Source: Pelotomaculum thermopropionicum SI (GTDB lineage Bacteria > Bacillota > Desulfotomaculia > Desulfotomaculales > Pelotomaculaceae). From it: a DNA stretch of 64,000 bases. Both the position numbers and the translations under genes were made by a program. The notes beneath the pieces were generated by a model. The model did no database searches and was not told where the DNA came from. It saw only the letters and a program-made list of their open reading frames with translations. Numbering within the stretch: the first letter of the stretch is position 1; every line of letters starts with the position of its first letter. Below, in pieces: positions 1-64,000 of the stretch. The stretch lies in contig AP009389.1 of NCBI GenBank assembly GCA_000010565.1, positions 1,922,001-1,986,000 on the forward strand, read 5' to 3'.

Positions 1-71
1 GTATTTCCGGCATCCAGAAGAAAGCAGGAACCTGTCACGGTACCGGCAGCCCCCAGAAACTGCAGCCGCAT
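1..71 (-). CDS. MBL-fold metallo-hydrolase (RNase J/CPSF-like), 5' end only
   Basis: Only the first 23 codons lie in the window; the gene runs off the left edge. The start MRLQFLGAAGTVTGSCFLL is characteristic of the metallo-beta-lactamase exonuclease family (COG1236, YSH1/CPSF-like), whose members begin with a 'FLGAAGTVTGS' beta strand before the metal-binding motif. The ATG is preceded by GGGAGG eight bases upstream. These enzymes usually process or degrade RNA. The HxHxDH metal site lies outside the window, so the call rests on the N-terminal motif alone. Confidence 0.7.
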   Translation of the reverse strand, partial: MRLQFLGAAGTVTGSCFLLDAGN

Positions 72-178
72 TGGCCATCCCTCCCGTAAATACAGTTTAT
101 TCAGAGCATTCCCTCTTGAGTAATTTCCCTTTATCGCGGCGAAACCCTTTTTCAATCAAAAACAAATATAGCTCCGCC

Positions 179-207
179 TTGACACGGCAGGCAGGAAGCC
201 TTAAGCT
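179..207 (+). promoter_or_regulatory. Possible sigma-A promoter for the FmdB-type gene
   Basis: A perfect TTGACA at 179-184 is followed 17 bases later by TAAGCT at 202-207, a weak -10. It lies about 50 bases upstream of the start codon at 261. The -35 is good and the -10 poor, so this is tentative. Confidence 0.35.
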
Positions 208-260
208 GAAAAGTACCAGCAAAGTTCTCCGGGGTACGCAGAAAGGAGGAAAAATATCTC

Positions 261-479
261 ATGCCGGTATATGAGTTCCGCTGCGCCGGGTGCGGCCGGC
301 GTTTTGAAAAATTATGCCCAATGGGAGAAAGCGGGGAAAATTTGAAGTGTCCCGAGTGCGGCGCCCCGTCTCCCAGGCGGGTAATGTCTTCATTTTCTGC
401 CGCCGGGGCCGGCGGAGGAAAAGGCGGTGGTTCGTGCAGCGCCTGCAGTTCCCGGAACTGCGGCAGTTGCGGGCTGTAG
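261..479 (+). CDS. FmdB-family zinc-ribbon protein
   Basis: A 72-residue protein starting MPVYEFRCAGCGRRFE with a second pair in CPECG, giving the CxxC...CxxC zinc ribbon of the FmdB/CxxC_CXXC_SSSS family. Members are tiny regulatory or unknown-role proteins; the name comes from a putative regulator of formamidase genes. The C-terminal third is Gly/Ser/Cys-rich with more CxxC pairs, the usual low-complexity tail. AAAGGAGG sits ahead of the ATG. It stands alone between a divergent MBL gene and a convergent LysM gene. The fold is clear and the function is not. Confidence 0.85.
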   Translation: MPVYEFRCAGCGRRFEKLCPMGESGENLKCPECGAPSPRRVMSSFSAAGAGGGKGGGSCSACSSRNCGSCGL

Positions 480-544
480 TCAGCTTTAACCTTTCCTTTA
501 AAAAGCTGTTCAAAGCCCCTTTGTCCTTTTTCGCAGCAAATTGC

Positions 545-590
545 AAAAAAAAAGAATCATACGGGACCCCGTGATTCTCCCTTTTTTAAT
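545..590. terminator. Bidirectional intrinsic terminator
   Basis: GAATCA (554-559) pairs with TGATTC (572-577), with CGGG/CCCG pairing inside. A T-run follows on the plus strand (582-587) and nine As precede it (545-553), giving a U-tract on the minus strand. It serves the FmdB-type gene and the convergent LysM gene. Confidence 0.8.
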
Positions 591-633
591 GCAACAAATT
601 TTTAATTAATGTAACAAATCCGCACGGATGCTT

Positions 634-1731
634 TCATTGCAGGCAACGTAATCTTACATCGTCGATTTTTACCGTATTGTCGTTTTGCCCCGACGGTTCA
701 AAGGTAAACCTTACCTCGGCGATTCTGGCCCCTGCCGGAACGCGGCCAGTAGACAGGCTGTACTGCCGGTAAGCGTTATCCGGTATGTTTTCCTGGGAAA
801 ACCTGGGTTCGGTTCTTCCGACAAAATTACCCTGCCGGTCAAAGTAAAAGATTTCTACAAACAAAACGTACCTGGCCACGCGGCCCGGCTGAATATTTTC
901 CCTGGCCCACCAGCTCAAATCGTAAATCCTTCCCGGCTCGATTTCCACCCTCTGGGCAAGCAGCGCCCTTTCGTTGTGAACGGCCCCCAGTTCGGCAGCA
1001 AAGTTCCCTGAACGGGAAAGGGTTGTGCGGAACAGGTTGCTTCCCGTCCAGCCTCTTGGCGGGGAGGCGGGGTCGGACCAGTTCTCGAAGCCCGGGTTGG
1101 CCAGGATGTTCACATCCGGGCAGGGGGTGGCGGTCGGCGCCGGTGCCGGAACGGCACCCGGTCTTATTCTTAGCGTGGTCGAAACGCTCCTGTCCTCATA
1201 ACCCCTGGCGACGTTAAACCCTTCAATTGCAAAAGTGCCGGCCGTCACCTGCTCGCCGCGGTTATTGCGCTGGTCCCAGGTTACCCGGAAAACCTGGTTT
1301 TCACCGGGCCGCAGGCTTACTGCCGATGCCGTCTGGGCAAAAGAACGGCCGCGGGACCAGCGCCAGACTTCCCGCTGCTCCTCTCCGCGCCTGATCACAA
1401 AGTCATAGCGCTGAGCGGTAGGATAGCGGAGTGTAATGCTGCTGCCGGTTATATTCGTTTTCACCAGGGTTATTGATACATCTTCCCCCCGGCTGTATAC
1501 GGCTTTGTCGGTGGAAATGGTATAAAGAAGCCCTCCAATCCGGCGGGAGGCCTCTTTGCCGGCCGCTTCACCTGTTTTCCCCTCCTCCGGAATGATCAGC
1601 ACCTGGCCGGCATTGATCAGGTCCGGGTCGGCAATATTATTTGCCTGCACCAGCCTTTCCACAGTGGTGCCAAACCGCCGGGCTATTAAAAACAGCGTGT
1701 CACCGGGCTGTACCGTATATGTTCTGGCCAT
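634..1731 (-). CDS. LysM - BsuPI-like - carbohydrate-binding-like three-domain protein
   Basis: A 365-residue protein with no signal peptide. Residues 3-48 form a LysM domain (TYTVQPGDTLFLIARRFG and a closing VLIIPEE), which binds peptidoglycan or chitin. Residues about 70-195 resemble the intracellular proteinase inhibitor BsuPI fold, a beta-sandwich with the 'YPTAQRYDFVI' strand and a 'GTFAIEGF' ending. A Pro/Ala/Thr linker then leads to a C-terminal jelly roll (about 210-365, starting NPGFENW) of the CBM4/9-like type. Several Firmicutes pair LysM with BsuPI, perhaps in spore-coat or cell-surface proteins. No catalytic motif is seen. AAGGGAAAAGG precedes the ATG. It lies downstream of the ger operon and ends at the shared terminator. 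Domain calls are by eye. Confidence 0.75.
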   Translation of the reverse strand: MARTYTVQPGDTLFLIARRFGTTVERLVQANNIADPDLINAGQVLIIPEEGKTGEAAGKEASRRIGGLLYTISTDKAVYSRGEDVSITLVKTNITGSSITLRYPTAQRYDFVIRRGEEQREVWRWSRGRSFAQTASAVSLRPGENQVFRVTWDQRNNRGEQVTAGTFAIEGFNVARGYEDRSVSTTLRIRPGAVPAPAPTATPCPDVNILANPGFENWSDPASPPRGWTGSNLFRTTLSRSGNFAAELGAVHNERALLAQRVEIEPGRIYDLSWWARENIQPGRVARYVLFVEIFYFDRQGNFVGRTEPRFSQENIPDNAYRQYSLSTGRVPAGARIAEVRFTFEPSGQNDNTVKIDDVRLRCLQ

Positions 1732-1820
1732 CCTTTTCCCTTCCTTTTCAGCTTTTAAAAATTAGCTTTTTTTATTTTATGCTTACAGAAAGGAAAAGGT
1801 CACCTGGTTTCCCGCCTGCG

Positions 1821-2036
1821 CTACTCCAGCAATTCCGCCAAAGGCCGGAAAAGGGCTGCAACAGCTTCTGACGGGTTGGGCAAAACCACCCCGAACGCCT
1901 GCGGCATGATCAAGGCCATGCCTATAAGCAGCAAAACCGAAAAGGCCGCCAGTTCCCGCCACATTTTCTTTTTTACCAGGCCCGGCACCTCGAGCAGAAT
2001 AATACCGGTAAACATCAAGATCAGCAATGCGATCAC
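1821..2036 (-). CDS. Small two-helix membrane protein of the ger operon
   Basis: 71 residues with a hydrophobic helix at about 1-20 and another at about 30-52, then an amphipathic tail. The GTG start has AAGGGG nine bases upstream. It follows gerAC by 38 bases on the same strand, so it is probably co-transcribed with the germinant receptor. Small membrane proteins such as B. subtilis GerD/YndM-type or Ger D-subunits accompany some GerA operons and modulate receptor function; similarity to those is not evident by eye. Function unknown. Confidence 0.6.
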   Translation of the reverse strand: MIALLILMFTGIILLEVPGLVKKKMWRELAAFSVLLLIGMALIMPQAFGVVLPNPSEAVAALFRPLAELLE

Positions 2037-2074
2037 TTTGTAAATCCCCTTAAAAATCTGGTTTTAACCTGCAG

Positions 2075-3274
2075 TTACTCCTCTGGCATGCTGGCCCGCT
2101 TAGTCAGGAGGCCGGTGTCCCGGATACGGCTTTTTACGGTAATATTGACCTCTGCCCGCTTGAATTCTTCGTCCCACCGGTCTTTCAGCTCCCGCCAGTC
2201 TTTTTTATATTTTCTGTGGAAGGCGTTGCCGAAGCCAAAGACATCCACTTGGTACTCCCGCCGGACTTTCTCCAGAACGGCAGTTGCTCTTTCTTTGACT
2301 GCCTCTGCAACTTCGCCTTCCAAGGCTTCAATTTTTTCGGGTTTGGCCAGGTCCTCGCTGCTTTGCTGTTCCAGCACGTCCCCTTCCATCTCCACTTCTA
2401 CATCAAACCACAGGTACTCCCCGTCGTATTCCGGCACAATCCTTGTCCTGCCCCGCCGGATCCTGATTGATACCTCTTTATCCGGCTCGCCAGGGCTGGG
2501 TACGGTGATTACTCCCCTCATAGCTTCGCCCTTAAGCCAGAGCAGCCCTCTGGTTTCGTAACTGTCCAGCCAGCCGACCAACCTATCATCCTTAAAAACT
2601 GCCGACCCCAAAAGCCCCACCTGTCTTTGGGCTGAAGGCCTCATTTCCTGACCAAGCCCCGGGATAACCCCCGCTTCTACTTCTCCAACCCATGTGGCCA
2701 CCGGCTGCACCCCCTTGCTGGCCATCATCTCGGAAAATTCACTGAGCCGGACAGAATAGCCGGTTTTCATAACATTTAAAAAGCCGGCAGCCTGCGCCGA
2801 AGTCTTTGCCATGGCCGAAAAAGTTTCCAGGAAATCTTTCGCCTCTCCTTTAGTCACCATCACCCACATGGTCTCCCGGGACTGCCTGTCGCGCAGAAAG
2901 AAATTTGTGACCATATTTGTTCCCTTCCTGGCCATTTCCTCCCCGAGTACCAGAATAACGCCGTGGCCCCAATAAATCTCGCGGGGAATCTTCGCGGCCA
3001 GGTGCACTCTGGCATCCTCAACGGTTTTGCCCTCCGCAGAAACCACCCAGCTTGCCGCCGTGCCATCTCTTCCTCCGCCTCCCGCCTCGCCGCCGCCAGC
3101 AAAGGCGGTGGGCCTGGCAATCTGCACAGCAAGCCGGACCCGGCCATCTGCCATCCAATCAATTCCTGTCCCCAGCACCACAGCCACCTCGTTTAGCTCC
3201 TTCCGGTCCCAGCAGCCACCCAGGAAGACGGTTGGAAGAATCAGCAAGAAGAGGACAGCTATTTTTTTAACCAA
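2075..3274 (-). CDS. gerAC: Ger(x)C family germinant-receptor lipoprotein
   Basis: 399 residues with a signal peptide and lipobox LGGC (Cys at about 21) followed by WDRKELNE, the hallmark of GerAC/GerBC/GerKC subunits. In the family this C subunit is lipid-anchored on the outer face of the spore inner membrane and works with the A and B subunits to sense germinants. The usual C-terminal helical domain with 'EYQVDVFGFGNAFHRKYKK' is present at about 345-365. The start overlaps the end of gerAB by 8 bases, indicating translational coupling. Length is normal. Confidence 0.93.
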   Translation of the reverse strand: MVKKIAVLFLLILPTVFLGGCWDRKELNEVAVVLGTGIDWMADGRVRLAVQIARPTAFAGGGEAGGGGRDGTAASWVVSAEGKTVEDARVHLAAKIPREIYWGHGVILVLGEEMARKGTNMVTNFFLRDRQSRETMWVMVTKGEAKDFLETFSAMAKTSAQAAGFLNVMKTGYSVRLSEFSEMMASKGVQPVATWVGEVEAGVIPGLGQEMRPSAQRQVGLLGSAVFKDDRLVGWLDSYETRGLLWLKGEAMRGVITVPSPGEPDKEVSIRIRRGRTRIVPEYDGEYLWFDVEVEMEGDVLEQQSSEDLAKPEKIEALEGEVAEAVKERATAVLEKVRREYQVDVFGFGNAFHRKYKKDWRELKDRWDEEFKRAEVNITVKSRIRDTGLLTKRASMPEE

Positions 3275-4367
3275 CCGCTTTTCCTCCCTTCTTCCTGATC
3301 AGGGCAACGATCAACATCACCAGCGGAATCCCCGCTTCGTAGACACTGAGAGAATAAGGCGGCCAGACTCTGGATGTAAAATCAAGGAGATAGGCGATAT
3401 TCCGGCACAAAAGCGCCAGGGCAACCAGGATCACTCCCACCGGCGCCACCAGGGGCTGGTAACTCTTTAACCCCAGCCACTGGGCGCTGCCTAAAACGGC
3501 GGCGTAATAAAAAACTCCCACTTTTGCAAATCCTCCAAATACCCAAACCGCCACAATAACAGACTCCAGCCGCTCCAGAAAATTGGCTATCGATACCACC
3601 CTCACCGCGTTGTAAACGGGAAAAACAAAGTGTCCGGACGTAACTGGGCCAAAAATCGCGACCACCGCCAGGGTGCAAGCCGTAAGAACTAAACCCGTGA
3701 ATAAAGTTGCCAGCGCAGCCACCCGGTAAGCTTCATTAGGTTTGTTGAGAAAAGGAATGATCATGGCCAATACGACAACTTCCCCCAACCAGCTCGCAGG
3801 CACGGTAGCCCCTTTCAACACGGGTACAAGGCCGATGTCGAAAACCGGCAGCAGCCTGGCCGCCTTCATGTCTTTAGTGGTTAAAATGAGAACAATAAAA
3901 AGCAACCCCAGGACAATGGGCAGAAAAAGCTGGTTGTACCGGCTCAGCACTTCCAGCCCGTTGCGGACGGCGTAGGCCGCCACGGCAACCACCGCAATAA
4001 AAAATACTATAGTGGGGGTATTGGGCATCATGGCCGTACACAAAAACGACGCAAACTCATCTATAATTAGGGCGTTCGTGTGCAAAAACCACCAGATATA
4101 CAAAAGGCCGATGAGCTTCCCCGGTGCCTTGCCCAGAATTTCCTCCGCGTATTCAAACAAGGTCTTGCCTGGAAAACGAAGGCTTAAACTCACCACCAGC
4201 ATGGCAATCAGCAGCCCTACCAGGATGGAGGTCATAATCGACAGCCAGGCGTCCTGCCTGGCAAATTTTATGACAAAGGCAGGAACGGTGAGGATGGCCG
4301 TGGACAGAACCATGCTCACCAACAACATAATGGCTTGATTGCTGTCAATTTTACCTTGTTCCAGCAT
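3267..4367 (-). CDS. gerAB: Spore germination permease subunit (GerAB type)
   Basis: 366 residues from the ATG at 4367, with about ten hydrophobic helices: the APC-like endospore germination permease of the receptor complex. The frame is open a further 69 codons upstream, but that stretch overlaps gerAA and lacks membrane or family features, while AAGGAG sits eight bases before the 4367 ATG (MLEQGKIDSNQAIML). The ribosome site overlaps the last codons of gerAA. The B subunit is thought to bind or pass germinants such as amino acids. Confidence 0.92.
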   Translation of the reverse strand: MLEQGKIDSNQAIMLLVSMVLSTAILTVPAFVIKFARQDAWLSIMTSILVGLLIAMLVVSLSLRFPGKTLFEYAEEILGKAPGKLIGLLYIWWFLHTNALIIDEFASFLCTAMMPNTPTIVFFIAVVAVAAYAVRNGLEVLSRYNQLFLPIVLGLLFIVLILTTKDMKAARLLPVFDIGLVPVLKGATVPASWLGEVVVLAMIIPFLNKPNEAYRVAALATLFTGLVLTACTLAVVAIFGPVTSGHFVFPVYNAVRVVSIANFLERLESVIVAVWVFGGFAKVGVFYYAAVLGSAQWLGLKSYQPLVAPVGVILVALALLCRNIAYLLDFTSRVWPPYSLSVYEAGIPLVMLIVALIRKKGGKAVG

Positions 4368-4378
4368 TGGTTCACTCC

Positions 4379-6019
4379 TTACCTTTTTGGCCGGGTTTCC
4401 GGAGGGATTGGCTTCAACCCCCGTTCCTGCCTTTCTTGATTTTGCCTTGCAATCAGCCGCGGGCGGGTAAGCATAGCCCACAAAGGCGCCCGGTAAAACG
4501 TGTCTTTTAAGTCTACAGCAGTAGTGGGAACCAGCGGGGACAGGTAAGGAACTCCAAAGGAGCGCAGGGTACACAGGTGAATGCCAATTACCGCCAGGCC
4601 GGTAATAAGCCCGTACAGGCCCATAACAGCCGCCAGCACCATCATGATGAACCTGATCAGGCGAAAGGCAATGCTGGCGCTGTAAAAAAAGGTGAAGGAG
4701 GCAATGCCGGTAAACGCCACCACAATTACGGTGGCCGCGGCCACCAGGCCGGCACGAACGGCGGCCTCCCCAAGGACCAGGGCGCCCACGATGCTTACCG
4801 CCTGGCCAATCTGTCGCGGCAGGCGGATCCCGGCCTCCCTCAGGATTTCAAAGGTTAATTCCATGACCAACACTTCGACAAAAACCGGGAAGGGAACCGC
4901 CTCCCGCTGCGCAGCGATACTCAGCAGGAGTGCGGTGGGGAGCAGTTCATGGTGGAAGCTGACCACCGCAATGTAAAGCGAGGGCAGCGTAAGCGACACG
5001 ATCATGGAAAAAAACCGGACCAGCCTCACGGCCGAGGCGAATATAAACCGCTCATAATAGTCCTCAGAGGCTTGAAGGTACTCAACGAAAAGGTTTGGTA
5101 CGGTCAGGGCAAAAGGAGTACCGTCCACCAGTATGGCCACCCGCCCTTCCAGCAGCATCGCCGCCACCCGATCCGGCTTCTCCGTATGGTTAACCATGGG
5201 GAAAGGGCTAAAGGGATTGTCCTCAATCAGTTCCTCAATGTTGCCGGATTCCAGCACAGCTCCGACTTTTATTTTTTCCAGCCGGCTTTTCACTTCCTCC
5301 ACCAGTTTGCTGTTGACGATGCCTTCGATGTAAATTACCGCCACGTCAGTATTGGTAATCTCGCCAATTCTAAAAGTTTCGATTTTCAGGCTGGGGCTTT
5401 TTATCCTCCGCCGGATAAGCGACGTATTGGTCCTAAGGGTCTCCACAAAAGACTCCCGCGACCCCCGCACCGTCGGTTCTGCCTCCGGGTCGGTAATGCT
5501 GCGCACCTCCCAGCCTCTGGCGCCGGAAACAAGGGCGCAGGCGTGGCCGTCAACCAGCAAAACGGTATCCCCCGACAGAATGGCATGGATGACATCCTGC
5601 AGCTTATCGGTTTCCATGACCTGGTGGATGCACAGGACCCGCTGTTTAATGATAGACAGCGCCCGGGCCCTGGTGATTTCCTGTTCCGGCACGGCCATCG
5701 GCGCTTCCAGGACCAGCGCCCGCATTATCTGCTCGCTTACCTGCGACTTATCCGTCAGGCCGTCTACATAGATCAGGGCCAGCCTGATCTGCTCGTTTTG
5801 GGCAAAGAGAAACTCCCGGTAAATCACATCGCTGCTCTTACTCAAGACAGACTTGATCTGCCTCAAGTTGGCCTCCAGGTCCGGGCTCAAAACCAGATCA
5901 TTCCAGGAGGCATCAGAAAAAACAGGCTGGCCGGGCTGGTCTGTAGGAAATCCGCCCCGCCTTCCGTTTTTGCCGCGTCTCATAAACCTGACTTTAAGGG
6001 GTTTTCTGAATACGGCCAT
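4379..6019 (-). CDS. gerAA: Spore germination receptor subunit A (GerAA type)
   Basis: About 546 residues: a hydrophilic N-terminal half with the family sequences 'SSDVIYREFLF' and 'ILVDGTPFALTVPNLFVEY', then about five membrane helices (about 315-500) and a short basic tail. It is the core subunit of the nutrient germinant receptor. The frame opens with an ATG at 6049, but that site has no ribosome-binding sequence and would lie at or before the transcript start of the forespore-type promoter at 6039-6067. The ATG at 6019 has AGGTG upstream and is preferred. First gene of gerAA-AB-AC. Confidence 0.93.
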   Translation of the reverse strand: MAVFRKPLKVRFMRRGKNGRRGGFPTDQPGQPVFSDASWNDLVLSPDLEANLRQIKSVLSKSSDVIYREFLFAQNEQIRLALIYVDGLTDKSQVSEQIMRALVLEAPMAVPEQEITRARALSIIKQRVLCIHQVMETDKLQDVIHAILSGDTVLLVDGHACALVSGARGWEVRSITDPEAEPTVRGSRESFVETLRTNTSLIRRRIKSPSLKIETFRIGEITNTDVAVIYIEGIVNSKLVEEVKSRLEKIKVGAVLESGNIEELIEDNPFSPFPMVNHTEKPDRVAAMLLEGRVAILVDGTPFALTVPNLFVEYLQASEDYYERFIFASAVRLVRFFSMIVSLTLPSLYIAVVSFHHELLPTALLLSIAAQREAVPFPVFVEVLVMELTFEILREAGIRLPRQIGQAVSIVGALVLGEAAVRAGLVAAATVIVVAFTGIASFTFFYSASIAFRLIRFIMMVLAAVMGLYGLITGLAVIGIHLCTLRSFGVPYLSPLVPTTAVDLKDTFYRAPLWAMLTRPRLIARQNQERQERGLKPIPPETRPKR

Positions 6020-6038
6020 TTTTTGAACACCTGTACTG

Positions 6039-6067
6039 TATATTGACATTAATTTAACTTTTATTCA
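6039..6067 (-). promoter_or_regulatory. Possible SigG-type promoter of the ger operon
   Basis: On the minus strand TGAATA (6062-6067) is followed 16 bases later by CAATATA (6039-6045). SigG consensus is roughly GnATR and CATnnTA about 17-18 bases apart, so the match is partial. ger operons are SigG targets in Bacillus, which fits the context. Confidence 0.4.
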
Positions 6068-6106
6068 ATAATTCCCACATTTAAAAACAATCATGCAGGC
6101 AGCCAT

Positions 6107-6142
6107 AAAAAAAACCGGCTTTTCTTTATTAAGAAAAGCCGG
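6107..6142 (-). terminator. Intrinsic terminator overlapping the nrdG stop codon
   Basis: CCGGCTTTTCTT (6115-6126) pairs with AAGAAAAGCCGG (6131-6142) around a 4-base loop; the minus-strand transcript then runs into eight Us (6107-6114). The upstream arm encodes the last residues of NrdG. Confidence 0.88.
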
Positions 6143-6635
6143 CTTCAATTACCGTCCCTTCCCGCAGCGATCTGGCCACGTCGATGATCCTCTGGTTGCG
6201 GGAGCCGCGAAAGGGGAGCTCCGGGTCGCGCTCGGTCAGAATAAACGGCCCGTCCACAATATAGTCTGAAACCCGGATTAATTCCTCCACTGCCGGCTCC
6301 TGCCGCGCAAGCGCCAGCAGCCCCTCCCAGGTATATCCGGTGTAGATAATAACGTCCAGGCCGAGCTTTCTAGCCTCTCTGGCCAGCCAGGCTAAAGGCC
6401 CGGCCTGGAGAAAGGGTTCGCCGCCGGAAAAAGTGACCCCTTTGAGCAGTTTTACTGACTTGATCTGCTCCAGCAGGTCCCCTGCCCTGACGGCAACGCC
6501 GCCGGCAGGGTCCCAAGTTTCGGGATTATGGCAGCCCTGGCAACGGTGCCGGCAGCCCTGCACAAAGACCACAAACCGCAGGCCCGGCCCGTTCACCACA
6601 CTTTCTTTTACTATGCCTGCAATGCGAAGTTCCAA
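6129..6635 (-). CDS. nrdG: Anaerobic ribonucleotide reductase activating enzyme
   Basis: 168-residue radical-SAM protein. The CRHRCQGC motif (CxxxCxxC, about 28-35) holds the 4Fe-4S cluster that cleaves SAM to make the glycyl radical on NrdD. Next comes 'TFSGGEPFLQ', the GGEP motif for SAM binding. The start is a TTG. It lies 311 bases after nrdD on the same strand, a long gap filled by a structured element. It should be regulated with nrdR-nrdD, provided transcription crosses the gap. Confidence 0.93.
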   Translation of the reverse strand: MELRIAGIVKESVVNGPGLRFVVFVQGCRHRCQGCHNPETWDPAGGVAVRAGDLLEQIKSVKLLKGVTFSGGEPFLQAGPLAWLAREARKLGLDVIIYTGYTWEGLLALARQEPAVEELIRVSDYIVDGPFILTERDPELPFRGSRNQRIIDVARSLREGTVIEAGFS

Positions 6636-6688
6636 TTACCATCACATCTTTCTAGGTGGTACATTATCACCACTCACTCCAGTGCTCC

Positions 6689-6872
6689 GCGCCGACAGCA
6701 CTTACTGCTTGCTTCGGGCGAAATTGGGCCGCCCTCAACTCACCGTCCTGGTTCGGTTCGGGCTGGTGCGGAATTCCTTGGGGACATACCTCCCCAGGAG
6801 GTGTGTCCCCTAACCGCTGTCCCCGCACCCCCAATTTCGCAACCTCGCCGCGCAGAGTGCTGTTACCGGCGC
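6689..6872. repeat. Large branched inverted-repeat element between nrdD and nrdG
   Basis: Nested complementary arms surround a central palindrome. GCGCCG+ACAGCACT (6689-6702) pairs with AGTGCTGT+CGGCGC (6856-6872) with a 3-base bulge. GCGAAATTGGG (6718-6728) pairs with CCCAATTTCGC (6830-6840). GGGGACATACCTCC (6780-6793) pairs with AGGAGGTGTGTCCCC (6796-6810), with one mismatch. There is no convincing coding frame. It could be a palindromic intergenic repeat of the REP or MITE kind, for example one mobilised by a Y1 transposase, or a structured RNA in the nrd transcript. No transposase is adjacent. Confidence 0.7.
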
Positions 6873-6946
6873 TCCGCAAGTCGTTCGCTTATGACAATGT
6901 GCCACCCCATAATTTCAGCTATGGTTGAGACGGTATACATAATGAA

Positions 6947-8959
6947 TCACCTGTGCGGCACCCTGTCCCTGAGCTCGGCCAGCTTGCTGTCGTTGAAGCG
7001 GTCGGTGGTGCTCAGGTAGCCGGTAATGCGGCGCACCCGCCTGATGCTGCCGGACCCGCAGCGGGGGCAAATGTCCTCGTTGATTACCCCCAGCAGGTTG
7101 CAGTTGGTGCAGAAGTCAACCGGGTAGTTTATGCCCCCGTAGCCCATATCGCTGTTGCGCATGTGCCTGATGATCGCCTCCACCGCATCCGGATTATGCA
7201 CAGGTGGCGCTTCCATTTCAACGTAGCTGATGTGCCCGGCGTTGCAATATTTGTGGTACGGCCCCTCCAGGCTGATTTTCTCGAAGCTGGTGATTGGAAA
7301 GTCCACCGGCACATGGAAGGAGTTGGTATAGTATTCCTTGGTGGTCACCCCCGGGATAAGCCCGAACTCCCTGCGGTCCAGAGCGACAAAGCGCCCGGAA
7401 AGCCCCTCTGCCGGAGTAGCCAGGAGGGTATAGTTCAGGTCGTACTCCTCGGCAGCCTCGTCAATCTTTTTGCGCATAAAGGAAACAATCTCCAGGCCGA
7501 GGGCCTGCGACTCCTCACTTTCCCCGTGGTGACAGCCGGTCAGTGCAATCAAGGCTTCGGCCAGGCCGATAAAGCCGACGGTAAGTGTACCGTGTTTTAT
7601 CGCCTCGGCAATGGGGTCCTCGGGGCCCAGGTTTTCCGAATCCAGGTACAGTTTTTGCCCCATAATAAAGGGCATGTCCTTAACCTTCAGCCTTGACTGG
7701 ATGCTGTAACGGTGATAAAGCTGGCGCACGGCCAGGTCTATCACATCTGAAAGCCTGCGGTAGAAGTCTTCGAGGTTCCGCTCGGCTTTTATGGCCAGCC
7801 GGGGAAGGTTTACGGTGGTGAAGGAAAGGTTTCCCCTCCTGTCGGTTACGGCCGGGCCGCGCCGGTTTGCCATGACCCTGGTCCGGCACCCCATGTAAGC
7901 AACCTCCGTGCCCCACTCCCTGTTGAAGGATGAATCCATAAAGCTGAATGTGGGGTTTAGCCGCTTGCTCGCCACTCTGACGGCCAGCTTGAACAGGTCG
8001 TAGTTGGGATCGCCGGGATTTAAGTTGACGCCCTCTTTAACCCTGAAAATGATGTTGGGGAAGATGGGGTTCTCTCCTTTCCCAAGACCGGCCTCGTAAG
8101 CCAGGAGGAGGTTTTTCGTCACCCGCCGGGCCGGTTCGGAAGTCTCGGCGCCTATGTTTATGGAAGAAAAAGGCACCTGGGCACCGGCCCGCGAATGCAT
8201 GCTGTTAAGGTTATATATTAAGGCCTCCATGGCCTGGTAGGTCTCGAAGTCATCGGCATCCTCCACAAAAGGGGCAATGTCCCGGTCAAAGAAGGCAAAG
8301 GACTGGCCGCCGTGCATGTCGTTCTGTGAACTCTGCAGGATTATCGCCGCCAGGGCGGTGGCCGAGGTGGGCCGCTTGGGCGGCCTGATATACCCATGGC
8401 CGGTGTTGAACCCCTCCGTCAGCAGTTTCTTCAACGGGATTTGAAGGCATGTAAGCGTTTTGGCATAGAAGTCAAGGTCATGGATATGAATGTCCCCCCG
8501 CAGGTGGGCCTGGGACATCTCTTCCGGAATCAGGCGGGTCAGATAATACTTCTTGCTGGCCGCGCTGGCTATCTGAAGCATCTTGGCCGACGGGGAGTTG
8601 CTGATGTTGGCGTTTTCCCGGTTGGTCTCCTCCAGGATCTCCTCCACGGCGTCCATCAGATCGCTTTTTGCCTCACGTATGCGCGTGCGCTTATCGCGGT
8701 ACAGGATGTACGCTTTTGCAGTGCGGGCATGGCCGGCCTCGATCAGGACCTTCTCCACCACGTCCTGAACGTCCTCCACTCCAAACACGCTGCCGTTGTA
8801 TTTCTTCTTTAAAAGCTTTAAAACCTCGATGGTCAGCTCCATCGCTGTCTGGCGGTCCTCTCCGCCTACCGCCCGGGCAGCCTTAAAGATAGCATCTGTA
8901 ATTTTGGTTTCGTCGAAGGGAACTTCCCTACCGTCACGTTTTTTAATGGTCCTGAACAT
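6947..8959 (-). CDS. nrdD: Anaerobic ribonucleoside-triphosphate reductase (class III)
   Basis: 670 residues. An N-terminal ATP-cone (about 1-95, [19 protein letters not shown]) is the allosteric site. The glycyl-radical barrel follows. The C-terminus carries a zinc site (CTNC near 617 and CPRC near 631) and the glycyl-radical loop RRITGYL with Gly at about 647. It reduces NTPs to dNTPs under anoxia using the radical made by NrdG. AGGAGATC precedes the ATG, and the gene overlaps the end of nrdR by 17 bases. The set lies behind paired NrdR boxes, so repression by NrdR-dATP is expected. Confidence 0.96.
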
Positions 8960-9443
8960 GATCTCCTGGCCCTCCCCTTAAGCCCTCGCGATTCTTTTCA
9001 AGAAGATTTTTTAACTCTTCCATAAAACTCTCAGCGTCCCGGAATTCGCGGTAAACGGAAGCAAAGCGCACGTAGGCAACTTCGTCCAGCTTCCGCAGGC
9101 GCTCCATAACCAGTTCGCCGATGTACTGGCTTTTTATTTCCGGCTCCATGGTCTGGCGCAATTCCCTTTCAATGCCGTCCACAATGGCTTCAAGCTTTTC
9201 CGTGGAAACGGGGCGCTTCTGGCAGGCCTTAATCAAGCCCTGCAGAAGCTTTTGCCGGTGAAAAGCCTCCCTGCGGCCGTCCTTTTTCACCACAATCAGG
9301 GAGGGCTCGTCCACCCTTTCATAGGTGGTAAACCGCTTGCTGCAGCCGCAGCACTCCCTGCGGCGCCGGATCGAGTTGCCCTCCACTGTGGGCCTTGAAT
9401 CAAGCACCCGGCTGTCGGAGAAGCCGCAAAAAGGACACCTCAC
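8943..9443 (-). CDS. nrdR: Transcriptional repressor NrdR
   Basis: 166 residues. The zinc ribbon uses Cys3, Cys6, Cys31 and Cys34 ([10 protein letters not shown] ... CCGC), then the basic '[14 protein letters not shown]' stretch and an ATP-cone domain (about 47-140) that senses dATP/ATP. It represses ribonucleotide reductase genes. GTG start. Two NrdR boxes lie 41-87 bases upstream of its own start, so the repressor is probably autoregulated together with nrdD. Confidence 0.96.
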
Positions 9444-9483
9444 TTTAACTCACCCTTCCGGATTAATTTGCTGGCAACATGCC

Positions 9484-9530
9484 ACACAATATGGTAGAGG
9501 CAGTCAAAGAAATTATACTATATATTGATG
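9484..9530 (-). promoter_or_regulatory. Tandem NrdR boxes
   Basis: The consensus NrdR box is acaCwAtATaTwGtgt. ATACTATATATTGATG (9515-9530) matches all ten core positions. ACACAATATGGTAGAG (9484-9499) matches the left half. The two begins are 31 bases apart, about three helical turns, the phasing reported for paired NrdR boxes. They sit between the ymxH terminator and nrdR. Confidence 0.75.
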
Positions 9531-9560
9531 AAGGGCACAAAAACGGAAAAGGCCCTGAAA

Positions 9561-9589
9561 AACAAAAAAGGAAGAAGAAGCTCTTCCTT
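9561..9589 (-). terminator. Intrinsic terminator after ymxH
   Basis: AAGGAAGA (9568-9575) pairs with TCTTCCTT (9582-9589); the minus transcript continues into a U-rich tract (A-rich 9561-9569 on plus). It separates ymxH from the nrdR promoter region. Confidence 0.75.
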
Positions 9590-9686
9590 GCTGGCCAACA
9601 GGTATTCTTTCTTCCTCAATCTAAAATGCCGCCTTTTATGATCACTCTTCAGGCTTTCACCTGCTCCGGCAAAAGGCGTTAATTTT

Positions 9687-9965
9687 TCAGTATTTTGTCC
9701 TGAGCTCATGTCTCGGATCGGTAAAGCTGTTTACCTCCACCAGAATCACATCTGCTCCAATCTTCCTGATCTTTTCCCAGGGCACCACAATCTCGTCTTC
9801 CTTGCCCAGAAAACCCAAAAACCTGCCTCCGCCCGCACCCGGCAGGATAATGGCGGTTATCCTACCTTCTTCCAGATCGATGTCTATATCTTTGATCATT
9901 CCGAGCCGCCGCCCATCAACTACATTAATTACCTCCCGCGCCCGCAGATCAGAGATCTTAACCAT
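9687..9965 (-). CDS. ymxH: YlmC/YmxH family PRC-barrel sporulation protein
   Basis: 92 residues beginning MVKISDLRAREVINV and containing GRRLGMIKDIDID, the PRC-barrel of YlmC/YmxH. The family is widespread in endospore formers, is linked to sporulation genes and has no known biochemical activity. CGGGAGGGA precedes the ATG. It follows sigG, a common arrangement in clostridia. It ends about 100 bases before a terminator. Confidence 0.88.
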   Translation of the reverse strand: MVKISDLRAREVINVVDGRRLGMIKDIDIDLEEGRITAIILPGAGGGRFLGFLGKEDEIVVPWEKIRKIGADVILVEVNSFTDPRHELRTKY

Positions 9966-10058
9966 CGGCGGTCCCTCCCGTATAATTTATATGCCCCGGC
10001 TTTCAGGAGCTGAACAAAAAATTTCAGGCGGCTTTTAAAGCCGCCGGTTTTATCATGT

Positions 10059-10832
10059 TCATATATGTTTTTTCATATGATTAAGCGCCGCCTTTTCCAG
10101 CCGCGACACCTGCGCCTGGGATATGCCGATTTCTTCGGCCACTTCCATCTGGGTTTTTCCTTCGTAAAAACGCAGAGTTAGAATCAGCTTTTCGCGGTCG
10201 CTAAGCTTTCTTAAAGCGTCCCTGATGGCGATGCCTTCCAGCCAGTTTTGATCCTGATTTTTCTCATCGCTGATCTGGTCCATCACAAAAATAGGATCGC
10301 CGCCGTCGTGGTAGATGGGCTCGAAAAGCGAAATGGGTTCCTGGATGGCGTCCAGGGCGAAAACTATTTCCTCCCTGGGCATTTTTAACTCGCAGGCGAT
10401 TTCGTTGATTGAAGGTTCGCGGGAGTATTTATTAACCAGAGCGTCCCTCACCTGCAGGGCCTTGTATGCCACGTCCCGGAGGGAACGGCTGACCCGGATC
10501 GGGTTGTTGTCCCTTAAATACCGGCGGATCTCGCCGATAATCATCGGCACGGCATAGGTCGAAAACTTTACGTTCTGGGACAGATCGAAGTTGTCAATTG
10601 CCTTCATCAGGCCGATGCAGCCCACCTGAAAGAGATCGTCTACATACTCGCCCCTGTTGGTAAAACGCTGGATAACGCTTAAAACAAGTCTGAGATTGCC
10701 GTTAATCAGCTTGGTCCGGGCGGAGGCATCCCCTTTATGCATGGCCTCGAACAAAGCTTTCATCTGACTTCCTGTCAGGACCGGGAGCTTGGATGTGTTG
10801 ACGCCGCAAATCTCCACCTTGTTCACCAGCAT
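10059..10832 (-). CDS. sigG: Forespore sigma factor SigG
   Basis: 257 residues from the ATG at 10832. KVEICGVNTSKLPVLT at the N-terminus is nearly invariant in SigG. Region 2 includes 'DDLFQVGCIGLMKAIDNFD', and region 4 has the helix-turn-helix 'TQMEVAEEIGISQAQVSRL'. It directs late forespore transcription, including germination genes. The frame extends five codons to a GTG, but GGAGG would then lie inside the gene; it is correctly spaced for the ATG. A SigF-type promoter is visible upstream. Confidence 0.96.
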   Translation of the reverse strand: MLVNKVEICGVNTSKLPVLTGSQMKALFEAMHKGDASARTKLINGNLRLVLSVIQRFTNRGEYVDDLFQVGCIGLMKAIDNFDLSQNVKFSTYAVPMIIGEIRRYLRDNNPIRVSRSLRDVAYKALQVRDALVNKYSREPSINEIACELKMPREEIVFALDAIQEPISLFEPIYHDGGDPIFVMDQISDEKNQDQNWLEGIAIRDALRKLSDREKLILTLRFYEGKTQMEVAEEIGISQAQVSRLEKAALNHMKKHI

Positions 10833-10882
10833 GGAATGGCCTCCCACCTTTTGTTAGGCTGATTCTTTTTTTATTTCAATGT

Positions 10883-10912
10883 CATTATTGCCACGGCCGG
10901 ATCTAATTATAC
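10883..10912 (-). promoter_or_regulatory. SigF/SigG-type promoter upstream of sigG
   Basis: On the minus strand GTATA (10908-10912), 15 bases, then GGCAATAATG (10883-10892). The SigF consensus is GywTA, about 15 bases, GgnrAnAnT, matched at nearly every defined position. The -10 is 51 bases from the sigG ATG. In B. subtilis sigG is first transcribed by SigF. Confidence 0.72.
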
Positions 10913-10952
10913 ATGAGCTTGCGCTGCGTAACAGGGGCAATTCTTTATTATA

Positions 10953-10979
10953 AAAAAGACTGCCTTTATTTTTGCAGCC
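10953..10979 (-). terminator. Terminator after sigE
   Basis: On the minus strand a short stem (GGCTGC/GGCAGTC type, with a G-U pair) around an A-rich loop is followed by TCTTTTTT, directly after the sigE stop. The stem is short. Confidence 0.55.
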
Positions 10980-11711
10980 CTATTCCATGCGGTGTATTTC
11001 CTTTTTCAGCCTTTTGATAATTCTTTTCTCCAGTCTGGAAATATACGACTGGGATATTCCCAGCAAATCGGCCACCTCTTTCTGAGTCTTTTCCGTTCCG
11101 TTGTTAAGCCCGAAGCGCAGTTCCATAATCCGGCGCTCCCGGCCGGAAAGCTTCTGAAGGGCCAGGTGCAAAAGCTTTTTTTCAATTTCGTCTTCAATAA
11201 ACTTATAAATTATGTCGTTCTCCGTGCCCAGCACGTCCGACAAGAGCAGTTCGTTCCCGTCCCAGTCAATATTCAGGGGCTCGTCAAAAGAGACCTCAGC
11301 GCGATTTTTAACGCTTCTTCTCAGATACATCAGGATCTCGTTTTCAATGCAGCGGGAGGCATAGGTGGCCAGCTTTATCTTCTTGGCCGGGTCAAAAGTG
11401 TTGACCGCCTTTATCAGCCCGATTGTCCCTATGGATACCAGGTCTTCAATGCCCACGCCGGTATTTTCGAACTTGCGGGCAATGTAAACCACAAGGCGTA
11501 AATTTCTCTCAATCAGGACGCTTCTTACCGCCCCGTCGCCCGACTCGAGCCGGCTGATCAGAAAGGACTCCTCATCTGTGGTCAGGGGCGGCGGCAGGGC
11601 CTCACTGCTCCCGACGTAATACACCCTGGGCCGGTAGCCCAGCCAGATCAAGAAGCGAATCAAGGCCAGGCGGAAGGTCCACCTCAGCCGCAAGAATTTA
11701 TTTAAACCCAC
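10980..11711 (-). CDS. sigE: Mother-cell sigma factor SigE (pro-sigma-E)
   Basis: 243 residues from the GTG at 11711 ([11 protein letters not shown]...), which has GGGAGGG six bases upstream; a longer TTG start is possible but poorly placed. The hydrophobic N-terminus (about 1-35) is the membrane-associating pro-sequence removed by SpoIIGA. Region 2 contains '[19 protein letters not shown]' and region 4 '[19 protein letters not shown]'. It drives early mother-cell gene expression. It lies directly after spoIIGA, as in other endospore formers. Confidence 0.96.
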
Positions 11712-11787
11712 ACTGCTCCCTCCCGTCCAAACCTCTTCTGGCAAATGCCCTTTACCGGGGGCTTAAATCTTTTTGCCCGCCCGAATT

Positions 11788-12702
11788 TTATCCCAAGCCT
11801 ATCAGTTCAGGTCCCACCAGGGCATGGTAAGAGTTGCCGGGATCGAGGCTGCTGTGGTAAATGGCCAGAACAACCTTTTCAGCCCGCAGTTGCCTGCCCT
11901 TTTGCTCTATAATCACCTCGTCCGGACGGTAGCCGACCATCAGCCCGCCAATCCGGCTGAGAGATTGAAAGGGAACGGCGCTAAAACGCCCGGCAAAGCG
12001 CTTCTCACCCAATAAGTTTAAAATTTGCCAGACATCGGGCTCGCCTTCTTTTTCAAAACAAGCCTGTACTTCAGGGGGAAGAAGAGGTTTTAAAGCCGCG
12101 TATTCAACCACCACAACCGGATGCCTGGTTAAAGGGTCCTTCAGATGGTTGCCGGTATCAAGCAGGGCTTCTAATTTCACCTGTTTCCCCTCCGATTTTA
12201 CGGAAAGGGGAATTTTAAAAAGGCCATCAAAACATCCTTTTTTTACCAGCGCACTGAAGCCTCTTCCCGCCGTCCAAAAGGCGGCCAGCCCCAGAACAAT
12301 CCCCGGCCAGAAATGTTCCGCAATGACCTCCACGGCACTGCCGGAACCGGCAACCCGGCCCTGGTGAGTAAAAAAAATCATCCCGAAAACCAGCCCGCCC
12401 AGAACAAAGGAGGCCAGGTAAAAACAGCCCAGGCAGGTCAGAAACTTAACGGGAGGAAGGGGGGCAAATACAGCAGCAGCAATAACTACCGAAAAGGCGG
12501 CCTTAAACCATGCTGAAAGGAAAAATTCCATTCCGGGAACAAACAGCGAAAGGGAATATGCCGCTCCAAGGCAAGCCCCTGCTACCAGCCTGCCCCTGCT
12601 CGCCGGCGTCCGGCTTAGTTTAGAGGCGGCCCACAGGATGGCGTAGTTCATAACTGCATTGCCGAGAAACACCTGGTCGAGGTAAACGGTGTACGCCGCC
12701 AT
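11788..12702 (-). CDS. spoIIGA: Sigma-E processing peptidase SpoIIGA
   Basis: 304 residues. About five membrane helices occupy 1-150 (MAAYTVYLDQVFLGNAVMN start), followed by a cytoplasmic aspartic-protease-like domain with the active-site sequence LLDTGNHLKDPLT near residue 180. It cleaves the SigE pro-sequence after signalling from SpoIIR. The ATG follows GGGAG. The gene sits 76 bases ahead of sigE. Confidence 0.94.
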   Translation of the reverse strand: MAAYTVYLDQVFLGNAVMNYAILWAASKLSRTPASRGRLVAGACLGAAYSLSLFVPGMEFFLSAWFKAAFSVVIAAAVFAPLPPVKFLTCLGCFYLASFVLGGLVFGMIFFTHQGRVAGSGSAVEVIAEHFWPGIVLGLAAFWTAGRGFSALVKKGCFDGLFKIPLSVKSEGKQVKLEALLDTGNHLKDPLTRHPVVVVEYAALKPLLPPEVQACFEKEGEPDVWQILNLLGEKRFAGRFSAVPFQSLSRIGGLMVGYRPDEVIIEQKGRQLRAEKVVLAIYHSSLDPGNSYHALVGPELIGLG

Positions 12703-12827
12703 AAAACCAGACTCCCAGCTTTTAAAATAAATTCCTGCTTAAAAAAGCAAAAAGGCCTGTGTTAGCATTATATTGCCTTTGTTAGACCTTTATGACAGCC
12801 CGGTTAAATAATAACTGCCCTGGCCTT

Positions 12828-12860
12828 ATTATACATCTCCAGGGCGTTGGAATTTGTCGG
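12828..12860 (-). promoter_or_regulatory. Candidate spoIIGA promoter with weak Spo0A-box-like site
   Basis: A perfect TATAAT on the minus strand (12828-12833) lies about 125 bases upstream of spoIIGA. A TTTGTCG element (12853-12859, plus orientation), partly like the Spo0A box TTTGTCGAA, sits near the -35 position, as expected for a Spo0A-activated promoter lacking a good -35. The evidence is a partial match only. Confidence 0.3.
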
Positions 12861-12960
12861 GTTATGGCAGGCTCCGGTATTTTTTTCCAAACAAATTACT
12901 ACAACAGGCGCTGTCCAAAAGCCAGGCCCCGGCCCGGCAGGTCGCAGCATGCCTGCATGG

Positions 12961-14010
12961 CTACCTTTCGATATATATACGGGGCTCTCCGGCTTCAACA
13001 ACCTCACCAATCCTGGCCGCGGCCACACCGGAAGCCAGTAAAGCGTTAACAGCAGCGCCGCCCTTTTCCTCCGGCACGGACATCAACAGGCCGCCTGAAG
13101 TCTGCGGGTCGGCCAGAATTAACTTGTCAAGCTCGTCGATGCCCTTCTCCCACCGCAGCCTGTTTTCCAGGTAACCAAGGTTGCGATAGGCCCCTGCCGG
13201 TATCATTCCCATAGCGGCCAGGGAACGGGCCTGCCCAAGCACGGGCACCCTGTCCAGCCAGATGCGGGCAGCGGCCCCGCTGGCAGCCATCATCTCGTAA
13301 AGGTGACCGAGCAGGCCGAACCCTGTTATATCGGTACAGGCATGCGCCCCGTATTCGGACATAACCTTGGCCGCCCGGTCGTTTAAGGCGGCCATCAGCC
13401 GCACCGCTTCGTTATAGGCCAAATCGTCCGCCAACTCTCCTTTTAAGGCGGTCGTAATAATGCCCGTTCCCAGGGGCTTGGTCAGGATCAGCGCATCGCC
13501 CGGGCGCGCCCCGGCATTGGTCATAACCCGGTCCGGGCTGACCAGGCCGGCAACGGCCAAACCGTACTTTGGCTCGTTATCTTCTATGGTATGGCCGCCT
13601 GCAATCAGGGCACCGGCTTCCTTCACCTTGTCGGCCCCGCCTTTGAGTATTTCCACCAGAACCTCCAGCGGCAAGGCCTTTGAAGGAAACCCGATAATGT
13701 TAAGGGCAATTAGCGGTTTCGCACCCATGGCGTAAATATCGCTAAGGGCGTTGGCCGCCGTAATCAAACCGAACGTATACGGGTCGTCAACCACTGGAGT
13801 AAAGTAGTCCACCGTCAGCACTATGGCAGTTTCGTCGTTTAAGCGGTAAACCGCTGCGTCATCGCAGGTGGAGGAGCCAACCAGCAGGTTCGGATCCTTC
13901 ATGGGGCTCAACCGGCACAGCACCTGTGCCAGGTCCTGAGGACCCAGTTTTGCCGCTCACCCGGCACAACTGGCCATCTGGGTAAGGCGGTACTTCTTTT
14001 CCTGCTGCAA
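12961..14010 (-). CDS. selD: Selenide, water dikinase, itself a selenoprotein (UGA at 13957-13959)
   Basis: SelD makes selenophosphate from selenide and ATP for selenocysteine and selenouridine synthesis. The uninterrupted frame starts only at 13923 and lacks the catalytic N-terminus. Reading upstream through one in-frame TGA (13957-13959) restores it: TTG start at 14010 with GAGGTGG seven bases before, then QQEKKYRLTQMASCAG-Sec-AAKLGPQDL. The Sec (residue 18) aligns with the catalytic Cys17 of E. coli SelD, and Lys21 follows. Downstream are the ATP-binding 'GSSTCDDAAVY' and 'DYFTPVVDDPYTFG' regions. The full length of 349 residues is normal for SelD. A hairpin resembling a bacterial SECIS follows the UGA. 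The gene lies between spoIIGA and ftsZ on the minus strand, with no other sel gene nearby. Confidence 0.93.
13914..13956 (-). promoter_or_regulatory. Candidate bacterial SECIS element of selD
   Basis: On the coding strand, 26 bases after the UGA, GGCACAG and CTGTGCC form a 7-bp stem whose apical part reads AGGUGCU. A GGU in the apical loop is the SelB-binding feature of the E. coli fdhF SECIS. The apical GGU lies about 32 bases from the UGA, inside the usual window. A second small hairpin (GGTCC/GGACC) lies between them. Confidence 0.65.
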
Positions 14011-14166
14011 CGTTATCCACCTCTCTTCTTTGCAGTAATTACTTACTTTCAGGCCCTCTTTCCGGGTCGATTATTCTCTGCTTCCCGCGGACACGGTTCA
14101 AGTTTTTTTCCCTGTTCCCCTTGATTTTACCCTTTCCGGTATAAATTTTACCTTCTGTCATTCATT

Positions 14167-14224
14167 GCCCTCCTCGAAAACCATTCTTTTGGTAGCCTTA
14201 TCTTTGGTGGAGGGCGCTTTTTTT
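14167..14224 (+). terminator. Orphan terminator-like hairpin on the plus strand
   Basis: GCCCTCC (14167-14173) pairs with GGAGGGC (14209-14215), followed by GC and seven Ts (14218-14224). Both flanking genes are on the minus strand, so no known transcript is served. The 234-base selD-ftsZ gap shows no other gene. Confidence 0.45.
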
Positions 14225-14244
14225 ATGCACATGCCAGCCGGCCA

Positions 14245-15294
14245 TCAGCGCCGGCGCAGAAAGGCCGGAATATCCAGGTCGTCGTTATTTGAAAAGGATT
14301 TGATCTCCAGTTCGGCCTTCGGACGCTCCTTTTTGCGGCCCCTCTGATCAAACCCGGTGGCAATGACGGTAACCCTTACTTCGTCTTCCATCCGCTCGTC
14401 GATTACCGCCCCGAAAATGATGTTGGCTTCGGGATCGGCAGCCTGGGCAATTATCTCCGCCGCTTCATTAACCTCGAACAGGCCGAGTGAAGTTCCGCCT
14501 GTAATATTTAACAGGACTCCCCTGGCACCCTCGATAGAAGTCTCCAGAAGCGGGCTGGAAATGGCGGTGCGGGCCGCCTCGGTGGCCCTGTTTTCACCGC
14601 TGGCCGTACCGATGCCCATCAGGGCCGACCCGGTTTCTTTCATGATCGTCTTAACATCGGCAAAATCCAGGTTAATCAGGCCGGGCACGGCAATAAGGTC
14701 TGAAATTCCCTGCACGCCCTGGCGGAGCACATCGTCCGCAATCCGGAAGGCCTCAACTATGGACGTGTGTTTTTCAATTACCTGCAAAAGCCTGTCATTG
14801 GGAATGGTAATCAGGGTGTCCACCTTGGCTTTGAGGTTTTCAATGCCGGCTTCGGCCTGGCTGGCCCTCTTGCGCCCTTCGAAAGTAAACGGCTTGGTTA
14901 CCACTCCCACGGTCAGAGCGCCAAGTTCCTTAGCCACTTCGGCCACTATGGGCGCGGCGCCGGTCCCCGTACCGCCTCCCATGCCGGCGGTTACAAAAAC
15001 CATATCCGACCCCTTCAGGGCCTGCACGATCTCATCGCGGCTTTCTTCGGCGGCTTTCTGGCCGATTTCGGGATTGCCCCCCGAGCCGAGCCCTTTCGTA
15101 AGTTTGGCGCCGATCTGAATCTTCTGGTTAGCCTGGGCCAGATAAAGGGCCTGGGCATCGGTATTTACCGCGATAAACTCCACACCTTTCAGCCCGGCGC
15201 TAATCATCCGGTTTACCGCGTTATTGCCCCCGCCCCCGACTCCTATCACCTTTATGTTGGCAAACTGGTCCAGTTCAAGCTCAAAATCAAGCAT
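14245..15294 (-). CDS. ftsZ: Cell division protein FtsZ
   Basis: 349 residues. Tubulin-like GTPase with the signature GGGTGTG at about 106-112, the N-terminal [13 protein letters not shown] nucleotide loop, and a T7-loop region with '[11 protein letters not shown]'. The C-terminal tail ends [12 protein letters not shown], the conserved peptide that binds FtsA, SepF and other partners. It forms the Z-ring at midcell and at the polar sporulation septum. GAGGAGG precedes the ATG. Last gene of the dcw block, after ftsA. Confidence 0.98.
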
Positions 15295-15392
15295 GCCTTA
15301 GTCCTCCTCTGTTTATTTCTGCCTGCCGGCGTTCAAACATTCATGCCCTGCCGCCGCACCGGGCGGAATCTCCCCGTTTAACTGACTGGCTG

Positions 15393-16499
15393 TCAACCGG
15401 CTCCTGGCCGGCCTAAAAATCTGCCTAAAAACACGCTTCTCCGCGCACGGCGGCTTTTAAGCTCCGGCCCTTTTTCGCGCAGATGCTTGCATCCGCATTT
15501 AACCAGGCCTAAGGCATTTGCGTAAGCCGGGCCTGAAACCGGCCCGGTTGTTTCCGTTTGACCAATCCTTACCGGCATCTGAAGCTTGTTTTCGGCTAAA
15601 AGGGCCAGTCCGCTCAGCCGGGACACACCGCCGCAAAAAACAGCCCCTCCGGGCAGAAGGCCGGGGTAATCGAACCTTTTCACAGCCATGGCTACCAAGT
15701 CTAAAATTTCGGCAATCCTGGCCTCGATTATGGACCGGATCATCGTTCTGGAAACCTTTTTTACGTCCCCTTCCTTTTCCCCGGGCAATTCATAAATTTC
15801 CCTGCTTCCGGAAGTCCCATCCAAGGAAAAATTATCAAGAACTTCCCCGGCCCGGGCGAGGGATGTCCGCAGGCCGATGGCAAGGTCTGCCGACAGATGC
15901 CCCCCACCAACAGGAAGGACCGCTGTTTCCCTGATTGCACTCCTGTCAATGATGCTAACTTTGGTAGAACCTGCGCCTATATCTACCAGGAGCGTCCCGA
16001 ATTCCCTTTCGGCCGGGCTTAAAACAGCCTCCGCTATGGCCAGCGGTCCGTATATTACATTCTGCACCGAAAGCCCGGCAATGCGGGCACTCTCGATAAT
16101 ATTGTTGACGTCGCGAATGCCGGCCGCCACTGCCCTGGCATTAAACTCCGCGCCGTACCCATGCCATTCCGGCAAAAATCGCGGCGGTATCAGTTGAAGC
16201 ACCTTTTCATCCGGGGTCACGTCCGCCGCCGCTTTAACAGTCACGTTTGCCCAGCTATAACCGGCATAGGCCAGGGATGCCTTTACCCCCGCCATTTGCT
16301 CGGCTGCATCCATTGCCTGCTTGATGGCCCCGGCCGCAGCGCCGGTGTCGGCAATAACCCCTTCCTCCAGGCCAGCGGACGGGCTTACTCCCGAACCTTT
16401 CAGTTCCGGCCGCCCGTTAACATATTCGGCAATAACAACAGCCGTCTTTGAAGTGCCTATATCAAGGCCGACCAGTAAAAAAGAACGTTCCTTGGCCAA
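15393..16499 (-). CDS. ftsA: FtsA-like actin-family division protein
   Basis: About 368 residues from the TTG at 16499, which has GGGAGG nine bases upstream; the open frame extends seven codons further. Actin/Hsp70-type ATPase motifs are visible: GLDIGTSKTAVVIAEY (phosphate 1), LLVDIGAGSTKVSII (phosphate 2) and 'GGAVFCGGVSRLSGL' (adenosine). It is shorter than typical FtsA (about 410-420). The C-terminus SVFLGRFLGR could be the membrane-targeting amphipathic helix. Its place directly before ftsZ supports a Z-ring membrane-anchor role. Sequence divergence leaves a PilM/EutJ-like relative as an alternative. Confidence 0.82.
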   Translation of the reverse strand: MAKERSFLLVGLDIGTSKTAVVIAEYVNGRPELKGSGVSPSAGLEEGVIADTGAAAGAIKQAMDAAEQMAGVKASLAYAGYSWANVTVKAAADVTPDEKVLQLIPPRFLPEWHGYGAEFNARAVAAGIRDVNNIIESARIAGLSVQNVIYGPLAIAEAVLSPAEREFGTLLVDIGAGSTKVSIIDRSAIRETAVLPVGGGHLSADLAIGLRTSLARAGEVLDNFSLDGTSGSREIYELPGEKEGDVKKVSRTMIRSIIEARIAEILDLVAMAVKRFDYPGLLPGGAVFCGGVSRLSGLALLAENKLQMPVRIGQTETTGPVSGPAYANALGLVKCGCKHLREKGPELKSRRARRSVFLGRFLGRPGAG

Positions 16500-16576
16500 C
16501 CCCGGGCACCTCCCGACCAAACTTTGCTTGTTTTGTTAGGATTCCACATTGAAGGCCATTTCCCTTTTTGCCAAAT

Positions 16577-16918
16577 TCATTTTTTTAAAAGATGGCGGCG
16601 GATAATGGCCAGGTTTTGGAACAGCCTGACACCGAACGCCACTACAGCAGCCAGGTAGAGGTCTATGCCCAGCCTTTCGCCGATGAAGGCCAGCCCTGCC
16701 GCCAGCAGGGCATTGCTAAAAAAACCGGATATAAAAATTGTGTTGTCGAAGTGTTCCTCCATTGCGGCGCGGATACCCCCGAACACCGAATCCAGCGCTG
16801 CCAGCGCCGCTACCGACAAGTACTTGGCGTAAGCCTGGGGCAGCACGAGAGGTATGTTAAGCCCGATGACAATGCCAACCGCCAGGCCGAGAACTGCCAG
16901 CCAGAGTCCCAGCCACAT
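16577..16918 (-). CDS. sbp: Small basic protein, DUF1290 family (Sbp)
   Basis: 113 residues with three hydrophobic helices, starting MWLGLWLAVLGLAVGIVIG and ending in a basic IIRRHLLKK. The family (B. subtilis Sbp/YlxX neighbourhood) sits between DUF881 genes and ftsA/ftsZ in many Firmicutes and Actinobacteria. It is membrane-associated with unknown function, possibly in division or envelope maintenance. Minus strand, between DUF881 and ftsA. Confidence 0.85.
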   Translation of the reverse strand: MWLGLWLAVLGLAVGIVIGLNIPLVLPQAYAKYLSVAALAALDSVFGGIRAAMEEHFDNTIFISGFFSNALLAAGLAFIGERLGIDLYLAAVVAFGVRLFQNLAIIRRHLLKK

Positions 16919-16938
16919 TTTTTAAAACCCCCTCCCGC

Positions 16939-17646
16939 CTACTTTACAGCCGGCCTGGCAAATTCATAATCCACGGTGCCGCTGTAAGCAGGTATAAATA
17001 TATTTTCGTTTGTTTGTACCGTTACCTTTATCCCCAGATCGCTTAAATACTCAGCAATGCCTCCTTTTATCTCCAGGCTGCTCTTCAGGGCAGCCTGGTT
17101 TCCAATTGCTTTTATTCTATACGGAGGGGAAAGTTTGGTCAGGTTTACATTAATATGGTTTCCCGCCATGCGGACTTCGCTTGTGGCAATAATGCGCTGA
17201 TCATTGACAGCCAGGGCTTCGGCGCCGGCACCGCGCAGATCATTTAAAACCTTGAGCAGATCATCGTCCCTGATTGTGTAAAGGCCTGTGCCGGCCGGTC
17301 CCGGAAGGTTTTCCAGAACCACCTCCACGCCCGGCCCCTGCACCGGGGTCAGCCCGGCATAGAGCCTGACCTTTGCCAGTTCGCTTTCCAGGGCGCCGGC
17401 GGCTTCATTGTAGCCTTTCCCGGCCTCATTGAGCTTGGCACTCAGATCGGCGGCTTCTTCCTGAAGCTGGGCAATGTCCCTTTCCACCTGCTTCTTCTCC
17501 ATGGCCAGCTCCTGAACCCTGTCGTAAGGAATTCCCCGGTCAATGCTGCTGGTGGTGCGAAATTGAAAGACCATTAACAGGCCCAGAACGGCTGCAACAA
17601 GAGTGATGGAAAAATAAATCGACCTGGTCATTGATTTAGATTTAGA
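16939..17646 (-). CDS. DUF881 family protein, copy 2
   Basis: About 235 residues from the TTG at 17646 (GGGAGAAGGGG upstream). The frame is open to 17688, where it overlaps the previous gene. One N-terminal membrane helix (YFSITLVAAVLGLLMVFQF), a coiled coil (about 45-95), then the DUF881 domain with 'LLKVLNDLRGAGAEALAVN' and 'PYRIKAIGNQAAL'. The family (YlxW/YlxX) is linked to division loci and has no proven activity. It is a diverged tandem paralogue of the gene before it. Confidence 0.85.
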   Translation of the reverse strand, partial: SKSKSMTRSIYFSITLVAAVLGLLMVFQFRTTSSIDRGIPYDRVQELAMEKKQVERDIAQLQEEAADLSAKLNEAGKGYNEAAGALESELAKVRLYAGLTPVQGPGVEVVLENLPGPAGTGLYTIRDDDLLKVLNDLRGAGAEALAVNDQRIIATSEVRMAGNHINVNLTKLSPPYRIKAIGNQAALKSSLEIKGGIAEYLSDLGIKVTVQTNENIFIPAYSGTVDYEFARPAVK

Positions 17647-17662
17647 CAAAACCCCTTCTCCC

Positions 17663-18355
17663 CTAACCTGCAGCTTTTGCATACTCAAACCCGATTGCGC
17701 CGCCGTAGGCAGGAACGGTAACCTGCGGCAGTTTTTTCACGGCTACCTGGATGCCCCAGAAGCGGAGGGTTTCCGCAACCCCGCCCCTCATTTTAAGGGA
17801 GCTGTCCAGAATGTCCGGGTCGCCGATGGCCGTTATTACATACGGAGGAGCGAGACGTTTTTTATTCACCAGGATGGTTGGGCCCGTACAGCGCACCTCG
17901 CTGCCGGCCAGAATCCTCTGGCCGTTTATGGAGATTGCCTCTGCCCCGGCCGCCTTCAGTTCATTTAATACCCGCAAAATATCCTCGTCATGCAAAACAA
18001 AGAGGTTTGGATTTTCGCCCGGTCTCAAGCTTATATTGCTGTCGTTCAGGGTCACCTCCACGCCCGGTCCGGTCAGTTCAGTCACTCCTGCCATGATGCC
18101 GACCTTCTCCAGTTCCTCCTTCAGCTCGGAAGCCCTGGGACCGGTGGTGATTTGCTCGAGTCTTCCCCGCAGGCTTTCCACCTCCGCCTGAAGCGCCTCC
18201 CGCTCTTTTTTCATCTGGTTTAACTGTTCATAAAGCTGCTGAGCCCTTTGTACCGGCTCTGCTTTCTGGATTTCTCTGGTCACCCGGAACTGGAAGGCCA
18301 GCATTATTCCCAGGACCAGGCCTACCACGGCAAGCGCCCACTGAAAGCTTTTCAA
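17663..18355 (-). CDS. DUF881 family protein, copy 1
   Basis: 230 residues, TTG start with GGAGG ten bases upstream. N-terminal membrane helix (ALAVVGLVLGIMLAFQF), coiled coil (about 35-75), then DUF881 with 'DILRVLNELKAAGAEAISIN' and 'PYVITAIGDPDIL'. Same architecture as the next gene, so a tandem duplication. It follows ftsQ directly in the dcw cluster. Probably extracytoplasmic, anchored at the membrane; role unknown. Confidence 0.86.
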   Translation of the reverse strand: MKSFQWALAVVGLVLGIMLAFQFRVTREIQKAEPVQRAQQLYEQLNQMKKEREALQAEVESLRGRLEQITTGPRASELKEELEKVGIMAGVTELTGPGVEVTLNDSNISLRPGENPNLFVLHDEDILRVLNELKAAGAEAISINGQRILAGSEVRCTGPTILVNKKRLAPPYVITAIGDPDILDSSLKMRGGVAETLRFWGIQVAVKKLPQVTVPAYGGAIGFEYAKAAG

Positions 18356-18376
18356 CTTCGGATCGCCTCCAGAACA

Positions 18377-19132
18377 CTAATACTTTTTATAATATACCAC
18401 CGGCTGGCCGGCACATGAAAGATCTATGTATTTTACCCTTGCTCCCTGTTTGCGCAACTCAACAATAAGCTGGGACAAAACCGCGCCCTTCTCCTGTATT
18501 TCCGCGGCCTGTCCAAACCGGCACTGAATGCCGTCGGCAGTATACATTATGATCTGGCCGTCTTTCTCCACATGAACTTCCGACAAACCGGCCACCAGCT
18601 CGCCGGGCAAACCTCCGATCACGGCCAGGGCTTCTTTTAGCCCCTCCGCCTGGACAACCTGCCCCGGAGCGGGAAGGGCAAAAGACAAACCTGTTATTAC
18701 CGGCAGTCCGGGAACACCCGGGCCGGCCTGCTGCAGGTAAACTCCTTCCCCGTCCACTTCAATAAACCCCCCTCCGGCAGGCAACAAGCCCAAAGGGATG
18801 CGTTCTGTAACGGTTATTACAATGGTTGAGGGGAGTGCTCTGGAAACGCGCGCCTCTTTAATCATCGGAACCGTCTTTAAATTGGACGCAGCCGTAGCTA
18901 AATCTGCCTGAAAAATGTTCAGGCCGGTACCTATGGCGGCCACGGACCTTATTTTATCCTCGCTCAAGAACTGGTTGCCCCGGACCAGAATTCTGTTTAC
19001 CTCGAATAACGGCGAGCGGAGCAGAACGTAACCTGTTACCAGGACCACCAAAATAAAAAAAATGCCCTCTACCGCGTTCCATCTTTTCTGCGGCCTTCCC
19101 TGCCGCCTTCGCCTTGCAGAAGCACCGGTCAA
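18377..19132 (-). CDS. ftsQ: Cell division protein FtsQ/DivIB
   Basis: About 251 residues from the TTG at 19132 (GGGGGG upstream). The open frame extends to 19204 but has no ribosome site there. A basic cytoplasmic tail (ARRRRQGRPQKR), one membrane helix (FFILVVLVTGYVLL), then a POTRA domain beginning FEVNRILVRGNQFLSEDKI and an FtsQ domain with 'VSRALPSTIVITVTERIPLGLL'. It is part of the FtsQ-FtsL-DivIC complex at the septum. It is separated from murA by three small opposite-strand genes. Confidence 0.92.
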   Translation of the reverse strand: MTGASARRRRQGRPQKRWNAVEGIFFILVVLVTGYVLLRSPLFEVNRILVRGNQFLSEDKIRSVAAIGTGLNIFQADLATAASNLKTVPMIKEARVSRALPSTIVITVTERIPLGLLPAGGGFIEVDGEGVYLQQAGPGVPGLPVITGLSFALPAPGQVVQAEGLKEALAVIGGLPGELVAGLSEVHVEKDGQIIMYTADGIQCRFGQAAEIQEKGAVLSQLIVELRKQGARVKYIDLSCAGQPVVYYKKY

Positions 19133-19261
19133 GGCTTTCCCCCCGCACACCCGTGAATATTTTACCCCATATGTAATTATATCAACCGCTTTTTGCTTGT
19201 CCAAGAACTTAGTATTGAAAAAAGAAAATAAGCTCGCTAAAACCCCCTGATTAACGTTGTA

Positions 19262-19289
19262 ACCATTTAATTCCTGAAGGCATATGATA
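19262..19289 (+). promoter_or_regulatory. SigK-type promoter of the YjcZ-like triplet
   Basis: AC at 19262-19263, 17 bases, then CATATGATA (19281-19289), matching the SigK pattern AC-N17-CATAnnnTA. It lies 30 bases upstream of the first small gene, on the plus strand, opposite to the dcw genes. Confidence 0.55.
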
Positions 19290-19318
19290 ATGTAGACTTA
19301 AAGAAAGGAGGCTTTTCT

Positions 19319-19411
19319 ATGGGAGTTGCTCCGGGTTTTGGCAACTGGGGTTTTATACTCTTCCTGATCCTGATTCTGCTCATATTCGGCATAGGAATTA
19401 TCTTCATCTAA
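19319..19411 (+). CDS. YjcZ-like small sporulation peptide 1
   Basis: 30 residues: MGVAPGFGNWGFILFLILI then a continuing hydrophobic run ending GIGIIFI. AAAGGAGG precedes the ATG. The pattern of a Gly/aromatic N-terminus plus one hydrophobic helix is that of the YjcZ family, small sporulation-linked peptides often found in tandem and made late in the mother cell. Opposite strand to its dcw neighbours and behind a SigK-like promoter. Too short for ordinary gene finders. Confidence 0.82.
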   Translation: MGVAPGFGNWGFILFLILILLIFGIGIIFI

Positions 19412-19440
19412 AATCTGCTTGACGTTAGGAGGCATACAAT

Positions 19441-19551
19441 ATGGCTTTTGCTGCCGGAGGCGCCGGCGCTGCCCCCGCCTGGGGAAGCTGGGCGCTGATC
19501 CTCTTCCTGATCCTGATTCTGCTCGTATTTGGCATAGGGTTCTTTATTTAA
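19441..19551 (+). CDS. YjcZ-like small sporulation peptide 2
   Basis: 36 residues: MAFAAGGAGAAPAWGSWAL then a Leu/Ile-rich helix ending FGIGFFI. TAGGAGG eight bases upstream. 29 bases after copy 1 and nearly identical at the nucleotide level to copy 3 over the first 25 codons, indicating recent duplication. Same family reasoning as copy 1. Confidence 0.82.
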   Translation: MAFAAGGAGAAPAWGSWALILFLILILLVFGIGFFI

Positions 19552-19590
19552 ATATAAATACCGCATAATTTAAATTGGGAGGTAAACAGT

Positions 19591-19719
19591 ATGGCTTTTG
19601 CTGCCGGAGGCGCCGGCGCTACTCCCGCCTGGGGAAGCTGGGCGCTGATCCTCTTTCTGATCCTGATTCTGCTGTTCTTTGGAATTGGATTCTTCTTCCC
19701 GGGTTTTGTAAAACCTTGA
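19591..19719 (+). CDS. YjcZ-like small sporulation peptide 3
   Basis: 42 residues: MAFAAGGAGATPAWGSWAL, then the helix, then a unique C-terminal extension FFFPGFVKP. TGGGAGG upstream of the ATG. The third tandem copy; it differs from copy 2 by Ala-to-Thr at residue 11 and by its tail. A hairpin follows 18 bases after the stop. Confidence 0.82.
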   Translation: MAFAAGGAGATPAWGSWALILFLILILLFFGIGFFFPGFVKP

Positions 19720-19737
19720 CACGGTCCTAAAAACCGG

Positions 19738-19765
19738 AAGGCCGCCCAAAGCGGTCTTCTTTATT
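19738..19765 (+). terminator. Probable terminator of the YjcZ-like operon
   Basis: AAGGCCGC (19738-19745) pairs with GCGGTCTT (19751-19758) with one G-T pair, followed by CTTTATTTAT. The T-tract is broken by As, so termination may be partial. Confidence 0.55.
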
Positions 19766-19805
19766 TATCTTAAGTTTGTCCCAAAAGGGCCTAAAAAAAG
19801 AGCCA

Positions 19806-21065
19806 CTAATTATTGACTCTAATAATTCTTGCCCCCAGGGCCCTGTATTTGAGTTCCATCTGCTCGTAGCCGCGGTCGATGTGGTATACATTTTCCAGAA
19901 CGGTTCCGTCCTCCGCCGCCAGGGCCGCAAGCACCAGCGCCGCCCCGGCCCGCAGGTCGCTGGCCTCGACACAGGCCCCGCTCAGCCGGGGCACCCCTTT
20001 TATTATCACCGACTGGCCTTCGACCTTGATGTCCGCCCCCATCCGGCGGAGCTCCGGCACATGCTTGAAGCGGTTTTCAAAGATGGTTTCGGTTATTACG
20101 CTGGTCCCTTCCGCCAGGGTTAAAAGGGCCATCATCTGGGGCTGCATATCGGTGGGAAAACCCGGATAAGGCATGGTTTTTATGTCTACCGCCTGCACCC
20201 GCCCCTTTCCTCTTACCCTGACGTAATCGTCGCCCACCTCAACATCTACGCCTGCTTCGCGCAGTTTAGCCAGAAGCGGTTCCAAATGCTCCGGAATGAC
20301 GTTTGTAACCGTTACATCGCCGCCGGTTATGGCTGCGGCCACCATATGCGTCCCGGCTTCAATCCGGTCGGGTATGACGGTATGAACCGCCGGTTTCAAA
20401 TGGCCCGGCCGCACTCCCTCAATCTTTATTGTATCGGTTCCGCCGCCCTTAATCCTGGCGCCCATGTTGTTCAGGAAATTTTGCAAATCCACTATTTCCG
20501 GCTCCCTGGCGGCGTTTTTAATGGTAGTGACGCCTTCCGCCAAAACTGCCGCCATCATCAGGTTCTCCGTGGCGCCCACGCTGGGCAGGTCAAGGTGAAT
20601 ATCGGCACCCGACAGTTTTTCCGCTTCGGCCGTGATATAGCCGAACTTTTCCTGGATGGTCGCCCCCAGCGCCTGCAGGCCCTTCAGGTGGAGGTTCATC
20701 GGCCTGCTCCCGATCTGACAGCCCCCGGGATGGGATATCTTTACCTTGCCGAACCTGGCCAGGAGCGCCCCCAGGACCAGGTTGGAAGCCCGCATGCGGC
20801 GCATCAGCTCTTCAGATATCTCCAGCGGCCGAATATTCGAACTGTCAACGGTAATAATGTTTCCCTCGCTGGTTACCTTTGCTCCAAGATAAGTCAGGAC
20901 ATCCTTCATAACCGAAACGTCCAGAAGCCTGGGCGCCTCGTGGATAACGCTGGTCCCCCCGTTTAAAATGCACGCGGCCATTATCGGCAGCGTAGCGTTT
21001 TTTGAGCCGCTGGCCCGGACCGTTCCTGTCAGGCGGGTTCCCCCCACGATCACAAACTTCTGCAT
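19806..21065 (-). CDS. murA: UDP-N-acetylglucosamine 1-carboxyvinyltransferase MurA
   Basis: 419 residues from the ATG at 21065 (GGAGG seven bases upstream; the open frame begins seven codons earlier at a TTG). First committed step of peptidoglycan synthesis: PEP enolpyruvyl transfer to UDP-GlcNAc. [13 protein letters not shown] near the start and GGCQIGSRP with the catalytic, fosfomycin-target Cys at about 115 are visible. '[15 protein letters not shown]' completes the signature. It overlaps the end of murB by 16 bases. Confidence 0.97.
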
Positions 21066-21991
21066 TCTGCCACCTCCGCCTGGCAATTGCCGATAATTTT
21101 TACCTCAAGTTTTAATTCCACGCCGAAGCGGGCAAGCACCGCCTCCCTGGCTTTTTCTATAAGCGCCAGGACGTCCCGGGCGGTTGCCGATCCCAGATTC
21201 ACGATGAAGTTAGCATGAAGCGTGGATATCTGAGCGTCTCCAACCCGCATTCCCTTCAGTCCGGCCATTTCAATCAAGCGTCCGGCTGTATCGCCGGGAG
21301 GGTTTTTGAAAACGCTCCCCGCGCTGGGGTAACATAAAGGCTGAGTTAATTTCCGCCTGGCTAAAAACCTTTCCATTTCCTCCCGGATCTCCTCCTTGTT
21401 CCGGGGATAACAGGAAAACAGGGCTTCTACCAGAATTAAGGGAGCCTTTTGGATTATACTCGAGCGGTAGCCGAATTTCATTTCCTCTTTTGTCTTCCGG
21501 CAAAACTCACCGTGAAAGTCTAACAGCAAGACCTCCTCCACCAGGTTGCCGAGCGAAAATCCGTTGGCCCCGGCGTTCATTGCCACCGCCCCGCCAATTG
21601 TGCCCGGTATTCCGGCCAGAAATTCAAATCCGCCCAGCCCGGCCTCACCGGCCGCAGCCGCCACGCCGGCCAGCCTGGCTCCCGCTTCAGCAATAATTTT
21701 ATTTCCTTTGATTGATATCCGGGACAGGCCTTTGCCAATCTTGACCACAATCCCCCTCACCCCGCCATCGGCAACAAGCAGGTTGGAACCGTTGCCAATA
21801 ACGTACAGGGGGGCATCCCGCCGGCTGGCATAACACACCACCCGGCGCAGTTCTTCACGGCCTTCAGGCTCTACAAATACATCAGAAGGCCCTCCGATGC
21901 GCCAAGTGGTGTGCTTTTTCATCGGTTCGCCCGCCCGTACCCGCCCGGGTAACAGCTCTGCCAATTCTCTATAAAAAGCCGGTTCAACCAA
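21050..21991 (-). CDS. murB: UDP-N-acetylenolpyruvoylglucosamine reductase MurB
   Basis: 313 residues, TTG start overlapping murC by 8 bases. FAD domain motifs: '[16 protein letters not shown]' and [16 protein letters not shown]. '[14 protein letters not shown]' contains the catalytic Ser of type I/II MurB. It reduces the enolpyruvyl group to lactyl with NADPH. Coupled to murC and murA by overlaps. Confidence 0.96.
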
Positions 21992-23372
21992 TTTTCTGAT
22001 TCTCCTTCAGCCTTTTGACCAGTTCTATCCCCGCACTCCAGATGTCACCCGCTCCCATGGTCAGGATCATGTCGCCTGGCCGGGCCATCTGCACCAGGTA
22101 ATCTACTATCTCCTGCCTGGTGGGCAGGTATATTACCTTCCGGCCGTTATGCTTCTCTATGGCCGAAACAATGGTCTTTGCCGAAACTCCTTCAATTGGT
22201 TTTTCGCCGGCACTGTAAATGTCGCTTATAATAACCACATCGGCATCTTCAAAGGCTTCGCCAAAACGCTCTCCTAAAAACAATGTCCTGGTGTAGCGGT
22301 GCGGCTGAAAGACACCTACGACCCGCCCCGTCTTTACCTGTCCGGCCGCCTTCAAGGTGGCTTTTATTTCCGACGGGTGATGGGCGTAGTCGTCTATCAC
22401 CTTTATTCCGTTAACCTCGCCGGTGAGCTGAAAGCGGCGCCCCGCCCCCCTGAAGTCCTTCAAGGCGGCGGCTATCCCTTCAAAAGCCAGGCCTACAAAC
22501 CTTCCTACCGCCACCGCGGCCATTGCGTTCGAAAGATTATGCCGGCCGGGCACGGAGAGCTCCAGGCAGCCCAAAAAGCCGCCCCGGTAATACACATCGC
22601 CTGCGGTCACCTGCCGCATAAGCCGGATATTTCGCATGGTGTAATCGGCTTCAGGGTTATCCAGGGCGTAGGTCAGGCAGGGGCGGTCGTAACCAGCTAA
22701 AAGCTCCCTCAGCCGCGGGTCGTCCAGGCAGGCCACGGCCAGGCCGCTTTCCGGCACCTTGGCCATGAACCGCCTAAAGGCGGCCAAGATATTTTCCACG
22801 CTTCTGTAATAGTCCAGGTGGTCGTCCTCAATATTGGTTATAATTTCAATAACAGGATCCAGTTTGAGGAATGAGCCGTCGCTCTCATCGGCCTCCGCCA
22901 CCAGGTACTCTCCCCTGCCCAGTTTGGCGTTTCCGCCAATCTCACTCAATTCACCTCCGATAACGATGGTGGGGTCCATCCCGTTCTTTTCAAGCACCAG
23001 CGCGGTCATCGAAGTAGTCGTGGTCTTACCGTGAGCACCGGCTACGGCTATTCCCTTTTGCCTGCGCATCAGCCAGGCCAGCAAATCGGCCCGGTGCATC
23101 ACCGGAAGTCCCCTCTTTCTGGCCTCTACCAGCTCTATATTGTCGGGGGGTATGGCTGTTGACGCTACCACCAGGTCGGCATCCCCCAGGTTCTCCTCAG
23201 CATGCCGGGTATAGCAGGTTGCCCCGAGGGCTTCCAGCCTCCTGGTGGCGGCCGAGGGTTTCAGGTCCGACCCGGTCACCCGGTAACCCAGTCCCAGCAT
23301 GATCGCGGCAATGCCGTTCATGCCGGAGCCGCCGATGCCTATAAAATGAACATGCCGCTTTTTGTCCACCAA
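21984..23372 (-). CDS. murC: UDP-N-acetylmuramate-L-alanine ligase MurC
   Basis: About 462 residues. [14 protein letters not shown] starts the Rossmann-like UDP-binding domain. [12 protein letters not shown] is the P-loop of Mur ligases. '[10 protein letters not shown]' lies in the C-terminal domain. The open frame starts with ATG at 23378 abutting AAGGAG; the TTG at 23372 is better spaced. It adds L-Ala to UDP-MurNAc. 310 bases separate it from murG, with a SigK-type promoter in the gap. Confidence 0.96.
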
Positions 23373-23449
23373 ACCCATCTCCTTCCATGCCGGGAAAGTC
23401 GGCAGCCGGACGGCAGGCGCCGAAACTAAAACTCATCAAAAAGATAGAA

Positions 23450-23477
23450 TATACTATGCATTTCTGAAAAAAGGTGT
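23450..23477 (-). promoter_or_regulatory. Possible SigK/SigE-type promoter ahead of murC
   Basis: On the minus strand AC (23476-23477), 17 bases, CATAGTATA (23450-23458), matching AC-N17-CATAnnnTA. It is about 80 bases upstream of murC, in the 310-base murG-murC gap. It could give murC-murB-murA a mother-cell promoter for cortex synthesis. Confidence 0.42.
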
Positions 23478-23682
23478 TACATTGCGGAACCGGGACTTGT
23501 CCAGCCATTACCCGGAAGAAAGCGAACTTTGCATGCAGCCTAAATCCGCTTAAAAACCCCCGTGCCTGCCCGGACGCACCGCTTGATACCGGGACAGGCC
23601 TTCTCCACAGCTTCTCCGCAGCTTGTGCGGCCTGCCGGCTGAGAATAAGGCAATTAAAAAGGTTTGCCCGGCCGGTTCCGGT

Positions 23683-24810
23683 TCAAAAGTGCCTTCTTTT
23701 GCTCCGGATAAGCTCGTCTATACAATCAATTATATCTTCAAGAGCGCGGTTTTTTCCCATTTTCCTGCTTGCTGCAGCCATTGCCTGCAACCTGGCCCGA
23801 TCATTAATTAACTCCGTTATTGTGCGGGACAGCAAACCGCCATTTAGCTGGCGGTCCAGTATCACCAGGGCGGCCCCCTCTTTTTCCAGGGCGCGGGCGT
23901 TGAATTCCTGGTGGTTTTCCGAAGCATAGGGATAGGGAACGAGAATCGAGGGGATGCCCAGCGCCGTCAATTCGGCCAGCGTGGCCGCACCTGCCCTGCT
24001 TACTACAAGGTCTGCGGCCGCAAGGGCATCCTGCATATTGTAAATATATTCCTTAACGGTAACATTCCCAATTTTGTCCAGTTCTATACCCGCAGCCCTG
24101 CAGCCGTCCAGGAACTTCTGATATCCCGCCTTTCCGGTGGCGTGAAGAATCTCCACATCCGGGTTGCCTGCAAAGGCCTTAATTACGGTCAGCATGGCCC
24201 CGTTAATGGAGCGGGCCCCCCTGCTGCCCCCAAAGGAGAGAAGGAAAAAGCGGCCCTCTTTTATGCCCAGTTTCTGCAAACCGGTCTTTCGGTCGGCCTG
24301 CAGTATCTCCGGCCGCACCGGCAGGCCGGTCAGCCTGACCTTGCTTTGATCCGGGAAATACTTTAAGGAGTCGGCAAAGGTAATTGCAACCCTGCTCGCA
24401 AAACGGGAAAGAATGCGGTTGGTTACACCGGGAAGAGCATTTTGCTCATGAATTAAGGTGGGTATCCTTTTAAGGACGGCGGCAAGCACTACCGGCCCGC
24501 AGACATACCCCCCGGTCCCGATAACTGCTTCGGGACGCCACCTGCCGATTATCTCGACGGCCTGGCAGAATCCCCGCACCGCCTGCCATAAGGCCAGCAA
24601 GTTGCGAGGCGAGAGCTTCCGCTCCAGGCCGGAGGCAGAAATGCCCGTAAAAGGAAACCCCTCCGCGGGAACAATGTCCGCTTCCATTCCGTTACTTGTC
24701 CCCATGTAAAGAATTTCCGCCCCGGGGTATCTGTTTTTAAGCCCTCTGGCAATAGCCAGGGCAGGGTATATATGCCCGCCGGTTCCCCCGCCTGACACCA
24801 GGAAGCGCAA
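23683..24810 (-). CDS. murG: UDP-GlcNAc:lipid I transferase MurG
   Basis: About 375 residues. [16 protein letters not shown] is the N-terminal G-loop, '[15 protein letters not shown]' the second, and the GT-B C-terminal domain has '[13 protein letters not shown]' for UDP-GlcNAc. The TTG at 24810 follows GAGGTG; a GTG at 24819 is the alternative. It makes lipid II at the inner membrane face. It follows ftsW by 15 bases or fewer. Confidence 0.96.
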
Positions 24811-24825
24811 CTTTTCCACCTCGCT

Positions 24826-25929
24826 CTACCGGGCAGCGGTATACCGCGAAATGTTAAGCAGTATTCCTACACCGGCCATGGTGAAAAGCAGGGATGTCCC
24901 GCCGGAGCTGATAAAGGGCAGGGGAATGCCCGTAAAAGGCAGGGATCCTGTCATTACGCCGATGTTAATTATGGCCTGCACGCCAATCCAGGCCGTGACA
25001 CCAGTAGCCAGCAAACTGGCAAAAGGATCCTGCGACGACACGGCTATTTTCAGGCCCCTCCACACAAAGAGGATAAAAAGCATAATCACCAGGGAGGCCC
25101 CGATAAAGCCCAGTTCTTCCCCGATAATGGCAAAAATCGAGTCGGTATGGCTTTCGGGAAGATAGAGGAATTTTTGCCTGCTCTGCCCCAGTCCCAGCCC
25201 GAATAAGCCACCGGAGCCAATTGCATAAAGGCCCTGGATAATATGAAAACCGGCACCCTGGGGGTCAGCCCAGGGATCCAGGAAAGCCAGGAACCGCTTC
25301 ATCCGGTACGGCTCCATGACAATGGCAAACACGACCGCCGCAAGCCCGGCCGCGGCAATGCTGCCCAGGTGGGCCATGCTGGCCCCGGCGGCAAAGATCA
25401 TGGCAAATACAATCCCGGCCAGCGACAGGGTGGTGCCGAGATCGGGCTGAAGCATGATCAGTCCGGCGGCCAAGGTCATCACGGTCAGGTAAGGCAGGAC
25501 CCCTTTGGAGAACTGCCGGACCCTTTCCTTTTGCCTGGACAGGCCGTAAGCAACAAAAATAATTACAGAAAGTTTGGCCAGTTCGGCAGGGGCAAAGGTC
25601 AGCGGCCCCAGTGCAATCCAGCGCCGTGCGCCGTTAACTTCCCTGCCTATGCCGGGAATTAAGACCAGAATCAGCAGTATAAACGCAACAATCAGCAGGG
25701 TCCAGATGTGGTTTTTGAGGCGCCAGTAGTCGTAATTCATCATTACAAACATGGCTATCAAGCCCAGCAGGGCCCATACCGCCTGGCGCTTGAAAAAGTA
25801 AAAGCTGTCGTTGTAGGTGATCAGGGTGCTGTACTCACTTGCGCTAAAAACCATGATCACACCCAGGCTTAAAAGGGTCATTACCGTAAGAAAAAGAACA
25901 AAGTCGGGGGATTTCTTCTTCAGCGGCAT
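24826..25929 (-). CDS. ftsW: SEDS glycosyltransferase FtsW/SpoVE
   Basis: 367 residues with about ten membrane helices. SEDS motifs 'INIGVMTGSLPFTGIPLPF' and FISSGGTSLL are near the C-terminus, and 'MLQPDLGTTL' in the middle. It polymerises lipid II with a class B PBP at division septa, or in the spore cortex if the SpoVE type. Only one is present in this dcw cluster, so it may serve both. Between murD and murG. Confidence 0.94.
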   Translation of the reverse strand: MPLKKKSPDFVLFLTVMTLLSLGVIMVFSASEYSTLITYNDSFYFFKRQAVWALLGLIAMFVMMNYDYWRLKNHIWTLLIVAFILLILVLIPGIGREVNGARRWIALGPLTFAPAELAKLSVIIFVAYGLSRQKERVRQFSKGVLPYLTVMTLAAGLIMLQPDLGTTLSLAGIVFAMIFAAGASMAHLGSIAAAGLAAVVFAIVMEPYRMKRFLAFLDPWADPQGAGFHIIQGLYAIGSGGLFGLGLGQSRQKFLYLPESHTDSIFAIIGEELGFIGASLVIMLFILFVWRGLKIAVSSQDPFASLLATGVTAWIGVQAIINIGVMTGSLPFTGIPLPFISSGGTSLLFTMAGVGILLNISRYTAAR

Positions 25930-25936
25930 GTTCCAC

Positions 25937-27304
25937 CTACCCCTTTTTTAAACTCAGGACAATCTCTTTAAACAGGTCGCCGCGCTCTTCGAAGCTTTTA
26001 AACATATCCCAACTGGCACAAGCCGGAGACAGTAAAACGATGTCCCCCGGCCGGGCGACCCGGCGGGCCAGCAGCACAGCCTCCCTGAAACCGTCCGCAT
26101 AAAGGATGTTTTCAAAGCCTTCGGCTCTTGCAGCTTCGGCTATAAGCCCGGCGCTCTGGCCCAGAACCACCAGCACCTTTGCCTTCTCTTTTACCTTCCG
26201 GGCAAATTCCCTAAAGTCGCTGCCCTTATTCTTGCCGCCGGCAATCAGCACAATGGGTTCTCCGTACGATTCCAGGGCCTTAATAGCAGCATCCGGGTTG
26301 GTCCCCTTGGAATCGTTGATATAGCGGACCCCGTCAACTTCAGCAACAAATTCCAGGCGATGGGCCACTCCTTTAAACCTTCTAAGCGTCCCAGCCAGAG
26401 AATTGCTTTCGATCCCCATGGCCTTTGCAGCAGCAACCGCGGCCAGAGCGTTTTCCAGGTTGTGTGCGCCGGGAAGGCCCAACTCGTCGCTCCGGCAGAC
26501 AACTTCCCTGTGCCCGTTCAGGCTGGCCACTATCATCCCCCCGCTTACCCAGACACCTTCCTTCAGCTCTTTGCGCCGGCTGAAAAAAATCACCCGGCTG
26601 CGGACCCCGGCCTTCAGAGAGGCGGCAAGCGGATCGTCGCAATTAAGCACGGCAAAATCGCCGGGCCCCTGGTTGGCAAACATTCTGGCCTTGGTTGCGG
26701 CGTAGTTGCCCATGGTGCCGTGGCGGTCCAGGTGATCGGGGGTGATGTTCAGCACAACCCCTACTTTCGGTCTGAAAGTACTGGCGGTTTCCAGTTGAAA
26801 ACTTGAAACCTCCGCCACGATCACGTCGTCGGGGCCGTACCGTTCTACTTCCGCGATCAGGGGGCTGCCGATGTTGCCTCCAACCAGCGTATTCATCCCC
26901 GCATCCTTAAAAATTTCGCCAATCAGGGTAGTTGTGGTAGTCTTGCCGTTGGTTCCGGTGACCGCCACGATTGGCGATCTGGTAAAGTAATAGGCCAGTT
27001 CCAATTCGCCGGTGACAGGAATACCCTCCCGCACTGCCGCCCGTACCGGTTCGACAGTGAGCGGCACTCCGGGACTCACCACCACCAGATCGACACTTTC
27101 CTTTCCTACTCCGGGATAACCCCCCAGTGATAGCTCCACTCCTGCAGCAGTCAAGTCCTCCAGTTCACCATCCGGATAATCCGGTTTGCCGGCATCGGCC
27201 AGCACCACGGAAGCCCCTTTTTTTACCAGAAAGCGGGAAACAGCCAGGCCGCTCCTGCCGGCCCCAATAACCAGGACCTTTTTCCTTGTGAAATCTTTCA
27301 GCAT
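25937..27304 (-). CDS. murD: UDP-N-acetylmuramoyl-L-alanine-D-glutamate ligase MurD
   Basis: 455 residues from the ATG at 27304 (MLKDFTRKKVLVIGAGRSG). The upstream 32-codon open stretch overlaps the mraY end and looks non-coding. VTGTNGKTTTTTLIG is the ATP loop; 'NITPDHLDRHGTM' and 'NDSKGTNPDAA' are Mur-ligase signatures. It adds D-Glu. A small gap follows mraY. Confidence 0.96.
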   Translation of the reverse strand: MLKDFTRKKVLVIGAGRSGLAVSRFLVKKGASVVLADAGKPDYPDGELEDLTAAGVELSLGGYPGVGKESVDLVVVSPGVPLTVEPVRAAVREGIPVTGELELAYYFTRSPIVAVTGTNGKTTTTTLIGEIFKDAGMNTLVGGNIGSPLIAEVERYGPDDVIVAEVSSFQLETASTFRPKVGVVLNITPDHLDRHGTMGNYAATKARMFANQGPGDFAVLNCDDPLAASLKAGVRSRVIFFSRRKELKEGVWVSGGMIVASLNGHREVVCRSDELGLPGAHNLENALAAVAAAKAMGIESNSLAGTLRRFKGVAHRLEFVAEVDGVRYINDSKGTNPDAAIKALESYGEPIVLIAGGKNKGSDFREFARKVKEKAKVLVVLGQSAGLIAEAARAEGFENILYADGFREAVLLARRVARPGDIVLLSPACASWDMFKSFEERGDLFKEIVLSLKKG

Positions 27305-27359
27305 TGTTCTCTGCCTTTCTGTACATCGCCTATATTTTATATTATACCGGCCGGGCACC

Positions 27360-28340
27360 TTACACCAGACGGTAAAGCCCGGCCAGACCAGCGGCGGCAA
27401 ACACCAGGGTAAGAGCCCAGAAGGTAATTACCACCCGGTTTTCGCTCCACCCGCCCAGCTCAAAGTGGTGGTGCAGGGGGCTCATCCGGAAAACCCGGCG
27501 GCCGGTAGTTTGAAAGGAAATTACCTGGATAATTACGGAAAGTGCCTCTAAAACGTATATGCCGCCGATAATTAAAAACAGAAGCTCGCTTTTAGTTACA
27601 ACAGCGGCGGCGCAAAGTCCTCCTCCCAGCGCCAGGGAACCTGTATCGCCCATGAACACCTTGGCCGGATGGAAGTTGAAAAACAGAAATCCCAAACATC
27701 CCCCGGCCAGCGCCGCCATGCCGGCAGCCACCCCGGCCCTGTCCGCAGCCAGGGCCACCGGCACCAGGGCCAGGGCCACCAGCATGCTCACACCGGCGGC
27801 CAGGCCGTCCAGCCCGTCGGTAAGGTTGACGGCATTGCTCATAAAAACGACCAAAAGCACGGTAAAAGCTAAAAACGGCCACCAGCCTAAATCCATCTGA
27901 ATGCCCCCCGGGGTTAAAAAGCCGGAAAACGGCAGGACGATGCCGGTGCCGCGGCCTGCCTCAAACACCGCCCAGTAAGCCAGCGCGGCTGCCAGCAGCA
28001 CCTGGCCGAGAAGCTTCTCCCGCGCCCTTAAGCCCAAAGACCTCTTCAGCACCACCTTTATATAATCGTCCAAAAAGCCGATAAATCCATAGCCAAGGGC
28101 CATTAACAGCACAATCAGGCCATCTGCCGAGCGGATCAGCAGAAATCCCCCCGCCGCCGTGCCGGCCAGAAAAATTATACCCCCCATGGTCGGGGTGCCG
28201 GCTTTCTGCAGGTGCCGCGAAGGCCCGTCGGAACGGATACTCTGCCCGAACTTCAGCCGCCTTAAAACCGGAATAACCAGCGGGCCGGCAATTAAGGTTA
28301 CCGCAAGCGAGACGGTAAAGGCCACCCATATGTTCCCCAT
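27360..28340 (-). CDS. mraY: Phospho-N-acetylmuramoyl-pentapeptide transferase MraY
   Basis: 326 residues from the ATG at 28340 (AGGAGG five bases upstream; the longer open frame is not supported). About ten membrane helices. 'GTPTMGGIIFLAG', 'FLDDYIKV' with the catalytic Asp pair, 'NAVNLTDGLDGLAAG' and 'MSPLHHHFEL' are all family signatures. It makes lipid I on undecaprenyl phosphate. Follows murF. Confidence 0.97.
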   Translation of the reverse strand: MGNIWVAFTVSLAVTLIAGPLVIPVLRRLKFGQSIRSDGPSRHLQKAGTPTMGGIIFLAGTAAGGFLLIRSADGLIVLLMALGYGFIGFLDDYIKVVLKRSLGLRAREKLLGQVLLAAALAYWAVFEAGRGTGIVLPFSGFLTPGGIQMDLGWWPFLAFTVLLVVFMSNAVNLTDGLDGLAAGVSMLVALALVPVALAADRAGVAAGMAALAGGCLGFLFFNFHPAKVFMGDTGSLALGGGLCAAAVVTKSELLFLIIGGIYVLEALSVIIQVISFQTTGRRVFRMSPLHHHFELGGWSENRVVITFWALTLVFAAAGLAGLYRLV

Positions 28341-28439
28341 AAAAACCTCCTGCTGCTCATCTGGCTGCAATGCCTTAAGATAGCGTATTTTAGCTGGCGG
28401 TAAAGGCAACAGGGAAAGTCTGGTAAAAACATTTTCCCC

Positions 28440-29849
28440 TTAACCGGGGCCTGCCTCCTGCAAAAGCGCGGGCTCCCTGGATTTCAGCAGGCACCTGACG
28501 ATTTCCTCCATTTTCATTCCCCTGGATCCTTTAACCAGCACCACATCGCCGTCCCTTATCAGTTCCTCTAGTATACCTGCGGCCTGCATGTTGTCAGCGC
28601 ACCGAAAAATCCTCTCCGCAGGCAGCCCGGCGTCTAATGCCCCTTCGGCAATTCCCGCAGCCAGGTCTCCAACCGTAACCAGGCAGGATACCCTTGCCCC
28701 GGCTGCGGCCTCCCCCACTTCCCGGTGCCCTTCCGCAGCGCGCGGACCGAGTTCCAGCATATTGCCCAGCACGGCCACGGCGCGCCGCCCGCCGGCCATT
28801 TCCTTTAAAACCTGCAATGCCGCTTTGGCAGAAGCGGGGTTGGCATTATAAGCATCGTTGATGATTCTTAAGTTTTTGGCCTCAATTATCTCCAGGCGCA
28901 TTCCGGTCAACGTGACCGCAGCCAGTCCCCTGGCCACTTCCTCCCAAGTTAATCCCAGTTCCCTTGCCACGCCTATGGCGGCCAGGGCATTCATCACGTT
29001 GTGACGGCCGGGAACAGGAAGGAAAAATTCCCGCCTTTCACCGTCCAGGATAACTTCAAAGCGGCTCCCCCGGCCCTCGGGCCTTATGTTTGCCGCCCTT
29101 ATGTCGGCAGGACAGTCGATGCCGTAATAGATCACCTTGCCCCGGCAACGCCCCGCCTCCCGCCTGATAAACGGGGCCTCGGCATTCAGCAGGGCAAACC
29201 CGCCGGCGGGTATGTGTTCCAGCACCTCTCCTTTGGCGGCGGCTATATTGCTTACCGTGCCCAAAAGCTCCAGATGGGCCTCCCCGATATTTGTAATTAC
29301 AGCACAGTCCGGTTTGGCAATCCGGCACAAGGCATCAATCTCCCCCGCTCCCCGCATGGCCATCTCAACTACGGCTATTTCGCACGTTTCGTCCAGCCTG
29401 AGCAGGGTCAGGGGAAGGCCGATTTCATTATTGAAATTGCCTTCACTTTTTAAAGTGCGCAGGCGGGTGCTTAAAATGCTGGCTGTCATATCCTTTGTGG
29501 TAGTTTTTCCGGTGCTGCCGGTAACCGCCACCACACGCGCCCCGCAGCTTTTCCTGTTGAAGGCTGCCAGAGCCTGCAGCGCAGCCAGGGTGTTCTCAAC
29601 CGCCAGAACGGGCACTCCCGCAGGCAAATCCGCGGTACGGCTCACCACCAGGCAGCCTGCCCCTGCCCCGGCGGCCTGCGCCAGAAAGTTATGGGCGTCA
29701 TGCCGCTCCCCGGACAGGGCAAAAAAAATCTCTCCTTTTTTGAGCCTGCGGGTGTCGGTGGACACCGAGCTTAAAACAGTTCCGGGGTCTCCCTGGATAA
29801 TTCTCCCACAGGCAATTCTCTCGAGTTCTTTCAAAGTAACCGGTTTCAT
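28440..29849 (-). CDS. murF: UDP-MurNAc-tripeptide D-Ala-D-Ala ligase MurF
   Basis: 469 residues. 'RIIQGDPGTVLSSVSTDTR' is the N-terminal domain, VTGSTGKTTTKDM the P-loop and 'NDAYNANPASAKAAL' the family signature. It adds D-Ala-D-Ala to the stem peptide. The ATG follows GTGAGGG. It starts 21 bases after murE ends. Confidence 0.96.
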   Translation of the reverse strand: MKPVTLKELERIACGRIIQGDPGTVLSSVSTDTRRLKKGEIFFALSGERHDAHNFLAQAAGAGAGCLVVSRTADLPAGVPVLAVENTLAALQALAAFNRKSCGARVVAVTGSTGKTTTKDMTASILSTRLRTLKSEGNFNNEIGLPLTLLRLDETCEIAVVEMAMRGAGEIDALCRIAKPDCAVITNIGEAHLELLGTVSNIAAAKGEVLEHIPAGGFALLNAEAPFIRREAGRCRGKVIYYGIDCPADIRAANIRPEGRGSRFEVILDGERREFFLPVPGRHNVMNALAAIGVARELGLTWEEVARGLAAVTLTGMRLEIIEAKNLRIINDAYNANPASAKAALQVLKEMAGGRRAVAVLGNMLELGPRAAEGHREVGEAAAGARVSCLVTVGDLAAGIAEGALDAGLPAERIFRCADNMQAAGILEELIRDGDVVLVKGSRGMKMEEIVRCLLKSREPALLQEAGPG

Positions 29850-29869
29850 AAAACCCTCACTTCGAGCCG

Positions 29870-31360
29870 CTAATTTTCCGCCTTTTTTAACTCCTTTAGC
29901 GCCGCTGCCGCTTCCCGGCGGTCGTTGAAGGGGATTTTCCGGGTGCCGATAATCTGATAATCCTCATGCCCCTTGCCCGCAATCACCACCACATCTCCCC
30001 GGCGGGCCATTTCTACCGCCAGGCGGATTGCCTTCCGCCGGTCGGGTTCTGTTACGTATCTTTCCCACCCTGCAGTTTTCATTCCTTCTTCAATTTCTTT
30101 TATAATCTTTAAGGGGTCTTCGGTGCGCGGGTTATCGGATGTAATGATCGCGAAGTCGCTGTATCTGGCGGCTATCCCGCCCATAAGAGGCCGTTTGGTC
30201 CGGTCGCGGTCGCCACCGCAGCCGAACACCGTGATCAGCCGCCCTTCCGTTATTTTCCTGGCGGTCTTCAATATGTTTTCCAGCCCGTCCGGCGTATGGG
30301 CGTAGTCCACAACCACGGCAAAGTCCTGGCCGGAATCTACCATTTCAAAGCGCCCTGGCGCCCCTCTGGCCTTTTCCAGGGCTTCTTTTATTTCCTCCGC
30401 CGGCACCCCCATGGCCGCCGAAGCAGTAAAGGCGGCCAGGGCGTTGTAAACGTTAAACAAGCCGGTAATCCTGAGGTCCAGCCTGAGGCGTCCCCACTTC
30501 CCTGCCACGCCAAAACAGGCACCCCTGGCACCTATGCTTATGCTCTCCGCCCGCACATCGGCAGCATTTTTTATACCGTAGGTATAGACGGTACCGCCGG
30601 CCGCCCGGATAAACTGCCCGGCGTGAGGATCGTCGGCATTTATCACAGCAATCCCGGCCTCCCTTTTATGCCCGGGCCGGCCCAGCCATTTAAACAGTTT
30701 CAATTTCGACTCCAGGTAATCCTCCATGTCCCGGTGAAAATCAAGATGATCCTGGGTCAGGTTGGTAAACACGGCAAGATCAAACTCGCTCCCGTCGACC
30801 CGGTGCAGCGCCAGGGCATGAGATGAAACCTCCATCACACAGGCATCGACCTTTTCAATGACCATCTCATGCAGGAGCTGCTGCAGGTCGGCCGATTCAG
30901 GAGTTGTATGCTTTACCGGAAGAACCCTGTCGCCAATTCTGTTGTTGACAGTCCCTATCAGCCCCACCCTGCAGCCTGCACCGGCAAGGATGTCAGCAAT
31001 AAGGCTGGTTGTGGTCGTTTTGCCGTTGGTTCCGGTAACGCCGATTAACTTCATTTTAAAAGAAGGATTGCCGTAAAAACGGGCAGAAAGGAGCGCCAGG
31101 GCGCGCCTCGCATCCGGCACCAGTGCCCACGCCACCCCGGGCGGAAGCTCAACCCTTCTTTCCATTACCACCGCCAAGGCGCCCCGCTCCAGGGCCTCGC
31201 CGATGTATTCGTGCCCATCAGCCCTAAACCCCTTGATTGCTACAAATAAAAAACGGGGCCTTACCTGGCGCGAATCATAGGCAATACCCTCAACAACAGC
31301 ATTAAGGTCGCCGCCGGCAGCATCTGCCTCTACCGCTTCGAGCAGTTCCCTGAAAAGCAA
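29870..31360 (-). CDS. murE: UDP-MurNAc-L-Ala-D-Glu:meso-DAP ligase MurE
   Basis: About 496 residues from the TTG at 31360, which has AGGAGG seven bases upstream; the open frame starts at an ATG six codons earlier that would place the ribosome site inside the gene. VTGTNGKTTTTSLIADI is the P-loop. 'TSDNPRTEDPLKI' includes the DNPR motif that selects meso-diaminopimelate rather than lysine, so the wall is DAP-type. Confidence 0.96.
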   Translation of the reverse strand: MLFRELLEAVEADAAGGDLNAVVEGIAYDSRQVRPRFLFVAIKGFRADGHEYIGEALERGALAVVMERRVELPPGVAWALVPDARRALALLSARFYGNPSFKMKLIGVTGTNGKTTTTSLIADILAGAGCRVGLIGTVNNRIGDRVLPVKHTTPESADLQQLLHEMVIEKVDACVMEVSSHALALHRVDGSEFDLAVFTNLTQDHLDFHRDMEDYLESKLKLFKWLGRPGHKREAGIAVINADDPHAGQFIRAAGGTVYTYGIKNAADVRAESISIGARGACFGVAGKWGRLRLDLRITGLFNVYNALAAFTASAAMGVPAEEIKEALEKARGAPGRFEMVDSGQDFAVVVDYAHTPDGLENILKTARKITEGRLITVFGCGGDRDRTKRPLMGGIAARYSDFAIITSDNPRTEDPLKIIKEIEEGMKTAGWERYVTEPDRRKAIRLAVEMARRGDVVVIAGKGHEDYQIIGTRKIPFNDRREAAAALKELKKAEN

Positions 31361-31461
31361 CTTTAATCCTCCTGACATTTTTACATATTATTTCCATAAT
31401 ATGCCTAATTAATCCTCTATTTGTTTACCGCAATAAACTTTCTCAAACCTCCTGGATCGGC

Positions 31462-33591
31462 CTAATCACGGAGAGTTTGCTCGGCCGGGGGCTGAAACTC
31501 AACGGTTATAACGGTTCCTTTGGGCACTTTGGAACCCGGAGCCGCCTGCTGGCTTACCGCCAGGCCGGTCCCTACGGGATTCAGGCCAAGCCCAAGCTTT
31601 TCCAAAATGCTCCCCGCTTCTTTAATAGTTAAATTTTTCAGGTCGGGCACGGTAACCTCGCCGGACTCCGCAGAAGGGGATTCCAGATCCAGGATAACTG
31701 TAGTGCCGCTTAAAACCTCCACCCCGCCTTTAGGCACCTGGCCGCATATAATGCTCCCCTGTCCCCTGGTTTGAACGGCCAGGCCGGCTTTTTTAAGTAC
31801 GTTTATGCCCTCCTCTGCCGGGTAGCCGGCCACATTGGGCACGATCAGCCTGGCCTTCGGCTCCTCTATTACAAAGGGAGACGCCGGTTTCTCCAGGCCG
31901 GGCCTCTCCGGTACCTTCAGGTAACGCAGGGTATCCTGGACGATAGCTTTGAAAGCCGGGGCCGCTACCTGGCTGCCAAAATAGACGGGGCCGCTCGGCT
32001 CGGCTACCATTACCAGGGCGGCCACCTGCGGGTCGTCCGCCGGGGCAAAGCCCACAAACGAAGCCACATATTTGCCTTCGGCATAGCCGCCGGCATCAAC
32101 AACCTGGGCCGTGCCGGTCTTGCCCGCCGCCCCATACCCGTCTACAAACGCATTTCGCCCGGTGCCCTTCAGCACCACATCGGTAAGCAGTTCCATTAGG
32201 GTCCGGGCAGTATTTTTCGAAAGCACCTGGCGTACCGGCTCTGGCTTGAACTCCTTGAGCACCTTTCCCTCCGCATCGGTAATTGCCTTAACCAGGGAAG
32301 GCTTTAGCAAAACCCCGCCGTTGGCCACCGCCGAAGCGGCAGTAATAAGCTGAATTGGAGTCACGGCAATGGACTGGCCAATTGACATGGTGGCAATATT
32401 TAATTCGGTAGCCTCTTCCTGCGGTATTTGAATGCCCACCTCTTCGCCGGGCAGGCTGATGTTCGTCCTCTGGCCGAACCCGAAGGCGTTGATGTACTTG
32501 TAAAACTTCTCTTTGCCAAGCCGCAGGCCCACCATGATAAAGCCCGGGTTGCAGGAGTTCTGGGCAACCTCCGCAAAGGTCTGGGAGCCGTGGCCGCCAT
32601 CATACCAGCACCTGATAAAGCGGTCGGCAACTTTAATATAGCCGGGATCGTAAAAGGTGTCGCCAGGCCTGACGGCGCCTTCCTCCAGGGCGGCGGCGGC
32701 GGTAATAATCTTGAAGGTTGAACCGGGCTCATAATTGTACCAGATGCTGGGGTTATGGTCCCAGATCGATTGGGGGTACTTCATCCATTCTCCTGGGTTA
32801 AAGGTAGGCCGGTTGCCCATAGCGAGAATTTCCCCCGTCTTGGGGTTCATAACAATTATTACCGCCAGTTTGGGATGGTGGACGTCCATAATTTTATCAA
32901 GTTCTCTCTCCACAAAATACTGGATGGTCTGGTCGATAGTCAATACCAGATTGTTGCCGGGAACGGGCGGAATGAATTTATGCAGGGCTTCGGGAATATT
33001 CCTGCCAACGGCGTCCTTTTCTATAACTATCCTGCCCGGTATGCCTCTTAATTCTCTGTCATATACGCTTTCGATTCCGGTCAGCCCCTGGTTGTCATCC
33101 CCGGCAAAACCAAGCACATGGGCGGCAAGGCTTCCCTGCCGGTAAAAACGCCTGCTCTCCTCCACCAGTTCGACACCGCTCAGGTTGAGGGCCTTCAGCC
33201 TCTGGGCAGACTCATAGTCTATGCGCCTTTTCAGCCAGACAAAGCCCACATTTTGATTCAGCCTGTTATACACATCCTCTCTGTCCATACCCAGGACATC
33301 CGCTATTTTGTTTGCAGCATCGCGTTTATCTTTAATCTGGGGCGGGAAGGCATAGGCCGAATCGACGCTCACGCTGGCAACCAGTTCGTTCCCATTGCGG
33401 TCGTAAATGGTTCCCCGCCTGGCTTCAACCGGCACATCCCGCATCCGGACCTCCTGTGCTTCCGCCCTCAACCTGTCCCCCTCAACCAGTTGCAGCCAGG
33501 CCAGGCGGAAAATCAGGCCAACAAGCGCCAGTGTGGTAATTAGAAACAGCCCTGTTATTCTTTTGCGGATCAGGATATTGGTGGTATGCAT
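31462..33591 (-). CDS. spoVD: Class B PBP with two PASTA domains (SpoVD/FtsI type)
   Basis: 709 residues from the ATG at 33591 (GGGAGGG upstream). One N-terminal membrane helix (GLFLITTLALVGLIFRLAW), a dimerisation domain, then the transpeptidase with active-site STFK (EPGSTFKI), SCN (AQNSCNPG) and KTG (AGKTGTAQ). Two PASTA repeats end the protein (about 590-700; RLIVPNVAGYPAEEG and VTVPDLKNLTIKEAG). PASTA PBPs serve division (PBP2B) or cortex (SpoVD). Only one is in the cluster. Its start overlaps ftsL by 110 bases. Confidence 0.93.
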   Translation of the reverse strand: MHTTNILIRKRITGLFLITTLALVGLIFRLAWLQLVEGDRLRAEAQEVRMRDVPVEARRGTIYDRNGNELVASVSVDSAYAFPPQIKDKRDAANKIADVLGMDREDVYNRLNQNVGFVWLKRRIDYESAQRLKALNLSGVELVEESRRFYRQGSLAAHVLGFAGDDNQGLTGIESVYDRELRGIPGRIVIEKDAVGRNIPEALHKFIPPVPGNNLVLTIDQTIQYFVERELDKIMDVHHPKLAVIIVMNPKTGEILAMGNRPTFNPGEWMKYPQSIWDHNPSIWYNYEPGSTFKIITAAAALEEGAVRPGDTFYDPGYIKVADRFIRCWYDGGHGSQTFAEVAQNSCNPGFIMVGLRLGKEKFYKYINAFGFGQRTNISLPGEEVGIQIPQEEATELNIATMSIGQSIAVTPIQLITAASAVANGGVLLKPSLVKAITDAEGKVLKEFKPEPVRQVLSKNTARTLMELLTDVVLKGTGRNAFVDGYGAAGKTGTAQVVDAGGYAEGKYVASFVGFAPADDPQVAALVMVAEPSGPVYFGSQVAAPAFKAIVQDTLRYLKVPERPGLEKPASPFVIEEPKARLIVPNVAGYPAEEGINVLKKAGLAVQTRGQGSIICGQVPKGGVEVLSGTTVILDLESPSAESGEVTVPDLKNLTIKEAGSILEKLGLGLNPVGTGLAVSQQAAPGSKVPKGTVITVEFQPPAEQTLRD

Positions 33592-34120
33592 CCGTTCCCT
33601 CCCCGGATCTGGCTTCAGCATTTTGCCCAGGCTTTAGCCTGTTTTCCAGCCGGTTGACCAGTTCGCTGAAAGCCCTGATCAGGTGGTTCTTATCCTTTCC
33701 CGGTAATGAACCGTTGTTTGTTCCGGTTTTTAATTCCGGTCCGGAAACCGGCAAGGCCTTGCCGGCAACGGCAACCACCAGGATGTTGCTGCTGTCCGGC
33801 TTAACCATCCCGAGCTTATTAACGGCCAGGTACTCCACCCGCTCCAGCGAAGCCAGCCTGCGAATTTCTTCATCCAGATCGTGGTTTTCCACCCTGAGGA
33901 GGGCGAGCTCTTTCTCCAGGCGGTTAATCTTGTAACCCAGAGCAAGTACCTGCGAATAATAGTAAGTGACTACCAGGCCTGCAAGAAAACCGGCCAGAAT
34001 CAGGCCGGACAAGGCCAGTCCCGCCCTTCCGGATGGTGAATAATTCCTCCGCCTTTTTGCCGGCAGGGATTTCCTGACAAACCTCCCCCGGCAGCCTGTC
34101 TTCTCTTGAGCCACTATCAA
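33482..34120 (-). CDS. ftsL: FtsL-like septum protein with C-terminal extension
   Basis: 212 residues: a basic N-terminus, one membrane helix (LALSGLILAGFLAGLVVTYYY), then a leucine-zipper coiled coil (INRLEKELALLRVENHDLDEEI) and 'RVEYLAVNKLGMVKP', the FtsL/DivIC pattern. Normal FtsL is about 110-120 residues; the remaining ~90 are low-complexity. The final 37 codons overlap the PBP gene in another frame, which suggests a frame error or a drifting tail. TTG start after GGGGAGG. Membrane-bound partner of FtsQ at the septum. Confidence 0.82.
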   Translation of the reverse strand: MIVAQEKTGCRGRFVRKSLPAKRRRNYSPSGRAGLALSGLILAGFLAGLVVTYYYSQVLALGYKINRLEKELALLRVENHDLDEEIRRLASLERVEYLAVNKLGMVKPDSSNILVVAVAGKALPVSGPELKTGTNNGSLPGKDKNHLIRAFSELVNRLENRLKPGQNAEARSGEGTDAYHQYPDPQKNNRAVSNYHTGACWPDFPPGLAATG

Positions 34121-34187
34121 TATTATTCAACCTCCCCGGGGAATAGAACTGCCCCGGCGCCTCCTCGAATTCCGGAAAGTTCGTGTT

Positions 34188-35123
34188 TTAGAGCTTTTCC
34201 GCTATCCTCAGCTTGGCGCTTCTGGCCCGCGGGTTCTCCTCCACTTCCCCGGCGGATGGGACCACAGGCCTGGCCGTAACGATCTTAATTTCCTTTTTCC
34301 CGCCGCAAACGCAGGCGGGAAATTCTTTCGGGCAGGTACACGGCGAGGCCAGGCGGCGAAATGTTTCTTTAACTATCCTGTCCTCCAGAGAGTGATAAGT
34401 TATTACGCAGATCCTCCCGCCCGGCCGCAGCACCCGGACGGCCGAACGGAGGGCACCGCCCAGAACTTCGAGTTCCCTGTTAACGGCTATGCGCAGGGCC
34501 TGAAAGGTCCTTCTGGCGGGATGCGGCCCCTCCCGCCTGGCCCCGGCAGGAATTGCCTTCTTTATTATTTCCGCCAGCCGGCCGGTGGTTTCAATAGGGC
34601 TGCGCTTTCTTTCCTCCACGATAAAGGCCGCAATCCTGAAGGCCCAGCGCTCCTCCCCGTAGTCTTTGATTATCCTCGCCAGTTCTTCCGCCGTAAGGGT
34701 GTTTACAAGTTCCCTGGCAGACGGGCCGCGCTCCGGATCCATTCTCATATCCAGCAGTGAGTCGCGCTTGTAGCTGAAACCTCTGGCCGGGTTATCCAGT
34801 TGGTACGAGGAAACCCCCAGGTCAAACAATATTCCGTCAACTCCTGTTTGGCCGAGCCTTTCCAGTACTTTTCCGATATCTTCAAAATTAGCCCGTACCA
34901 AATCCACCCTTTTCCCGTACGGAACCAGCCTTCTTTCTGCAGCAGCCAAGGCTTCCGGGTCCCGGTCTATACCGATCAAACGCCCCTCCGCCCCGGTTCT
35001 TTTCAGTATGGCTTCGCCGTGACCGGCACCGCCAACGGTACAATCCACATAAACGCCGCCCGGCTTCAGGTTAAGCCCTTCCAATACTTCATCAAGCATT
35101 ACCGGCCGGTGAATAAACTCCAT
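34188..35123 (-). CDS. rsmH: 16S rRNA m4C1402 methyltransferase RsmH (MraW)
   Basis: 311 residues from the ATG at 35123 (AGGGGG upstream; a longer frame of 19 codons is unsupported). [15 protein letters not shown] start, SAM motif '[15 protein letters not shown]', '[11 protein letters not shown]' and '[12 protein letters not shown]', all diagnostic. It methylates C1402 of 16S rRNA. Second gene of dcw, behind mraZ. Confidence 0.97.
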
Positions 35124-35227
35124 AAAAACCCCCTGCTGCAATCTGCATCCACAGCCGCACTCCTGCCCATCCTGCCCCAACGGGGCATTTAAGCGCTGGC
35201 TTTAAAATAATTTCCCAAACATTTACC

Positions 35228-35665
35228 TCAAATACCAAGATTAAGGTCTACAATCTTCTCCGCTATTTCTTCATAAGAAGAAGCGGCCTGGCCCTTATAA
35301 TGCTCCCACTGATCCTTTGCCCAAATTTCGACCCGTGAGGAAACACCGATAATTACCGCTTCCTTCTCCAGCCGGGCGTATTCCCGCAAATTCAGCGGGA
35401 TCAATATTCTTCCCTGTTTATCTGCCTCGCATTCCACGGCACCGGAGAAAAAAAAACGAACGAAGGCCCGGGCGTCGCCCCTGGTAAAGGGGAGTGACTT
35501 CAGCTTCTGCTCCAGCGCCTCCCATTCCGGAAGCGGATAGGCAAAAAGGCATCCGTCAAGACCCTTGGTAAGAACAAAACGGTTTCCCAGGCCTTCGCGG
35601 AAGCGGGCAGGAATAAACAGCCTTCCTTTCGGATCAATGCTGTGCTGGTGCTCTCCCATGAACAT
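35228..35665 (-). CDS. mraZ: Transcriptional regulator MraZ
   Basis: 145 residues from the ATG at 35665 ([19 protein letters not shown]). Two SpoVT/AbrB-like DNA-binding domains, with the conserved DPKGR and '[12 protein letters not shown]' loops. It binds direct repeats ahead of its own operon and represses dcw in several bacteria. Three such repeats are visible just upstream. Confidence 0.96.
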
Positions 35666-35692
35666 GGCAGTCAACTCCGGTTACGGAGTACC

Positions 35693-35722
35693 TTCCTCCA
35701 CTTGCCACCACTTTCCACCACT
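35693..35722 (-). promoter_or_regulatory. MraZ operator: three tandem 10-bp repeats
   Basis: On the minus strand AGTGGTGGAA, AGTGGTGGCA and AGTGGAGGAA follow one another without gaps, 28-57 bases upstream of mraZ. MraZ boxes in other bacteria are GTGG(G/T)-type repeats on a 10-bp period, so autoregulation of dcw is expected. Confidence 0.82.
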
Positions 35723-35784
35723 ATTTCTATAAAAAAATAAAAATTCCTTTAAGAAAAACCTGTATTTTGAGATGCCTGTAACAT

Positions 35785-35826
35785 AAAAAAATTTGCCGGG
35801 CAGGCTTTTGCCCAGGCCTGCCCGGC
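35785..35826 (-). terminator. Strong intrinsic terminator
   Basis: GCCGGGCAGGC (35795-35805) pairs perfectly with GCCTGCCCGGC (35816-35826), followed on the minus strand by AAATTTTTTT. It ends the 35834-36124 gene and insulates mraZ. Confidence 0.92.
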
Positions 35827-35833
35827 ACCATGA

Positions 35834-36124
35834 CTATAAATATTCGTCCAGCCTTCGGTAAAATTTTTTCCCCGGTTGCCCCGTTTTGCTTTCCTTCTCT
35901 CCCCCGTCTTGTGCCTTTTTGCTTTTTAAGAGAGAAATTTTCAGGTCCAGCGCATACTCTTCCGGAATATTGAATACATCAGGCAGCTTTACCACGATAA
36001 CCTTTTGCTCGCAGGCTTTGTTATGAGAACAAAACGTCCGGCCGGCCGGCCTGATTGACAAACCCAATGTTATTGCAAATAACACAAATGAAAAAAGAGC
36101 GAGGCCGATACCCGCCGGTTCCAT
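35834..36124 (-). CDS. Small membrane-anchored protein, unknown
   Basis: 96 residues: one N-terminal membrane helix (IGLALFSFVLFAITLGLSI), then a soluble part with two Cys (CSHNKACEQ), 'VIVVKLPDVFNIPEEYALD' and a charged tail. GCGAGGGG precedes the ATG. Not recognised. It stands just upstream of mraZ with its own strong terminator. The CxxxxxC spacing could hold a disulfide or a metal, but nothing else supports that. Confidence 0.6.
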   Translation of the reverse strand: MEPAGIGLALFSFVLFAITLGLSIRPAGRTFCSHNKACEQKVIVVKLPDVFNIPEEYALDLKISLLKSKKAQDGGEKESKTGQPGKKFYRRLDEYL

Positions 36125-36195
36125 GCCGAACCCCTCGCAAACCAGGTTTTTATCTGAAACAATTTCGCTAAATGTAAAAATTTTCCTTCAACCGG

Positions 36196-37002
36196 CTAAC
36201 AAATTTTTATAAACTCCCTCCTTCTTGCACTGAAAACTGCTATTTCCGTGTAACCGGCTTCTTTGATGAGCCTGAGCGCCTCCGCCAGGCCGGCACCTAC
36301 CTGCTCCGGACGGTGGGCATCCGAACCCATGGTAACGGGAAGGCCGTGCTTAAAAAATATCTTTAACAAGTTTAATGAAGGATAAACCTCCCCCGCCGGG
36401 TACCTCAATCCCGCCGTGTTTACCTCGACACAGACCCCGGCCCTCTTAAAAGCCTTCGCCGTATCCTCGTACAGCGGTGTAATATCGCGGGTGGGACGGA
36501 AGTTAAACTTCTTAATCAGATCGGGGTGGGCCATCACGTCAAACAGGCCGCTTAAGGCTGCCTGCTGGACAAGGTGAAAATACTGCTCGTAAACCAGGTC
36601 TATTTCCCTCCGGCTGTATTCCTCCACCTCATCAATGTTGTCAAAACCCCACCCGTCTAAAAAGTGCACCGAGCCGATCACGTAATCAAACGGATAGGTG
36701 CGCAGGAGGCGGGCCAGCTTTTCCTCGCACCCCGGAACGTAGTCAGCCTCAATGCCGAGTTTTACCATGACAGGCGAGCGGCTGGCATGCTTCCTGACCA
36801 TGCTAACGTAAGCGGGAAGTTCCTCCTCCTTCATAGCATAGCCGGGAATGACTTCACCGGGGGGCAGGAAGTAAAGGGGCAGGTGGTCGGCAAAACCGAC
36901 CTCCTGTATTCCTTTCCGGACGGCCTCCTGTAAATAGTCTTCAATTTTTCCGGTAGCATGCCCGCACAAAAACGTGTGCAGGTGATTATCAACCGGCAGC
37001 AT
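36196..37002 (-). CDS. PHP-family histidinol-phosphatase-like protein
   Basis: 268 residues. PHP metal motifs are visible: 'VDNHLHTFLCGHA' (HxH), 'GFADHLPL', 'GIEADYVPG', 'GSVHFLDGW', 'MAHPDLIKKF' and 'GSDAHRPEQVG'. This is the HisK/YtvP-type phosphatase (about 260-270 residues) that dephosphorylates L-histidinol phosphate. No other his gene is near, so another phosphoester is possible. Its start directly abuts the end of the MetE-like gene. Confidence 0.85.
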   Translation of the reverse strand: MLPVDNHLHTFLCGHATGKIEDYLQEAVRKGIQEVGFADHLPLYFLPPGEVIPGYAMKEEELPAYVSMVRKHASRSPVMVKLGIEADYVPGCEEKLARLLRTYPFDYVIGSVHFLDGWGFDNIDEVEEYSRREIDLVYEQYFHLVQQAALSGLFDVMAHPDLIKKFNFRPTRDITPLYEDTAKAFKRAGVCVEVNTAGLRYPAGEVYPSLNLLKIFFKHGLPVTMGSDAHRPEQVGAGLAEALRLIKEAGYTEIAVFSARRREFIKIC

Positions 37003-38082
37003 CTACTCCACGCCCTCGCGGCGGCGGAGTTTGCGGGAAAGGTCCGCAGCAAGGCTGTAAATTCTCTCCGCCAGCGGCTTTTCCAGCAGGCCGGTGCCGC
37101 AGGCCGGGGTAATCAGGCAGCGCCTGAACAGCAACTCCCGCGGAATCCCCCGCCCGGTCAATTCCGACCACTCCCCGTCCAGAACTTCAAGCAGTGTATC
37201 CGCGTCTTCCGCCAGGGCCCTCTCATTTAGAGTGGGCACAAGGCCCCACGCCAGGGCGCCCCCCCGGTTTAAAAACTCTTTCAGCAAACCGGCAAAAGGT
37301 ACAATGGAGCTGAAGTAATTGTAAGCGTCGAAACTTACCACAGCCAGGTCAAGCTCAAAAAGGATGGACCAGTCGACTGCGTCGCAGCAGTGCACGCCGG
37401 CCATTCCGCCTGCCCCGGTTATGGCCGATACGATTGCCCCCAGGTCCTCTTTGATCATCTCCCTGGTCACCGTTATGTAGCCTGACTGGCCGTAAACGCC
37501 CAGGGTGGGATCATCCACAAAGACAAGCGCCGGCAGGCCGAAGCGGCCGAGTTCTGCTACCTGCCAGGCCGAGTGAAGGGCGAGGGTTTTTACCAGAAGG
37601 TCCCGCAACTGCTCGTTGTAATAAGCAAAGCGGCCACACTCGTCTTTAACCTGGAACCCCACCGTCAAGGGCCCCACCACCTGCCCTTTTAAAACGGCGG
37701 CAGGGCCGGTCCCTTTTTCCATTTCCCTTAGAAATGCAAAAAAGCCCGGCGCCGCTTCCTCAGGAAAGGCAAACTCATTTAAGGCCGCCCGGTCGCCCTC
37801 CTCGCAAGCCAGGTACAGCTCGTAAAATCCGGTTAAATTGTCCGTCCAGTCGGGCCTTGCCGTATCAAAATACACTTTTTCGCCGTCATCCGCCAGAAGG
37901 CCGGCTTTTACCAGCGGGTACAGAAACTGCCTGGCAAAATGCTCCTGTCTACCCCGCTGCGGCAATTGCGGCCAGTGGGGGATTTCAGAAAAGCATTTCT
38001 TAACCAGGTTCAGGGCTTCTTCAGAGCCTGTGTAAGGCAGGCTGCCTATTCCGGTGGCAAGTCCCATAGGTTCAAAGGTCAT
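37003..38082 (-). CDS. MetE-core / uroporphyrinogen decarboxylase-like methyltransferase
   Basis: 359 residues starting MTFEPMGLATGIGSLPY. Shared features of the UROD/MetE superfamily: 'PAAVLKGQVVGPLTVGFQV' and 'LVFVDDPTLGVYG'. Probable zinc ligands are 'GVHCCDAVDW' (HxC) and 'ITPACGTGLL' (Cys), as in cobalamin-independent methionine synthase. It corresponds to the C-terminal half of MetE and resembles the core-MetE proteins of anaerobes and archaea that use a corrinoid protein or methylcobalamin rather than folate. GGAGG precedes the ATG. Substrate not shown. Confidence 0.75.
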   Translation of the reverse strand: MTFEPMGLATGIGSLPYTGSEEALNLVKKCFSEIPHWPQLPQRGRQEHFARQFLYPLVKAGLLADDGEKVYFDTARPDWTDNLTGFYELYLACEEGDRAALNEFAFPEEAAPGFFAFLREMEKGTGPAAVLKGQVVGPLTVGFQVKDECGRFAYYNEQLRDLLVKTLALHSAWQVAELGRFGLPALVFVDDPTLGVYGQSGYITVTREMIKEDLGAIVSAITGAGGMAGVHCCDAVDWSILFELDLAVVSFDAYNYFSSIVPFAGLLKEFLNRGGALAWGLVPTLNERALAEDADTLLEVLDGEWSELTGRGIPRELLFRRCLITPACGTGLLEKPLAERIYSLAADLSRKLRRREGVE

Positions 38083-38137
38083 GTTAACATTCCTCCAAAG
38101 AAAAATTATAAAATAGGGCGGCGTTATCCCGGCCTGT

Positions 38138-39040
38138 TCAGTTAAGCCTTTCCAGCCTGGGCTCCCACCCTATCCGGTGCAGCACCTCCCGGTAAAGCCC
38201 AGGGCCGCCCGCTCCGCCCAGAAGGGCTGTGCAGATGGCCTCCAGCACATTTGCCCCAAGGGTTCGCCCGCCGAAAGAGGGCCCTGTGGTCACAAGCCAC
38301 CTGACGCCCCTCTTCTTCAGTTCCTGAGTGTCTTCAGCCGTCAACGTACTGGTGATAACGTTTTTGGAACTCAGGTCAGGCGGCAGGTAACGGCGCAAAA
38401 AATGAAAATCCCCGGCAATAATGTCGGCCTGCCGGTAAAATCTCTCAAAGCGCGGCCTGAAGGTTTCCTGCCTTTCCCCAAGCGGGTAAAGAAAGCTTAT
38501 CGGCAGCCTGCTCAAAAGAGGCAGGGTGGTATAAGCAGCGGACCGCAAAACAGCCAGGGAATAAAACGGCACCGGCAGGCCAAGGGCAAAGAGGGCGTCT
38601 CCGATGATCAAACGGCAGCCCGCCTGCTCCAGGGCCTCCGCCAGGCCAAAACGGTCCAGCGCCGACGCCAGCAAAACAACCTGCCCCTGGCGGGGCCAGC
38701 CGGCCCTTTGCTGGATAAAGGGGACCAGGTCCCTCTCGACGGTATCCTTAATCCCGCTGCCGTCCACCACGGGGGTCTTCTTCACTAGCGCCGCCAGCCT
38801 GGCGCCATCGCGCAGCACGTACCGCCGCCGCCCCGCCTGCAGGTACAGGTTAACCCCTCCCAGCCCCAGGGCATCCACCTCTCCGTCGAGGCTTTTTAAA
38901 AGTTTCGCCGCCTGCCCTGTATCACCCCCGGTGCCAGCCCGTCTGACTTTTAGCCTGTATCCGGGCACTTCAATTTCGGCTTCAAAATCGCGGCGGGGGG
39001 AACCAAGGCTGACACTAACCACTTTTTTAACTGGTTTCAT
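38138..39040 (-). CDS. Conserved protein, sometimes named quinate 5-dehydrogenase
   Basis: 300 residues from the ATG at 39040 (MKPVKKVVSVSLGSPRRDFE); seven codons more are open. Features: 'DALGLGGVNLYLQAGRRRY', 'VVDGSGIKDTVERDLVPF' and 'RWLVTTGPSFGGRTLGANV'. Homologues in thermophilic Firmicutes are labelled quinate dehydrogenase on weak grounds; no Gly-rich Rossmann loop is obvious, so I do not assign a function. Immediately after fur, overlapping it by 4 bases. Confidence 0.6.
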   Translation of the reverse strand: MKPVKKVVSVSLGSPRRDFEAEIEVPGYRLKVRRAGTGGDTGQAAKLLKSLDGEVDALGLGGVNLYLQAGRRRYVLRDGARLAALVKKTPVVDGSGIKDTVERDLVPFIQQRAGWPRQGQVVLLASALDRFGLAEALEQAGCRLIIGDALFALGLPVPFYSLAVLRSAAYTTLPLLSRLPISFLYPLGERQETFRPRFERFYRQADIIAGDFHFLRRYLPPDLSSKNVITSTLTAEDTQELKKRGVRWLVTTGPSFGGRTLGANVLEAICTALLGGAGGPGLYREVLHRIGWEPRLERLN

Positions 39041-39480
39041 TTTCCCGTACACTGCCTGCATATGCCGAAAATTTTCAACTGGTGATCCGTTATAGTAAAA
39101 TGATGCTGCCTGCTAACACGGTTTTCCAGGTCTTCCAGGAGATCTTCGTTAACCTCGGTAATGCCGCCGCACTTTGTACAGATAAGGTGATGGTGGTGGT
39201 GGATTTTTCCCTTGCCCGAGCCGAACTCATAGCGCTTGCGCCCGTCCCCGAAATCTATGGCGTGGATGATATCAAACTCCTGGAAAAGCTCCAGAGCCCT
39301 GTAAACCGTAGCCAGGCCCATTTCAGGAGCCCTGCGCTTTACCAGGTTATAAACCTCTTCGGCGCTTAAGTGTTTATCGCTGTTTTCCAAAAGAACCTTT
39401 AAAACCAGTTCCCGGCGGGCCGTCAACTTGCTGTCTCCGGCCCTCAGCCTGTCTTCCACGTCGGATATAACGTTTTTCAC
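39037..39480 (-). CDS. fur: Fur-family metalloregulator
   Basis: 147 residues. Winged helix with 'TARRELVLKVL' and 'LATVYRALELFQEFDII', a metal-binding HHHHHLIC stretch, and CxxC pairs (CTKC about 105, CRQC about 143) for structural zinc. The His-rich sequence and nearby feoAB with a Fur box favour iron sensing, but PerR or Zur cannot be excluded. GTG start. An excellent sigma-A promoter lies upstream. Confidence 0.9.
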   Translation of the reverse strand: MKNVISDVEDRLRAGDSKLTARRELVLKVLLENSDKHLSAEEVYNLVKRRAPEMGLATVYRALELFQEFDIIHAIDFGDGRKRYEFGSGKGKIHHHHHLICTKCGGITEVNEDLLEDLENRVSRQHHFTITDHQLKIFGICRQCTGK

Positions 39481-39510
39481 TGTCTCACCACCAGTCTTGC
39501 CTTTTTTGTT

Positions 39511-39539
39511 AGTATAATTAATGCCTGCGTTTCTGTCAA
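39511..39539 (-). promoter_or_regulatory. Sigma-A promoter of fur
   Basis: TTGACA (39534-39539), 17 bases, TATACT (39511-39516) on the minus strand, between the dacF stop and the fur start. It gives fur its own transcript. Confidence 0.82.
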
Positions 39540-39558
39540 TTAATGGGTAAAGAACGCC

Positions 39559-40791
39559 CTACAGGTAATAATATTTTCTTCTCCTGGTGTACCTCAGCCA
39601 CCGCCTGCGCCTTTCATTGCGGTGACGGCGGATGATGGCCACAAGTACAAGCAGCATGCCGGACAGTAAAAGCCATGGCCACCACCGGGCGAGAAATTTA
39701 CGCCTGACCTCCTGCTGGGCCACCAGGTCAACCCTGCCCAGTTCCCGCTCCCCGTCATAAAAGGCCATTTCTCCCAGTTTTTCACCGGCCCTGACCGGCG
39801 CGCAGAATTCCTTTTCCAGCAAAACTTCTTTTTTGATTTCTAGCGGTTTATCTGCAGGAAAATTGTATGTGAACGAACTACCGGTTTGAACCGCCACCGC
39901 CGCCGGTTCGCCGAATTTCACGGGAACATCAGCCACAAAGGCGCCTGCCTCAACCAGGCAAACCGGACGGAACTCCTTAAAACAGTAATCCATAAGCGAG
40001 GTCGAATCAGACCATATGTTGCTGCCTTCGCTTTTCATGACAACCGCAAGCAATTCCCTGCCCTGCCTGGCGGCAGAGGAAACCAGGCACTGGCCGGCCT
40101 CAACCGTATACCCGGTCTTAACACCGGTCGCGCCCTCATAAAGCCACAACAGCCTGTTATGGTTCTCCAGGTAGACCTGCGCGTCCGGAACACTCCGGCG
40201 GATGGTTTTCACCCTGGTTGAGACTATCTTCCTGAATTCCGGATTTTGCATGGCATAGCGCGAAATTAAGGCCATGTCGTAAGCCGTACTGTAGTGACCA
40301 GGATCGGGCAGGCCGTTCGGGTTGTTAAAATGAGTATTTACGGCCCCGAGCTCGGCGGCCTTCTTGTTCATCATCGAGACAAAGGCTTCCACCGACCCTC
40401 CCACATGACAGGCAATGGCTACGGCCGTGTCATTGCCTGAATTCAGCATCAGGGCGTACAGCAAGTCCTCCAGGGAGATCTTTTCTCCTTCCTGCAGGCC
40501 GATGGACGAGCCTTCGATATTGCAGGCTTCGCCCGGAACGGCCACCGCGGCATCCAGTCTGCCGTTTTCCAAAGCTATCACGGCAGTCATTATTTTGGTG
40601 GTGCTGGCCGGGTAAACCCGCCGGTCCGGGTTCTTCTCAAAAAGCACCTGGCCGTTTTTAATGTCGATCACCACCGCAGCCTCTCCCACAATTTCCGGCC
40701 CGGAGGAGGCCTGAAGAGGACTTGCGCTGGCCAGCAGCAACAGCAATATTAAAAAAATCAGCAGGCCTTTGCTTGTTCGCACCAGACTCAC
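39559..40791 (-). CDS. dacF: D-alanyl-D-alanine carboxypeptidase, DacF type
   Basis: 410 residues: signal peptide (1-28), a peptidase S11 domain with active-site motifs STTK (YPASTTKIM), SGN (LNSGNDTA) and KTG (GVKTGYTV), a C-terminal beta domain, and a final membrane helix (WWPWLLLSGMLLVLVAII) with a very basic tail (RRHRNERRRRW). Such PBP5/DacF enzymes trim pentapeptides and, in sporulation, control cortex crosslinking. GTG start. Follows feoB by 136 bases. Confidence 0.93.
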   Translation of the reverse strand: MSLVRTSKGLLIFLILLLLLASASPLQASSGPEIVGEAAVVIDIKNGQVLFEKNPDRRVYPASTTKIMTAVIALENGRLDAAVAVPGEACNIEGSSIGLQEGEKISLEDLLYALMLNSGNDTAVAIACHVGGSVEAFVSMMNKKAAELGAVNTHFNNPNGLPDPGHYSTAYDMALISRYAMQNPEFRKIVSTRVKTIRRSVPDAQVYLENHNRLLWLYEGATGVKTGYTVEAGQCLVSSAARQGRELLAVVMKSEGSNIWSDSTSLMDYCFKEFRPVCLVEAGAFVADVPVKFGEPAAVAVQTGSSFTYNFPADKPLEIKKEVLLEKEFCAPVRAGEKLGEMAFYDGERELGRVDLVAQQEVRRKFLARWWPWLLLSGMLLVLVAIIRRHRNERRRRWLRYTRRRKYYYL

Positions 40792-40927
40792 CCGAAAATT
40801 TTTTTGGGTAACCCGCCATAATTACCATATTCACCAGAAAGAGGCTATACCACCGCAACCTGAGATAAAGCTCTTAATAATAGAAAATAAAACGGCCGCT
40901 GGTAACCGTAAAGGAAAAACGCCGGCT

Positions 40928-42856
40928 TCACGATGCCTTTCCGGACAAAGGAAGCCTGGCAAAGACCAGTACCGCAGCCAGGCATAAAATGATCATCCCG
41001 AACAGGGCCGGCGTCTGAACGGCCCCAGCCTGACTGAAAGCTTCCAGCAGCCGGGCGGCAACCCCGCCGATAAAAAAGGCCATGGCTAAAACGGCAGACC
41101 AGATCAGCAACCCCTCGCGCCAGCCCCGCTCCTTAAAAATCACCATGGTAGAGGCTATACACGGCACTGTAAGGGACAGCGTTAAAATAATGACGAGTTT
41201 TTGCAGCGGCAACATCTGCAGGTCCAAAACGGCAGCCGCCCCGAATTCCTTTCTGATAAAGCCCATAATAAAAATGTCCGCTGCTTCTGCAGGCAGGTGC
41301 AGCCAGTTTACCGTAATGGGGGCCAAAAGGTTCCTTATCTGCTGCAGCAGGCCGAAAATGTCCAGAACGCCCAAAAAAAGCATTCCCCCCGCAAACAGCG
41401 GGAAAGCTTCTTTTATAAAAGAATACGACTTGTTCCAGGTCTTTCTCAAAACATTTTGCAGCCTTGGCAAGCGCAGGGGCGGCAGTTCGATGAGAAGGGG
41501 AGAAGGCCTGCCGGGCAAAAACCGGTTCAGCAGGATGCCGGTGCAGACCACAATGCTGAACATGAACAAAATATATAAGGCCATATAGGATGCGCCCGGG
41601 CCGGCCAGCACCGAGGCGGCAATGGCGGTCTGGGCCGAGCAGGGCACGCCGAGCGCCAGCAGGAATATGGCCAGGCGCCGCTCCCGGTCGGAGCCCAGCA
41701 GCCTGGTTGTAATGCAGGCCATGGTCACGCAGCCAAAGCCCAGAATCAGCGGAATAACCGCCTGGCCGTTTAAACCAAGCCAGGATAAAATGCGATCGAT
41801 TAAGGTGGCAATTCTGGGAAGGTAGCCGGAGTCCTCGAGGACGGAAAGAACCAGAAAAGCCCCCGTCACCAGCGGCAGCAGGAGGCCGATCAGGTAGGTG
41901 ACGGTCATAGTCAGAAGCCCGTGCTGGCCTGCCAGGATTGTGTTTAAAACCGAACCGGGCGGAACCAAAGCGCCAATCAGGGAACGCACCGCAGGTTCAT
42001 AATAACCAGTCATAATACTTTCGGTCAGATCGACCACAATCTGGGCGATAAAAACCCCCACCAGTTCGTAAACAAGCCAGAGGGTGAAAAGCAAAAGGGG
42101 AAAGCCGGTAACCGGAAGAATCATCCAGTGACCCAGTCTGGCAGCTATACCTGCGCCCGCCCTGGACTCTTCCACAACCCTGGCCACAATCCTGTTCACC
42201 CTTTCCCGGCGGTTGCGGTAAAGGGCATCGCGTTCCTTGCCGGGCTGCACGCCGCAGCGCCTGCTTACCGCCGGGTCCCCTTCAAGAACTAAAAGGGCCT
42301 CTGCCCTGCTCAAAGGAGGGCTCAGCCTGCTCAGCCTTTCCAGCAGGAACGGTTCAACCCGGCCGGGGCGGGCAAGGCATATCTTTCTTTTTAATTCATC
42401 CATTCCGGCATTTTCAACGGCAACGGTGGCCACCACGGGAACGCCCAGCAACTCCTCAAGGAGCTGAACATTTATTTTAAGCCCTTCCCGCCCGGCCTCA
42501 TCAACCATGTTCAAGGCCACTACCAGCGGCACGCCCATATCAATTATTTGCAGGGTGAAGAATAAATCCCGCTCCAGGTGAACAGCATCCACCACATTTA
42601 CAACAACATCTGCTGAAAGGATGATATCCCTGGTTATTTCTTCCTCAACGTTAAATGAGGAAATTCCGTAGATACCGGGTGTGTCGAACACAACATCGCT
42701 GCTGCACCGGCCGCAGGCAATGTCTAAAGTGGTTCCGGGGTAATTTGCCACGTCAACATAAAGCCCGGTAAGGGCATTAAAGAAAACAGACTTGCCAACA
42801 TTGGGGTTTCCGACCAGGACTATCTTTTTATTTCCCGCCGGAATGTTGCCTTCCAA
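40928..42856 (-). CDS. feoB: Ferrous iron transporter FeoB
   Basis: 642 residues. N-terminal GTPase with G1 GNPNVGKS, G3 DTPG and G4 NMVDE, then a helical spacer and about eight membrane helices with the Gate motifs 'ILGFGCVTMACITTRLL' and 'LGVPCSAQTAIA'. It imports Fe2+, important in anoxic growth. TTG start after GGAAAG. It sits behind feoA and the Fur box. Confidence 0.96.
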   Translation of the reverse strand: MEGNIPAGNKKIVLVGNPNVGKSVFFNALTGLYVDVANYPGTTLDIACGRCSSDVVFDTPGIYGISSFNVEEEITRDIILSADVVVNVVDAVHLERDLFFTLQIIDMGVPLVVALNMVDEAGREGLKINVQLLEELLGVPVVATVAVENAGMDELKRKICLARPGRVEPFLLERLSRLSPPLSRAEALLVLEGDPAVSRRCGVQPGKERDALYRNRRERVNRIVARVVEESRAGAGIAARLGHWMILPVTGFPLLLFTLWLVYELVGVFIAQIVVDLTESIMTGYYEPAVRSLIGALVPPGSVLNTILAGQHGLLTMTVTYLIGLLLPLVTGAFLVLSVLEDSGYLPRIATLIDRILSWLGLNGQAVIPLILGFGCVTMACITTRLLGSDRERRLAIFLLALGVPCSAQTAIAASVLAGPGASYMALYILFMFSIVVCTGILLNRFLPGRPSPLLIELPPLRLPRLQNVLRKTWNKSYSFIKEAFPLFAGGMLFLGVLDIFGLLQQIRNLLAPITVNWLHLPAEAADIFIMGFIRKEFGAAAVLDLQMLPLQKLVIILTLSLTVPCIASTMVIFKERGWREGLLIWSAVLAMAFFIGGVAARLLEAFSQAGAVQTPALFGMIILCLAAVLVFARLPLSGKAS

Positions 42857-42912
42857 AAGGCTGCTTTCCAGAATAGACCCTCCCCCAAAGCGTACGGTTT
42901 CCGGACGCTACT

Positions 42913-43131
42913 CTAACACGGCTCCACCAGTATGGTTCGCGCCAGGCTGCGGCCGATGGCTATCTCCTGCTTGTTCCTGGCAACCACCACCGGACCTGCA
43001 GGTACAACCTCCCGGCATACAACCACCGTTCCTTCCGATATGCCAAAGCGAATAGCCTGCACCCTGACCATTTCATTGGGTATGCCGGTAATCTTTACTA
43101 CCTGCCCTTTTTTCACCTTATCCAGGGTCAT
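42913..43131 (-). CDS. feoA: Ferrous iron transport protein FeoA
   Basis: 72 residues from the ATG at 43131 (GGGGG upstream); the longer frame to 43194 would run through the Fur box. SH3-like FeoA domain with 'GQVVKITGIPNEMVRVQAIRF' and 'GPVVVARNKQEIAIGRSLA'. It aids FeoB. Start of the feoA-feoB operon. Confidence 0.93.
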   Translation of the reverse strand: MTLDKVKKGQVVKITGIPNEMVRVQAIRFGISEGTVVVCREVVPAGPVVVARNKQEIAIGRSLARTILVEPC

Positions 43132-43146
43132 GGCGATCCCCCTGCA

Positions 43147-43165
43147 AATAATGATAATCATTATC
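43147..43165 (-). promoter_or_regulatory. Fur box of the feoAB operon
   Basis: AATAATGATAATCATTATC matches 18 of 19 bases of the consensus GATAATGATAATCATTATC. It lies 16 bases upstream of feoA, downstream of the promoter, so Fur binding would block transcription when iron is sufficient. Confidence 0.93.
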
Positions 43166-43199
43166 AAGTAAACGATAAATATAACCATTCTCAAAACAA

Positions 43200-43228
43200 A
43201 TTATATGTAAAGACCAAGAAAAAATCAA
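43200..43228 (-). promoter_or_regulatory. Promoter of feoAB
   Basis: TTGATT (43223-43228), 17 bases, TATAAT (43200-43205) on the minus strand, about 70 bases upstream of feoA; the Fur box lies downstream in the transcribed leader. Confidence 0.6.
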
Positions 43229-43279
43229 CAATATTTTTTTAATTCCTGACACATATTTTTAAGGCTTGTCCAGCCGTAA

Positions 43280-43308
43280 TTGTTCCACTCCCTTCCATGA
43301 TGTATAAT
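43280..43308 (+). promoter_or_regulatory. Promoter of the MFS gene
   Basis: TTGTTC (43280-43285), 17 bases, TATAAT (43303-43308), 54 bases upstream of the gene. The -10 is perfect; the -35 matches three of six. Confidence 0.5.
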
Positions 43309-43361
43309 AACATTAATCATATCCAGGGCCGATCTTTTTAGCGGGGAGTGTCCTTAAGCCT

Positions 43362-44543
43362 TTGCATGAAATTAAAGCCATCTTTTCTTCTAAAAAAGAG
43401 CTTGGCCTTTTAACCATCCTTTTTTTAATGGAGTTTACCCGGGGCGCCTTTTACCTCACTTTTCTCCCGCTTTATGCGGTGAACTGCCTTGGCATTTCGG
43501 TAGCAGCAGCCGGACTGACCGTATCCTCCCATTACCTGGTGGAAACAGTGTTTAAGAGCGCCGCCGGCTGGCAGCTTGACCGCCGCGGCAACCCGGTCCT
43601 GCTGTCCGGACTGGTGCTTGGCATGACAGCGCTGCTGGCAATGAAGCTTTATCCCGTTACGGCCGTTTTAATAGCCGGTTCTGCGCTTTTCGGCATGGGC
43701 GCTTCGCCGGTCTGGCTGGCGGTAGTGAGCGGTGTAGCGCCGGTTCAGTTCAAAGAGCGGGCATTCCGGATGGGCATTGTTTTTGCCGTCTGGCTGATCG
43801 GCGGGGGCGGCGGCCCGGTGGCGATAAACTTTTTTATCGTTCGCGATTACAACCTGGCCTTCTGGTTGCTGATTGCCCTCTGGGGGGCGGCCCTGGTCCT
43901 GGCGGCGGCAACCCTGCCGGCCGCAGGCAAAACCGGCGGCGGACCGGCTTTTTCCTTTATTAAAGAAGTGTCTAAAATGGCCAGGAACCAGGCCGTAAAA
44001 AAGCTGCTTTTACCCGGCATGTTTTTACAAACGATGGCCGGCGGACTTTTGCTGCCGTTGCTTCCCCTTTATGCACAGGACAAAATAGGTCTCAACCCCA
44101 ACCAGTACGCCCTGCTTTTGCTGTCCGGGGGCGCAGCAGCCGCCCTCTCTTTCCTGCCGATGGGCCGGCTGGCCGACCGGATAAGGCTGAAAATTGTGCT
44201 GGGCACCGGCTTTGGAATGACCGCCCTTTCGCTGGCCCTGTTCTCCATCGCCTGCGGCGCCCTGAGCGCCTATCTGCTGGCTGCGCTTACAGGGTTTTCC
44301 TACTCTATTGTCCTCCCCGCCTGGAACAACCTGCTGGCAAAGGTCATCTCACCCGAAAGGCAGGCTACCGGCTGGGGAGTTTTTGCCACCATCGAAGGGA
44401 TGGGGATTGCCGTCGGACCGGCCCTGGGAGGCATGATAGCAAATTCGCTGGGCATTACGGCTGCCTTAATCTTAAGCGTTACAGTTCTTGCAGCCATGTC
44501 CTGCTTTTACTTCCTGTATCCTGTGGAAAAACTTTTCGCATAG
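43362..44543 (+). CDS. MFS transporter
   Basis: 393 residues with about twelve hydrophobic helices. 'GRLADRIRLKIVLGTGFGM' is the MFS loop motif between helices 8 and 9, and 'SAAGWQLDRRGNPVLLSGL' the one between 2 and 3. TTG start with GGGGAG upstream at a rather long distance. Drug or metabolite exporter; substrate unknown. First of a plus-strand group that also holds a deacetylase and an oxidase pair. Confidence 0.85.
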   Translation: MHEIKAIFSSKKELGLLTILFLMEFTRGAFYLTFLPLYAVNCLGISVAAAGLTVSSHYLVETVFKSAAGWQLDRRGNPVLLSGLVLGMTALLAMKLYPVTAVLIAGSALFGMGASPVWLAVVSGVAPVQFKERAFRMGIVFAVWLIGGGGGPVAINFFIVRDYNLAFWLLIALWGAALVLAAATLPAAGKTGGGPAFSFIKEVSKMARNQAVKKLLLPGMFLQTMAGGLLLPLLPLYAQDKIGLNPNQYALLLLSGGAAAALSFLPMGRLADRIRLKIVLGTGFGMTALSLALFSIACGALSAYLLAALTGFSYSIVLPAWNNLLAKVISPERQATGWGVFATIEGMGIAVGPALGGMIANSLGITAALILSVTVLAAMSCFYFLYPVEKLFA

Positions 44544-44611
44544 GGAATATAATTAAAAAAAACGCTCTTACAGATAACATCTTCAAGAGGTGCCGGGGAG
44601 AGGGTTTGCAA

Positions 44612-45952
44612 ATGGAAACTTCCTTATTCAAAACAGCATTCTTATTCCTGCTGATATACGCCGTAGTGCCGACCGCCCTGGTCCGTTTAAGCGGGATAGG
44701 CGCAATTAGCCGCATCCCCAGGGGTAAAAAAAGAATTGCCCTTACTTTTGACGACGGACCAGACCCCCGCTACACTCCCCAAATCCTGAATATCCTGGGG
44801 CAGTACCGGGTAAAAGCATGTTTTTTCGTAATCGGTTCAAAAGCAAGGGCCCATCCCGAAATTATCAGGCAGATCGTGCAGGCCGGGCACGAAATAGGAA
44901 ACCACGGCTTTTCCCACAAGGCCGCCTGGCTCCTGGGGCCGTTTGCCACAACCAGGGAAATTGCTGAAACCAACCGCGCCATTGAAGAGCTTACAGGGCA
45001 AAAGGCCCGCTTTTGCCGGCCGGCCTGGGGGCTGTTCAACCTTTTTTCATTGTGTTATTTCCGGCTTAAAGGCCTTAAAGTGGTGTTGTGGACCTATATG
45101 AGCTGGGACTGGATAAGACGGGCCACTCCGGAAAGTATTTGCCGCAAGGTACTGGGCAGGCTCCGGGACGGGGCAATCCTGGTCCTGCACGACGGCGACT
45201 CCGCCCCGGGCGCCGCCAAGGGAAGCCCGGCCCATGTAGTGGAGGCCCTCCCGGCCATTCTGGAAGGTCTGCGGCAAAAAGGGCTAAAGGTGGTCCCCCT
45301 GGAGGAATTGAACGGGCTAAAAAGCCGGCGGGCCGCTCTTGCAAAGGGCGTGCGAATGCTTTGGAGCCTGCTTGAAAAGGCAATCCGGCTGTGTTCCGGG
45401 ATCAGAGACCTCGGTGACGGTAAAAGCTCCATCTGGAGGATAGCTTTACGCCGCTATCGCGGGAAGGAGTGGCACCTGCCGGACGGCTCGGTTCTACGGC
45501 CTGGTGAACAGTTTCTGGAGCTTCACATAAACAACGAACGTCTCTTAAGCCTCGTTGACAGGAGTACGTCGCTGGAGCGGGCGACCCTGATCGCGCTGAA
45601 GGAAATTCGCAACGGCCTGGCGGATATGGCCTGCATCCTGATGAATGACAGGCGCTTTTGCAACATAGAGGTTCTTCTTGGTATAACCCTTCTGCACCGG
45701 GGCGCCGAATTAATAGGTTTTACGGTGTTCGACATGAAGCCGGGCCTTTTCCGCACCGTAACAGGCTGGTATGAGCAATGGCTGCTGGCTCTCTTTCACC
45801 CCGGTGGCTTTAAAAACCTGAAAGCCTACCGGGAAAAGCTTACGCCGAAATATGTGGTGATATCAAGACGGGAGCTGGTAAGGCGTTATGGTTTTTCAGC
45901 CACACCGGCCTGCCGGACGGCTGAAGATGGAGAAAAATCCGTAACGGGCTAA
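44612..45952 (+). CDS. Polysaccharide deacetylase fused to YkoP-like domain
   Basis: 446 residues. A membrane helix at the N-terminus, then a NodB-type deacetylase (about 38-235): 'ALTFDDGPDPRYTPQIL' has the catalytic Asp pair, 'GHEIGNHGFSHKAAWL' the zinc His residues, and 'ILVLHDGDS' the last motif. The second half (about 265-425; WRIALRRYRGKEWHLPDGS ...) resembles the YkoP domain, usually encoded next to deacetylases. It probably removes acetyl groups from cell-wall or exopolysaccharide GlcNAc. The ATG has GAGAGGG upstream. Confidence 0.85.
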   Translation: METSLFKTAFLFLLIYAVVPTALVRLSGIGAISRIPRGKKRIALTFDDGPDPRYTPQILNILGQYRVKACFFVIGSKARAHPEIIRQIVQAGHEIGNHGFSHKAAWLLGPFATTREIAETNRAIEELTGQKARFCRPAWGLFNLFSLCYFRLKGLKVVLWTYMSWDWIRRATPESICRKVLGRLRDGAILVLHDGDSAPGAAKGSPAHVVEALPAILEGLRQKGLKVVPLEELNGLKSRRAALAKGVRMLWSLLEKAIRLCSGIRDLGDGKSSIWRIALRRYRGKEWHLPDGSVLRPGEQFLELHINNERLLSLVDRSTSLERATLIALKEIRNGLADMACILMNDRRFCNIEVLLGITLLHRGAELIGFTVFDMKPGLFRTVTGWYEQWLLALFHPGGFKNLKAYREKLTPKYVVISRRELVRRYGFSATPACRTAEDGEKSVTG

Positions 45953-45993
45953 AGTAACAAGCCGCTAAAACTTTGCCTATAGAGGTGTTCGCT

Positions 45994-47421
45994 TTGAACA
46001 GGCACCGACTGGCCTCCGAACTGAAGAGAATATTTCCGCCGGAGCGGCTGCTGACCGGCAATCTGGAACGGCGAATGTACAGTTACGACAGTTCCTTCCT
46101 GGCCAGGTTCCGCAATTATACACCGGATGCAGTGGTGCTGCCACGTTCCACTGAGGAGGTAGCCGCCACGGTAAAACTGGCCGCCAGGCACGGCATACCT
46201 GTTATCCCAAGAGGGGCCGGCAGCGGAGAAACCTGCGGCTGCCTGGCCGTGCGGGGCGGAATCGTGGTGGACCTCTCTTCCTGGGATGCCATTGAAGAGG
46301 TGGATGTAGCCAACATGCAGGTTTTTGTCCGGCCCGGCGTGGTTCATTACAGGCTGAATGAATACCTGGCCGCCTATGGTCTCTTCTTCCCGCCGGACCC
46401 GGGAAGCACCCGCATGTGCACCATTGGCGGAATGGTGGCCAACAATTCAAGCGGACTCAGGGCGGTAAAATACGGAACCACGGAGCAATACGTCCTCGGC
46501 CTGGAGGTGGTGCTTCCTGACGGCCAGGTGATTACCACGGGCGGAGTAAACTGCAAGGCTTTAAAAAACGTCTCTGGCCTGAACCTCAGCAAGCTGTTCG
46601 TCGGTTCGGAAGGAATTCTGGGCATAATCACCAGAATAAGGCTAAGGGTCTGGCCCCGGCCCAAAGCCCGGGGGATTGCCATGGCCGTTTTCGCCGACCT
46701 GGAGGAGGCTCCGGCCGCCGTCCTGGACGTCTACCGCTCCGGAATCCTCCCCTCGGGCATCGAAATTCTGGATTCTTCGGCCATCCGGGCTATTAACATG
46801 TACAATCCGGAAATCAACCTTCCCGATGCGGAAGCCATCCTGCTTTTCGAGGTGGACGGGAATCCGGCCGGCGTGGAGTGGGAGGGGCAAAAGATCGTTG
46901 AAGTGGTGGGAAAACGCGCCATTTCCGTAGAATGGGCCACCAACCCCGGGCGCATGGCAGAGCTGTGGCGCGGCCGGAGCGTCGTGGCCGTTGCCGCGGC
47001 CAGGCTCCGGCCGGACGGCAGCAGGATTTTTGCCGGGGAAGATATCAGCGTCCCCCTTAATAAAGTAACCGAAGCCCTGCGCAGGATTAAGGAACTGGGC
47101 CGGCAGTACGGAGTTGCCGTGGTAAATTACGGCCACATTGGCGACGGAAACATCCACACAGCCCCGGTAATCAACCTGGAGAACCCCGATGAGGTGGAGC
47201 GGGCAAACAAGCTGGCAGACGCCATTCACCGCCTTGCCATCGAGCTGGGCGGCTCAACCACCGGCGAGCACGGTGTAGGCGCCGTCCGCAACCAGTACGC
47301 CCTGGACGAGCACGGCGCGGCTGTGAACACAATGAGGCTCATAAAAAAAGCCCTCGACCCAGCCAACATTATGAACCCGGGCAAACTGCTGCCCCCGGAA
47401 GGCGGTGCAGGCGGTGCTTGA
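45994..47421 (+). CDS. glcD: FAD-linked oxidase, GlcD-like
   Basis: 475 residues from the TTG at 45994 (AGAGGTG six bases upstream); the frame opens at 45973. FAD-binding PCMH domain with 'VIPRGAGSGETCGCLAV' and 'GGMVANNSSGLRAVKYG', C-terminal FAD-oxidase domain with 'NYGHIGDGNIHTAPV' and 'GGSTTGEHGVG'. This is the glycolate/D-lactate dehydrogenase subunit. With the next gene it forms a two-subunit 2-hydroxyacid oxidoreductase. Confidence 0.92.
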   Translation: MNRHRLASELKRIFPPERLLTGNLERRMYSYDSSFLARFRNYTPDAVVLPRSTEEVAATVKLAARHGIPVIPRGAGSGETCGCLAVRGGIVVDLSSWDAIEEVDVANMQVFVRPGVVHYRLNEYLAAYGLFFPPDPGSTRMCTIGGMVANNSSGLRAVKYGTTEQYVLGLEVVLPDGQVITTGGVNCKALKNVSGLNLSKLFVGSEGILGIITRIRLRVWPRPKARGIAMAVFADLEEAPAAVLDVYRSGILPSGIEILDSSAIRAINMYNPEINLPDAEAILLFEVDGNPAGVEWEGQKIVEVVGKRAISVEWATNPGRMAELWRGRSVVAVAAARLRPDGSRIFAGEDISVPLNKVTEALRRIKELGRQYGVAVVNYGHIGDGNIHTAPVINLENPDEVERANKLADAIHRLAIELGGSTTGEHGVGAVRNQYALDEHGAAVNTMRLIKKALDPANIMNPGKLLPPEGGAGGA

Positions 47422-48634
47422 AGAGCTTTGCTCCCTTAAAGAGCACTACATGCGATGCGTGCGCTGCGGGCAATGCCGTGCGGCATGCCCGGTTTTTGAA
47501 GAAATCCGGAATGAAACCGCCTCCCCGCGGGGAAAGGTGTTCCTGGCCTATCTGCTTTCCGGCGGGGAAATCGGTGCAGATGCCGAAACTGCCTCAAAAA
47601 TGTCCCTTTGCCTTCTATGCCGCACCTGCTCTCAGGAATGCCCCTCTGCCGTTCCGGTTCACCAAATTGTTGCCGCCGCCCGCTCCCATCTGGCCAAAAA
47701 AAAGCCGTTAGGATTAAGGAGGCTTTTATTCAAAGAAATTTGGACCAGGCCGGCCCTGCTTAACCTGTCGGCCGGTTTGCTCAGGCGGTGCCAGGCCTTT
47801 GGCCTTTTAAACCTGGGCATTGCCCTGCACCTGCTGCCGCGCGGTCTCTCCCTGCCCGGCAGGCTGCCCGGCAGACCGGCCCGGGCGGCCATTTCCGAAA
47901 TTACCCCTGCCGCCGGCAGGCCAAAAATGCGAATAGGGTATTTCCTGGGCTGCTCAACCAATTTCCTCTTTCCCGGCCTGGCAAAAGCCACCGTGGCCGT
48001 TTTATCCCGCCTCGGCTGCGAGGTGGCCACTCCGGAGAACTTAAAATGCTGCGGTCTTCCCCAGGTAGAAAGCGGCGAGGCAGAAACGGCCGCACTGCTG
48101 GCCAAAGCCAACTTTGAGGCTTTCCGCAGGCTGGGCGTTAAGGCTGTGGTCAGCGACTGCGCCTCATGCACCGCCGCCCTTAAAGAAAGCCCGTTGCGGT
48201 CAGAGTTTCCCGAAATTAAAATACTCGACCTGTCCGGCCTGCTTGTGGAACTGGTGAAAAGCAATAAGCCGCCGCTGACAAGAATCCAAAAGCCCGTTAC
48301 CTACCACGATCCCTGCCACCTGGCCAGGGCACAGGGAATTACCGGAAGCCCGCGGGAACTTTTGCAAATGACCGGCGCAGATTTCAGGGAAATGCCGGGG
48401 GCATCTGATTGCTGCGGAGGCGGCGGCACCTTTGCCCTGTATCATTACCAAACAAGCATGGGCATCCTCAATAAAAAAATTGCTTCCATAAAGAAAACAG
48501 AAGCAGAAGTTGTTGCCAGTTGTTGTCCGACCTGTCTGATGCAAATCCGCCACGGCCTTTCAAAAAGCGGCAGCAGCACCAACGTATCGCACCCGGTCCA
48601 GTTGCTGGCCCAAAGCCTCGGTCTTCAATACTAG
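47405..48634 (+). CDS. glcF: Fe-S oxidoreductase subunit, GlcF-like
   Basis: 409 residues, GTG start overlapping glcD by 17 bases. Two 4Fe-4S ferredoxin motifs at the N-terminus (CVRCGQCRAACP and CLLCRTCSQECP), then two CCG domains (LKCCGLPQVESG and SDCCGGGGTFAL). It accepts electrons from the FAD subunit and passes them to quinone or an electron-transfer partner. Translationally coupled. Confidence 0.92.
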   Translation: MQAVLEELCSLKEHYMRCVRCGQCRAACPVFEEIRNETASPRGKVFLAYLLSGGEIGADAETASKMSLCLLCRTCSQECPSAVPVHQIVAAARSHLAKKKPLGLRRLLFKEIWTRPALLNLSAGLLRRCQAFGLLNLGIALHLLPRGLSLPGRLPGRPARAAISEITPAAGRPKMRIGYFLGCSTNFLFPGLAKATVAVLSRLGCEVATPENLKCCGLPQVESGEAETAALLAKANFEAFRRLGVKAVVSDCASCTAALKESPLRSEFPEIKILDLSGLLVELVKSNKPPLTRIQKPVTYHDPCHLARAQGITGSPRELLQMTGADFREMPGASDCCGGGGTFALYHYQTSMGILNKKIASIKKTEAEVVASCCPTCLMQIRHGLSKSGSSTNVSHPVQLLAQSLGLQY

Positions 48635-48638
48635 AAAA

Positions 48639-48658
48639 CCCCAGCTCTCAGACTGGGG
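48639..48658 (+). terminator. Hairpin after the GlcF-like gene
   Basis: CCCCAG (48639-48644) pairs with CTGGGG (48653-48658). The T-run lies 20 bases further on (48677-48682), so it is not a classical terminator, but the operon ends here opposite the convergent htrA. Confidence 0.45.
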
Positions 48659-48733
48659 CCAAAAGGAGAGGGTCGTTTTTTCTAAGAACCATTTGGCCCC
48701 CTGGAAAAACTCCGGGAGCTACTCCATTAATTA

Positions 48734-49855
48734 TTATCTTATATTGGCAGGCTTTTCGGCAATAAGTATGGTTACCGGATGAACCTGGCGCTGCCGCACC
48801 ACCAGCACCTTGACCTTCTGGCCGATCTGGCAGGCCTTAATGGCCGCCACCAATTCGCCGGCATCGCCAATCCTGCTCCCGTTAAACTCCACAATTACGT
48901 CCCACTGTCTTAAACCCGCCTTCTCGGCCGGGCTTCCTGCCACCACGCCGGCCACCACGGCCCCCTCAGGGCGATCCAGCCCGAGGTAGCGTGCCGCTTC
49001 TTCATCCACGGAGCGGACCTGCACGCCTATCCAGGGACGGGAGCTCTTCGCACCGCTTTTTAGATCCTCCAGTACATGGAGCACCGTACTGGCCGGAATG
49101 GCAAAACCTATTCCCTGGGCCTGGGCGTTAATAGCAGTATTAATGCCTATTACCTCGCCTTCAAGGTTCAAAAGAGGCCCCCCGCTGTTACCCGGATTGA
49201 TGGAAGCATCGGTCTGCAGCAGGTTTTCATACTGGCGGCCCTGCACAGTGACGGGCCGCCCTTTGGCGCTGATCACCCCGCAAGTTACGGTGTGATCCAG
49301 CCCGTAAGGGTTGCCGATGGCTATTACCCAGTTACCCACCCTGACCTGGTCGGAGTTGCCCAGAGTAAGGAAAGGAAGCTCACTGCCGGCATTTATTTTC
49401 AACAGGGCCAGATCCAGGTCGTAGTCTGCCCCTGCCACCTCTGCCTTAAAATCGCCGTCAAAACCGGTAACGGTAACATAAACTTCCGTTGCCCCTTCAA
49501 TTACATGTTCGTTCGTTAAAATATACCCGTCGCTGGAAATTATAAACCCGGAACCCAGCCCCTCTTCCTGCTGCCTCGGCCTTAAAGGCAGGCCGAAAAA
49601 CTGGCGGAAAAAAGGGTCGTTGAAAAAGGGATTGGACGCACCTGAAGAACTTACCCTGGCGGATATTTTTACCACCGCCGGGCTGGTGCGCGATACCACC
49701 CCGGCCACGGCATCCGGGCCAACCCCGGGGAGAACTTCCGCATTGATCAGTTCCCCCTTCGCCGTATTCTGCCTAAAGGGCAGTACGCTTTTAATGCTGC
49801 AGCCTGCTGCAAAAACCAGCACGGCAAGCAGGACTGCCATTGAAGCAAACGGCAA
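48734..49855 (-). CDS. htrA: HtrA/DegP-family serine protease, lipoprotein form
   Basis: 373 residues from the TTG at 49855 (GGGAGG upstream). Signal peptide with lipobox VFAAGC, so lipid-anchored outside the membrane. Trypsin-like triad: His in LTNEHVIEG, Asp in YDLDLALLKI and Ser in GNSGGPLLN. One PDZ domain at about 280-373 (GVQVRSVDEEAARYLG). It degrades misfolded extracytoplasmic proteins. The lipobox is unusual; most HtrA proteins have a membrane helix. Confidence 0.93.
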   Translation of the reverse strand: MPFASMAVLLAVLVFAAGCSIKSVLPFRQNTAKGELINAEVLPGVGPDAVAGVVSRTSPAVVKISARVSSSGASNPFFNDPFFRQFFGLPLRPRQQEEGLGSGFIISSDGYILTNEHVIEGATEVYVTVTGFDGDFKAEVAGADYDLDLALLKINAGSELPFLTLGNSDQVRVGNWVIAIGNPYGLDHTVTCGVISAKGRPVTVQGRQYENLLQTDASINPGNSGGPLLNLEGEVIGINTAINAQAQGIGFAIPASTVLHVLEDLKSGAKSSRPWIGVQVRSVDEEAARYLGLDRPEGAVVAGVVAGSPAEKAGLRQWDVIVEFNGSRIGDAGELVAAIKACQIGQKVKVLVVRQRQVHPVTILIAEKPANIR

Positions 49856-50178
49856 ATAACGCCTCCCGCCCGCAAACAAGCCCGTTCCCCCCGTAAAAAG
49901 TTTTTCACCAATAATAATAACAAAAGAACACTTCTCAGGCCAGAATGCCTGACGTTAATTTCCCGTTCCTGTGTTGCCGGCAGGAATGCGCCGGCATAAA
50001 TAAAATAGCATTAGCAAGCGCCAGGCAGGATTTTTCAACAGCTATAAGGAAGTTATTATTCAGGTTAAGTGTTTAGCGTTAGCCTGTAATCCGGCCGCCG
50101 GGGGCGCAAGCCGGCGGAGCGACGAATATCATGATGTTTTTATTTGCAGGCATTTTTCATATATAAGGAGGCGGCACC
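49856..50178. other. Intergenic region, no gene seen
   Basis: Between the divergent htrA and the 50179 gene. It contains several short GC-rich inverted repeats (CCGCCGG at 50095-50101 with CCGGCGG at 50111-50117; CAGGC/GCCTG near 49936-49952) without a T-run. Promoters for both neighbours are likely here but none is clear. Confidence 0.5.
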
Positions 50179-50550
50179 GTGATTAGCGTAGAACTGGCAA
50201 AAAAACTGGCAAAGTATCTGCCGTGGGAGCCGAAAGTGGGCGACCTTACCATAATTTGCGGGGAAGACGGGGAAGAAATCATTGAGCCTATTATTCCCAA
50301 GCATGAGAAGGAAAAAAAAATAGTCCTCTCACTGCGAGAAATGGGGGGCCTGGTCTGGCTCCCCCAACTGGCGCGACTGCTATACGAACTTAAAAACAGG
50401 ACGGACAGGGGGTTCTCCCTCATTTACGACAAACCGAGCAACAAATGGTGCTACCGGGACGGCACATTTGAAACCTGCAGTGAAAACAGCCCCGAAGACG
50501 CAGCAGCCCAGGCCTTGCTTAAAATATTTGAAAGCGGTGAAGGCCGGTAA
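50179..50550 (+). CDS. Conserved hypothetical protein, soluble
   Basis: 123 residues; GTG start with AAGGAGG upstream. Starts MISVELAKKLAKYLPWEPKVGD; contains 'LREMGGLVWLPQLARLLYEL' and 'YDKPSNKWCYRDGTFE'. No membrane helix or signal. Not recognised; the pattern of a small basic/acidic protein with a 'GFSLIYDKPSNKWC' strand is seen in uncharacterised Firmicutes proteins. Convergent with the Lon-like protease, 6 bases apart. Confidence 0.6.
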   Translation: MISVELAKKLAKYLPWEPKVGDLTIICGEDGEEIIEPIIPKHEKEKKIVLSLREMGGLVWLPQLARLLYELKNRTDRGFSLIYDKPSNKWCYRDGTFETCSENSPEDAAAQALLKIFESGEGR

Positions 50551-50556
50551 ACCATT

Positions 50557-53013
50557 TTACACCCGTACAGGCCCCGCAAGGTCAAGAGAGCCGTTCTTTT
50601 TCCCGTCTTTTTCGGCACCGGTGCCGTCACTGCCGGCCAAACCCTTGTTGTATTCCCTAAGTTTCCGGTCAACCCGCGCAAAGACACTGCCTTCCGGGTA
50701 GGTTCCGTCTTCCCCCGGTTTTCCAGCAGGCACCCCGCTTAAAAGCTCGATGCCCTCCTCGACATTTCTTATGGCATAAATATGAAACCGGCCTTTTTTA
50801 ACTGCATCCAGGATCTCATCCCTCAACATCAGGTCGTCCACGTTCTGGACCGGAATTATTACCCCCTGGTCGCCCGACAGCCCCTTTGCTTTGCAAACAT
50901 CGAAGAACCCCTCAATTTTTTCGGTTACTCCCCCGACAGGCTGGATTTCCCCGAACTGGTTAACCGACCCCGTAACCGCCAGGTTTTGCTTCAGCGGCAG
51001 GTCTGCCAGGCTGGAAAGTATGGCATAAAGCTCGGCGCTGGAAGCGCTGTCTCCCTCCACCCCGTCGTAGAGCTGCTCAAAAGTGATTTGCGCGGTTAAA
51101 CCCAGCGGCTTGTCCTGGGCAAACTTGCCCCCCAGGTAGCCGGCCAGGGTTAGAACGCCCTTGGAGTGAATGCTGCCGCTCATTCTGGTTTCCCGTTCAA
51201 TGTTTATGACTCCGCCGCGCCCCATATAGGTCCTGGCGGTGATCTTGGCCGGCCGGCCGAAACTGTGCCCTCCCGACTCGACCACATAAAGGCCGTTGAC
51301 CTGGCCGACCACGCTGCCGCTTACGTCAATCAGTATTTTATCCTGGGTAATCAGTTCCTGAATCTTTTCTTCCAGCCTTCTGGAACGGTAGTTACGCTCC
51401 TCAAGCGCCTTTTCCACATGAGAAGCCTCCACGTACCCGGAGCCCTCCGCCTGCGCCCAGGCTGCCGCCTCGTAAACTATTTCGAATACCTCGTTGAACC
51501 GGGTGGAAAGTTTGTTCTGGCGGCCCGACAGGCGGGACCCGTATTCGATCAGGCGGGCCAGGCCGGAGCGGCTGAAATGCTTCAGGTTTTCCCTCCGGCA
51601 GACCGAGTTGACAAAAGAGGCATACTGGCGCAGGTTTTCTGGAGTGCGGGGCATTTCGGTGTCAAAGTCTACCCGCACCTTAAAGAGCTTTTGAAAATCT
51701 TCGTCCAGGTTGTAAAGCAGGTAATACAGGAGCGGGCTGCCGATAAGAATGACTTTTACATTTAGTGGTATCGGTTCGGGCCTTAGGGAAACGGTAGGCA
51801 CCAGGCGGTATTGCTCGCCGATATTTTCCACAATAGCCTGCCGGTACTTCAGCGACTTTTTCAGCGTTACCCAGGCAAATGGATCGCTCAACACATCCTG
51901 GGCCTGTAAAATAAGGTAGCCGCCGTTGGCCCGGTGAATTGCACCGGGCTTGATCATGGTAAAGTCCGTATTCAGCGAAAATATCTGGCTCCGGTATTCT
52001 ATTTTGCCGAAGAGGTTATAGTAGTTCGAGCTGGGCTCAATGACTACCGGAGCCCCGCCGCTTTTTTCGTTATTGATAAACAGGTTTACCCTGTAACGAA
52101 AATACGAGTCAACCTCTTCCTGGGAAAAGGGAAGAGGCATGTTAGCCGCAGCCGACCCGGGATTTTTAAAAATTTCAAGATTGTTATTGGTAATATCTTT
52201 CAATACAGCCTTAAGATAATCAACTATGGCAGGGTACTTTTTATACTTCTCCAGCATCTTGTCAAACAGCGGCCCGGCCGCAAAAAGGGCGATCTCCTTT
52301 TCCAGTTCGGCAATTTGCTCATTTGCCTGTTTTTCCAGCATGCGGTAGGTATGAAAAGTGTTTTCAAGCTTCTTGTGCAGCTTCCGGCCCTTTTCTTCCA
52401 TTTCCCGGCGCACCTGGCCCGGAAGCTGTTCATAGTCCTCCGGCGAAAAAGGCTTGCCGTCCTTCACAGGAATGAAAATGAACCCCCTGGGCGTCTGTTT
52501 CATGTCAAAACCGGCTTCCAGGGCCTCTGCCTCCAGCGCCTGCAGGTAACCCCCCATTTTCTGCTGAACCGACTGGACAATTGAATTTTTCTTCTCTTCA
52601 TAATCGCCGCTTTCAAAAGCCTTTGGAATGGTCACCCTTAGATCTGATATGAGTTCTTCCATATCTTTTTGAAAAACCCGCCCCTCGCCCGGCGGCAGGG
52701 AAACCGCCAGCGGCCGGTCATGGTCGGCAAAGTTGTAAATATAACACCAGTCATTGGGAACAGGCCCGCCCGCGGCCAACTGGGAGACAACAGCTTGAAC
52801 ATAGGTGCTTTTGCCGGTGCCGGGAGGTCCCACGACAAAAATATTATAACCCGGCGCGTTTATGGACAGGCCGAACTGCATTGACCGCACCGCCCGCTCC
52901 TGGCCGATGAAGCCGTCAAGCGGCGGCACGTCCTCGGTTGTCCTGCAAAAATCGAGCTCCTCGTCACGGCATACCCTTCTCAGCTTCTCCACCGGTATTC
53001 TATACTTCTCCAT
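50557..53013 (-). CDS. Lon-related ATP-dependent protease (LonB/LonC-like)
   Basis: 818 residues from the ATG at 53013 (AGGTGG upstream). An AAA domain split by a coiled coil: Walker A GPPGTGKST (about 58-66), 'EKQANEQIAELEKEI' coiled coil (about 225-260), 'ANGGYLILQAQDVL' as Walker B. C-terminal Lon peptidase with catalytic Ser in GDSASSAELYA and Lys in VTEKIEGFF. It lacks the Lon N-terminal substrate domain. Family COG1067 of Firmicutes and archaea. ATP-dependent, cytoplasmic; target unknown. Confidence 0.93.
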   Translation of the reverse strand: MEKYRIPVEKLRRVCRDEELDFCRTTEDVPPLDGFIGQERAVRSMQFGLSINAPGYNIFVVGPPGTGKSTYVQAVVSQLAAGGPVPNDWCYIYNFADHDRPLAVSLPPGEGRVFQKDMEELISDLRVTIPKAFESGDYEEKKNSIVQSVQQKMGGYLQALEAEALEAGFDMKQTPRGFIFIPVKDGKPFSPEDYEQLPGQVRREMEEKGRKLHKKLENTFHTYRMLEKQANEQIAELEKEIALFAAGPLFDKMLEKYKKYPAIVDYLKAVLKDITNNNLEIFKNPGSAAANMPLPFSQEEVDSYFRYRVNLFINNEKSGGAPVVIEPSSNYYNLFGKIEYRSQIFSLNTDFTMIKPGAIHRANGGYLILQAQDVLSDPFAWVTLKKSLKYRQAIVENIGEQYRLVPTVSLRPEPIPLNVKVILIGSPLLYYLLYNLDEDFQKLFKVRVDFDTEMPRTPENLRQYASFVNSVCRRENLKHFSRSGLARLIEYGSRLSGRQNKLSTRFNEVFEIVYEAAAWAQAEGSGYVEASHVEKALEERNYRSRRLEEKIQELITQDKILIDVSGSVVGQVNGLYVVESGGHSFGRPAKITARTYMGRGGVINIERETRMSGSIHSKGVLTLAGYLGGKFAQDKPLGLTAQITFEQLYDGVEGDSASSAELYAILSSLADLPLKQNLAVTGSVNQFGEIQPVGGVTEKIEGFFDVCKAKGLSGDQGVIIPVQNVDDLMLRDEILDAVKKGRFHIYAIRNVEEGIELLSGVPAGKPGEDGTYPEGSVFARVDRKLREYNKGLAGSDGTGAEKDGKKNGSLDLAGPVRV

Positions 53014-53165
53014 ATTGTCCACCTGTTTCTTCCTCCGTTTATGCGTTACTTTTTACAGCTCTTAATAATACTTACTACATACAGGTCCTTGCTCCTCCTT
53101 TTCCGCGTTTGTTACAGTCCATTCAAGCAGGCCAGCCGGTACGCAGGATCTGTTTTACCCAGGGG

Positions 53166-53210
53166 GGTGACATTTTCATAGAAATATTTCAGGGTGACAT
53201 TATCACAGAA
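53166..53210. repeat. Two direct repeats of an IS-end type
   Basis: GGTGACATTTTCATAGAA (53166-53183) and GGTGACATTATCACAGAA (53193-53210) differ at two positions and start 27 bases apart. Repeats of this sequence type occur at IS21-family ends (multiple repeat sites for IstA). No transposase is left; this looks like a solo end just upstream of tRNA-Leu. Confidence 0.45.
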
Positions 53211-53235
53211 TGAACACAAGAGGATCTGTTTGTCA

Positions 53236-53264
53236 TTGACAATCCAACCTGCGGGTGCTAAAAT
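53236..53264 (+). promoter_or_regulatory. Promoter of tRNA-Leu
   Basis: TTGACA (53236-53241), 17 bases, TAAAAT (53259-53264); the mature tRNA begins 25 bases after the -10. Confidence 0.85.
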
Positions 53265-53288
53265 AACTTTGCACTCACAAAGGCACAC

Positions 53289-53377
53289 GCCCGAGTGGCG
53301 GAACTGGCAGACGCACAGGACTTAAAATCCTGGGGAGAGCGATCTCCGTACCGGTTCAAGTCCGGTCTCGGGCACCA
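53289..53377 (+). tRNA. tRNA-Leu (anticodon UAA)
   Basis: Type II cloverleaf with encoded CCA. Acceptor GCCCGAG pairs with CTCGGGC. The anticodon arm CAGGA-CTTAAAA-TCCTG carries TAA at 53323-53325. The long variable arm (GGGAGAGCGATCTCC) is typical of tRNA-Leu. T arm CCGGTTCAAGTCCGG. A terminator follows. Confidence 0.97.
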
Positions 53378-53378
53378 G

Positions 53379-53402
53379 CCTCCGGAAAATGGAGGTTTTT
53401 TT
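53379..53402 (+). terminator. tRNA-Leu terminator
   Basis: CCTCC (53379-53383) pairs with GGAGG (53391-53395), followed by seven Ts. Confidence 0.85.
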
Positions 53403-53498
53403 ATTTTAAAAATGATTAACTTAAGGAAGAAAAAGGACAAAAAGGTTTTCGTCGAATTCAGTTTAATCAGATAATTCATAAAACGGGAGGAGATACTG

Positions 53499-54250
53499 GT
53501 GAAAAGGGTAATTTTTGCCGTGCTGGCAGGCCTTCTGCTTACCGGTGCCGCCGGATGCGGCAATAAGGCACAGCCGCCGCCACAGCAGCAGGCTCAAAAA
53601 GTACCCCTTTCTCTCCGGCATTCTTACAATGATTGCGCTTTATTCGGTGAACCTGCGGGTTATGGGCACAGCCAACCTTTCGCTGCTTCGGGTCAGCACA
53701 TTTTTTTACTGCCGTCGGCAGGCTGACCGGCCCTGATTCCGCAGCCATTATGCTGGGCGGTGCAGTATGCCTGTTCGCCGTTGCCGGACCCTGTTTTTTC
53801 TTGCAAACTGAAGTCGGCCTGGGAGTCCGGGCAACCGGCGACAACCCTCAGATGATCCGCAGCCTGGGAGCCAATACCGACATCACCAAAATAACCGGCC
53901 TTTCCTTAAGCAACGCCCTGGTTGCCGTATCCGGCAGCCTGGTAGGGCAGTACCAGAGCTTTGCCGACGCAAGCATGGGCATCGGCATGATTGTAGTCGG
54001 GCTGGCCTCTGTAATAATCGGCGAGGTCCTGGTCCGCACCCCAAACATCATCAGGGCGCTGCTGGCAGCTTTGGTCGGCTCAATTATCTACCGCATGGTT
54101 ATAGCCGTCGTCCTGCAGCTTGGTATGCCGGCCACCGATTCAAAACTCCTCACGGCAGCTATCGTGACCGCCGCCCTGGCCTTCCCCGCCCTCCGGGAAC
54201 GGTTCCGCAAACCGGCGGCATGCGGGGAAAGGAGGGACAGTATTGCTTGA
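53499..54250 (+). pseudogene. Fused remnant of ABC substrate-binding lipoprotein and permease (trpX-trpY type)
   Basis: The first ~34 codons encode a lipoprotein signal (LAGLLLTGAAGCGNKAQ), the start of a substrate-binding protein. A deletion then joins it, in the wrong frame, to the middle of a permease: 'LSGILTMIALYSVNLRVMG' reads in the +1 frame, and after a seven-T tract (53701-53707) the frame changes again to 'TAVGRLTGPDSAAIMLGG'. The rest (to 54250) is an intact permease end with 'GVRATGDNPQMIRSLGAN' and several membrane helices. It resembles the uncharacterised amino-acid ABC transporter family COG2984/COG4120/COG1101. Not functional as it stands. Confidence 0.82.
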
Positions 54251-55041
54251 AATTAAAAACGTCACCAAGGTCTTTCACCGCGGTGACGTAAACGAGAAAA
54301 CAGCCCTGCAAAACGTCTCCCTTCATCTTGCCCCGGCGAAGTCGTTACCGTCATCGGCAGCAACGGTGCCGGTAAGACCACCCTGCTAAACGCTATAGCC
54401 GGCGTTTTCCAGATTGACGAAGGGCAGGTCCTGCTGGAGGGAAAGGATGTCGCCCGCCAGCCCGAGCACGTTCGCGCCGCTTTTATCGGACGTGTTTTCC
54501 AGGACCCCAATCTGGGAACGGCGGCTTCCATGACCATTGAGGAGAACCTGGCAATGGCCCTGCACCGCGGCCGGCCGCTGCGCCTGCGCCTGGGAACGAA
54601 CAGGGCCAAGCGGGAACTGTTCCGCGAGCGCCTGCATCAACTCGGCCTGGGCCTGGAAAACAGGTTAACTTCAAAAGTGGGGCTTCTTTCCGGGGGGCAA
54701 CGTCAGGCCCTTACCCGTCCTGATGGCCACCATTGCCCGCCCAAAACTCCTGCTCCTGGACGAACACACAGCCGCGCTGGATCCGAAAACAGCAGTGGCA
54801 GTGCTGGATTTAACCACCCGGATAATTGCCGAAGGCCGGCTGACAACCCTGATGGTGACCCATAACATGGAACAGGCGCTGACTGTCGGCAACCGGACCA
54901 TTTATGATGCACGAAGGCAGAATCATTCTTGACATTGCCGGCCCGGAAAGAGAAAAGCTAAAAATTTCCGACCTGCTCAGGCTGTTTGAGAAGGCCGGCG
55001 GCAAGCCGCTGGATACGGATAGGCTGCTTTTGGCCCGTTAG
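54243..55041 (+). pseudogene. Frameshifted ABC transporter ATPase (trpZ type)
   Basis: It would start at the TTG at 54243 (LLEIKNVTKVFHRGD), overlapping the permease. Walker A GSNGAGKTT, Q-loop 'VFQDPNLG', signature LLSGGQRQA, Walker B LLLLDEHTAALD and a switch His (VTHNMEQAL) are all present but in three frames. One G is missing near 54335, one C is extra in 54714-54716 and one T is extra in 54901-54903. With these corrected the frame runs to the TAG at 55039. A dead gene in the same decayed operon. Confidence 0.85.
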
Positions 55042-55490
55042 AATGCCGTTTTGCTTTCCTGCCCGCCAAGTATTCTTAATGTCTTTTCCCAAAGAAGGGG
55101 ATATCGTTTTTTAAAGTCAAAAGGTTTACCCTCCTCATCCACATAAGCATGGCTGGTAAAACCCTCGGCGGCCAGGGAGCCGTCATTCTTAAAAATTTTA
55201 TATTCAAATCTTATTCTCGTCCTGGACAAAGACTCCAGTGTTGTTTCCAGGACCACGGTCTCTTCCGGACGCAATGCTTTTTTATACCGGCATTCTGCTT
55301 CAAGAGCCACCATATTAATGTTTTGCCGGTGAAAAACGGCCATATAGGGAAGGCCGTATTTCTTTAAAAAGTGAATGCGCCCGTTGGTAAACCAGTCAAA
55401 GTACCGGGCGTAGTAAGCAATGCCGGCAGCATCGCAGTCGCCCCAGCCAACTTCCATTTCAAGGCGGCAAGAAGGATACTGGCTGCCCAT
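55038..55490 (-). CDS. Acyl-CoA thioesterase, hot-dog fold (YbgC/4HBT type)
   Basis: 150 residues. 'VGWGDCDAAGIAYYARYFDW' contains the catalytic Asp of the 4-hydroxybenzoyl-CoA thioesterase family. It hydrolyses acyl-CoA thioesters. It overlaps the tail of the dead ATPase gene by 4 bases and precedes an acyl-CoA synthetase gene on the same strand, so both may act on one acyl-CoA. The ATG follows GGGGGGG. Confidence 0.88.
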   Translation of the reverse strand: MGSQYPSCRLEMEVGWGDCDAAGIAYYARYFDWFTNGRIHFLKKYGLPYMAVFHRQNINMVALEAECRYKKALRPEETVVLETTLESLSRTRIRFEYKIFKNDGSLAAEGFTSHAYVDEEGKPFDFKKRYPLLWEKTLRILGGQESKTAF

Positions 55491-55618
55491 AAGACCCCCC
55501 CCTCGACATATTAAAGCTCCGGCGTGTTACCCTGCCTTGCCCGGCAACAGCGCAAAGCCGGCCCGTCGGCAAGGCAGAAATGCTTTAAAAGCGGTCAAAC
55601 ACTACGGCCTGCCGACGG

Positions 55619-57325
55619 TTACGCTCTTTCCAGCAGGCCTGCCTGCTGATCTGCAACTGCCTGCTCTCTTACTTTGTAGCGCATCTTTTTCCCCGTCGCC
55701 GTGAAGGGCAGTTCCTCCACAAACCTGTAGTAACGGGGCTTTTTATACATGGCCAGTGCTTGATGTTTGCGGCAATGCTCATCCAGTTCCCTGGCGGTAA
55801 GGGATGGATCCATTTTAACCACATAGGCTACCACGGCTTCACCGCGAACTTTGTCGGGAACTCCGGTAACCACCGACTCCTTAACTTTGGGGTGCTGGTT
55901 AATCACTTCTTCCACCTGATCGGGATAAATATTTTCCCCGGCAGATATGATCATATCGTCCTTTCTGCCTACCACGGTGATATACTCATTTTCATCCCAG
56001 ACGCCGAGGTCGCCGATGTAAATCCAGCCCTTGTAAAAAACACGTTCGCTTTCTTCAGGGTTATTTATATAGCTGTAAGTGGTTTTGGCCGGAGCCTTTA
56101 CAATTATCTCACCAATTTCCTTGCCGTCTTTAGCAACATAATCATCAGGCTCGGCCCGCCGGTCGGGGTAAACTTTCACCACCGCCACATCGTCGTCCGT
56201 GCAGGCGCGGCCCGACGAACCGGCCATCTGCGGCAGGTCGTAGGGACGCAGAAAGGTGTTCCAGAAGGCTTCTGTAGTGCCGTAACCGTTAAAAATATTA
56301 GGGGTAAGCACCTGCTGGAACTTAATGCAGGCCTCCCTCTCCAGCGGCGCGCCCATGGTAATTATACCCTTCAGCCTGCTTAGGTCTCTGGGATTTCTAG
56401 CTTGAAAATCATGCAACAGCTTGAGCATGGGAGGCGCACCGATCAGGAAAGTAATGCCGTACTTCTCCACATAATCAAGGCATATGCGGGGAGCAAAATG
56501 CCTTAGAATCACCACTTCCCCCCCAACGTATAGAGTGGGGTTTGGCCCGCCGGAGTGAAGGCCCCCGCGGTGGAACCACGGGCTCATGTTCATGGTTTTA
56601 TCCAGAGGCGAAAGGGGAAAGTGCATGATCACATCGTGGGCGGATAAAACCTCGTTTATATTGTTAAGCGGAATTCCTTTGGGCATGCCTGTAGTCCCGG
56701 AGGTATAAAGCCGGGTGTTTTCATCGTAAATATGCATGGGCCGGGAGATTTCCGGATTGTAATCCGGATGCCCTTTTACGTAATCCTCAAAGGCAATTGA
56801 ACCGGCAAAAGGCTTTTCCTTACCCAGCGGGTCGACCATAACAACCCGGCGCGGCTTGTGCCTGGCCATATTCAACGCATCTTCGGCCGTTTTCCTGATT
56901 TCTGCGTCATAGAAAAATACCGCCGGTTTGCTGTCATCAATAATATAAGCCGTCTCTCCCGGGGAAATCCTGAAATTAATCGGGCAGTTAATTGCACCTA
57001 TCTTTTGCGGGGCAAGATAGAGAAATACAAACTCGGCGCTGTTAAGCAACTGGTACATGACCACGTCGTTTTTGCCGACACCGTCGGCCAGCAGCGCGTG
57101 AGCCAGCCTGTTGCACTCCTGATTAAGCCCGGCATAGGTCCATGTATTTCCACGCAGCGGGCAGGTAAGGGCCGGCTTGCCAGCAAACCGCCGCACATTG
57201 CGTAAAAATCCGTTCAGGTAGGTAAATTCATATTCAAATGTGTTCCTGAACATACGCACGTCGTAGGTGTAGCTGACCTGGTTAATTTTTACCACCTCCT
57301 GATCGTAATCCAACAGTTTGTTCAA
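55619..57325 (-). CDS. AMP-forming acyl-CoA synthetase
   Basis: 568 residues from the TTG at 57325 (GGGGGAAGG upstream); the open frame begins at 57355. ANL-family adenylation domain: P-loop 'YTSGTTGMPKGIPL', 'GYGTTEAFWNTFL', and the hinge 'GWIYIGDLGVWDENEYITV'. The C-terminal Lys in 'FTATGKKMRYKV' is the catalytic lysine. It activates a carboxylic acid, probably fatty or aromatic, to its CoA ester. Syntrophic propionate or aromatic degraders carry many such genes. No substrate clue beyond the thioesterase neighbour. Confidence 0.9.
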   Translation of the reverse strand: MNKLLDYDQEVVKINQVSYTYDVRMFRNTFEYEFTYLNGFLRNVRRFAGKPALTCPLRGNTWTYAGLNQECNRLAHALLADGVGKNDVVMYQLLNSAEFVFLYLAPQKIGAINCPINFRISPGETAYIIDDSKPAVFFYDAEIRKTAEDALNMARHKPRRVVMVDPLGKEKPFAGSIAFEDYVKGHPDYNPEISRPMHIYDENTRLYTSGTTGMPKGIPLNNINEVLSAHDVIMHFPLSPLDKTMNMSPWFHRGGLHSGGPNPTLYVGGEVVILRHFAPRICLDYVEKYGITFLIGAPPMLKLLHDFQARNPRDLSRLKGIITMGAPLEREACIKFQQVLTPNIFNGYGTTEAFWNTFLRPYDLPQMAGSSGRACTDDDVAVVKVYPDRRAEPDDYVAKDGKEIGEIIVKAPAKTTYSYINNPEESERVFYKGWIYIGDLGVWDENEYITVVGRKDDMIISAGENIYPDQVEEVINQHPKVKESVVTGVPDKVRGEAVVAYVVKMDPSLTARELDEHCRKHQALAMYKKPRYYRFVEELPFTATGKKMRYKVREQAVADQQAGLLERA

Positions 57326-57355
57326 AATAAAGCCTTCCCCCCTGGTTCTCTTCAA

Positions 57356-57850
57356 AGCCCACCCTCAAGCCAGCCTGTGTCTTTTTCTACATTGAAAAAA
57401 GAAATCCTGCCGGAAACGGCAACCCTTTCTATAAGCCTCTTTATCAGCTGTGTTTTTCTTCATATCATATATTACCATATTAACCAAAAGATGTTGCTAT
57501 TAAAACTGAAACCGGGAGATCATTCCCATTCTACCATGCCATTTGTCTGGTCTTCTATGGGGTTAGTATACAAGTTACACAAGAGGTAAATGGAAACCTT
57601 GCGGGAACCTGCAAAAATGAAAGAGGCTATCGAAGCTCACCTAGAAAGCTGGGAGAGAAGAAAGCGGAAGCTTGATTTGCTGGTAGGGCCTTTTACCAGG
57701 CAGTTAAACAACTGCAGCATTTTCAGGTTGACTTCAGCCAAGACGTTAAAGGAGGTGACGCGAGGACGAACTATTTAACCTAGCAATGCACGGTAGCGGA
57801 AAAGTTATAATGAACCCAGAAATTTAGACAGTAAAAACGGGGAGGTTAAG
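57356..57850. other. Intergenic region, no gene supported
   Basis: About 490 bases between the acyl-CoA synthetase and the IS3-type element. A 62-codon frame at 57590-57778 lacks a spaced ribosome site and family features. A perfect Shine-Dalgarno-like AAAGGAGGTGA occurs near 57749 without a following start codon. Low-information sequence; possibly old IS debris. Confidence 0.45.
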
Positions 57851-57856
57851 AACCAA

Positions 57857-58976
57857 ATGTCTGTTCGAAAGAGTTATTCACCGGACTTTAAAACGAAAAT
57901 TGTCCTGGAAATTCTCCGCGAAGAAAAAACCCTCGCCCAACTGTCTAGCGAGTACGGGGTCCACACCAGCCAGCTTAAACAGTGGAAGAAAAAATTGCTT
58001 TAGAAGGATTACCCACGCTGTTTACCGACGAACAAAGGGCAATTGAAAGAATGAAAAAAGAATACACCAAACAAAGCGAGGAACTCTATGCCGAAATCGG
58101 CCGCTTAACCACCCAGCTGGCCTGGTTGAAAAAAAAATGTGGTCTCGCAACTGAGCCGTGAAGAACGCATTGCCCTGGTGGAGTGGATCAACCCGGAGTT
58201 ACCGATCACCACCCAGGCTGATCTATTGGGCCTAAACCGGTCGAGCCTGTACTACAAACCGGTTGCTCCTTCCCCGGAAGAAATTGCCTTAAAGCACCGG
58301 ATTGACGAAATCTATACGGTCCATCCGTATTACGGATCGCGCCGGATTACGGCCCAATTAAGAAGAGAAGGTTTTCTGGTCAACCGCAAAGCTGTGCAGC
58401 GCCACATGCGGGAGATGGGGTTCGCCGCTATCTCCCCGGGGCCAAACTTAAGCAAAAGACGCCAGGATCACCTGGTTTATCCCTACCTGTTGAGGGGAGT
58501 GGTTATCCAACAACCAAACCAAGTCTGGGGCATCGATATCACCTACATCCGCATGCTTAAAGGTTGGCTGTACTTAACAGCCGTCCTGGACTGGTATTCC
58601 CGCTACGTGGTGAGCTGGGAGCTGTCCGATACCCTGGCGGTAGACTTCGTGTGTGCTGCTGTCGGCCAAGCCTTATCTTTGGCCAAAACAGATCATGAAT
58701 AGCGACCAGGGCAGTCAGTTTACCAGTCCGCAATATATCCAATTACTCAAGGAAGCCGGCGTCCAAATCAGCATGGACAGCCGGGGCCGCGCCCAGGATA
58801 ACATCTTCACCGAACGCCTGTGGCGGACCATCAAGTACGAGGAGGTGTACCTGCACGAATACCAGAGTCCCCGGGAAGCAAGAAGAAGACTGAGTGAATA
58901 CCTTACCTTCTACAACCACAAACGCTTACACCAGGCACTTGCCTACCGGACTCCGGCAGAAATTTACCATCCTTAG
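57857..58976 (+). mobile_element. IS3-family element, inactivated
   Basis: orfA starts at 57857 (SVRKSYSPDFKTKIVLEIL, a helix-turn-helix). At a six-A run (57989-57994) the frame changes; frame 1 stops at 58001, while the next frame continues LEGLPTLFTDEQRAIERMK. orfB begins at 58139 after a nine-A tract and carries the integrase core: IDITYIRM (first Asp), then a frameshift near 58683-58690, then MNSDQGSQFTS (second Asp) and NIFTERLWRT (Glu). The protein ends at 58976 with RLHQALAYRTPAEIYHP. The DDE residues survive but are split across frames. No convincing terminal inverted repeats were found: a possible left end TGAACCCAGAAATTT lies near 57812. Confidence 0.85.
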
Positions 58977-59119
58977 CTTACCCGGCCTTTCCCATTGTAC
59001 TTCCTGGCGGGATTCGCCTGTCAAGGGTTGCCTAAAGGCAATCGCCTGACGGCGACGGCTTTTCGCCGCCCTTGACAGGCGCTCTGCCAGAAAGAGATAA
59101 GGCAGCAAGCCGGGTAAGC
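58976..59119. repeat. 144-bp nested inverted repeat
   Basis: Outer arms GCTTACCCGGC (58976-58986) and GCCGGGTAAGC (59109-59119) are perfect. Inside them, CTGGC (59004-59008) pairs with GCCAG (59086-59090), and CGCCTGTCAAGGG (59015-59027) with CCCTTGACAGGCG (59069-59081). Within that sit two hairpins, TTGCC-taaa-GGCAA (59028-59041) and CGGCGA/TCGCCG (59050-59068). The first base coincides with the end of the IS3 orfB stop. No coding potential. It could be an IS-borne structure, a mobile non-coding repeat or a structured RNA. Confidence 0.75.
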
Positions 59120-59288
59120 AAAAAGCTATTCCAAAATAGTATATTATAACAGGGATAATTAACCAGAAATGGTAACGCAAAATTTAAACTTTCTCTTTTG
59201 TATCAGTCATATGTATATAAACGAAAATATGTTTGGTTCTAAAATTTTTTCAAAAAACTGTCTTAACAAAGGGGTCCACCTTGAAACA

Positions 59289-59391
59289 CTGGGATATATG
59301 ACGCCAAGCAAATTTTACGAAGAATTTTTAAGAAATAATGCAAGTCGGGGAGTATTAGTCGTTTAAGTCCAAATAATCGGGGGCCAGTACA
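59289..59391 (+). mobile_element. IS end remnant, left copy
   Basis: Encodes the last residues of an integrase-core transposase (LGYMTPSKFYEEFLRN ... stop at 59366) plus 25 bases to the IS end, which reads inward as TGTACTGGCCCCCGATTATT. All 103 bases are identical, in opposite orientation, to 62625-62727. The body of the transposase is missing on the left side of 59289. Confidence 0.85.
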
Positions 59392-59604
59392 GTCATCAAG
59401 ACAGTCACCGTTGATGTGGTGAACAGCTTCGTTGTAGCCGTCTAGTTCTCTACCAAGTTTCTTCTCCATCACTATTCGAGTGTGAAGTACATCGCCACGT
59501 CCCGGAACCTTAGCGAATTTCCTGGGTTTATCATGACCGGCGAAGTCCTCGATATAGACCTCATAACCGCAGCAGTCACATCTACCTAAATGTGTCTTAG
59601 CCAA
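59392..59604 (-). pseudogene. HNH endonuclease, 3' part cut off by the IS end
   Basis: 71 codons remain: 'CDCCGYEVYIEDFAGHD' zinc-type Cys pair, then 'ARIVME...EAVHHINGDCLDD', the HNH core as in phage and mobile HNH nucleases (VHHIDGNKxDN). After DD the frame runs into the IS sequence, so the last His/Asn motif is lost. TTG at 59604 follows AGGAGG. A relic of a phage or intron-like element. Confidence 0.7.
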
Positions 59605-59914
59605 AGCATTCACCTCCTACACCGTGCTAATTAGCTCTATGTTTTTATTTTAAGATGCTTCCTAGCAACTTAAAAGAGGGCTTCCAAAATTTCTACAATA
59701 TTCGACATGGCCAATTTTGGTAAAGAAATTCCATATCTATTACCATCATATTCATACGATGGACAAGTTATTTGCCTTTCCATCATAAGGAATGTATTTG
59801 ACGAACGACATTAGAAAAAACGATGACTTATTTCCAATATATGGAACCATTTTGACCTGCCATTCGTCTTAATAAATAGACGGATGGAAGGAGGTGAAGG
59901 TTCCGCGCTTCTCC
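59605..59914. other. Leader region of the riboswitch, no gene
   Basis: Between the HNH relic and the riboswitch. AT-rich. It should contain the riboswitch promoter (TTGACC at about 59852), but no convincing -10 at the right distance was found. No frame is supported. Confidence 0.4.
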
Positions 59915-60022
59915 AACGAAACCGAATACCTACGTTAAGGGCAAACCCATTGAAAGGTGGGGACGCAAAGCTATAGGGTCTAAGGTACTTCCCGGCACTA
60001 TGATAGCCTGGCTGTCGCTGCT
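59915..60022 (+). ncRNA. Cyclic di-GMP-I (GEMM-I) riboswitch
   Basis: The diagnostic core is present: AGGGCAAACC, a P2 stem CCCATT-GAAA-GGTGGG with a GNRA tetraloop, then GGGACGCAAAGC, then TCTAAGG in P3 (the tetraloop receptor) and ATGATAGCCTGGC on the 3' side. In GEMM-I these fold to bind one c-di-GMP. A terminator follows 10 bases later, so the switch probably acts by transcription termination. It precedes a gene for a sigma-region-2-like protein. Confidence 0.93.
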
Positions 60023-60032
60023 GCAGAAGTCT

Positions 60033-60069
60033 AAGACCTGCCGTCTGCCAAAGTGTGGTAGGTCTTTTT
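60033..60069 (+). terminator. Riboswitch-controlled terminator
   Basis: AAGACCTGCC (60033-60042) pairs with GGTAGGTCTT (60057-60066, one G-T pair), then five Ts. It lies between the aptamer and the next gene's ribosome site (GGAGGTG at 60079-60085). Whether c-di-GMP stops or permits read-through is not obvious from the sequence. Confidence 0.82.
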
Positions 60070-60091
60070 GCCTCTGTGGAGGTGACAAAAC

Positions 60092-60343
60092 TTGCAAAGA
60101 AAACCGAAACTCCGAGAACTGATTGCTCTAGCGAAGAGTGGTAATGAAGAATCTATGACCCAGGTTGTTAAACGCTTCATTCCAATCGTCAAGAAATACA
60201 GCCGTCAGCTAGGATACGAGAAGGCTTGCTCCGATTTGGTGACTTGGATAATAGAAGCTGTTTACCGCTACCGACCAAATACCACGTGGGGTAGGGATGA
60301 GCTAAACCGGTACTTCTCCCGTAAAAGCGACCATCAGAAATAA
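60092..60343 (+). CDS. Sigma-region-2-like / HTH_16-type small protein
   Basis: 83 residues, TTG start after GGAGGTG. 'LRELIALAKSGNEESMTQVVKRF' and 'IPIVKKYSRQLGYEKACSDLVTWIIEAV' match the pattern of sigma region 2.1-2.2 and of the helix-turn-helix proteins of the TcdR/UviA and conjugative-transposon type. B. subtilis RsoA, a 79-residue partner of SigO, has the same size and layout. The downstream region-4 protein would complete a split sigma factor. Controlled by the c-di-GMP riboswitch. Confidence 0.7.
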   Translation: MQRKPKLRELIALAKSGNEESMTQVVKRFIPIVKKYSRQLGYEKACSDLVTWIIEAVYRYRPNTTWGRDELNRYFSRKSDHQK

Positions 60344-60361
60344 CTCAAAAATTTTTTTTAG

Positions 60362-60387
60362 TAGGGGGGTATTAAAACGCCCCCCTA
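60362..60387 (+). terminator. GC-rich hairpin between the two sigma-like genes
   Basis: TAGGGGGG (60362-60369) pairs with CCCCCCTA (60380-60387), then TTTTCTC. The T-tract is weak, so it may only attenuate and set the ratio of the two proteins. Confidence 0.55.
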
Positions 60388-60492
60388 TTTTCTCTTTATG
60401 CAGTAGAGGGCAGGTTAGACAAGCTGGAAGGAGGTGGACGATGATGGCTCCCTACACCTGACATCTACGACAGCGTTGAAGAAGCCCGGATT

Positions 60493-60876
60493 ATGGCCTG
60501 GTTTTTAACCGGCCTACGCCACGAAGCTATCAGGTTAGCGAAGAAGCATAAGCGGCTACGGGAGCACGAACTACTAATCCTTAACAACCTACTCAGTCAA
60601 GAAGCCGAAGATGAGATGACAGAGATGCTTGATACCGTAGCCGGCACAGATGACATTTTGGCCGAAGTAGAGGACTCTGTATTCCTTCAGGAAGCCCTCA
60701 CGATGCTGACGCCACAGCAGCAAAAAGTCATTACGGCAACGGTCCTGGAGGGACGTACAGAGCGGGAGGTAGCTGAACAGTTGGGAATATCACAATCGGT
60801 CGTACACCGATTGAAAGAGCGAGCGTTGAACAGGTTAAGGAAACATTTTGTCCTGGACGAGCCCACCGCCAAGTAG
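60493..60876 (+). CDS. Sigma-70 region-4 protein, partner of a split sigma factor
   Basis: 127 residues as written. Region 4: 'ALTMLTPQQQKVITATVLEG' and the helix-turn-helix 'TEREVAEQLGISQSVVHRL'. The N-terminal helix part (FLTGLRHEAIRLAKKHKRL) may be region 2.4/3-like. The best ribosome site (AAGGAGGTGG) precedes an ATG at 60441, in a frame that reads MMAPYT and then meets TGA; dropping one T (60459) joins it to DIYDSVEEARIMAWFL. So either the true start is the unaided ATG at 60493, or the 5' end carries a frameshift. B. subtilis SigO-RsoA is the analogue. Confidence 0.72.
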   Translation: MAWFLTGLRHEAIRLAKKHKRLREHELLILNNLLSQEAEDEMTEMLDTVAGTDDILAEVEDSVFLQEALTMLTPQQQKVITATVLEGRTEREVAEQLGISQSVVHRLKERALNRLRKHFVLDEPTAK

Positions 60877-60979
60877 AGCCTCATCCAGGACGGACAACCC
60901 CCATAGGCAGGGAGTTGTTAGACTATTTTATCTCCTCCTTGCCTCGGTGTAAAGAAAAATTATTTGAGGAGGAATTCTT

Positions 60980-61540
60980 ATGCCAATTCAACCTATCCCC
61001 ACGTCCACTGTTACTTGTTCAGATGGTAGTTCTGATACGTATGTAGGTCTTAACCCGAATACTGATCCGGCTGACAAGGTTCAAGCGTTTGTTAACTGTT
61101 TCCGTAATGCCGCCTATTATGCAAGCTCTCTCTGCCTTGACCTACCACCAAAATTAATTTTAGCTCAATGGGGCGGAGAATCCGGTTGGGCTACCGGTAG
61201 TTATCAGAAAACAAATCAAAATTGGGCTAATTTGGTCTACACTAACCCAAATAATCCACCTGGGAATGAAGGTCCTGGAGTTGGAGGATGGGCGAAATTC
61301 TGTGGACGAACCAAACATGCTTATGGATATGGAAATTTCTTCGACAAAGACATTAATCCTATTTATTCAGAGCTAATTGACTACCTTGTTTGGTGCCAAA
61401 TAAAAGGTATTACGCCTAGTGAATATACATGTGCCCGATTTATAGCAGATGCTGGATACGGTGGCCCGGACCACGACGCTTACTATAACAACTTAGTAGC
61501 TTGGATGGATACATTATGTAACTTAAGCGATTTTTGTTAA
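60980..61540 (+). CDS. Glucosaminidase-like muralytic protein, no signal peptide
   Basis: 186 residues, ATG after GAGGAGG. 'PPKLILAQWGGESGWATGSYQ' resembles the catalytic-Glu motif of GH73/lysozyme-like glucosaminidases (LilAQaalESgwG). 'YGNFFDKDINPIYSELIDYL' and 'ARFIADAGYGGPDHDAYYN' fit the same fold. Seven Cys and no signal peptide or membrane helix, as in phage endolysins that need a holin. Likely the effector regulated by the upstream sigma pair. Low GC compared with the core. Confidence 0.62.
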   Translation: MPIQPIPTSTVTCSDGSSDTYVGLNPNTDPADKVQAFVNCFRNAAYYASSLCLDLPPKLILAQWGGESGWATGSYQKTNQNWANLVYTNPNNPPGNEGPGVGGWAKFCGRTKHAYGYGNFFDKDINPIYSELIDYLVWCQIKGITPSEYTCARFIADAGYGGPDHDAYYNNLVAWMDTLCNLSDFC

Positions 61541-61544
61541 CAGT

Positions 61545-61578
61545 AAGTGCCTGGTCGCGTAGCCGACCAGGCACTTTT
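61545..61578 (+). terminator. Strong terminator of the glucosaminidase-like gene
   Basis: AAGTGCCTGGTCG (61545-61557) pairs perfectly with CGACCAGGCACTT (61564-61576) then TTTTAT; it lies in the 36-base gap between convergent genes. Confidence 0.78.
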
Positions 61579-62194
61579 ATAATCCCGTATGTAAGCGTAA
61601 TAGAAGGTCGACCTCTTTTTTGAGCCATTGTCCATAATCGGACAAATAGTAAAGATCCCATTTAGTTTGGTTATCTGGGTGCTGGATTCCGAAACAGGCA
61701 TCATTTACATTATCCGGATTTATATAGATAATTAAGTCCTTGTGAGCAATATCATTCATTCCCTGCTTCGGCCTATATGGCTCATAAATAAGGCGAACCG
61801 AACAAAAAGCATCCTTTATTTTATCCTCATTTTTTAGATTTTTATTAAGTTCTTTTAACTCCACTTGCTTAATTTCTGGTTGTATTCCAGCACCGCCCCG
61901 CGGGGCTACCCATAGCAAGTCCCGAATGTCTAAGATTATGCCTGATTCCCTCAACGTGAGCGGATTAAAAGAAAAAACGTCACTGCCTCTTTTTACAATA
62001 ATTTGAGTAAGTTTCTTTTCGGCTGGAGCTTGTGGATGAGTATTAGAAGGAGCTTGAATTTGTTGAGAAATTTGTGAAGTTGTCTGCAGGGGAACACTCA
62101 AGTTTTCAGCCTTGTTCTTGCTATTTATTGCACAAGCAGGAATAGTAATAGTAAAAATAGGTATAATTACATATAATAACCACCTCTTCCTCAC
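61577..62194 (-). CDS. Lipoprotein of unknown function
   Basis: 205 residues from the GTG at 62194 (GGGAGG eight bases upstream); the open frame extends 36 codons further without support. Signal peptide with lipobox TIPAC (Cys about 20), then a Ser/Thr/Gln/Pro linker (NLSVPLQTTSQISQQIQ ...) and a globular domain with 'QIIVKRGSDVFSFNPLTL' and 'LWVAPRGGAGIQPEIKQVEL'. Not recognised. It is inside the IS-bounded segment. Confidence 0.65.
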   Translation of the reverse strand: MRKRWLLYVIIPIFTITIPACAINSKNKAENLSVPLQTTSQISQQIQAPSNTHPQAPAEKKLTQIIVKRGSDVFSFNPLTLRESGIILDIRDLLWVAPRGGAGIQPEIKQVELKELNKNLKNEDKIKDAFCSVRLIYEPYRPKQGMNDIAHKDLIIYINPDNVNDACFGIQHPDNQTKWDLYYLSDYGQWLKKEVDLLLRLHTGL

Positions 62195-62469
62195 TGGCAA
62201 AACCTCCCTTAAGAATTTTTTCTGTAAAAAATACAGACGCACAAACCGGCTATTTCGTTCCGCTGCTCGCAGAAAAATCTTCAACAACTCTACCAGAGGC
62301 ATCAGCCTCTACGATGCTGTCACCTGGCAAGATTATTTCTTTATAATCCGGCCAACCGTCTAGTAGCCGTTTAACAGAGTTTCCTTCCTTGCCTTCTAAA
62401 GTAGTTACCACCATAGTAATCTCATACTCTTAAACTAATCTAAAACACTTATTGTGCCGAAATACGTCT

Positions 62470-62624
62470 CTACACCCTTCCAATCGGGAGGAGCAGGAAC
62501 TCCTTTGGATATTGAATAGGATAATTTAATACCCAATAATCGAGGTCATGCAACACCTGATGAGCATACCACAGATTTTTGATGTCGTGGTTCTTCACGG
62601 CTTCGTCTATCAGTTCTTGAACTT
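62470..62624 (-). pseudogene. 3' fragment of an unknown gene cut by the right IS end
   Basis: Reading leftward from the IS end gives KVQELIDEAVKNHDIKNL, then WYAHQVLHDLDYWVLNYP and FLLLPIGRV, and a stop (62470-62472). No start codon with a ribosome site: the gene's 5' part lay where the IS now is. Strong amphipathic coding pattern. Not recognised. Confidence 0.55.
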
Positions 62625-62770
62625 TGTACTGGCCCCCGATTATTTGGACTTAAACGACTAATACTCCCCGACTTGCATTATTTCTTAAAAATTCTTCGTA
62701 AAATTTGCTTGGCGTCATATATCCCAGCGTTTGATGGGGCCTTAAAGTATTGTGTAAATTCTCATTTTCA
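62625..62770 (-). mobile_element. IS end remnant, right copy
   Basis: Encodes the transposase C-terminus ENENLHNTLRPHQTLGYMT and onward to the same stop. 62625-62727 is an exact inverted copy of 59289-59391. PHQTLGYMTP is the C-terminal motif of IS481/IS3-type integrase-core transposases. Upstream of about 62770 the frame is closed. Confidence 0.85.
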
Positions 62771-62965
62771 TTTTAGTTCAGTCCAGGCATATATTATCAG
62801 ATTGAACAATATGCAACCGGTTTTAATACCATAGCAATCTGCAAATTTTTCTCATTTTCTTTTAGTAATGTCCGTCCGTCCTCTCCCATATGTTAGCATA
62901 CCCACCTGTGTACCCCTTCAAATTCCAATGCGAAAAAGGTAGAATATTTGGCGGTGTTAATTACC

Positions 62966-63550
62966 ATGCAGCAGATATTCTACACTTCCGTCTCACCCGA
63001 AGAATATTACCGTCTGGGCAAAGATTTCCCTTTTCCCGTACCCGATTCCTGCCCGAATCCTGGCTGCCTGGTCAAGATAGCCCCGCAAAAGCATGGTTTT
63101 TACCGCCGGAACGTCGTCACCCCGGATTTCAGCGCCCGGATTTTGATCCGCCGGTACCATTGTAAATATTGCGGCAAGACCATCTCGTACCTGCCTTCCT
63201 TCTGCCTGCCTTACTTCCAGTACACCGTGGAGGTAATCTATACCGTTCTTCGGTACATCCTGGTGTTTTGCTACTCCCTTCGGGCCTCTTTGCAGTTGCT
63301 CAAGCGGTTATTCTGGACCCCCGCCCACCTGCAGTTTTACGCCCGGCGCTTTTTTGCCAACCTATACCACATCAAACTGGGCCTTCGCCAGCTCCTCCCC
63401 CGGGTAGAGCTACCCGGGGAGAACCTGGATAAAAGGGAAGGAGCCAAAAAGGTACTGCACATTGTGGCTGCTGGATTCGCCCACATCCAGACCTTCTCCA
63501 CCAGGTTTTACGCCCAATGTGGGTACTCTTTCCTGGCTCCTCGCACATAA
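62966..63550 (+). CDS. DUF6431-type zinc-ribbon protein, IS-associated
   Basis: 194 residues from the ATG at 62966 (GGCGGTG upstream; the frame is open six codons earlier). Cys pattern 'CPNPGCLVK' and 'RRYHCKYCGKTISYLPSF' forms a zinc ribbon. The rest is basic and aromatic. Such proteins are encoded directly upstream of a DDE transposase and are thought to be accessory proteins of that IS. 160 bases ahead of the partial transposase here. Confidence 0.75.
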   Translation: MQQIFYTSVSPEEYYRLGKDFPFPVPDSCPNPGCLVKIAPQKHGFYRRNVVTPDFSARILIRRYHCKYCGKTISYLPSFCLPYFQYTVEVIYTVLRYILVFCYSLRASLQLLKRLFWTPAHLQFYARRFFANLYHIKLGLRQLLPRVELPGENLDKREGAKKVLHIVAAGFAHIQTFSTRFYAQCGYSFLAPRT

Positions 63551-63667
63551 TTTTAGCATCTAAAAGAGCCTTTTGGGTACCCCTTTGGAAGGGCAAAAGC
63601 CGCCAACAAACCTTTTGTCTTTTTGTTTGGCCGGGGAAATGTTACGATTACGGCGGCGCCGAAAAAA

Positions 63668-63687
63668 GGCTTTAAGCGCTTAAAGCC
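63668..63687. repeat. 20-bp perfect palindrome before the transposase
   Basis: GGCTTTAAGCGCTTAAAGCC, centred 22 bases upstream of the transposase ribosome site. It could be a binding site or an attenuator hairpin of the IS. Confidence 0.5.
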
Positions 63688-63709
63688 TCCTAAACAGGAG
63701 GTTTTGGTT

Positions 63710-64000
63710 ATGCTTGATGCCAAAGAAAGGGAAAACATCGCCTTAAAAAAGTTTTCTTTAATTGCGCCGGTGTTGAACGAAGAAAAATTGAACCAGCAGG
63801 AATACTTTCGAAAGCTCTCGGACCAGCTTATCGACATGCCCCACTACGGACCGCGGCGCTATGCCGTGAAGTCCTTTCAGTGGTGGCTCTACCTTTACCG
63901 TCGCTATGGCCTGGAGGGGTTAAAACCGGGCTATCGCTCCGACCGTGGAAAAAGCCGCCGGGTGACTGCGGAAATCGCCGCAAAAATCCGGCAGAAAAGG
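63710..64000 (+). CDS. DDE-type transposase, N-terminal 97 residues, runs off the window
   Basis: MLDAKERENIALKKFSLIA start, AGGAGG upstream. 'ALKKFSLIAPVLNEEKLNQ' and 'YAVKSFQWWLYLYRRYGLEG' are the N-terminal helix-turn-helix of IS481-like or Mu-type transposases, which partner with the upstream DUF6431 gene. The DDE core is past position 64000. Confidence 0.75.
   Translation, partial: MLDAKERENIALKKFSLIAPVLNEEKLNQQEYFRKLSDQLIDMPHYGPRRYAVKSFQWWLYLYRRYGLEGLKPGYRSDRGKSRRVTAEIAAKIRQKR

Follow-up and report, generated by a model that had tools for sequence, protein, structure and literature searches.

The question raised by this locus is whether a TGA codon lying within the frame of a selenophosphate synthetase gene is read as selenocysteine (Sec), and which signal in the mRNA would direct that reading. 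The window, the whole stretch of DNA that was analysed, comprises 64,000 nucleotides (C1:1922001-1986000). The first-pass annotation, made from the letters and a list of open reading frames, had proposed that read-through of the TGA at 13957-13959 restores a SelD of 349 residues from a TTG start preceded by GAGGTGG, and that simple ORF calls miss its first 29 codons. The coordinates, the start and the ribosome-binding site all proved to be as claimed:

12961..14010, minus strand: selD, selenide water dikinase / selenophosphate synthetase; 349 residues, putative Sec at residue 18, TTG start
13957..13959, minus strand: in-frame UGA, the putative Sec codon, at the E. coli Cys17 position in the UxxK motif
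14017..14023, minus strand: ribosome-binding site GAGGTGG, 6 nt 5' of the TTG

The frame runs from the TTG at 14008-14010 to a TAG at 12961-12963, and the UGA at 13959 is reached 17 codons after the TTG at 14010. No alternative ATG, GTG or TTG is present in the 20 codons that separate the TTG from the in-frame TAA at 14071-14073. The mechanical ORF list gives only 12961-13923 in this frame, a product of 320 aa that begins at the GTG at 13923 and so lacks the 29 N-terminal codons.

The read-through product scored 408.5 bits against TIGR00476 (NCBIfam selD, cut-off 125) over residues 8-315 and contains AIRS and AIRS_C domains; it is the single SelD above the cut-off in the source genome (1 contig, 3,025,375 bases). 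E. coli SelD (PDB 3u0o) belongs to the same family over residues 4-347 and carries Cys17 where Sec is predicted here. The alignment sets U18 on Cys17, the position at which Sec had been placed at first sight, and Lys21 on Lys20. The catalytic-loop motif reads G-U18-A-A-K21, with the lysine three residues past Sec; the residue two past Sec is Ala (U-A-A-K), whereas E. coli SelD has Cys19. On this evidence, and on that of the relatives and the mRNA given below, the gene almost certainly encodes a selenocysteine-containing selenophosphate synthetase, for which we infer Sec insertion, SelB binding and enzyme activity from the sequence.

Such a protein is a known, ordinary kind of selenoprotein. 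In the parts of the sources that were available, Sec-SelD is described as among the most widespread bacterial selenoproteins and is listed for Desulfotomaculum reducens, Moorella thermoacetica and Carboxydothermus hydrogenoformans (PMC1794560, Table 3), and SelD with the UxxK motif is counted among the experimentally verified selenoproteins (PMC9312934). According to the available text of PMC4561486, 19% of the SelD genes in a prokaryotic reference set contain Sec, the position being the same in every case, and RNAz was able to recover the bacterial SECIS of the Sec-containing SelD genes. Compared with the known Sec-SelD as far as these texts describe it, the present gene encodes the same enzyme with UxxK (PMC9312934), an in-frame UGA and a SECIS in the coding region, and no essential difference was seen.

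The codon at this position was then compared across relatives, the nearest named ones found being Pelotomaculum species that are at most 76% identical. A protein search of the class gave a match in 111 of 113 genomes, and the best match contained one internal TGA in 106 of the 113 (a hand count of rows). The other seven are G104 and G106, in which this search gave no match, G084, whose match begins only past the UGA site and near a contig end, and G041, G081, G085 and G088, which show distant homologues only. From the class, 110 loci were fetched, a subset of the SelD places found in the search, and a further 80 named loci were kept from a genome collection, of which 33 have TGA, 39 have TGC or TGT and 8 could not be parsed. 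In all, 14 of the 190 loci were unparsed (8/80 named, 6/110 class), and the hairpin counts given below exclude them. The motif G-U-x-x-K was found in 137/137 parsed Sec loci, a count to be read with the fact that the parser requires nearly that motif. The aligned codons mark the position as a Sec/Cys site at which UGA is the rule within the class.

Several class genomes carry a second, more distant SelD, mostly also with one TGA. A pair of SelD genes that both contain an in-frame TGA was seen in G010, G017, G022, G023, G027, G034 and G035, and also in G068, G072, G074, G087, G112 and other class genomes. The motif SPGSGU occurs in 11 of the SelD loci read.

The genome was also searched for the machinery of Sec insertion, which the first-pass annotation had expected to lie elsewhere on the chromosome. 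The genes selA (620.1 bits) and selB (380.4 bits) are adjacent at C1:1485779-1489089, and tRNA-Sec lies at C1:993839-993932 (71.1 bits; anticodon tca by ARAGORN), so that the absence of selB or selC, which would have spoken against the proposal, was not found. The tRNA-Sec model gave 18 matches in all, and the two others above its gathering score were identified by ARAGORN as tRNA-Ser and tRNA-Cys. Other UGA-containing genes were found as well, namely two formate dehydrogenase (fdhA) frames (L130 and L132), each with one TGA and with A-R-L-U-H in the active-site motif. All of these loci, selA, selB, tRNA-Sec and both formate dehydrogenase frames, lie outside the window. The frame of L132 (C1:1799493-1800275) is formate dehydrogenase-like and has its TGA in the active site, with matches to the Fdh-alpha model in sub-cut-off pieces only; it is perhaps a divergent or split Sec-formate dehydrogenase.

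A SECIS prediction for the stretch downstream of the UGA had been suggested as a check, and a hairpin fitting the published bacterial SECIS (bSECIS) model is present there, here called H2:

13912..13932, minus strand: candidate SECIS hairpin H2, core stem 13914-13930, fitting the published bSECIS model
13921..13923, minus strand: apical loop GUG of H2, the same GTG that mechanical ORF calling uses as a start

With columns numbered from the U of the UGA as column 1, H2 occupies columns 28-48 and in the window sequence forms 9 bp closed by the loop GUG, at -13.6 kcal/mol and z -3.08. The bSECIS model, as set out in the available part of PMC13188914, has an apical loop of 3-9 nt, an upper stem of 4-16 bp, a G within the first two loop positions that is often followed by G or U, a distance of 16-37 nt from UGA to apical loop, and a minimum free energy of -7.5 kcal/mol or lower. 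Measured against that description, the 3-nt loop and 9-bp stem of H2 are both within limits, its loop GUG has the G where the rule places it, the UGA-to-loop distance of 33 nt lies inside the range, and -13.6 kcal/mol passes the energy limit. No Rfam SECIS family matched positions 10000-18000 at E up to 1; the sole Rfam match in that search was snoRNA-like (17935-17992) and far under its gathering score.

The hairpin was examined in 120 distinct sequences out of the 137 Sec loci and in 39 Cys sequences. Folding to -7.5 kcal/mol in the H2 stretch was seen in 73% of the Sec and 0% of the Cys sequences. GU stands at the first two loop positions in 104 of the 120 Sec sequences, a feature that is not diagnostic alone, since GU is encoded at these positions in many Cys genes as well. 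RNAalifold was run on a hand-picked alignment (A1) that joins the window sequence with 26 plus-strand loci, 27 sequences in all, and predicted H2 only. In A1, 6 of 12 pairs have changes on both sides; pair 33-43 occurs as A-U, G-C, G-U, U-A and C-G, and pair 31-45 as G-C, G-U, U-G and U-A. The proportion of paired cells in A1, 92.9%, is flattering, since the plus-strand Sec loci that were left out include, besides near-duplicates (L050, L051, L053, L054, L056, L060 and L061), also L068, L074, L077, L084, L087, L088, L093, L095, L111 and L117, and several of these pair poorly; the full-set counts include the omitted loci. Across the 120 Sec sequences H2 was 87.0% paired in register and 25.7-50.4% paired when slid by 1-3 columns, and pairs 31-45 and 33-43 formed in 86% and 82% of sequences against 48% and 64% expected from independent columns.

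The constraint imposed by the protein was accounted for by synonymous shuffling, in which a codon was swapped only between sequences that agree in the amino acid at its column. H2 pairing was 87.0% against 79.4% in the shuffles (0/1000 reached the observed value; 120 Sec sequences), and the mean folding energy in the Sec set was -8.05 against -5.49 kcal/mol (0/300). Synonymous shuffles ignore phylogeny, and the result held when the set was thinned to 40 sequences below 80% identity (74.6% against 67.0%, 0/1000). By group, H2 pairing was higher than in synonymous shuffles both for the remaining class families (73 sequences, 0/500) and for sequences from outside the class (20 sequences, 0/500), and showed no clear excess in the second paralogue (11 sequences, 195/500) or in the family of the source genome (17 sequences, 74/500), whose members vary little, so that neither H2 nor the second hairpin described below rises clearly above the null there. 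In the 39 Cys-SelD sequences H2 was 39.9% paired, equal to the null, and it was part of the minimum-energy fold of columns 4-54 in 81/120 Sec and 0/39 Cys sequences. By these comparisons H2 is a bacterial SECIS, constrained beyond coding and absent from Cys-SelD, that SelB would bind.

There is next to no probability that a sequencing error or a pseudogene accounts for the TGA, with Cys or Trp as the true codon. An error of this type would look like a lone in-frame stop, but no actual support for one was found. One TGA in the best SelD match of nearly every class genome rules out a sequencing error, related strains do not show the sense codon that would have betrayed it, every parsed Sec locus has its TGA in the G-U-x-x-K motif that the parser nearly requires, the full Sec machinery is in the genome, and a SECIS beyond coding constraint occurs only in UGA-bearing genes. 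It is also very improbable, if a shade less so, that translation starts internally at the GTG at 13923 and yields an enzyme without the N-terminus, the UGA merely closing a short upstream ORF. Mechanical ORF calling does give that start, but the 29 codons it discards hold the catalytic loop UxxK, which aligns with E. coli Cys17-Lys20 and is present in relatives, and the GTG itself sits within the SECIS loop. Mechanical calling cuts the catalytic loop off SelD by means of a false start that falls inside the recoding signal.

In the preferred reading, that of a Sec-containing SelD, translation from the TTG at 14010 would arrive at the UGA at 13959, where SelB carrying Sec-tRNA-Sec would bind H2 in the coding sequence and deliver Sec instead of termination, and translation would continue to give the 349-residue enzyme. 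In the synthesis of selenophosphate from selenide and ATP, Sec18 would do what Cys17 does in E. coli, so the enzyme would supply the selenium for its own Sec.

Between the UGA and H2 the sequence can form a second, shorter hairpin, here called H1:

13932..13944, minus strand: hairpin H1, GGUCC-UCA-GGACC, between the UGA and the SECIS, from folds and synonymous shuffles

H1 occupies columns 16-28 and starts 12 nt past the UGA. Alone in the window sequence it is unexceptional (z -0.60 for a 29-nt stretch), RNAalifold did not predict it in the 27 hand-picked sequences, and a 68-nt fold of 13901-13968, which starts 9 nt before the UGA, contained no H1 and placed H2 within a longer irregular stem. 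Over the 120 Sec sequences H1 was 72.5% paired in register and 24.5-56.3% paired when slid by 1-3 columns, and the pairing in register exceeded that of synonymous shuffles (66.8%, 0/1000). Independently of register, the mean folding energy of columns 11-29 in the Sec set was -5.39 against -3.39 kcal/mol in shuffles (0/300), and -4.97 against -2.92 kcal/mol in the thinned set (0/300). A slight excess was found in Cys-SelD too (-2.08 against -1.78 kcal/mol, 13/300). H1 in this register was part of the minimum-energy fold in 49/120 Sec and 1/39 Cys sequences, and a hairpin of at least 3 pairs somewhere in columns 11-29 was present in the minimum-energy folds of 86/120 and 8/39, respectively. By group, H1 exceeded the synonymous null in the other class families (0/500) and outside the class (69.0% against 64.5%, 6/500), showed no clear excess in the own family (17 sequences, 84/500), and in the second paralogue gave 500/500, there being no variation to test in those 11 sequences.

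The pairing excess of H1 rests mostly on pair 18-26, in which the last base of codon 6 meets the second base of codon 9; pairs 19-25 and 20-24, farther in, are present in just 55-56% of the 120 Sec sequences. Where codon 9 is Asp, column 18 is U in 35/39 sequences; where it is Ala, column 18 is G in 13/15; where it is Val, codon 6 is GGA in 10/13; and where it is Thr, the pairing GGG is used in only 24/49. As judged from these alignments and shuffles, Sec-SelD genes favour a hairpin in the H1 stretch to a degree that coding does not account for, but some of the folds lack it.

The position of H1 bears on the distance between the UGA and the loop that SelB would bind. In selD the GGU starts 32 nt past the UGA, and in fdhA of L130 it starts 18 nt past; read by eye, the GGU also stands at 18 nt in fdhA of L132 and in E. 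coli fdhF. The SECIS of E. coli fdhF and of the genome's own fdhA is likewise a coding-sequence hairpin past the UGA with GGU in its apical part, and selD differs from both in its spacing and in the additional short hairpin between. The excess in selD is 14 nt, and H1 occupies 13 nt. According to the available part of PMC4513850, about 11 nt of mRNA lie covered within the channel of the ribosome.

We propose that H1 is a folded spacer, which is its simplest reading and one that we infer from the anatomy of the mRNA. At the entry of the mRNA channel H1 would fold up 13 nt, and its folding would return the SelB-binding loop, which lies 14 nt farther away than in fdhA, to its usual reach. The wider claim, that the recoding signal of Sec-selD mRNAs consists of two hairpins, in which H1 shortens the path to an fdhA-like effective distance, is tentative, and on the sequences compared here we would think it rather unlikely. 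If it were true, one SelB would serve two spacings, and part of the spread in bacterial SECIS distances, 16-37 nt, would be explained by folded spacers; the contrast between two genes of a single genome, fdhA with 18 nt and selD with 32 nt and a hairpin favoured in the excess, offers a simple and testable account of why these distances vary.

Slightly more weight, though still short of a probable explanation, is given to the view that H1 is no spacer, and either arises incidentally from the choice of codons or belongs to a different, lower SECIS structure. The minimum-energy fold of 13905-13956 is a three-way junction in which columns 11-14 pair with 47-50, and that of 13901-13968 is a long irregular stem. 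Pairing of the lower stem amounts to 88% in the own family, a value reached by 21/500 synonymous shuffles, and to 78.1% against 76.1% in the shuffles of 121 sequences (2/500). Outside the class, however, it is no better than the null (411/500), whereas H1 there exceeds it (6/500), and folding of the H1 stretch is above the synonymous null overall.

The folded spacer may be compared with the Sec recoding elements (SRE) of eukaryotes, as described in the available text of PMC4561486: these elements of SPS and other selenoprotein genes are also stem-loops beside the Sec UGA and are thought to aid recoding, but in the genes that carry them the true SECIS is in the 3' UTR, whereas H1 lies between the UGA and a bacterial SECIS. 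No mention of a tandem hairpin or of the spacing argument was found in the main texts of the open literature, as far as these were available. Only these two points may be unreported, and a supplementary figure cited in the available text of PMC4561486 may already show H1.

The gene selD is embedded in a cluster, ftsZ - spoIIGA - sigE - sigG (window positions 10059-15294), in which sigE and sigG scored 422.4 and 502.9 bits. The features next to selD are:

14245..15294, minus strand: ftsZ, the upstream neighbour (TIGR00065, 462 bits)
14039..14161, minus strand: 40-codon ORF, GAGGAGGG upstream, between ftsZ and selD; no family match
11788..12702, minus strand: spoIIGA-like gene, the downstream neighbour (TIGR02854, 204.4 bits, just below the cut-off of 209.55)

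The arrangement was followed in 18 loci of the own family, drawn from the 25 family genomes in the class search. A C-terminal FtsZ motif was found upstream of selD in 16 of the 18, at a distance of 1.1 kb in one case, and one of the two loci that lack it has just 132 bases upstream. A SpoIIGA-like motif followed selD in 13 of the 18 (about 1.5 kb examined).

The 40-codon ORF at 14039-14161 (MTEGKIYTGKGKIKGNREKNLNRVRGKQRIIDPERGPESK) matched no Pfam or NCBIfam family and is probably not part of recoding. It has a strong ribosome-binding site, and 40-codon ORFs whose C-terminal half is similar (GNR..., IDPE-GPE-K) occupy the corresponding place in two other genomes (L025/L056 and L028/L058).
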